Source: an uncultured Verrucomicrobiota bacterium (GTDB lineage: Bacteria; Verrucomicrobiota; Verrucomicrobiia; Limisphaerales; JAJXZI01). From it: DNA of 36,380 bases. The notes under the pieces were generated by a model. That model was not told the DNA's origin and did not search any database. It saw only the letters and a program-made list of their open reading frames with translations. This document shows positions 1 through 36,380 of this stretch, one piece after another. The translations under genes were made by a program, and so were the position numbers. The stretch lies in assembly GCA_903847485.1 (NCBI GenBank), contig CAINDV010000502.1, forward strand, positions 1-36,380, written 5' to 3'. Every line of letters starts with the position of its first letter. The stretch's first letter is position 1.

Positions 1-56
1 AGTTTACACCCTGACCTGGCCATTTACCAGATATTTCTACCGATTATTATAGGGGA

Positions 57-785
57 ATGGTATCAGTTCTTTGTGGCTTCGTTGCTTTGTTGTTGTGTTT
101 TCCGCTTTCCGCTTTCTGCTCTCTGCCCTACCTTCCGGCCATGCTGAAAGCGCTGCTTGATTGGTACCAGACCACGTTGGAAACGACCGGCGGGTATTCT
201 TTGATTGGCCTGCTGATGGCGATCGAGAGTTCCATCGTGCCGCTGCCCAGCGAGTTTGTCATTCCGCCGGCGGCGCATCTGGCCTACACCGGCAAGCTGC
301 CTTTGAGCCTGACGGGCATCGTGATTGCCGGCGCGATCGGATCGTGGGTTGGAGCGACGGCGATGTATTGGGCGGCGCGCTGGGCGGGCCGGCCGCTGGT
401 GCTGCGCTACGGAAAATACGTCTTTATCCCGGCGGAGAAGGTTGCCGGCGCGGAGCGGTGGGCGGCGCACTACGGCGCGATGGGCATTTTCATTTCGCGG
501 CTGCTGCCGGTGGTGCGGCATTTGATCGGCGTCCCGGCAGGGATAGTGCGGATGGACTACTGGAAGTTTTCGCTCTACACGCTGGTCGGTTCGGCGGTCT
601 GGTGCGTGGTGCTGTGCTGGGTGGGGGTGAAGATGGGCGCGGACTTGGCGCAGACGGAGAGTTTTTACCGGACGCTGTCGAAATGGATCGCCCTGGCGGC
701 GCTGGTGCTGGGCGGGCTGTATTATTTTTTTGTGCATCGGCACATGCATGCCGCCGGGGCGGACGACGCGGCGAAAAAGCCGTAG
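57..785 (+). CDS. DedA/SNARE-associated family inner-membrane protein (start at 57 or, more likely, ATG 141)
   Basis: Translation has the DedA pattern: E-S..VPLPSEFVIPPAAHLAYTGKL, GAIGSWVGATAMYWAARWAGRPLVLRYGKY, FISRLLPVVRHLIGVPAGIVRMDYWKFSLYTLVGSAVWC, several hydrophobic segments. Confidence 0.9.
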   Translation: MVSVLCGFVALLLCFPLSAFCSLPYLPAMLKALLDWYQTTLETTGGYSLIGLLMAIESSIVPLPSEFVIPPAAHLAYTGKLPLSLTGIVIAGAIGSWVGATAMYWAARWAGRPLVLRYGKYVFIPAEKVAGAERWAAHYGAMGIFISRLLPVVRHLIGVPAGIVRMDYWKFSLYTLVGSAVWCVVLCWVGVKMGADLAQTESFYRTLSKWIALAALVLGGLYYFFVHRHMHAAGADDAAKKP

Positions 786-981
786 CGCGCGGTTACAGGC
801 CTGAAAATTGCCTATTGCGCGGCACCGGATGTGAGGCACACTATTGCGAGCCGGGGCGGGGTGATGGGTGGAAAATAGTTTTTATGTTTGACCGGTCGGC
901 GCGATTCCAGTACTGAAAACGGGTTGCTTTTTGCGGGTCTGGTGGGTTCCAGCGGATCGGCGAAGCGGACGTTGGTTTTAC

Positions 982-2970
982 ATGCTTAAATCGAAGTCAT
1001 TTCTGGCGGTGGATTTCGGCGCCGGCAGCCTGAAGCTGGCCGAGTTCGAAGTCAACGAGTCGGGCGGCCTGCGCTTGAAGCAGTTCGGCCTTAAGCCGTT
1101 GGGCGCGGACGGCATGCTGGACAGCAAGCGGGAGGCCGCCGTCAAGAAGGCGCTGGACGAGATGATCGCCGAGAAGGGGATCAAGGCCAAGACCGTCAAC
1201 GTCTGCGCCCGGGGCTTCGATGTTTTCTCCAAGTTCGTCAAACTGCCCGCCGTCGAGACTGGCAAGATCAGCCAGATCATCCAGTATGAGGCGCAGCAGA
1301 ACGTGCCGTTCCCGCTTCAGGAGGTGGTGTGGGACTACCAGATTCTCGGCACGAGCGCCAGCGGAGAGCTGGAAGTGTTGTTGGTGGCCATCAAATCCGA
1401 TGTCATCGAAAAGTTGTTCAAGCTGGTGGACCAAGAGGGGTTGCGGCTGAATGTGGCCGACGTGTCCCCGGCCGCGCTGTGCAACGCCTTCCGCTACAAC
1501 TACGGCGATGTCGAGGAATGCAGCATGTTGCTGGACATCGGTGCCAAGACGAGCAGCCTGCTGTTTTTTGAAAAAGGGAAAGTTTTTTCGCGGAGTATCA
1601 ACTTGGGCGCCAATGCCATCACCCAGGATTTCATCAACGAGTCGAAGAAAGGTTGGGCACACGCCGAGGACTTCAAGATCAAGGAAGGGTTTGTCAGCTT
1701 GGGCGGTGCCTACGCGGAGCCGGAAAGCGAGCAGCAAGCGGCGCTGTCGAAGATCGCCCGGCAGTTCATGACCCGCCTCCATATCCAGGTCAACCAGACC
1801 ATGCAGTTCTACAAGGGGCAGCAAGGTGGGGCCATGCCCCAAAGGCTCTACTTGTCGGGCGGCGCGTCCATAATGACCTACACCGCCCAGTTCTTCGCGG
1901 AAAAGCTCAACATCCCGGTCGAGTATCTCAACCCCTTCCGCAACGTCGAGATTGACCCGGCCCTGAGTCTGGAAGATCTGGCCCGAGTGGCCCATTCCAT
2001 GGGCGAAGTCGTCGGCCTGGGCCTGCGCAACCTGGCCACCTGCCCGGTCGAACTGAACCTGATGCCCAAGACCACCCGGCGCTTGCAGGCCTTCGACCAG
2101 AAGAAGCCTTACCTGGTTGCCACGGTTTTCTGCGTGACGCTGGTCGTGTTCGCCATGGGCTACCTCTATGGCAATTTGGCCGAGATCAAGGCTAAAGAAC
2201 TGGAACAGGTGCAGCGCGATCTTGGTCCTCTCCAGGCGCGGGCGCAGGAGTTTACCGGAGTGACGGAGGATTTGAAGAAGGTCAAAGCGGAGCAGACTCA
2301 GATGGTCACCTGGATCAACGACCGTTATTACTGGGCGGACGTGCTGAAGGAGCTTCACCGGGTGCTGGTCCAGACCGAGACCAAGGCCAAAGCGAAGTTG
2401 GGCGACCAAGACACCGGCCTTTGGGTCGAAAGATTCATCACCGTCAAGACGGACACCGAAAGCTCGGCCAATCCGTTCGACCCCTCCGCAGTTGCCCCTG
2501 CCGACGGAACCCCGCCGATGTACGGTCCGTATGGTGGGATGTCTCCTGTGGAGAGGGAGATGATGATGCGGCGCTACTTCGGCGGCATGCGCGGGAGAGC
2601 CATGCCTCCGGCAATGGCCCCTGCCGTGCCCGAGGCGGTCGCGCCCGAACCGGCTGCCCCCGCGCCGGCGGTTGCGCCGGACGGTGCCCAAGCTGTGTCG
2701 GCTGCCGCTCCTGCCGGCGCGACGAACGAGATCTCCGAGGTCACTCTCCGCCTCCGTGCCGTCAACATGGTCAACGTCAACGCCTCGGCCAACAACACCA
2801 TCGTTTTCTCCTTCATTGAAGAGTTGCGAAGCAGTCCGCTCACGGCGGAAGAGGTCAAGGGTGCCAAGGAGCCTGCGACGCGGATTGACGGCGAGATGGG
2901 GGCCGAAGAAGCGCCCGGCACCTTTACGTTCAAGGTGATTTGGAAACTCCGGCGCCCAATGAAGCTCTAA
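982..2970 (+). CDS. pilM: Type IV pilus PilM-like actin-fold ATPase fused to a PilN-like C-terminal region (Amuc_1101-like)
   Basis: N-terminal FLAVDFGAGSLKLAEFEV and LLDIGAKTSSLLFFEKGKVFSRSINLGANAIT are PilM/FtsA-like; then ELNLMPKTTRRLQ...KKPYLVATVFCVTLVVFAMGYLYGNLAEIKAKELEQVQRDLGPLQ resembles a PilN start and TM/coiled region. ORF opens at TTG 931; ATG 982 gives the canonical N-terminus. Confidence 0.88.
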   Translation: MLKSKSFLAVDFGAGSLKLAEFEVNESGGLRLKQFGLKPLGADGMLDSKREAAVKKALDEMIAEKGIKAKTVNVCARGFDVFSKFVKLPAVETGKISQIIQYEAQQNVPFPLQEVVWDYQILGTSASGELEVLLVAIKSDVIEKLFKLVDQEGLRLNVADVSPAALCNAFRYNYGDVEECSMLLDIGAKTSSLLFFEKGKVFSRSINLGANAITQDFINESKKGWAHAEDFKIKEGFVSLGGAYAEPESEQQAALSKIARQFMTRLHIQVNQTMQFYKGQQGGAMPQRLYLSGGASIMTYTAQFFAEKLNIPVEYLNPFRNVEIDPALSLEDLARVAHSMGEVVGLGLRNLATCPVELNLMPKTTRRLQAFDQKKPYLVATVFCVTLVVFAMGYLYGNLAEIKAKELEQVQRDLGPLQARAQEFTGVTEDLKKVKAEQTQMVTWINDRYYWADVLKELHRVLVQTETKAKAKLGDQDTGLWVERFITVKTDTESSANPFDPSAVAPADGTPPMYGPYGGMSPVEREMMMRRYFGGMRGRAMPPAMAPAVPEAVAPEPAAPAPAVAPDGAQAVSAAAPAGATNEISEVTLRLRAVNMVNVNASANNTIVFSFIEELRSSPLTAEEVKGAKEPATRIDGEMGAEEAPGTFTFKVIWKLRRPMKL

Positions 2971-2975
2971 GTAGT

Positions 2976-4040
2976 ATGTCCTGGATCAAGCGAAACCTCT
3001 ATTTCCTCATCGGGGCCGTCGTGGCACTGGGCCTCTTGGCGGTGGCGATGATCTATTACTCACAGAAGGAGGGGGCTAACAACGAGGTCAAGGAGAAGCT
3101 CAACGCCGCCTACGCGGAGCTTAAGCGCATCAACGACAGCAAAGACCACCCCGGCTACGCCAACGCCGGCGGATCCACGAACAAAGTGGACAACATCGCC
3201 ATCGGGCAGAGCCAGATCAAGGGGTTGGGCGCGTTTCTCGGCCAAGCACGGGCGGCCTTTGTGCCGGTGCCCTCCATCCCCGACAACGCCCGGTTGAGCG
3301 GTCAGGAATTTACGGCCGACCTGTTGCGAACGATTGACCAGATGCGACGCGATTCCCGCAGCGCCGGCATCACCCTGCCCGCCTCGAACTACAATTTCTC
3401 GTTCGATTCCATCGTGCCCAAGGTCACCTTCTCGCCGAGCAGCCTGCAATTGCTGGCCCGCCAACTGGGCGAGGTGAAGGTGATCTGCGACGTGCTGGTC
3501 AGCGCGAAAATCAACGCGCTGGATGGTTGGCGGCGCGTGAAAGTCTGTAGCGAGGACGAGACGACCCGCTTTCCCAACGATTATCTGAACCAGACCCCGC
3601 AGACCAACGATTGGGCGGTGCTGGAGCCTTTCGAGTTGAAGCTCCGTTGCTTCAGTTCGGAGCTGGCCAGCGTGATGGTTGGCTTGGCCAGTTCCCCGTA
3701 CGGCGTCATCGTCAAGACCATCAACATCGAGGCAGCGCCCCCCACGGCCAGCGCAGCGGTGGCCGAGACGGCTCCCGCCCCGGCCTTCTTTCCCCAACCG
3801 ATGCCTGCCGCCGGGGGGGGCCGTGGTTACGGCCAGTACGGCCGGATGCCGATGCAGGGCTACGCGCCACCGCGCGTCGTGCGCCCGGCGGCGTCTGTCA
3901 CCGCCCCCTCCAAACCCGTGCTCTACGAGCAGGCCGTCCGGGTGACACTTACCGTGGTCTTCGTGCAAGTGGGAGCGCCCAAAGGCGATGCCGCCGGTGG
4001 CAATGTCCGCCGAGGCGGCCCTGGTCGGAGGCCGAAATAG
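2976..4040 (+). CDS. Amuc_1100-like pilus-associated protein (PilO-like topology)
   Basis: Single N-terminal TM (MSWIKRNLYFLIGAVVALGLLAVAMIYYS), coiled region, alpha/beta domain, Pro/Ala-rich linker and terminal KPVLYEQAVRVTLTVVFVQV; position between pilM and the secretin matches the Akkermansia cluster. Confidence 0.75.
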   Translation: MSWIKRNLYFLIGAVVALGLLAVAMIYYSQKEGANNEVKEKLNAAYAELKRINDSKDHPGYANAGGSTNKVDNIAIGQSQIKGLGAFLGQARAAFVPVPSIPDNARLSGQEFTADLLRTIDQMRRDSRSAGITLPASNYNFSFDSIVPKVTFSPSSLQLLARQLGEVKVICDVLVSAKINALDGWRRVKVCSEDETTRFPNDYLNQTPQTNDWAVLEPFELKLRCFSSELASVMVGLASSPYGVIVKTINIEAAPPTASAAVAETAPAPAFFPQPMPAAGGGRGYGQYGRMPMQGYAPPRVVRPAASVTAPSKPVLYEQAVRVTLTVVFVQVGAPKGDAAGGNVRRGGPGRRPK

Positions 4041-4046
4041 CGTCGT

Positions 4047-4883
4047 ATGGATTTTCTTAAGCGGCAGTTGGAAAACTTCAAGAGGCATTACGAGAAGATC
4101 ATTCTCGTGGTGGTGCTGCTCGGCTTGGCCGGTGCCGTCGCCTACCTGCCGTTCAAGATCGCCAACGAGCGGACGGAGTTGGAGCAGATGCGCGTGCAAA
4201 ACTTCGGCAAGCGGGTCACGCCGCTGCCAGCGATCAACATGGAAGAGAACGAGGCGGTGCTGGAGGGGACAAAAGCCCGCTACAGTCTTTCGCTCCAGGC
4301 CCCGCCGCACAATTTCTGCAACCCGGTGCAGTGGATCAAGACCCCCGACGGCCGCCTCCTGAAGATTGCCACGGGCCGGGAGATCGGTCCCGGAAAGCTG
4401 GAAGTCACCAAGCTCAGCCCGCTCTATCTTACCATCAGCCTGGAAGCCGTTGGCGTCTCCGGTTCCAACTACCTGATCAAGACGGAAAACCAGGCGGAGC
4501 AAAGGAGCAACAAGCGCGTCTCGACCCGTTACTTGGCACCGGGCGACAAGACCGAAGTCTATCTGCTCAAGGCGGTTAAAGGTCCGCTCAACGACCCCGA
4601 GCAACTCATCATCGAACTCGCCGATCCGCGGGAATCGGGCGTCATCACCAAGAGCAAACCATTCCGCCGCATCGCAAGCTACACCGCTGATTTCAAATAC
4701 GATCCCGACCGGCTGACGTTCCGGGACAAGCGCGAGGGTGCCACCGTCGGTTTCGGCGGGGAGGATTTTATCATCGCCTCCATAAATCTCATTGCCAACG
4801 GTCGGTACGAAGTTGTATTGTCTGCAAAACAGACCGGCAAAAAGACGACGATTAAGTTCACCAACACCGCTGTCCAGCCATGA
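4047..4883 (+). CDS. Amuc_1099-like pilus-cluster protein, bitopic membrane protein
   Basis: N-terminal MDFLKRQLENFKRHYEKIILVVVLLGLAGAVAYLPF TM; position directly upstream of the secretin; stop overlaps the next ATG (ATGA at 4880-4883). Confidence 0.65.
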   Translation: MDFLKRQLENFKRHYEKIILVVVLLGLAGAVAYLPFKIANERTELEQMRVQNFGKRVTPLPAINMEENEAVLEGTKARYSLSLQAPPHNFCNPVQWIKTPDGRLLKIATGREIGPGKLEVTKLSPLYLTISLEAVGVSGSNYLIKTENQAEQRSNKRVSTRYLAPGDKTEVYLLKAVKGPLNDPEQLIIELADPRESGVITKSKPFRRIASYTADFKYDPDRLTFRDKREGATVGFGGEDFIIASINLIANGRYEVVLSAKQTGKKTTIKFTNTAVQP

Positions 4884-7651
4884 TCACACCAGAGCAAAAA
4901 GCAGAAAGCAAAAAGCAGAAAGCAGAAAGCAGAAAGCAGAAAATGTTCAAGCCAGGCCGGTTTGTGCTGCTCGCAGCACTACTTTCGGCTTTCAGCTTTC
5001 CGCCTCCCGTTTTTCCGCAGGATCCCGCTGGCAGTGCGGCGGTGGCCGAGGCCGTGCGCCGCCAGGCGTTCACCGTCGAGATGCATGAAAAGCTCACGGA
5101 AGCCCAGCAGGCTTTTGACGCCAAAGACCTGCCCCGCGCCGCCAAGAATTACGAGCGCGCCTTTGAGTTGATCCAGCGGATCGGCAGCGGGGTTGAGGCC
5201 GAGACCAGGGCGACGGTCAGCGGCTTGGTGACCACCCGCATTCAACTGGCCCAAATAGCCGGGGCGCGGCGTGACTACGTCGAGGCCCAGACCCAGATCA
5301 ACGGGGCGTTGCGGGTGGCACCGAAGGACCCCATCGCTCTCCAGTTCAAACAACAGAACGACGCTCTCCTGGCCGCCAACGCCGGCCGGATGCCCAGCAT
5401 GGAGGCGCTCCGGACCGTTTCCACCGTGGCCACTAACAAGCTTCTGGCCAGGACTATGGTGCAGGATGGCAAGCTCTACTATGAAATGGGCAAACTGGAT
5501 GCCGCCGAGGCCAAGCTCAAGCAGGCATTCCTGACCGACCCCGACAACCAGAACGCCCTCTATTACCTCAGTCTCGTCAAGGAAGCGCGGTACGGCCGGT
5601 CAGCGGCCGCCAAGGATCTGGCCGCCAAGACGAGCTTGGTGGAAGTCGAGCAAGCCTGGCTGCCCCCGATGAAAAAAGATTTGCTGCCCGTGCCCAATCC
5701 GTATGTCACGACCAACCTCATCTTTACCGGCCAGGGCCGCCAGTCCATCAGCAGCAAGCTCAACCGCATCCGCCTGACGGAGACCCCGGCCCGCTGGTCT
5801 GACTTTGAATTGGGCCAGGTGCTCAAGGATTTGGGCGTCGAGGCGCTCAAACGCGATAACGACGGCGAAGGCATAAACTTCCTCATTGCTTCGGGCCAAG
5901 GTAGCGCCGGTCAACCGCAGATGGGAGTGGATGCCAATGGTCAGCAGGTGCAATTGGCCGCCGCGCCCACCGAGGCCGAGGATCTGAGCACCACGGTTAA
6001 GGTGAAGTTCAGCTCCCAACTGCGCAATGTGCGCCTGGCCGACGTGCTGGACGCCATCGTCAAGTGTGCGGACAAGCCCATCAAGTTCTCCATAGAAGAC
6101 TACGCGATCATTTTCACGCCCCGGGAGGTCGAGACCACGCCGCTCTTCACGCGGACCTTCAAGGTTGATCCGAATACTTTCGTGGAGGGCTTGGTGGGCA
6201 TGAACTTCGTCCCGTTCGGCGGTGGCGGTGGCGGTGGCGGCTATGGTGGTGGCGGTGGCGGCTATGGTGGCGGTGGCGGCGGCTATGGTGGCGGTGGTGG
6301 TGGCTATGGTGGCGGTGGCGGCGGCTATGGTGGCGGTGGTGGCGGCTATGGCGGCGGTGGTGGCGGCTATGGCGGCGGCCAAGGTGGCCAAGGCGGCTAT
6401 GGCGGTGGCCAAGGTGGCCAAGGCGGCTATGGCGGCGGCCAAGGCGGTGGTGGCGGCCAGGGTGTGTTGCAGGGTAGTGGCTACATTCCTTTTCTCACCC
6501 AGACCAACGGCCAATCCGAAATCCAGCTTATGGTGAAGGCCTTTTTCACCGCCAACGGCGTGGACTTCGGCACCGCCGCCACCACTGGCGCCAATGCACA
6601 GCCGGCACAGCCGGGTGCGCCTAGTGCCGGCAAGGCCTTGTTCTTCAACGATCGGCAGGGGACGTTGCTGGTGAGGGCGACGCTAGCGGACTTGGACATC
6701 ATCGAGGCGGCGGTGCAGACGCTGAACATCGTGCCGCCGCAGGTCAACATCAAAGCCAAGTTCGCCGAGATTACCCAAGAGGACAACCGGGCGCTGGGCT
6801 TCGACTGGTTCTTCGGTAATTTTACCACCGGTGGCGGGAAGGTGGGAGCGCAGGCCGGCTCCGCGCCGTCCTTTAACGGCGCACCGACCGAGAACAATCC
6901 CAGTGGCGTCTTCCCCGGCTTGCCAGGAAATCCGGGCACCACCCTCGCCCCGGCGGCGACGGACCAGATACTGACCAGCGGGCTGCGCAACTCGGCACCG
7001 TCGCTGGCCACCATCACGGGCATTTTGACCGACCCGCAATTCCGCGTGGTGATCCGGGCCATGGAACAGCGCAACGGAGTCGAACTGTTGAGCGCGCCGG
7101 AAGTGACGACGTTGAGCGGACGCCAGGCGCAGATCAAGGTCACTGATGTTCGTACCATACCCATTGACATCTCGGGCAATCAGGGCGGCGGCGGCGGTTA
7201 CGGCGGTGGCGGTGGCGGTTACGGCGGCAATAACGGTGGTGGTGGTGGCGGCAACTACTACAGTGACCGCAACCTGAAGACGAATTTTGTGGCCGTGGAC
7301 AGCCAGGCGATGCTGGCCAAGGTCGCGGCGCTGCCCATCTCCACTTGGAATTACAAGTTCGAAGGCGACACGCGCCATGTCGGACCGATGGCGCAGGATT
7401 TCCGCGCTGCCTTCGGAGTCGGCGCTGACGAAAAGCGCATCGCCGTGGTGGACGCCAGCGGTGTGGCGCTGGCCGCCATTCAGGGCTTGAACCAGAAACT
7501 GGAGGCCAAAGACGCCCAGATTCGCGCTTTGGAAAAGGATGTGGCCGAGTTGAAGACGCTGGTGGAAACGCTGGCCGGGAAAACCAACTTGGATCGGACC
7601 CATCCCCTCGCGACGACGAAGCCGTCGGTGGCCGATGCGGGCAAGCGGTGA
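4880..7651 (+). CDS. Amuc_1098-like type IV pilus secretin, N-terminal half (TPR-like + N-domains + start of secretin domain) ending in an S74/ICA-like domain
   Basis: FTRTFKVDPNTF, LFFNDRQGTLLVRATLADLDIIEAAVQTLNIVPPQVNIKAKFAEITQEDNRALGFDWFFGNF, FRVVIRAMEQRNGVELLSAPEVTTLSGRQAQIKV are typical secretin segments. Afterwards YSDRNLKTNF...LPISTWNYKFEG..RHVGPMAQDF..AFGVG...VDASGVALAAIQGLNQKLEAKDAQI matches the intramolecular chaperone (Peptidase_S74) pattern. Alternative start ATG 4943. Confidence 0.85.
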   Translation: MITPEQKAESKKQKAESRKQKMFKPGRFVLLAALLSAFSFPPPVFPQDPAGSAAVAEAVRRQAFTVEMHEKLTEAQQAFDAKDLPRAAKNYERAFELIQRIGSGVEAETRATVSGLVTTRIQLAQIAGARRDYVEAQTQINGALRVAPKDPIALQFKQQNDALLAANAGRMPSMEALRTVSTVATNKLLARTMVQDGKLYYEMGKLDAAEAKLKQAFLTDPDNQNALYYLSLVKEARYGRSAAAKDLAAKTSLVEVEQAWLPPMKKDLLPVPNPYVTTNLIFTGQGRQSISSKLNRIRLTETPARWSDFELGQVLKDLGVEALKRDNDGEGINFLIASGQGSAGQPQMGVDANGQQVQLAAAPTEAEDLSTTVKVKFSSQLRNVRLADVLDAIVKCADKPIKFSIEDYAIIFTPREVETTPLFTRTFKVDPNTFVEGLVGMNFVPFGGGGGGGGYGGGGGGYGGGGGGYGGGGGGYGGGGGGYGGGGGGYGGGGGGYGGGQGGQGGYGGGQGGQGGYGGGQGGGGGQGVLQGSGYIPFLTQTNGQSEIQLMVKAFFTANGVDFGTAATTGANAQPAQPGAPSAGKALFFNDRQGTLLVRATLADLDIIEAAVQTLNIVPPQVNIKAKFAEITQEDNRALGFDWFFGNFTTGGGKVGAQAGSAPSFNGAPTENNPSGVFPGLPGNPGTTLAPAATDQILTSGLRNSAPSLATITGILTDPQFRVVIRAMEQRNGVELLSAPEVTTLSGRQAQIKVTDVRTIPIDISGNQGGGGGYGGGGGGYGGNNGGGGGGNYYSDRNLKTNFVAVDSQAMLAKVAALPISTWNYKFEGDTRHVGPMAQDFRAAFGVGADEKRIAVVDASGVALAAIQGLNQKLEAKDAQIRALEKDVAELKTLVETLAGKTNLDRTHPLATTKPSVADAGKR
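6218..6463 (+). repeat. Gly/Tyr heptapeptide (GGGGGGY, 21-bp unit) minisatellite grading into GGQGGYGGGQ repeats
   Basis: Read directly: FGGGGGGGGYGGGGGGYGGGGGGYGGGGGGYGGGGGGYGGGGGGYGGGGGGYGGGQGGQGGYGGGQGGQGGYGGGQGGGGGQG. Confidence 0.95.
7184..7252 (+). repeat. Second, shorter Gly/Tyr/Asn tract with the same heptad (GGGGGYGGGGGGYGGNNGGGGGG)
   Basis: Direct reading; lies exactly between the secretin core and the S74-like domain. Confidence 0.95.
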
Positions 7652-7672
7652 ACCTTCTGACCTTTCCTTCTT

Positions 7673-8383
7673 ATGGCATCTCAAACCAATTTGCAAGAGC
7701 GTATCGGCGGCGGGGCCGGAGCGTTGATCCTCTCCGTCCTGGCGCTGGGGTTGGGCAACACCTACGCGCAGGTCGTCAACCAGATTCCCCAAGCGACGAT
7801 CATCCAGCCCATCACGCAACCCTACGAACTCGGTCCCGTGCTCGATGTCGTGCCCTACGTGCTGGCGGACGGCTGCACGATCAAGCTGGATATGATACCC
7901 AGCATCCGCGAGTTCGTCGGCTATGATCCGCAGCCGAACATCCCGTTACCGACGACGCTCAACACCGTGCTGGTGCCGATGGTGTTGCCGCGGTTCCGTA
8001 TTCGCCAGGTGGTCACCAGCGTGCATGTCTGGGACGGCCAGACGGTAATTCTGGGGGGCTTGATTGCGGAGGACTCGATCAAGACGAAGGACAAAGTGCC
8101 CATGCTGGGTGATTTGCCGCTGGTGGGGCGGTTGTTCCGCAGCGAGTCCAACAACACGCGCAAGAAGAACCTGTTGATTTTTGTCTCGCCGACCATCATT
8201 GATCCGGCGGGCAATCGCACGCACAACGACGAGGATCTGCCCTTTGCGGCGCAAGGGGTGCCGCCGCAACCTAATCTCACGCCTCACGCCTATGTCCCGC
8301 CACTGGGGGTCGTGCCGCCCACCGGCGCACCTAAGGCCGATGCCGCCGCCGTTTCCGCCGAGGCTCCGCAGGTGCCGCCGTAG
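7673..8383 (+). CDS. Secretin C-terminal half with its own putative signal peptide
   Basis: MASQTNLQERIGGGAGALILSVLALGLGNTYA|Q looks like a Sec signal; then LGPVLDVVPYVLADGCTIKLDMIPSIREFVGYD and FRIRQVVTSVHVWDGQTVILGGLIAEDSIKTKDKVPMLGDLPLVGRLFRSESNNTRKKNLLIFVSPTIIDPAGNR, the conserved secretin C-terminal signature. Same frame as 4880..7651. Confidence 0.88.
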   Translation: MASQTNLQERIGGGAGALILSVLALGLGNTYAQVVNQIPQATIIQPITQPYELGPVLDVVPYVLADGCTIKLDMIPSIREFVGYDPQPNIPLPTTLNTVLVPMVLPRFRIRQVVTSVHVWDGQTVILGGLIAEDSIKTKDKVPMLGDLPLVGRLFRSESNNTRKKNLLIFVSPTIIDPAGNRTHNDEDLPFAAQGVPPQPNLTPHAYVPPLGVVPPTGAPKADAAAVSAEAPQVPP

Positions 8384-8396
8384 CCGTCGCCCTGCG

Positions 8397-8527
8397 GTAG
8401 GACGGGCGTCGCGCCTGTCTCTAACTTTGCAGGCTCAGTTCTGGCCTGACGTTCTTGATGCTCAACCAAGGCCACTCAACGGTGAATCAGGCTTTGAAGA
8501 GGGGGATAGGCGCGACGCCTGTCCTGC
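8397..8527. repeat. Intergenic bipartite inverted repeat (type B): gtaggacgggcgtcgcgcctgtct / ggataggcgcgacgcctgtcctgc
   Basis: 20 of 24 positions complementary between 8397-8420 and 8504-8527. Confidence 0.85.
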
Positions 8528-8620
8528 CGGGGGGTGGCCATGCACACTCCGAGCGTCAACGACTGGCTGGCGTTCGGCTGAGTTTGCGGGTGCCGCCACG
8601 AAGCGTTGGTTCTTGAAATG

Positions 8621-9511
8621 ATGTCGCGCCGATTCCTGCTCGTAGATGGACATGCCTATGCGTATCGCGCCTTTCACGCGATCCGGCAGTTGACCGGACC
8701 GGCAGGCCAACCTACCAATGCGATCTTTGGCTTTGTCAAAATGCTGACCCGGATGCGGGCGGCGCTGGAGCCGACGCATCTGGGCGTGGTTTGGGACGGC
8801 GGCTTGAGCGAAGAGCGCCGGGCGGCGTTACCGGAATACAAGGCGCAACGCCCGCCCATGCCGCCAGATCTGGCCGGGCAGATGGCAGACTTAGTCGCCT
8901 ATCTTGAGGCAGCCGGAATCGCCTCGTTCCGGCAGGCGGGAGTGGAAGCGGATGACTATCTCGCGCTGGCGGCGCGGCGGGCGGCGGCGGGCGGCCTGCC
9001 CGTGGTGATTGCCAGCGCGGACAAAGATTTCATGCAACTGGTGACGTCGGACATCGGATTGTTGAATCCCAATGACCCAACGCCGGTCGTCTGGTCGGCG
9101 GCGCAGGTCGTGGAAAAAACCGGCGTGGCACCGGAGCAGATCGTGGACTGGCTGAGTCTCATCGGTGACAGCGTGGACAACATCCCGGGCGTGCCCGGCG
9201 TGGGGCTGAGGACGGCCACGACTTTGCTTCGGCAGTTTGGCTCGGTGGCCACGCTTTACGAACGGTTGGGCGAGGTGACTTCCGAGAAGCTGCGCGCCAG
9301 TCTGGCGGCCGGGGAAGCGGTGGTACGGCGCAACCAGGCGCTGATCCGCTTGCGCGACGATCTGCCGTGCGAGTTTGTTCTGGAGAAGTTTGCTGTCGGA
9401 TCGGCCGATGCCGGGCGTTTGCTGGCGTTGTTTCAGCGCTGGGGATTCAAAGGCCTGGCCGCAACCTTGCAGACCGAAGCCCGGGAGGGATACCTACCGG
9501 GGATGAATTGA
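8621..9511 (+). CDS. Stand-alone 5'-3' exonuclease (PolA N-terminal/FEN-like, H3TH)
   Basis: FLLVDGHAYAYRAFHAI, VVWDGGLSEERRAALPEYKAQRP, ADDYLALAARRA, VIASADKDFMQLV, SLIGDSVDNIPGVPGVGLRTATTLLRQFGSVATLYE; no polymerase domain in the ORF. ATG at 8618 or 8621. Confidence 0.92.
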   Translation: MSRRFLLVDGHAYAYRAFHAIRQLTGPAGQPTNAIFGFVKMLTRMRAALEPTHLGVVWDGGLSEERRAALPEYKAQRPPMPPDLAGQMADLVAYLEAAGIASFRQAGVEADDYLALAARRAAAGGLPVVIASADKDFMQLVTSDIGLLNPNDPTPVVWSAAQVVEKTGVAPEQIVDWLSLIGDSVDNIPGVPGVGLRTATTLLRQFGSVATLYERLGEVTSEKLRASLAAGEAVVRRNQALIRLRDDLPCEFVLEKFAVGSADAGRLLALFQRWGFKGLAATLQTEAREGYLPGMN

Positions 9512-9514
9512 ACC

Positions 9515-9680
9515 TGAATGACGAAGCTTGAATGACGAAGCACGAAGCACGAAACCCGCAGCCTCCGCGCGGGGACGGATCACGAGGCTCGGCCCCAAAC
9601 CGGACGGTCGGAGTGACCGATTCGGCATTCGGGTTTCGGGCTTCGTTCGTCATTCGTCATTTGAAATTCGGGATCAAGCT
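9515..9680. repeat. Intergenic bipartite inverted repeat (type C), aatgacgaagcacgaa-type
   Basis: aagcttgaatgacgaagcacgaagcacgaaaccc (about 9523-9556) versus gggtttcgggcttcgttcgtcattcgtcattt...aagctt (about 9630-9680) are imperfect reverse complements. Confidence 0.8.
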
Positions 9681-9766
9681 TCAGTCGCCTCCGGCCGCGA
9701 AAAACCGCCCGCCCGTGGGGCCAATTTTTGACGAGAACCCTAGACATCCCATGGTGGCCGTGTTAT

Positions 9767-11692
9767 ATGTCCCCTAATCAATTTTTTATGTTGCTCCCGC
9801 AGTTGCTCCGTAATCTAAGTTTCGGTGCCCTGATAGCCGCTCAGCCGCTGGTGTGCTGGGCGGTGCCCGCCGAGTTGGCGCGGATCGGGGGAGAAACCGC
9901 CCCGTTCGGCATCCCCGTCGGCGATCAGACCATGCCGCACGTCAGCCTCGCGCCGCCGGGCGGGTTCATGGGTGCCTACATTGTCTGGCAGGACAGTCGC
10001 ACGGGCACCAACCAGCACATCTACTCCGGCGAGCTTTACAGCGACCTCACTGCGGATCCGATCCCTTTCGATGTGAGTGCCAACCGCGCCGAGCATCAGG
10101 AGCAACCGCGCGTGGCCATGCTGCGGGATGCCGGGGCCGCCTATGTCTGGCAGCAGGGCCAGGCCGGGGCGCAGCACATTTACGCGAGTTTCTTTGATCC
10201 GTTTTGGGGCTTCGGTGCCCTCGATGTCCGGGTCAACCAGTCGGGGACCACGTTCCAGGAGACCCCGGATGTTGCCGGCCTGGCCAGCGGGGATGTCGCC
10301 ATCGTTTGGACCAGTCTGAACCAAGAGGCTAATGATAGCGGTCGTGGGGTTTATGCCCGGCTTTATTCTCCGCAAGGAGCGGCCCTGGGCGGCGAGTTTC
10401 TGGTCAACCAGTTCACTCCGTACGATCAGCGAAACCCCTCGGTGACCGCGCTGGCCGGCGGCGGCTTTGCGGTGGTCTGGGTATCCCAGCAACAACGCTC
10501 GGTGGCGAACCCTTCCCAACCAGGGACCGTGGATATCTATGGGCGGATGTTTGGCCCGAACGGCACGCCGCTTGGCGATGAATTCCTGATCAACATCGGG
10601 AACAACACCTGCATCAGTCCGCGGGTGGCGGGCGGGGCGGACGGCGGTTTAATGGTGGTGTGGGCGGAACAAGGTTCCTTGGCCAACAATAATGGCTGGG
10701 AGATCGTCGCGCGGCCTTTCACCGCCCAGGGCGTCGGTGGGGTGGCCAGTCGCGTCAACACCCAGCGCCGATTGGACCATGTGCTGCCGCAAGTTTGCGC
10801 GGCGGGCGGCAATTACTTGGCGGTCTGGGTGAGCCTGGGCCAGGACGGTTCGCAGGAGGGCGTTTTCGCTCAATTGCTCAAGCCTTCCGGCCAGTTGTCC
10901 GGCGCGGAGTTCCGCGTCAACGGCTCCACCCGAGGCCCGCAAACCCAGCCCGCAGTCGCGACCGACGGCGATAGCCAGGCCTTAGTGGTTTGGAGCGGCT
11001 TCACCAGCGGGCCGGCCGGCATGGATGTCAACTCGCAGATCTACATCGTGCCGCAACTGCCGGCGCTCGACGCCCCGGTCGTGGCGGATTCTGGAGTGAC
11101 GAAGCTCATCGTTTCGTGGCAAGAGCCGGCGGGACAAGAGGTAGCTCACTATGAAGTCTTCCTGGATGGCGCCAGCCTGCCCTCGGCGGTGGTGACTAAC
11201 ACGACTTACTGGCTAATGAAAGGGCTGGCCCCCGGCGAGTCACACGACTTTCAAGTGACTTATGTCGTGACTAGTGGTGTCCGTGCGCCGCTCTCTGCCG
11301 CCACCACCGGCGCGACCGGGCTGGATGCGAACCACGACGGTATCTCCGATGCTTGGCAGGCGCTTTACTGGGGACCGAACCCGGCGAACTGGCCGCTCGC
11401 CTCGGCGGACAGCAATGGCAATGGACTGGCTAACTATAACAAGTTTTTAGCGGGTTTGGATCCGTTGGTGCGCGCTAGTCTCCTGCGCGTGCAATTGCGG
11501 CCCGTCGCCACCGGTTTTGTGCTGGAATGGAGTTCCGTCCCTGGGAAGCTCTACCAAGTGCAAAGCCGGAGCAGTCTCTCCGCCCCCTGGGCCGGCGAGG
11601 CTGCGCTGAGAATCGGGGCGGCTGGCGGCGTGACTGCTGCCACCGTCAGTCCGACCGGATCAGTCTTCTATCGGGTGAGCCTTGTGCCCTAA
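9767..11692 (+). CDS. Secreted repeat (beta-propeller-like) protein with Fn3-like, EF/TSP3-type Ca-loop and C-terminal beta domain
   Basis: Repeated units such as QRNPSVTALAGGGFAVVWVS...DIYGRMFGPNGTPLGDEFLIN and QVCAAGGNYLAVWVSLGQDGSQEGVFAQLLKPSGQLSGAEFRVN; ANHDGISDAWQ...DSNGNGLANYNKFLAGLDP; terminal VLEWSSVPGKLYQVQSRSSLSAPW...FYRVSLVP. Confidence 0.8.
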   Translation: MSPNQFFMLLPQLLRNLSFGALIAAQPLVCWAVPAELARIGGETAPFGIPVGDQTMPHVSLAPPGGFMGAYIVWQDSRTGTNQHIYSGELYSDLTADPIPFDVSANRAEHQEQPRVAMLRDAGAAYVWQQGQAGAQHIYASFFDPFWGFGALDVRVNQSGTTFQETPDVAGLASGDVAIVWTSLNQEANDSGRGVYARLYSPQGAALGGEFLVNQFTPYDQRNPSVTALAGGGFAVVWVSQQQRSVANPSQPGTVDIYGRMFGPNGTPLGDEFLINIGNNTCISPRVAGGADGGLMVVWAEQGSLANNNGWEIVARPFTAQGVGGVASRVNTQRRLDHVLPQVCAAGGNYLAVWVSLGQDGSQEGVFAQLLKPSGQLSGAEFRVNGSTRGPQTQPAVATDGDSQALVVWSGFTSGPAGMDVNSQIYIVPQLPALDAPVVADSGVTKLIVSWQEPAGQEVAHYEVFLDGASLPSAVVTNTTYWLMKGLAPGESHDFQVTYVVTSGVRAPLSAATTGATGLDANHDGISDAWQALYWGPNPANWPLASADSNGNGLANYNKFLAGLDPLVRASLLRVQLRPVATGFVLEWSSVPGKLYQVQSRSSLSAPWAGEAALRIGAAGGVTAATVSPTGSVFYRVSLVP

Positions 11693-14518
11693 GTGATTTG
11701 TATGCTGAGAACTTTCAAGATACTGGGTTGGTCGGGCCTGTTGCTGGCCAGTTTGTCCACGGCCCGCGCATATTCATTGCTCGGGCCGGTGAGTGTGGAC
11801 ACGTGGCAGGTGCCGGAGTTGGGTTACATGCTGGCCGGAGACTTGGGTGCGCCCAAGGACAGCGGCCAGGAGTACCGCTGGAACATCCCGACGCTTTACT
11901 ACTCGTTCGACCAGAATTTCCTGACGTATTTCGGGTCCAACGGCGTCCGGGCCGTAAGCCAGGCGTTCAATGCCTTCAACGCCCTGACCAATGCCTCGGC
12001 CGTGGAGTTATCGAAGTTTCCCGTGGCGGTGAAGCGACAGAACTACCGGGCGCAGGCGGATGGACTGCTGGATTTGAAGTCCTACACCATGGAGCTGCTG
12101 ATCGAGCAACTGGGCTTGGCGGATCCGATTCGCTACGCTTGGACCTTGCACAATCGCTATTTCCCTGCGGGCGTTACCTGCCCCGGTTCCGGCATAATGT
12201 ATCTGGTCGTCAATCGGAATTTCGACGTCAACCCATCCGCTCTGGACCAAGCCCAGCCCTCGAGCCGCGTCAATGGGGTTTTCTACACCTACCAGATCGT
12301 GGAGACCTGCATTCCGCCGAATCCTCTGGCATGGGCCGAGCCGATTTCGCCGGATCCGTACTACACCTACGCCCCCGTCGCCTCGATGCGGGCGTTGACC
12401 GGCGATTTCTACATCGGGCTGACCCGGGACGATGCGAGTGGGCTACGCTACCTGTTCAGTTCGAATAACATCAACTTTGAGGCGGTGTCGCCCGGGGTGG
12501 ACCTGCTGGTCACCAATCCGCCGGTGTTTCTGAGCACCTCCAACCTTGTGCAGTTGGTGTCGGACACTTCCACCAACAATCCAGCGGCGCTGCAGGCGCT
12601 CTATCCCAGCCTCCAGTTTGTCAGCTCACCGGCCCAGTACACCAACCAGGTCACGACCAACTACACGTTTTACTACACGAATTACGCCTGGACCGCCGGC
12701 GGGGCCGTGCCCGTGCTGGTGTCCCTCACGAATTACACCACGAACATTGGCACCTTCTACCAGTATCAGTTTCTCAATGTCGTCACCAACCCTGGCCCCC
12801 CTTCCTACACTATCTCCAATCCGCCCTACACCAATTCCTACGTGACGATCATCTACACGAACATCGTCGCCGGGCCTTATGTGACGCCAGACCAGGTGGT
12901 GACCAACGTGTATGTCACTAATGTCAACGTCAGCGCGCTCTCGGGCGATTACTACATCATCCCCACCAACGCCTGCGGGGGCCTGGTGGTGGCCTCCAAC
13001 CAACTCTCCCTGCTGGTCCTTGTGACCAATGCCACCGAGTTCATCCCGGCCCCCCAGTTGCTCATCACGAACCCGATCGATTATTTCACCACCTCCAACC
13101 TGACCCAGTTGATCTCCGACTCCACCACCAACGGGCCGGCGGCCCTCCAGGCGCTCTACCCCAGCCTCCAGATTACCAACTATACTCGCAGTTTCACGAA
13201 TCTGGTCACCGTCAATCTCACGCCTTTCTACACGAACTATCCGTGGGGTATTCCGGGCCAGCCACCGGTGGTGACTTACGCGACGAACTATTCCACCAAC
13301 ATCGGTTTCGTTTATCAGTACAAGTTCGGCAATGTCGTTACCAGTAGCTATTCGCCCAGGTCGCTCATGACCGTGCTCATTACGAATGTGACCCAGTTTG
13401 CCACCAACGTCTATTTCAGCAATTACTGGGCGAACGTTCCGTCTGGTGACTACTACATCATGCCCACCAACAATGGGTGCGGCAGTCTCATCGTCCTTTC
13501 GAATATCTTGTCACAAGTCTTCGCGGTAACCAATGGCACCGCGGTGGCCACCAACCAACCGGGATCGCCATGGGGCGTGGGCGGCTCGGTGTTCACCAAC
13601 TACTACTACAGTGAAACGACCTTCGCGCCCTTCACCAACCACAACTTCGCTTACTTCCTGATCACCTGTTACTCGAACCAGTTCGCCTCCTCGTTGACGC
13701 GGATCACGTACTTTACCAACCGCAACCTGAAGGCGGCCATCGTGTCCTGCGAAACCAGCAATGCGCCGGCGTTGCGGCGCGGCATTGAAAAGGTCAGCTT
13801 TATCCGGCGCGACTTTGATTCTCTGCTGGGGCAAGCCTTTCAACCGGCGACCAACTTTTTCCCGATGGTGGTCGTGCGGGGTAACACCAACGCCTACCAG
13901 ACCTACCGGCGGATCGTGACCGCCCCGGATTTCCTGATGACCGCCCAGGATTTCACCCCGGGTCCGGCAGCGATTCCGATCAGCCTGGCCGTGGTCCGCA
14001 CCATTCCCAATTTCGACGCCGCCAACAAGCAGCCGAACCTGGCCGGCCCCGGCACGATCAATCCGCCGGTGCAATTTGCCTATAACCGGGCGGGCGTGGT
14101 ATTGCAGAACGTTTCGCCCTTTGTCTCCGGACGCGGAAGCTCCTTCTTCACCTGGGGTTCCTTTGACGGGACGGCCAACCCGCCGATCTACTACCCGAAC
14201 GGCACCAGCACCGAAAACCTGGAGAACCAGATCATCATGCAGATCACCACGACCAACCTTCCGGCGGGCAAGGTGGGTACGGCCTACGCCTCTCCCGGCC
14301 CCAGTGTGGTCCAACTGACAGGTAGCGGCGGGCAGCCTCCGTATGTCTGGTCGCAATCACAGTTCTCAGCCGGCCTGCCGCCGGGGTTGTCCGTGTTTTC
14401 CGACGGCACTATTCTCGGCATCCCGACGCTGGATGGCGTGTACGATATCATCATTCGCATGACCGATGCCTATGCCAGATACGTTGAGCAGCCCTTTACC
14501 ATTGTGGTGAATCCGTGA
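11693..14518 (+). CDS. Large secreted Thr/Asn/Tyr-rich protein with internal duplication and C-terminal putative-Ig (He_PIG-like) domain
   Basis: Signal-like MLRTFKILGWSGLLLASLSTARA (ATG 11702); two related ~170-180 aa segments containing ALQALYPSLQ and SGDYYI(I/M)PTN; C-terminal LPAGKVGTAYASPGPSVVQLTGSGGQPPYVWSQSQFSAGLPPGLSVFSDGTILGIPTLDGVYDIIIRMTDA. Confidence 0.8.
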   Translation: MICMLRTFKILGWSGLLLASLSTARAYSLLGPVSVDTWQVPELGYMLAGDLGAPKDSGQEYRWNIPTLYYSFDQNFLTYFGSNGVRAVSQAFNAFNALTNASAVELSKFPVAVKRQNYRAQADGLLDLKSYTMELLIEQLGLADPIRYAWTLHNRYFPAGVTCPGSGIMYLVVNRNFDVNPSALDQAQPSSRVNGVFYTYQIVETCIPPNPLAWAEPISPDPYYTYAPVASMRALTGDFYIGLTRDDASGLRYLFSSNNINFEAVSPGVDLLVTNPPVFLSTSNLVQLVSDTSTNNPAALQALYPSLQFVSSPAQYTNQVTTNYTFYYTNYAWTAGGAVPVLVSLTNYTTNIGTFYQYQFLNVVTNPGPPSYTISNPPYTNSYVTIIYTNIVAGPYVTPDQVVTNVYVTNVNVSALSGDYYIIPTNACGGLVVASNQLSLLVLVTNATEFIPAPQLLITNPIDYFTTSNLTQLISDSTTNGPAALQALYPSLQITNYTRSFTNLVTVNLTPFYTNYPWGIPGQPPVVTYATNYSTNIGFVYQYKFGNVVTSSYSPRSLMTVLITNVTQFATNVYFSNYWANVPSGDYYIMPTNNGCGSLIVLSNILSQVFAVTNGTAVATNQPGSPWGVGGSVFTNYYYSETTFAPFTNHNFAYFLITCYSNQFASSLTRITYFTNRNLKAAIVSCETSNAPALRRGIEKVSFIRRDFDSLLGQAFQPATNFFPMVVVRGNTNAYQTYRRIVTAPDFLMTAQDFTPGPAAIPISLAVVRTIPNFDAANKQPNLAGPGTINPPVQFAYNRAGVVLQNVSPFVSGRGSSFFTWGSFDGTANPPIYYPNGTSTENLENQIIMQITTTNLPAGKVGTAYASPGPSVVQLTGSGGQPPYVWSQSQFSAGLPPGLSVFSDGTILGIPTLDGVYDIIIRMTDAYARYVEQPFTIVVNP
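12500..13038 (+). repeat. Tandem protein-coding duplication, copy 1
   Basis: LLVTNPPVFLSTSNLVQLVSDTSTNNPAALQALYPSLQ...TNYTTNIGTFYQYQFLNVVTN...SGDYYIIPTNACGGLVVASNQLSLLVLVTNATE. Confidence 0.85.
13055..13543 (+). repeat. Tandem protein-coding duplication, copy 2
   Basis: LLITNPIDYFTTSNLTQLISDSTTNGPAALQALYPSLQ...TNYSTNIGFVYQYKFGNVVTS...SGDYYIMPTNNGCGSLIVLSNILSQVFAVTNGTA. Confidence 0.85.
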
Positions 14519-14712
14519 GGAACCAACGAGACACCGCGCCTTCGCACCTAGCATGACCGGCACTCAAACCAACCGACATTGAATATGAATCCGAGTCTCA
14601 GACCTCTTGCCCCGTGGAACTTGGGTGATCCGGTCGCCTTCCCCTCACCCGCCCTCACGGGCACCGTTTCCCCCTTCGAGGGGGAGAGGGACGGTTGGGA
14701 AACGCCTGTCGT

Positions 14713-14794
14713 GGTAGGGCGAGGCTCCGGCCGAGCCTCAACGACCGCGGCCATGCGCGCCTGCCGAACGGCTCGGCCGGAGCCTCGCCCTGCC
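14713..14794. repeat. Near-perfect 25-bp inverted repeat (type D) overlapping the start of the following gene
   Basis: ggtagggcgaggctccggccgagcc (14713-14737) / ggctcggccggagcctcgccctgcc (14770-14794), 24/25 complementary, 32-nt loop. Confidence 0.95.
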
Positions 14795-17728
14795 GCTGGA
14801 CGACTTGGCCAACACGCACCAAGACTTCTGCTCGCCGTGGCCATGCTGCTGGCGGTGCCGCTGGCGCAGGCCCAGCAACCCGACCCGATTTGGTTCACCA
14901 CCAACAACGTGCTGGTGCCGCCGCAGCCCTACGCGCCGCAGATCAACGCGCTGGCTTTTGTGTGCGACAAGCAGTTCATCCTGAATAACTACTCGACCAA
15001 TAGTATCACCTATAGCGGCGGCTTTTATTCCGGCTTCCAGGCCGAGGCTTTCCGCACTGCCAACACGCTCAACTGGACGAACACCGGCACCCTCACGTCG
15101 CTGACGGGCTTTGACTTTCAAACCGGGCCGGATGGAGTGTGGAACACGGAGGGTCCCCGGATGGCCTCGACATTTGTTAACACTAGCCCGGGTTCGATCA
15201 ATGTCGGCACCAATGGCGGATCGTACTATCTGCCGTTGTTTGGTTTATTCGGCAACTATTTCGGGAGCGCGGCGCAACTCCTCATCTCGGCGACCAATGT
15301 GGTCAACCGCAGCCCCATCAACATGGGCGTCAACACCCTCCTGAGCATCACCGGCGACGACGTGGACCTGAGCCGCAGCACGCTCTCGATGGAAGGGTTC
15401 TCCTCCAGCCTGTTCTTTTCGACCGATGGCATGTTCGACGGTTACTGGGGCGTGGGGACTAACAGCATGGATCCGGTGTTCGATTTTGAGTTCCTCCCCT
15501 ATTGGACGCCGTATCACGTCGTGACCAACCGAAACTACTTCCTGGATTTCATCCAGTTGGCATTCACCGACGCCGATTTCTACCTTAGCGAGTTCACCAT
15601 CAACACCAACCGCAGCTCGCTGAGCGTGTTCCTTAACAACCCCAATCCCGCCATCAACAACCGGGTGTATTTTTTCAACGGGAGCGATGAAATCATCGTG
15701 GAGTGGAACTGGCTGGGCACCAATGTGACTACCGGGCTGAGAGAAACCAACTATCTCTACTTGTACGATTACCCGGCTACCGGCACGAACATCGTCTGGG
15801 CCAACGGCACCTATGGCGGGTTGACGACCTACATACCGAACGGCTTCCAGTTCAGTCGCTCACAGCAACCGCTGGTGACTGGCCCGGGGGCACAGACCAC
15901 CTCGCCGCTGGGCGTGTTCGACAATGGCGTGGTCACCAACGCTTACATAGCCTACCAGGCCATCTTTAAGCCCTACACCACCGACCCCGGCCAGATCTTT
16001 GGCCAGTCCGAGACCAACCTGCCGGGCCGGGTGGAAATCACCGGCAACCACACCCTGAATCTGAACCGGACCCGGATCACCGCCAATAACTTCATTTCGC
16101 TCTCCGCGACCAACCATTTCCTGGGTAGCAGTAATGCGGTCATCGCCGCGCCGTTCATCAGCCTCAACCTCACCAGCACCAACGGGACGCTGGTGTTGAG
16201 CAATACGGTCGTGCCCACTCTGGCGCGTCCCGAAGGCACGATCAGCCTGTGGAGCGGCCGCTGGACCAACTCCCCAGCGAACTCCAACAAATTCCACGTT
16301 CTGTTCGTGGACAGCCAGTTGGTGACGTTCTCCAAGCCTATCGCCGTGGACGTGATTCTGACAGCCACGAATGTCTTGATCAGTGACGCCATGAACATTC
16401 GCAGCAACCTGTTCATCACGGCCAGGAACCTTACCTTGACCACCAACCCGCCCGGCGCCCCCTCGCTGGCTGGCACTATCAACCTGCTTTCTCCCACCTT
16501 CCCCAGTTGGCAGCACCTGGCGCCGAACCTCCAGAATTTCACCAATAACGGCAGCCTCACGACGCCTAACTTTGATGGGTTTGCCGGCTACCGGATGCCG
16601 CCGTACTATCCCACCACTTATGTGGAGCCTTACCTGTCCATGGTGAACCGGGGGACGATCACCAATGACGGTGCCGACATCTGGGCCAACTACTTCGTGA
16701 ACGGCGGCGCGGTGAATGTCGGCAGCGGTGCCCTGTCTGTCCGGGCCGGGCAGGCGTTGCTGACCAACGGCATGTTCCTGGCCTCCAGCGGGAACATGGA
16801 TATCGCGGCGAACACCCTGGTCATCAGCAACCATAACCTGACGGTGGGCGTCGCGCTCACTCTCGGCGCCGTCAGCCTGCTGGATGACGGTTCCGTGGCG
16901 CAATCGGTGGCGTTGGTGACCAACAAGAACACTTGGCGGGTGGGTTACGGCTTCAGTCTGACCAACCAACCCGCCGTCGGCAGCCTGTTGGCCACGACCA
17001 TCAGGGATACCGCCCCGGCGCTGGTGGACGTCGTGATCCCCCATGTTTGGCCGGGCGTGGACCGCGGGGCCGTCCCGCTGGGTTACACGACCAACTGCGC
17101 CATCGGCCGGCTGATTCTTAACAGCGCCCAGCCGTGCCAGTTCGTCTTTGCCGGCACGGGTCTGAGCAACGCGCTATATGTGGACTCGCTGGAATTATTT
17201 GGGACCGCCACCACCCGCGACGACAACGGCGACGTGACCGCCCTCGACATCGCGCCCAACTTGGTCATTTACTACGCTCAGGCGCGGATGAATGGCCTTT
17301 CGGTGGCGGAGAAACTGAATCACCGCAACAACGACCGGCTCCGCTGGGTCAGCACCTATGCCGGCTATTACAGTTCAACCAACATTCTCTATCCGGACGG
17401 CAAGGTCTATGCCTTCAACGCCGCGCTGGCCGCGAGCTGTAACTATGACTCCAACGGCAACGGCATTGCCAACTGTTCGGATCCCACGCCGATCTTCGTG
17501 CTGGAGCAGTTCACCGCCGCGATCACCTCGAAGGCGGTGCAGTTGGGTTGGAATGTCAACGCTGGCGGGCTGGGTACTAACACGGTTTATTACACGCCGA
17601 CGCTGACGCCGTCCAACTGGCAGGTGCTGACTCAATTTGTGTCCGGGCCGGGCCGGCTCGGGGCCAGCGACGTGATAGGGAGGACCAACCGGTTTTACCG
17701 GGTGAACGTCTCTGTGCAGCAGCCGTGA
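14753..17728 (+). CDS. Large secreted beta-helix-like protein with C-terminal beta domain (open frame from 14579)
   Basis: Signal-like RLLLAVAMLLAVPLAQAQQ; Asn/Thr-rich stacked beta segments (GRVEITGNHTLNLNRTRITANNFISLSATNHFLGSSNAVIAAPFISLNLTSTNGTLVLSN); DSNGNGIANCSDPTP loop then a terminal domain ending RTNRFYRVNVSVQQP. Start uncertain because upstream codons lie in repetitive elements. Confidence 0.75.
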   Translation: MRACRTARPEPRPAAGRLGQHAPRLLLAVAMLLAVPLAQAQQPDPIWFTTNNVLVPPQPYAPQINALAFVCDKQFILNNYSTNSITYSGGFYSGFQAEAFRTANTLNWTNTGTLTSLTGFDFQTGPDGVWNTEGPRMASTFVNTSPGSINVGTNGGSYYLPLFGLFGNYFGSAAQLLISATNVVNRSPINMGVNTLLSITGDDVDLSRSTLSMEGFSSSLFFSTDGMFDGYWGVGTNSMDPVFDFEFLPYWTPYHVVTNRNYFLDFIQLAFTDADFYLSEFTINTNRSSLSVFLNNPNPAINNRVYFFNGSDEIIVEWNWLGTNVTTGLRETNYLYLYDYPATGTNIVWANGTYGGLTTYIPNGFQFSRSQQPLVTGPGAQTTSPLGVFDNGVVTNAYIAYQAIFKPYTTDPGQIFGQSETNLPGRVEITGNHTLNLNRTRITANNFISLSATNHFLGSSNAVIAAPFISLNLTSTNGTLVLSNTVVPTLARPEGTISLWSGRWTNSPANSNKFHVLFVDSQLVTFSKPIAVDVILTATNVLISDAMNIRSNLFITARNLTLTTNPPGAPSLAGTINLLSPTFPSWQHLAPNLQNFTNNGSLTTPNFDGFAGYRMPPYYPTTYVEPYLSMVNRGTITNDGADIWANYFVNGGAVNVGSGALSVRAGQALLTNGMFLASSGNMDIAANTLVISNHNLTVGVALTLGAVSLLDDGSVAQSVALVTNKNTWRVGYGFSLTNQPAVGSLLATTIRDTAPALVDVVIPHVWPGVDRGAVPLGYTTNCAIGRLILNSAQPCQFVFAGTGLSNALYVDSLELFGTATTRDDNGDVTALDIAPNLVIYYAQARMNGLSVAEKLNHRNNDRLRWVSTYAGYYSSTNILYPDGKVYAFNAALAASCNYDSNGNGIANCSDPTPIFVLEQFTAAITSKAVQLGWNVNAGGLGTNTVYYTPTLTPSNWQVLTQFVSGPGRLGASDVIGRTNRFYRVNVSVQQP

Positions 17729-17793
17729 GATAGCTAAAACAGAAAGCAGAAAGCAGAAAGCAGACACGAACATGGGCGAATCGCATCTTTGTC

Positions 17794-17863
17794 GGAGCGC
17801 GGACATTCCTGTCCGCTTGGGCGGTGGCCCGGCAGCGGAAGCGGACAAGAATGTCCGCGCTCC
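17794..17863. repeat. Near-perfect 25-bp inverted repeat (type E)
   Basis: ggagcgcggacattcctgtccgctt (17794-17818) / aagcggacaagaatgtccgcgctcc (17839-17863), 24/25 complementary, 20-nt loop. Confidence 0.95.
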
Positions 17864-17975
17864 CATTCACGGGCTTTCCTGGAGTCCGACAAAGATGAGA
17901 TGTGCCTCACGCCATGGCATTACGGTGGGACTGATACACGGCGGCTGGGCTGAACGCAGACCCGATGGGTGCCGC

Positions 17976-18190
17976 TTAAACCCGTTCTCCGAAGTTGAGC
18001 CGGGGGTTCGCCGTAGCGCAGGTTGGCAACCTGCTGTATCGCCGGCTGATAGCCGGCGGACTGACCTTCTTCTCGGCGCGTCGGAAATAGTGCGCGGTTT
18101 CCGCAGGTTGCCAACCTGCGAAACAGCAGGCTGCCAGCCTGCGCTACGGGCCGCCAGCAGCGAGCCGACTTCGGAGTTCGGGTTAAACGC
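17976..18190. repeat. Nested multi-palindrome element (type F)
   Basis: Main arms gtagcgcaggttggcaacctgctgt (18013-18037) / acagcaggctgccagcctgcgctac (18123-18147), 23/25 complementary; inner gccggctgatagccggc and gcaggttgccaacctgc; imperfect outer arms ttaaacccgttctccgaagttgagc / gacttcggagttcgggttaaa. Confidence 0.9.
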
Positions 18191-18209
18191 AGATTTTTAT
18201 TGAAGTGAT

Positions 18210-21200
18210 ATGCAAACACGCTTAGTTAGGACGATCAAGTTTCTGGCCGGGTTGGCCCCGCTGGCGATGGTGCTGGCCGTGGGCCAGTTCATCTCCACCG
18301 CCAGCGCGCAGCCGGCCAACGACAATTGGGCCAACGCCGAATTGCTGCCGGGCGATTTCGGCACGTTGGACGGTGACAGCACCGGGGCCACGGCCGAACC
18401 CGGGGAGCCGAACCATGCGGGTTACCCGGCCGCGTCCAGCGTCTGGTACAAGTGGATACCCACCGTCACCGGCCCGGTCCAGTTGGACACCTTAAACAGC
18501 AGCATAGATACCGTGCTCGCGGTATACACAGCCCCGACTCTCGGCACCGAGCTGTCCGGCCTCAATTTCGTGGTCGCCAATGATGACATCAACGCGAGTT
18601 ACTCGGGTTTCTACGCGCCTTGGATTGGCCCGAGCGGGGTGAAGTTCAATGCGCAGCAAGGTGTTACTTACTACATCGCCGTGGATGGCTATGCGGGAGA
18701 GTCCGGGCCGTTTTCCCTCGGTTGGGCCTACCGCTCGGCGGGGGTGTTCCGGTTTTCCGCGGACGCCTATGTCTGCACCGAGCGGGAGTCGGCTAACCTG
18801 AGCCCGACCACCTACCCCAGCACCGACGGGCTGCGGGTCACCGTCACCCGCGACATGGGCAGTGTCGGCCGCGTGGCGGTGACGTTTGCCACCGTGGACG
18901 GCACGGCGCTGAGCGGGCTGGATTACTACGCCACAGACGCCACCTTGGTCTTCGATGATTTCGAAATGAGCAAGAGTTTCGAGATTCCGATCTTTGACGA
19001 TTTTGGTTTTTGCCTGGACAACCGGACCTTTGAGGTGGTGCTGACCTCGGTGGAGCTGGATCCTGAGGAAGCTATGGCCAACTCCATCCTGCCGCCACGC
19101 ATCAACCTGGCGCATAGCGATTCGGTGGTGACCATCCTCGACGTGGACTCTGACCCCTTCGATCGCGACCCCATGAACTGTCCGACGTGGTTCAGTGTGG
19201 TGAACTTGTACCGGTCCAATGTGCGGACGACGGACACCATTGGCTCCGTCGTCGTCTGGGTAATGCGCACTGGCGGCGGCATGGCCTGCATATCAAACAG
19301 CATGTGTGAGGTGGAGACGCACTACAGCATTGACAGCATCGCGCCCAAGGATCTCAACCTTTTGGATAACATATTCTCCTTGGCCGCCGGCTCGGATTAT
19401 GCCGTCCCCGATCCCGCCACCGCGCCGCCGCAGGGGGTGACGCCGCATTTCATGCCCGTGACCGGCACCTTGTCCTGGGGCAGAGGCGATTATGATCCCA
19501 AGCCGATTGTCATCCCGATCTACACCAACCAGTTGCCGCACTTCAATCTGGACTTCATAGTCAAAATCTTTTCCCTCGACCACGGACCTAATCCGTATGA
19601 CGGTATCATCGGCAATTCCTCGGAGATGACGGTGACCATCCTCTACGATGCCTCTCCCGCCGGGGCCTTGGACAGCAGCTTCAATCCGGATTACAACCGC
19701 TATACCGAGCCGCCGTATAACAGCAAACCCGGCACCGACGGCACAGTGTATTCCATCGCCGTGCAAACGGATGACAAAGCCATCGTCGCCGGTCATTTCT
19801 CCACTTATGATACCATCGCCCGTTATGGCATCGCCCGTGCCAACGTGGATGGTTCGCTGGATACTTCGTTCAATCCCGGCAGCGGAGTGGCCGTGCAACA
19901 AGGTGACTTCATCAGCACGGCCGTGCTACAGCCGGATGGGAAGGTGCTGATAGGCGGTAGTTTCTATTCGTTCAACGGGATTCCGCGCTATCGCATCGCC
20001 CGGCTCAACCCGACCGGTGCCTTGGACATGGGCTTCAATCCCGGCCTGGGGGCCGATGGCACCGTCTGGGCGGTGGCACTCCAGGCCGATGGCAAGGTGG
20101 TAATCGGCGGCGAGTTCACCTCCATTGACACCACCAACCGGAGCTATATCGCCCGGCTGAACGCCAACGGCTCACTGGATACGACCTTTGATCCGGGCGT
20201 CAGCGGTCCCAATGGGAGTGTGCAGACGCTGTCGGTGACGCTGGACGGGAAGGTCGTAATAGGTGGAATGTTCACGATGGTCGGCGACTCGAGCCGGAAC
20301 CGTATTGCGCGCCTGAACTCCGATGGCACGTTGGACACCAGCTTTGATCCGGGCACCGGGGTGGACGGTCCGGTGTACGCCGTGGTGCTGCAACCGGATG
20401 GCAAGGCGGTGATCGGCGGTGCCTTCACGTTGGTGATGGGGAACGACCGGCAGAACCTCGCGCGGCTGAGCACCGATGGAACCTTGGATCCGTCCTTTGT
20501 GACCGGCACCGGGGCGGATGACACTGTGTATTCAATTGCTGTGCAGAGCGACGGGACGCTTTACCTGGCTGGGGTGTTCACCTCCATCAACAGTACCCGG
20601 CGGGTTGGCGTTGCCCGGTTGCTGCCCAACGGCGATGTAGATACCAGTTGGCTGGACACGGCTTACAACCAATTCGCCGGGCCGTACAAGCCCATTTGGA
20701 ATCCAGAAGTCAATCCGAAGGACTTCCTGTTTGCCACCGCTCTGCAAAGCGACGGCAACGTGATGGTGGGCGGCAGTTTCTCCTATATCGGCGGAGGCCG
20801 GATGATCTCGGCGGTGCAGACCAACATGGCGTACCCGGTGGACACCTCAGTGGGCCTCTCCCGCGCGACGTTCCGCTCCCGGGCCAACGTGGCGCGCTTG
20901 TTGGGTGGGAGCACCGTCGGCCCGGGCAGCATCAGCCTCGTCACATCCAACTACTACGCCAACGAGAACATGGGCTTCCTATTCGTCAAACTGGCCCGCG
21001 ACCACGGCACCCTTGGCCCGATCCAATCCACCTTCTCCATCCCGCCCCGCGCGCCCGGCCCCGGCGTGGGGCAGAGCGGAGTGGACTATGTCTATAACCG
21101 GGTGAATGACCCGCTGTTTTTCAGCAGTTGGGACGCCACCCGCATGTTGAGTGATGGCGTCTATGGCACCAATGTTCTCACCCACAGCGTCGTCTCGAAC

Positions 21201-24200
21201 CTCTGGGTGATTGGCACCGAGGCCGACGTGTATGTCACCGTGCTGGACCGGGCCGGCTTCCAGGGTGATCGCTTGGTGCCGTTCCAGTTATCCATGCCCA
21301 GCATGAGCGACGTGTTCTATCTCGGCGGCGAGAACATTCCCTGCGCCAGCGCGGTCGCGGAAAATGCGGGGGTGCTGTCCATAGCGGAGAATGATGTCCG
21401 GCCAGGCGTAATCGGTTTCAGTGTGGCCACCTATTCAGTAAATGAAAACGGCACCAATGTTACCATCACGCTTACCCGCACCAACGGCAGCTTCGGCCGG
21501 GTGACGGCGCGCTACGCCACCAGTAACGGCACCATCCCGGTGGTCGCCATCGCGGGCGTGGATTACGTCGGCGTCACCAACACTGTCACCTTCCAGGACG
21601 GCGAAACCACCCGCAACTTCAAGATCACGATCAAGGACGACTTTCTGGTGCAGCCGGCGGATAAGACGGTGAACCTATCTCTGTTCGCGCCCGGCAACGG
21701 TGCCACGGTGGGACTGAGCAACGCCGTGTTGTTCATTGTGGACAACGACTACCACCCGGGGCGTCTCAACTTCAACCCGGATACCTACGCTACCAACGAG
21801 TTAGCCGGGACTGTCACCGTGACGGTGCTGCGCACCGGCGGCAGTGAGGGCACCATGGATGTGCAGTATCGCACCGTCAATGGCAGCGCCATCAGCGGGG
21901 TCAACTATCTCGGCGCGACCAACGCGCTCCATTGGAACAACAACGACTCCAGCCCGCGCTATATCTCCTTCCCGGTCATACATGATGGCTTGGTGACGCC
22001 GGATAAGACCTTCCAGGTGCAGCTTTACAGCCCGCAGGTTGTGGGCACCAATGCCCCGCAGGCGCTCGGCCTCCACACCAACGCCGCCGTCACTCTTATC
22101 AACGAGGATTTCTACGGCACGTTCCAGTTCACCGCGGGCGAGTATTTCGTGGATGAGCGGGGTGGTTACGCCACGATCACCATCCAGCGCGTCAATGGCA
22201 GCGCGGAGAATGTCACCGTCAATTTCACCACCTTTGACAGCGGCGGCGGGGCGGTGGCGGGCTTCAATTACGTGGCAACTAACGGAACGCTCTTCTTCGG
22301 TCCGGGCGAGGTCGCCAAGTCCTTTGCCGTGCCTGTCATCTACCAATCCTCGGCGGGCGGGGCCGGGCCGTACGGCGCGATGGATTTCGGGGTGGTCATC
22401 AACGGTGTGGTGCCGGGCGGAGCTATGGTGGGAGCCACTAATCCCACCACCGTGCATATCATTGACGCCGAGCTGGTGAACGGGCCGGCGGGGTCGCCCG
22501 ATCTCTCTCTCAATGTGGGGGTCGGCGCGAACACCGATGTTTATACCGTGGCTCTGCAACCGGGTGGTAAGATCGTGGCGGGCGGCAGTTTCACCACGTT
22601 CCAAGGCCCCGAACATGGGCGCTTGGTTCGCCTAAACCCGGACGCCACGGTGGATGTGGAATTTATGCCCAACTTGGTGGGCGCCAATGCGTTGGTCCGC
22701 ACTGTGATCAGCCAGACCGACACCCGGCTGGTGGTCGGCGGCGCGTTCACGACCATGAACAGTGTCAACCGTAACTACATCGCGCGATTGAACTATGACG
22801 GTTCGCTCGACACCGGCTTTAACCCCGGCTCCGGCGCGGACAACCCGGTTTATGCCCTGGCGGAAACCTATGTGAATGGGGCGCGCAAGATCTTGCTCGG
22901 CGGCGATTTCACTAAGTTCAATGGTGTGCCGCGCGCCGCCATCGCCCGGCTCAACGATGACGGCACGCTCGACACAGCGTTCCAGCCTGGCCTCGGGGCC
23001 GAAAAGGTCGTCTATGCCCTTGCCGTGTACCCCACTAACACCCTTAACGGCGGCAAGGTTCTTATTGGCGGCGATTTCGTCAGCGTCAACGGCGTGCCCT
23101 ACCAGCGCATCGCACGGCTCAACGTGGACGGCTCAGTGGACGCCACCTTCAACCCCGGTCTTGGTGCCGACGCCGCAGTGCGCGCCATCGCCCTCCAGGC
23201 GGACGGCGGCATCCTGATTGGCGGCTCCTTCACCAATGTCAACGGGGTGACGTTCCACGGCATCGCCCGGCTTAGTCCGAATGGCGCTCTCGATCCCAAC
23301 TTCACCCCGCAGCCAGGGGCCAACGGAACCATCTTCTCCATCGCGGTGCAAGCCGACCAACGCATTGTGCTCGGCGGCGAGTTCACCACTGTCAGCGGCG
23401 TCACCCGCCACCGTATTACCCGCTTGCAGCCCAGCGGCAAGGTGGATCCGACCATCAACTTCGGCCTGGGCGCTAATAACTTCATCAACGCCATCGCGAT
23501 CCAGCCCGATCAGCGGATAGTCATCGGCGGCGGTTTCACCGAATTCAACGGCCGCCCGATGAACCGCCTCGGGCGCGTCTTTGGCGGTGCGCTCACGGGT
23601 TCCGGCAGCTTGGAATTCACCGCGCCGGCCTATAGCGCCCGGCAGAGTCAGACCAACACTTTCGTCTCTGTGCGGCGCTTGGGTGGCACCAGCGGCCTCA
23701 CGCCCGGCGGGGATGTCTCGGTGCTCTTTGCCACCTTGGACGGCACGGCGGTGGCTGGCCGGAACTATGTGGGGGTGACTAACACCCTCGTCTTCCCCGA
23801 AGGCGAAGTGTTCCTCTCGTTGCCCATCGAGCTGTTGAACAACCTGCTCATTGAACCCGACCGCATAGCTAACCTGACCCTCTCCACTCCCTTGCCTCCG
23901 GGCGGGCCGGATTTGGGACCGCAACCTACGGCGACATTGACGATCATCAACGATAACAGCGCTGTAAGTTTCTCCGCGGCCACTTATAGCGCCACCAAAG
24001 GCAGCGTGGACAATGCGGCCAGCATCCAGATCGTCCGCAGTGGCTACCGGGCCAGCACAGTGGCGGTGGATTTCATAACCACGACCAACGGCACCGCCAT
24101 CGCCGGCGTGGATTACCTTCCGGTTACCAATCAAGTCACCTTCCTGCCGGGGCAGGTGACGGCGACGGTCAAGATTCCCCTCCTCACTAACAACCTGGTG

Positions 24201-27200
24201 CGCGGCAACCAGACCGTGGCGCTGCAGCTCCCCGTAGCTTACGGCGCCCTGCTGTTGGACCCGACCGCAGCGACGCTGACCATCGTGGACACCACGACCG
24301 CCCCGGGCACGCTGACCTTCTCGGCGCCCGCTTACTCTGCGCTCGAGGACCAGGGGGCCGCCACGATCACCGTGTTGCGCACCAATGGGCAAACGGGCGT
24401 GGTGACGGTCAAGTTCTTCACGCTTCCCATCACGGCGGTGCCGGGCGTGGATTATACGCCTACCAATGGCACCCTGACCTTCGGTGATGGTGAGACCGTG
24501 AAGAGTTTCAGTGTGCCCGTCATTAACAATGGCGTCGTCGGGTCGGACAAGTTTCTGATGCTGGTGCTGACCAACGTGACCGGCGGGGCGACCCTGGCTG
24601 GTTCGGCCACCGCGCCGCTGACCATCGTCGAAAACAACCGGGGCTTCGCCCTCTCCAGCCCCGTCTATGTGGTCAACGAGGGCGACGGCGTTGTGTCGGT
24701 GACCGTGCGCCGGCTGGGGTCCACCAATGGCTTCCTGTCGGTCACTCTCAGCACCACCAATGGGACGGCCATCGCGGGTGTGGACTATGCCGCCGCGAAC
24801 GGCCCGCTGACTTTCCAACCCGGCGAGGCGTCCAAGCTCATCACCATCCCCGTCACGTTGCGCCCCGGCATCCAGGGCGATCGGACCTTCTATGTGCGGT
24901 TGTCCAATCCGACGCCCGGCGCCAACATCGGCGATCCTTCGGTGGCGACGGTCTATATCCTGGACCAGGACACCGGTTTCAGCCTTACCAACACGACCTT
25001 CTCCGTCTTGAAGAGTGCGACTAACTTGCTGGTCACTGTCTTGCGCACCAATCCGAACACCGGCACGGCCTCGGTCATGTATGCCACCAGCGACGGCACG
25101 GCCCGCGGCGGCGTGAATTACACGCCGGTGCTCGGCACGCTCGACTTTGCCAACGGGGAGGCTTTCCAGACCTTCACCGTCCCGATTCTGAGCAACAACA
25201 TCGTGGAGGGCGACCTGACCTTCAACCTACAACTAACCTCCACCAGCACCAACGCCTCGCTCGTGCCCCCGACACAGGCGGTCGCTACCATTGTGGACGA
25301 CAACGCGGGGTTGCGCTTCTCCGCCGCGAACTATCTCATCAGTGAGAGTGGGGTGCGGGCTACCATTGACGTGTTCCGGGAGAACTACACCAACAGCAGC
25401 GTCAGCGTTGCTTTCAGGACCTTGGATGGCACCGCCAAGGCCGGGCAGGACTATGTCGCCACGAATGGGACGCTGTTCTTCACCAATGGCGTTACGCATG
25501 GCTCGTTCACCGTCACGATCATTGATAACACAGTTATCCAGGGCAACCACTCCGTGCTGCTTAGTCTGGCCAACCCTGTCGGTGCCGCCGCGCTCGTCAA
25601 TCCCAGCGCCGCCACGCTCACCATTCTCGACAACGACGGCAGCCTGATCTCGCCCGCCGGCTCGGCCCTGATCGCCGAGAGCCAGTCCCCGGCCAATAAC
25701 GTCATTGACCCCGGCGAAACTGTCACCCTGCTGCTGGCCTTGCGCAACACCATCGGCGCTGATACGACCAACCTGACCGCCACCCTGCTCGCCACGAACG
25801 GCATCACGGTGCCCAGCGGCCCGCAGAGTTACGGCGTGCTGACGCCCGACGGCGCGGCGGCGGCGCGGCCGTTCACTTTCACGGCGGGCGCGACCAATGG
25901 CCAGCGCATCACGGCCACCCTCGTGCTCCGGGAGGGCAGTCTCAGTCTGGGCACCGCGGCGTTTGTTTACACGGTGGGCAACACCAGCCGCTCCTTCACT
26001 AATAACACCCCTATCACGATTCCCAGCTACGGAGCGGCCACGCCGTATCCTGCCACCAACGCCATCGCGGGCCTCAACGGCGAGGTCAGCCACTTGACTC
26101 TCAGCCTGACCAACCTTAGCCACCAGTACCCACCTGACATCAACATGTTACTGGTTTCGCCGGCCGGGCAAAAGGTCATCGTCATGCGCAACGTGGGCGG
26201 CTCGATCCGGGTGACCGACCTCTACCTTACCCTTGATGACGCGGCGACGAATGCGCTGCCCGCCGGCACCAATCTGACGAGCGGCACCTTTAAGCCCGCC
26301 AGCTACGGTGTTAGCTTCGATCTCGGTGCGTACCCGCCGGCGCCGGCCATGCCTTACAGCAACGCCCTTTCCGCCTTCAACGGCAGCAATCCCAACGGCA
26401 CCTGGTCGCTCTATGTGGTGGATAGCTTGGCCCCGGACGGCGGTAGCATCGGCGCTTGGTGGCTGACACTCAACACCGCCAGCCCGGTGGTGCCTTCGTG
26501 CGACCTTTCGCTCAAGCTCCTGGTCGCGCCGAGTTCGGTGGTGCTCACGAGCAACCTTACCTACACACTCACCGTCACCAACCACGGCCCGGGCACCGCC
26601 ACCAGTGTCGCTGTTACCAACGACCTCCCGGCGGGTGCGGCGTATCTCTCCGCTGCTCCGAGCCAAGGCACCGTCGCCACCAACACCGGTGGGCAGGTCG
26701 CCTGGAGCGTGGGCACTCTCGCCATCAACGCCTCCGCCACGCTGACCATCTCGGTGAAGACGATTGCCGCCGGCCAGCTTACCAATGTCGCGGTGGCCAC
26801 GCTGGCGCAGTCGGATCCCAATCTGGTCAACAATATTGCCGCTGTGGTTGCCACGGTGACGACTCCGGCCGCAGATCTCGCGCTTGGGTTGATGGACGCG
26901 CCGGACCCGGTTTATCTCACTAACGCGCTTACTTACTCGATTGCCGTGACTAACTTCGGTCCGGCCACTGCCACCGGCGTGACTGTTACCAACACGCTCC
27001 CAGCCGGCGTGACTTATGTATCCGGCGGCGCCAGCCAGGGCACCGTGACCAATCTGGCCGGCACCGTTACTGGCCATCTGGGCAACATGGTCAGCGGCGC
27101 CCAAGCGTCCATGAGCATCTTGGTCCGGCCCACAGTGGCCGGCACGATCACCAGTACCGTCGGCGTCTTTTCGGGGGTGTTCGATCCTTTCAAGGGCAAC

Positions 27201-27446
27201 AACGTCGCCGCGGTCAAGACCGTCGCGGAGTTGCCGCTTATCGTCCTGAGCCAGATCGGCAACACCTTGGTTCTCGCCTGGCCGGCGGACGCCGCCGGTT
27301 ACTCGCTCAAATCGGCCACTAATCTCGTTCCGCCCGTGGTCTGGTCGCCGGTGCCGGCTGTGCCCGTCGTCTCGGGCGGAGTGAAAACCGTCACCGTCCC
27401 GATCACCTCCGGCAACCAATACTTCCGACTCCAATCAACGCCGTAA
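18210..27446 (+). CDS. Giant (3078 aa) secreted protein: PPC-like N-domain, about 11 Calx-beta-like domains, two delta-60 repeat blocks, P-domain-like module, two DUF11-like repeats, C-terminal beta domain
   Basis: Signal-like N-terminus ...[20 protein letters not shown]; repeats of type [13 protein letters not shown]....[13 protein letters not shown]...RIARLN (delta-60) and [30 protein letters not shown]...FPV..D (Calx-beta); [13 protein letters not shown]...[13 protein letters not shown] (P-like); [47 protein letters not shown] (DUF11). Confidence 0.92.
   Translation: [3078 protein letters not shown]
19656..20810 (+). repeat. Delta-60 repeat block 1 (approximate bounds)
   Basis: Successive units LDTSFNPG...[11 protein letters not shown].F......RIARLN. 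Confidence 0.85.
22490..23590 (+). repeat. Delta-60 repeat block 2 (approximate bounds)
   Basis: Successive units [25 protein letters not shown]..., [48 protein letters not shown]. Confidence 0.85.
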
Positions 27447-27456
27447 GTAAGAATCA

Positions 27457-27604
27457 AAGCCACCGATGGACACCGATGGACACCGATTGCTGAGCGGGCA
27501 GTTAGTTGCTAATCTCCGAGATGGCTTCCCAGTTGGCTCCGCCGCTCAGTTGGCCTGTCTCCGTCCCTATCTGTGTTCATCTGAGTCCCTCCGTGGTTTC
27601 CCTT
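27457..27604. repeat. Bipartite inverted repeat (type G) built of gatggacaccgat-like units
   Basis: gccaccgatggacaccgatggacaccgatt (+) and, on the other strand, accacggagggactcagatgaacacagatagg. Confidence 0.65.
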
Positions 27605-27617
27605 ATTGCCCAACATC

Positions 27618-30600
27618 ATGAAGAAAGCATGCCTTTTCCCCCGGAACGCCGCCGCACTCGCGACGGCTTTGCTACTAAGCTTGGCCGCCCTGACTCCGTC
27701 CTCCGCGAACGCGGCCCCCGCCAGCGTTTTGCCGGAGAGTCTGACCTTGGAGGATCAGGGGCAGCCGATCCGCTGCGACATCGCCAAGGACGAATTTTAT
27801 GTCCTTAGTGCGGACAAGACTTACTCCCTCCGCAAAATTGTGCCGCAGCCTACGGCCGAGGCCTTGCGGAGTTATGTCGAAGCGCAGTCCCTTGCCGCCG
27901 GGGAGCAAGCCGGGGTGGTGCTCTATCTCCAAGGTGTTCCTAAGAGCACTTACAGCCGCCGCTATCTAACCCGCCAAGTCTTGGCGCGGGTGGAACCTGG
28001 CGCAGACATGAACGCTCTGGCCACTGCCACCGGGGCTGCGAGCGTGCGAAGCGCCTCGGCGTCCGGCTATTTCCTCTTCTCCAGCCCGGAGCCCGCCGGG
28101 GCGCTGGCACTGGCGGAGGCGCTGCGTCAGCAATCAGGGGTGGTGTCTGCCCAACCCCAACTCGCGCACCAACTCCAGCCGCGGTGGGTGCCCGATGATC
28201 CGTTGTTCACCAACCAATGGCACTTGCTCAACACCGGCCAAAATGGCGGCACGCCGGGCTTGGATGTGAACGTGACCAATGTGTGGGACACCTACCGTGG
28301 CAACGGCATCGTCATTTCGGTGGTGGATCAGGGCACCCAGATTGCCCACCCGGACCTGAGCAACAACGTGGTGGCCGGCTTGAGCCAGAACTACAACGGC
28401 GGCAATCCCAATGACCCCAGCCCGTTGCCGGACATTGACACGACCACGGAATTCCATGGCACGGCGGTTTCTGGCGTAGCCGCTGGTCGCGGCAACAACA
28501 CTCTCGGCGTATCGGGTGCCGCGCCCGAGGCTGGGCTGTGCGCCGAGCGTTTGATTGCCGGACCCAGCACCGACGCGCAGGAGGCGGACGCGATGGCGTG
28601 GAAGGACCAGGCCATCCATGTGAAGAACAACAGTTGGGGGCCGGGACCGGCGGGCATGGTGATCGCTGGCCCGGGGCCGCTCACCGAGGCGGCGCTCCTC
28701 TCCACTGTCACCGCCGGTCGTGGCGGGCGCGGCTCCATCATTGTCTTTGCCGCCGGCAATGGGCGCGAGAGTTTTGAGAACGCCAACTTCAACGGGTTCG
28801 CAAATTCCATCTACACCGTGGCCGTGGCTGCTAACGACGACCGGGGCAATCCGACTTATTACACCACCCCCGGCGCCTGCCTTACTGTCTCCGCCCCCTC
28901 GGGCAATTCCCCCATGGGTCGGCAAGACATCACCACCACCGACCTGTCGGGCACCAACGGTTACAACGGCCCCGCTGGCAGTGACTACGCGGACCAGGAT
29001 TACACCAAGACCTTCAGCGGCACCTCCTCCGCCTCGCCCCTCACGGCCGGTGTCATTGCTCTCTTGCTGGAGGCTGCCCCCAACCTCGGCTGGCGCGACG
29101 TGCAGGAAGTTCTGATGCGCTCGGCCACAGTAGTCAACCCCGCCAGCCCGGAATGGGTCGTCAACAGTGCCGGCTTCCACTTCAGTCACGACTTTGGCGC
29201 GGGGATGATCAACGCCGGGGCAGCCATTGCTCTCGGCAGGACCTGGCAGAACTTGGGCATCTGGACCAATGTTTCCCATTCGGCTAACAACTTGGGGTTG
29301 TCCATCCCCGACGCCTCGGCGCTTGGTGTCTCTCACGATTTTGCAGTGAGTGATTCCATTCGCTTGGAGCACGTTGCCCTTACCGTGGATATCACTCATC
29401 CCCGGCGCGGTGACCTCCAAATCGTCCTCACCTCTCCCTCCGGCATGCAGAGCATTCTCGCCACGCCCCGTCTCTATGATCCTTTCGCTAACATCGCCAA
29501 CTGGACCTTTACCACGCTCCGCGACTGGGGTGAAAGCGCCGCCGGCACATGGACCGTCACCGTTAGTGACCGTGTCAACGGCTCGATTGGCACCGTGAAT
29601 TCCCTCAAGCTTACTCTCTATGGCACGCCGGGGGGAGCGCCGCCAATTAGTGGCACCGACCTCGCCCTGCGCCTGTCCGCCAACCCGGATCCCGTGCTGG
29701 TGAGCAGCAACCTCTTTTACACCGTAACCGTGACTAACAAAGGCAATCTTACTGCGGACAATGTGGTCGTCATCCATAAGCTGCCCCCCGAGGTTATCTT
29801 CGTCAGCACCGCCGTCACCAATGGCACCGCCGCCCAGGTGGCCGGCGTCGTGACGTGGACCATTGGTCAGGTCGCTGGCAATGGCACCACCGCCATGAAC
29901 GTCCGGGTGATTCCAGTCGTGCCGGGAACGATCTTTTCCTCGGCGGCCGTCTCCAGTTCCACCCCCGACACCGATCCGTCCAACAACGACTTTGTTAACA
30001 GTGTTCGCGTGCGGCCGCTGACGACGGATTTGACCCTGAGCCTGACCGACAGTCCTGACCCCGTGCTCGTGAGCAGCAATCTTACTTACACCGCGTCCGT
30101 CACCAATCGCGGCCCTTCCCAGGCCACGGGCGTGACTCTGGCCACCACCCTGCCGTCGGGCATGTTGCTGAAAACCGTCACTCCCTCGCAAGGCACTTGG
30201 TCATCCGCGGGTAACATCATTACTTGCAACTTTGGCGGCCTTACCAACGGTCAGCGGGCCACTGTTACCATCACTGTCACCCCGCTGACCTCCGGCAATC
30301 TCGTTGCCTCCGGCCGCGTCACCGGCAACCAGTATGATCCCGTGCCGCAGAACAATGTCGCCGTTACCACCACTGCTGTCAGTCCGGCGGCGGACTTGGC
30401 CCTCAGCCTCGACGTGGTGCCCAACCCGGCCGTCGTGGGCAGCAATTTCACGTACCTGGTGTTAGTCACTAATCGTGGCCCCAGCGCCGGTTCAGCCGTC
30501 GTCGTCAACCAGACTCTGCCTGCGGGCGTGACGTTTGTTTCCGCCACGGCGTCGCAGGGCATCGTGACGCCTGTGAGTGGCAATGTCGTCGCTAATTTGG

Positions 30601-33600
30601 GCACCTTGAACATAGGTTCAGCGGCCACCGTCACGGTGATTGCCAGGAGTGGCGCTGCCGGTCTCTACGCCAGCACCGCCACCGCCTCCGCCACCCAGGC
30701 GGATCAGAATCCAGCGGATAACTCTGCGACCGTCACAATCACCGTCGCCAAACCATTCGTCAGCATCGTCGCCGCCGGCGGCACTCTTACGAGCGAAAGC
30801 TTCTCACCGCCCAACGGCGCGATCGAGCCGAACGAAATCGTCACAGTCCAGTTGCGCCTGCGCAACGCCGGCAATGTCAGTAACACCAATCTCGTAGCCA
30901 CGCTATTGGAAACCAATGGCGTCGCCTACGTCGCCGGTGGAGTTTATACAAACAGCTACGGCGTGCTGCCGGGCGCCGGATTGCCGGCCTCAAGCGCCTT
31001 CACCTTCAAGGCGCTGAATACTAGCAACGGCTTGGTCGTGCCTACGCTCCGCCTCCGTGACGGTGGCAAGGACATCGGCTTCGCGAGCTTCCCCTTCAAC
31101 CTGCCGGTCGTCACGTCCTTCGCCAACCCGGCTGCCATTATCACTCCCGTCCCGGTCCCCAAATCGGGACCGGCCACGCCTTATCCGTCGCTCATCCATG
31201 TCTCTGGCGTTACTGGTGTGGTGGGCAACGTCGCCATCACTCTGTCCAATCTTAGCCACACCTCCCCCAGCGACATCAACGTCCTACTCGTCGGTCCCAA
31301 CGGGCAGAAGGTGCTGCTCATGTCTCATGCTGGCGGCACTTCCGCCGACACCAGCCCCATTGTCAACACCGTTACTCTCGACGCCACCGCTTCGACCATG
31401 CTTCCGGAGGGCAATTACAACAGTGGCTCCTACCGCCCGGCGGCTTATGCGCCGGCGGTGACCTTCCCGTCGCCCGCGCCGACTAATGGCTACGGCACCG
31501 CGTTGTCCGTCTTCAACGGTGCCAACCCCAACGGCACTTGGTCACTGTTTGTGCTGGATGATTCGGCGGGCGATGACGGCCAGATTACCGACGGCTGGAG
31601 TCTCCAGATCAAGACTATCTTCCCGGTCAATCAAATCGCCGATCTTTCGTTGGCGGTGACGGCGGCCCCCGATCCGGTGTGGGCGGGCGACGCGCTGACT
31701 TACCGGTTCACCGTTCAGAACGCCGGGCCAGACCTCAGCGCTAACGCGACCTTCACCAATGTCCTACCCGCCTCGCTCAGGCTCGTTTCGGTCAAGCCTT
31801 CGCAGGGAACGGTACTTACCAACGGCAACACAGTTATCTGCTACCTTGGGGCCATTGCCGCCGGCGGCACCGCCACCATCACCAACATTGTCGTGCCCAG
31901 GCCGCCTGCCGGGCTTGTTACCAATCTCGCCAGCGTGTTCTCCATCACTAACCGCGCCAGTGTGTTCTCCAGCGAAGTGGATCTTAATCCGGCCAACAAC
32001 TACGCGGCTGCGACCATAACCAGCCTCCTGCCGCAAGCCGACTTATTGATGACGCTCGCCGCGCCGACGAACGCCATCGTTACCAGCAACCTGACTTACA
32101 CCCTCACCGTGACCAACCTTGGCCCGCAGCTTGCCCTCGACTCGCTGGCCACCAATACCCTTCCCGCCGGCGTGGCCTTAGTTTCCGCCTTCGGCACTAA
32201 CGCCACTTGCACCAATATCGGACAGCAGGTCATCTGCGACTTTGGCGACTTGGCCCCCGGCGCGGGTGGCGTCGTGGTCATCAAGACCACCGTCACTAGC
32301 TCTGGCAAACTTACCAATACTGTCGTGGCTTGCACCACTTCTGGCGACACTAATGCTCCGAACCAAGCCACCGTGGTGACCACCGCGACGCAGCCGATGC
32401 CTGTCATCGCGCCCGCCGGTTCCACCCTCGTTGGCCAAAGCCACCTCCCGCCTAACGGCGTGATCAATCCGGGCGAGACAGTGACCATGTCGTTCTCCTT
32501 GGTGAACACCGGCCAGGTGCAAACTACCAGTCTTGCCGCCCGGCTCCTGCCCACCGGCGGCGTGACGGCTCCCAGTTCCAACCAGACCTTCGGTGTCCTC
32601 GCTCCCGACGGCCCGGCGACGGCCCGCCAGTTCACCTTCACCGCCAGTTCCACCGCCACCGCCATCCTGGCCACCCTCGCACTCTCCGACGGCAGCAACG
32701 ATCTCGGCACCGCCGCTTTCGTGCTCGACATGCCTGGCATCGCCACCCGCTTCACCAGCGTGGTTCCCGTGGCTATCCCCGACCACGGCGCGGCGCGGCC
32801 TTATCCTTCCTCCATCACGGTGAGTGGTATGATGGGATTAGTCAGTAAGGTTACCGTTACCTTGAGCAATCTAACTCACGGCTTTCCGTCCGACGTCAAC
32901 GTGCTGCTCGTCTCGCCCACGGGTCAGGCCGTGCGGCTTATGTCCGCAGCCGGCTATGGTCATTCGGCCACCAATGTGACTCTCAGCTTCGATGACGTGG
33001 CGGACGCCTCGTTGCCGCAGAGCGCGTCGCTGCAATCGGGCACCTTCAAGCCGACTAACTACGGCAACACACCTTTCCCCTATCCCGCCCCGGCCGGGCC
33101 TTATCCGCCGCAGTTAGTGGAATACAACGGTTTCAATCCCAACGGCGTCTGGAAGCTCTACATCGTGGATGGATCACCCGGCGACGCCGGCAGCCTCGCG
33201 GGTTGGTCCCTGGAGATTTCCACTGTCTCGCCGCTCACGCCGGCGGCTAACCTCGTGGTTACTGGTAACAGCACCCCGGTCACGGCCGATGCGGGGAGTT
33301 TCCTGACTAACACTTTCTTAGTCTTTAACGCCGGCCCGGACACTGCCCCCGGGGTGATGCTCACCAACACTCTCGCGGTCGGCGTAGCCTTGATTTCGGC
33401 AACGCTTTCGCAGGGCACGGTGACCAACAGTGGCGGCCAACTCCTGGGCGATCTCGGGTCGCTGCCCTCCGGAGACTCCGCCATCCTCACGGTGGTGTTA
33501 GTGCCGTCGCCGTCCGCGGCACCGACGTTGACCAGTGCGGCTACGGCCTACGCTGCCGCCACGGATTTGAACTTGGGCAACAACCTCTTCACGCTCTTCA

Positions 33601-33842
33601 CGCCGATAGTGGTGCCCCCGGCTCCGACGTTGAGCGGCAGCTTCGACCCCGCTAGCCAGACCTTCACGCTCACGCTCACCGGCGAGCCGGACATGACTTA
33701 CACCATTCTTGTCTCCAGCGACCTTGTAACTTGGTCGCCGCTTACTACCACCACCACCGGCACCGATGGCAAGCTGCAATTCACGGATGACACCGCCCCC
33801 GGCCAGCCGGTCCGCTTCTATCGTGCTCAGCGCGAGCACTAA
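27618..33842 (+). CDS. S8 family (furin/kexin-like) secreted serine protease with P-domain, six DUF11-like repeats, two extra P-domain-like modules and C-terminal beta domain
   Basis: Signal [32 protein letters not shown]; Asp motif [15 protein letters not shown], His motif [13 protein letters not shown], Ser motif [21 protein letters not shown]; P-domain [38 protein letters not shown]...[9 protein letters not shown]; DUF11-like [28 protein letters not shown]. Confidence 0.93.
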   Translation: [2074 protein letters not shown]

Positions 33843-33865
33843 GCGCCACCGGACACTTTCACCGC

Positions 33866-33905
33866 CGCTCCCGCCGCGTTCCCAGCGGTTGGAGCGGTTT
33901 TTTTT
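33866..33905 (+). terminator. Rho-independent terminator
   Basis: CCGCTCC...GGAGCGG stem (33866-33872/33892-33898) with inner CCGC/GCGG pairing followed by a run of 7 T, right after the protease stop. Confidence 0.85.
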
Positions 33906-33921
33906 CTAACCTTACATCCTG

Positions 33922-34509
33922 ATGAAAACCATCGGCCTTACCGGCGGCCTGGGCATGGGCAAGAGCACCGCTGCGGACCTGCTTCGCCAGCGTGGTGTGT
34001 GTGTGGTGGACACTGATGAAATAGCGCGCCAAGTAACCGCTCCCGGCCAACCGGCGCTGGCGGAAATTCGCGCTGCGTTTTGGGACGAAGTCTTCGCCGC
34101 TGACCACACGCTGCGGCGCGCGGTGCTGGCGGAGAAGGTGTTTTCCGACGCGGTTGCTCGTCGGCAATTGGAGGCGATTTTGCACCCTCGAATTCGCGCA
34201 CTCTGGCAGGAGCAGGTTGCCCGCTGGTGTGCCGAGGGTGTGCCGCTGGCCGTCGTAGTCATTCCCTTGCTCTTCGAGACCGGGGCGCAGGCTGAGCTTG
34301 ACCTGACCGTATGCGTAGGCTGTTCGGCGGCGATTCAACACCCGCGCCTGTTGTCCCGCGGATGGTCGGAGAAACAAATCGCCCAGCGCCAACAGGCCCA
34401 GCTTCCGCTGGAGAAGAAAATGGCACCGGCGGACCACGTCCTTTGGAACGACGGCGACCGCCTTGTGCTGGCCGCCCAACTCGACCGGTTGCTCGCTCTT
34501 TGGCGGTAG
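33922..34509 (+). CDS. coaE: Dephospho-CoA kinase
   Basis: MKTIGLTGGLGMGKSTAADLLRQRGVCVVDTDEIARQV (P-loop), LEAILHPRIRALWQEQ, VVIPLLFETGAQAELDLTVCV, RGWSEKQIAQRQQAQLPLEKKMAPADHVLWNDGD. Confidence 0.95.
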   Translation: MKTIGLTGGLGMGKSTAADLLRQRGVCVVDTDEIARQVTAPGQPALAEIRAAFWDEVFAADHTLRRAVLAEKVFSDAVARRQLEAILHPRIRALWQEQVARWCAEGVPLAVVVIPLLFETGAQAELDLTVCVGCSAAIQHPRLLSRGWSEKQIAQRQQAQLPLEKKMAPADHVLWNDGDRLVLAAQLDRLLALWR

Positions 34510-34586
34510 AGCCTAGTGGGAAACGAGTCACTGGTGAACTAAGACCGATAGTTCTTGTCTTACATCCCCTTTGGCTCGGCGAACTG

Positions 34587-35561
34587 TCAGGCGCGGCGTT
34601 TCGTAGCACTTCGGGAAGGGCATTCTGCCAGCGCAAAGTCTATCTGTGCTCTATTGACGGGGACTTGTTCCGTGTAACTTACTTCCAAGGCGGTGTCCTC
34701 GCCCCGGTAATGTGGGTAGAGCTTGGCTAATTGCGGAATGGCTTCGTTCGCCAAGTGAAAAAACTGTTGGTCAATCTCGATCCCGATAGAGTCGTAACCG
34801 ACGGCTTCGGCCGCCGCGATGGTCGAACCCGAACCCATGAACGGGTCGAGCACGGTTCCTTCACCCAGCGGCAGGAGCGCGCGGACCATGATTCTCATGA
34901 AGTGCTGCGGCTTCAGGCAGGGGTGGTCAGAAATCGCTGCTTCACGGGCCGGCGTGCGTCCACTGGGAATCGCGTCCTGTAGTGGCTTCCCCGCCGAGAG
35001 TCGGCGCAGCCCGCCCGTCTTCCATCGGCGCAGATTGTCTGCGACCGTCCGCTCGCTGATAGGCTTGCGAAACAACATCCACGGCTCGTACGCACCCTTT
35101 GGCGTTACGCAGACTTCCAGGAATTCTTGTTCCGCGTTCTTAGGGCGATCCCCACCGCGGAAGCTGAAATAGAGCCGCATGATGGTCGGACGAATTTCGA
35201 AGCCGGCCTCAGCCATCGCAATCTGCACCAACGGCTGAAGGATAGGATGCCCCGCCACGCAGGCATGACCTCCGGGCACCAAGGCGGGTAAAAGCAAAGT
35301 TCCCCATTCATGGAAGAACCGCTTCAACTCAGCCTTCTGCGCCTCGGTCAGCACCGTGAAACGCGGCAAAGGGTCGCGCTGGCTGCCGCCGATGGTTGGC
35401 GGGAGACGCCAGACGCCCCCATGCCCCGCACGCAGCTTGGTCATTTCCTTCTGCGTGAACTCCAACACCCCGTAGGGCGGGTCCGTGCAAACGGCCTGTA
35501 GCGATTGGGGCGCGCATTCGCGCAGCCACTGGAAGCAATGGGCATGGACAAGCTGATACAT
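34587..35561 (-). CDS. Site-specific DNA methyltransferase, beta-class order (DPPY before FxGxG)
   Basis: VHAHCFQWLRECAPQSLQAVCTDPPYGV near the N-terminus and HPCLKPQHFMRIMVRALLPLGEGTVLDPFMGSGSTIAAAEAVGYDSIGIEID near the C-terminus. Start at ATG complementary to 35559-35561. Confidence 0.92.
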   Translation of the reverse strand: MYQLVHAHCFQWLRECAPQSLQAVCTDPPYGVLEFTQKEMTKLRAGHGGVWRLPPTIGGSQRDPLPRFTVLTEAQKAELKRFFHEWGTLLLPALVPGGHACVAGHPILQPLVQIAMAEAGFEIRPTIMRLYFSFRGGDRPKNAEQEFLEVCVTPKGAYEPWMLFRKPISERTVADNLRRWKTGGLRRLSAGKPLQDAIPSGRTPAREAAISDHPCLKPQHFMRIMVRALLPLGEGTVLDPFMGSGSTIAAAEAVGYDSIGIEIDQQFFHLANEAIPQLAKLYPHYRGEDTALEVSYTEQVPVNRAQIDFALAECPSRSATKRRA

Positions 35562-35631
35562 ACGCAACGCCCAAATTTCAAGTATAGGCGAAAGACAAGC
35601 AAGCCCAATTTTGGTATCAACTAAATTAGAA

Positions 35632-36273
35632 ATGGACGCGAAAACCGCCATAGGCAGCCACGCCCGCCGCTTACGTGAACGTAAGGGGCTGACTCAGGAC
35701 CAAATCGCCAACAAAACCGGCATTTCCTACCAGTTCTTATCAGGGCTGGAAAATGGCCGCGAGAACTTTTCTATTAACGTGCTGGAGTCTCTGGCGACTG
35801 CCTTGGACTGCTCGGTGGCCCAACTTGTCACCGACGCCTTTGCCTCCCAGGAAGCGGCTCCACCGTTTGTGAATGCCAGTTACTTTCGGCGACAAGTGCC
35901 GCTCCCGCCTGGCATGAGAGTCGAGCATCTTGAAACGGCGATGAACGCCACCCAGAGCCTCATTGCTCGCATCAACGCTAATCTCATCGCCTCGGGAGCT
36001 AAGCCGCTGCCCCAATACATTCAAGGCAACAACTTCAGCGGTCTGGTTTCGAATGTCTTCTGCGACGCCCTGAATGACCACTCACCCTACAAACACAACT
36101 CCGACCAAGCGTATCCAGACCTCATCAATCCCTTAGTGAGGGACGGCGGAAAGGCCGCTGGCTTGGAAGTCAAATCTACCATCCAGATCGGCAAAGGCGG
36201 CGAGAGTCACAATGGCCACTCAGGCTGGCACTTGATCGCCCAAGGTCTTTTCATATGGTGGTGGTTTTGGTGA
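35632..36273 (+). CDS. XRE-type HTH domain fused to a putative PD-(D/E)XK nuclease, probably the cognate restriction endonuclease; C-terminus looks truncated
   Basis: IGSHARRLRERKGLTQDQIANKTGISYQFLSGLENGRENFSINVLESLATALDCSV is a clear HTH_3; C-terminal YPDLINPLVRDGGKAAGLEVKST fits a D...ExK active site; ends in atypical QGLFIWWWFW*. Confidence 0.75.
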   Translation: MDAKTAIGSHARRLRERKGLTQDQIANKTGISYQFLSGLENGRENFSINVLESLATALDCSVAQLVTDAFASQEAAPPFVNASYFRRQVPLPPGMRVEHLETAMNATQSLIARINANLIASGAKPLPQYIQGNNFSGLVSNVFCDALNDHSPYKHNSDQAYPDLINPLVRDGGKAAGLEVKSTIQIGKGGESHNGHSGWHLIAQGLFIWWWFW

Positions 36274-36380
36274 GGAGGCGGAAGGGGAAGGCGGGGTGAC
36301 GGGCCGACTGTTCGAAGAGGACGGGCCAGCTCAGATGCCCGACGCGTTGTGCCCGCAGCGCGATCAGCGTCGCCCGCAGC
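36251..36380 (-). CDS. Possible 3' end of a CDS (transposase-like?) running off the window
   Basis: Minus-strand frame LRATLIALRAQRVGHLSWPVLFEQSARHPAFPFRLLTKTTTI* is open to the window edge and reads like ordinary protein; too short to assign. Confidence 0.25.
   Translation of the reverse strand, partial: LRATLIALRAQRVGHLSWPVLFEQSARHPAFPFRLLTKTTTI

Follow-up and report, generated by a model that had tools for sequence, protein, structure and literature searches.

The window, by which we mean the whole 36,380-nucleotide stretch of DNA analyzed here, contains a conserved pair of genes separated by repetitive sequence. The downstream gene of this pair is an ORF that opens at TTG 14579, in a frame that is already open from 14552, and encodes a putative secreted protein with no Pfam or NCBIfam match and no relative in the public genome collection searched. 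In the closest relative, only ~47 nt lie between the two genes, and no element is present there. Elsewhere in the window, a long ORF (4880 to 7651) contains extended glycine/tyrosine-rich repeats (GGYGGGGG) in its middle portion. The features of the locus are as follows.

11693 to 14518, plus strand: upstream gene of the conserved pair, conserved in the closest relative as well
14579 to 17728, plus strand: secreted-protein ORF, with the mature part beginning at ~14873 and homologues in 27 of 38 relatives
14642 to 14690, unstranded: second, unrelated dispersed repeat (CCCTCACCC..GGGGGAGAGGG), adjoining the left end of the MITE (genome matches; fold z = -2.1)
~14686 to 14819, unstranded: whole copy, decayed, of what is by anatomy an IS5-type MITE, between the upstream gene and the secreted-protein gene (alignment of 50 copies including that of the window; 8/8 sister copies of 132 nt)
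14686 to 14712, plus strand: left terminal inverted repeat, degenerate, with the family form GAGCGTGTATGAAAACGCCTGTCGT (flank comparison)
14713 to 14737, plus strand: left inner arm, GTAG plus a short stem-loop, REP-like (repeat finder; window and genome matches; same arm without IS5-type ends elsewhere in the order)
14738 to 14769, plus strand: spacer, the loop region of the hairpin
14753 to 14755, plus strand: ATG within the spacer, the most likely start codon at present, as the last in-frame ATG/GTG/TTG before 14837, with later starts giving no usable signal peptide
14770 to 14794, minus strand: right inner arm (sequence, repeat finder, window matches)
14795 to 14819, minus strand: right terminal inverted repeat, family form CGCTGGGCGACTTTTCAAACACGCTC, outside the arm first described (flank comparison; 50-copy alignment)
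14816 to 14818, plus strand: position of the initiator Met in 7/8 orthologues, now GCA and derived from the element, of which it is the last full codon
14819 to 14823, unstranded: what is left of the CTNAG target site on the right (CCAAG; family duplication TNA)

The inner arms, the left of which reads GGTAGGGCGAGGCTCCGGCCGAGCC, are complementary at 24 of 25 positions around a 32-nt spacer, as the initial annotation had described, and they exceed chance in both the window and the genome. The 21-nt arm matches the window 2 times where 0.02 matches would be expected, and a search of the 9.0-Mb draft genome with the 15-nt arm core, at most one mismatch allowed, gave 452 matches as against 1 for a reversed control. 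Folding of the RNA from 14686 to 14860 yields -101.4 kcal/mol versus -79.9 kcal/mol for shuffles (z = -4.6). The same annotation correctly placed ATG 14753 inside the spacer of a frame that is open through both arms from 14579, and the hairpin-rich segment it noted just upstream proved to be a second dispersed repeat: the CCCTCACCC..CCCTCTCCC type has 24 matches genome-wide and none in the control, and the window copy is degenerate. With a repeat finder, the arms lengthen to 44 nt each at 77% complementarity (14694 to 14737 and 14770 to 14813), an early hint that the original description took in only part of the unit. Chance was considered as the source of this weak outer complementarity and rejected; it represents a decayed terminal repeat. 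At one variable base of the arms, both sides agree in 46 of 56 cases (38.9 expected; Fisher P = 0.001), suggesting paired change or conversion between arms.

Comparison of the flanks of many copies defined a family unit of 132 nt (consensus), with terminal repeats GAGCGTGTTTGAAAA...TTTTCAAACACGCTC outside the palindrome, and all eight sister copies measured are exactly this long. Terminal repeats occur on both sides in 43 of the 55 distinct copies with both flanks covered. The proposal that the palindrome is a mobile element stands with respect to its nature and not its extent: a right boundary at 14794 was rejected because the unit continues to 14819. The left boundary of the window copy is only approximate, since its left terminal repeat is degenerate. 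Insertion duplicates a 3-bp TNA target within CTNAG, with the middle base concordant in 18 of the 22 copies whose two ends both read CTNAG, to which scoring was confined (0.36 expected per pair; P = 1.5e-5). Although present in the family, the left duplication is unrecognizable in the window copy, so the empty site of this copy is unreadable. The 132-nt element and its duplication together add 135 nt, or 45 codons, a multiple of three, and the consensus carries one stop-free frame per strand, which is the frame that the window ORF uses. Where the window copy departs from the family consensus in amino acid sequence, the changes bear no mark of constraint.

The same genome contains an 889-bp insertion sequence that has CTTAG-AGCGCGTATGGAAA ends, is flanked by a TTA/TTA duplication, and encodes an IS5-family transposase (NF033580, 2.1e-72). 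Additional fragments of this insertion sequence, located mainly where contigs terminate, include some whose end takes the AGAGCGTGTATG form. The terminal repeats of the MITE (AGAGCGTGTATGAAAA) and the ends of the insertion sequence (AGAGCGCGTATGGAAA and AGAGCGTGTATGTAAA) match, and both use the same target. Because its ends and TNA target match those of this IS5-family insertion sequence, we assign the element to the IS5-type MITEs; its anatomy shows the window palindrome to be a decayed copy of one lineage-specific family, which was presumably moved by that IS5-family transposase. The exact combination of end and arm has 96 matches in the genome of the window, was absent from the 292 other genomes of the order (293 including this one), and matched no record in the GTDB collection. 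Strict complete arm pairs nearly all have the same span as the window copy or differ from it by a few bases. As with known IS5-derived MITEs, there is no transposase gene, the terminal repeats are inverted, the target duplication is short, the copy number is high, and an autonomous element with matching ends resides in the same genome. Unlike them, the unit described here is almost wholly palindromic and has REP-like GTAG arms nested between its terminal repeats; both of its strands can be read through in one frame without a stop, and each insertion adds 135 nt, a length divisible by three. We file it as a new MITE family, with an unusual habit in some of its copies.

The character of the inner arms raises the question of whether the palindrome is instead a REP/BIME pair that owes its mobility to a RAYT (Y1) transposase. 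Such arms consist of a GTAG tag followed by a short stem-loop, arranged in inverted pairs, and the arms here are likewise GTAG-GGCGAGGCTCCGGCCGAGCC sequences in inverted orientation around a spacer of ~32 nt, resembling the known GTAG REPs and BIMEs, among them those of the verrucomicrobium Opitutus terrae. Arms lacking IS5-type ends also turn up elsewhere in the order (7 of 38 relatives have arm matches), and the genome of the window encodes Y1 transposase domains. On the other hand, the arms here are nested in IS5-type terminal repeats, which enclose the pairs on both sides in most copies, and the 3-bp duplication matches that of an IS5 element. No RAYT association was found: no arm lies within the fetched flanks (up to ~1.5 kb per side, cut at contig ends of this draft genome) of six Y1_Tnp matches. 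RAYT-driven movement of the whole unit is therefore disfavored, and we consider a REP/BIME identity in place of an IS5-type MITE very improbable, while the inner arms themselves may be of REP origin.

What the insertion has done to the secreted-protein gene can be read from its orthologues. Comparing their N termini with the window was the check originally suggested for this locus; in 7 of the 8 aligned, the initiator Met falls at the right end of the element. Since the corresponding codon is now GCA and no in-frame ATG, GTG, or TTG occurs between 14756 and 14836 (the next being GTG 14837), the orthologue alignment shows that the native start and its ribosome-binding context have been lost from this gene. 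With the native start located at the right end of the element, the start has been displaced here and the protein has not been interrupted. Translation from ATG 14753 would yield MRACRTARPEPRPAAGRLGQHAPRLLLAVAMLLAVPLAQAQQ, in which a long basic n-region forms part of a complete signal peptide, whereas later starts yield no such peptide, and it is on this basis that we infer capture of the start by ATG 14753. No Shine-Dalgarno sequence is evident upstream of this codon, which lies toward the apex of a hairpin of very high stability. The likeliest reading is thus that a MITE landed exactly at the former start of a secreted-protein gene and is now its sole source of a usable start region, with translation predicted to begin at 14753. 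The initial suggestion that the right arm provides the basic n-region fell short in one respect: because the MITE reaches 14819, more of the putative n-region (RLGQHA) derives from the element than was then apparent.

Sister copies indicate how the element can behave within genes. We examined 72 distinct complete copies from the family of the window and related families. Copies with long flanks were intergenic in 50 of 51 cases by a codon-model gene caller that is crude, trims element sequence, and overlooks short genes, the YbeY gene described below among them. Copies that run in open frame into strongly coding ORFs lie mostly at the N termini of exported proteins: in L233 (a prepilin) and in L143, L229, and L230 (signal peptides) for the window's family, and in L191, L192, L196, L207, and L232 for related families. 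This concentration describes a sample picked by open frame and coding score and is not an enrichment figure. In L233 and L143, exact 132-nt elements with exact TAA/TAA duplications are inserted in frame. Joining the flanks restores MKALSPCVPPRWLHHAAFTLIELLVV, a normal prepilin leader, in L233 and NYRRIKAALAAGTLAVAVTQADA, a normal signal peptide, in L143, and the insert is absent from orthologues of the L143 gene. In L233, the ATG lies four codons before the element and is preceded by a Shine-Dalgarno-like AAGGA. A related element, which has a 70-nt core and does not belong to the exact family of the window copy, lies in frame in the middle of the sole ybeY gene of the genome (L211:652-1374; G000:C506:3670-4125), where it adds ~30 residues between TDVITFDY and LHGEIF, in a loop, that are missing from 12 relatives. 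Given the in-frame copies in L233, L143, and YbeY, a purely intergenic reading of the family is insufficient, and the sister copies in exported-protein genes imply that the element can become part of proteins. The original claim, that a mobile element lies in frame where a signal-peptide gene begins, is likewise borne out.

Taken as a whole, the locus is probably best explained by a decayed IS5-type MITE having taken over the start of a signal-peptide gene. By this account the MITE inserted at the start codon. The native start and ribosome-binding context are gone, as the orthologues show, and the reading frame stays open across the element, since either strand of the family unit offers one frame free of stops. 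Initiation would then most likely occur at ATG 14753, and a signal peptide longer than before would take its basic n-region from the element. The hairpin would be the fold of the transposon itself, and any effect on translation, probably weaker initiation, a by-product; it may also hide a ribosome-binding site, as first suggested.

The element might instead lie in an untranslated leader. Either CTG 14828 or GTG 14837, a short way past it, would then serve as a non-ATG start, and the frame through the element would be open by a coincidence of its composition. Orthologues start near this position, most sister copies are intergenic by the crude calls given above, and in L146, L149, and L153 the copies are confined to leaders, with open frames and native starts downstream, so that openness of the frame alone is no proof of translation. 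GTAG REPs within ORFs are known, including in Opitutus terrae, yet REPs at apparent N termini have been cautioned to be often untranslated and extragenic (PMC3733652). Set against this, a protein begun at GTG 14837 would lack a basic n-region and have only ~12 to 14 residues ahead of its cleavage site, CTG is seldom used as a start, and there is no Shine-Dalgarno sequence at these codons either; we therefore judge a leader-only element unlikely. A start far upstream, at ATG 14585 or TTG 14579, would carry translation through both repeats to an internal signal sequence. The frame open from 14552 and the ATG available at 14585 would permit this, but there is no Shine-Dalgarno sequence, ~80 residues would precede the hydrophobic core, the second repeat would be translated as well, and such a leader is found in none of the 8 aligned orthologues, making this a highly doubtful alternative.

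Beyond the favored reading of a start taken over by a MITE, it is possible, as a tentative generalization, that several MITE families act as in-frame cassettes whose surviving copies are concentrated in prepilin leaders and signal-peptide n-regions, sometimes seizing the start codon, and that they form a recurrent source of new N termini for exported proteins. Under this generalization, genes would be entered unbroken because of the insertion length and the stop-free frames. Rickettsia is the best-known source of palindromic elements inserted in frame, and the analogy drawn with them at the outset is apt as a description of behavior: in-frame insertion can be set against an element-free state at the empty sites of L233 and L143, in the orthologues of the L143 gene, and in the comparison of YbeY with 12 relatives. 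Like the Rickettsia elements, the repeats described here are palindromic, of comparable length, and found in frame in genes, where they encode a recurring peptide (PMC10969869, PMC3733652). The likeness is one of behavior, with no sequence relation or membership claimed, and it differs in that most copies here are intergenic, the in-frame copies sampled lie mainly in export-signal leaders, and both the target duplication and a candidate transposase are identifiable. In structure the element resembles an IS5-type MITE with REP-like arms; in behavior, some copies resemble a Rickettsia palindromic element. According to a recent review, other prokaryotes could conceivably undergo comparable events that alter proteins (PMC10969869). 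With a duplication, an empty site, and a candidate transposase nameable in another lineage, both mobilization and the effect on proteins become testable. For annotation, start sites of secreted proteins in repeat-rich genomes may be misplaced in either direction.

Several further observations concern variation among the repeats. Many contigs (e.g., C31, C61, C70, C91, and C98) end ~100 nt or less from an arm, so the palindromes probably break assembly and the true copy number is uncertain. Two short derivatives (L084:231-279 and L089:1501-1549) keep both terminal repeats and lack the core, apparently through internal deletion at GGGCGA/TCGCCC microhomology. A further repeat family (L144, L184, L213, L215, L216, L224, and L235) shares the inner arms and has different, CTNAGCCGTAACCATGCAGT-like outer ends; one arm module is housed within different terminal repeats.
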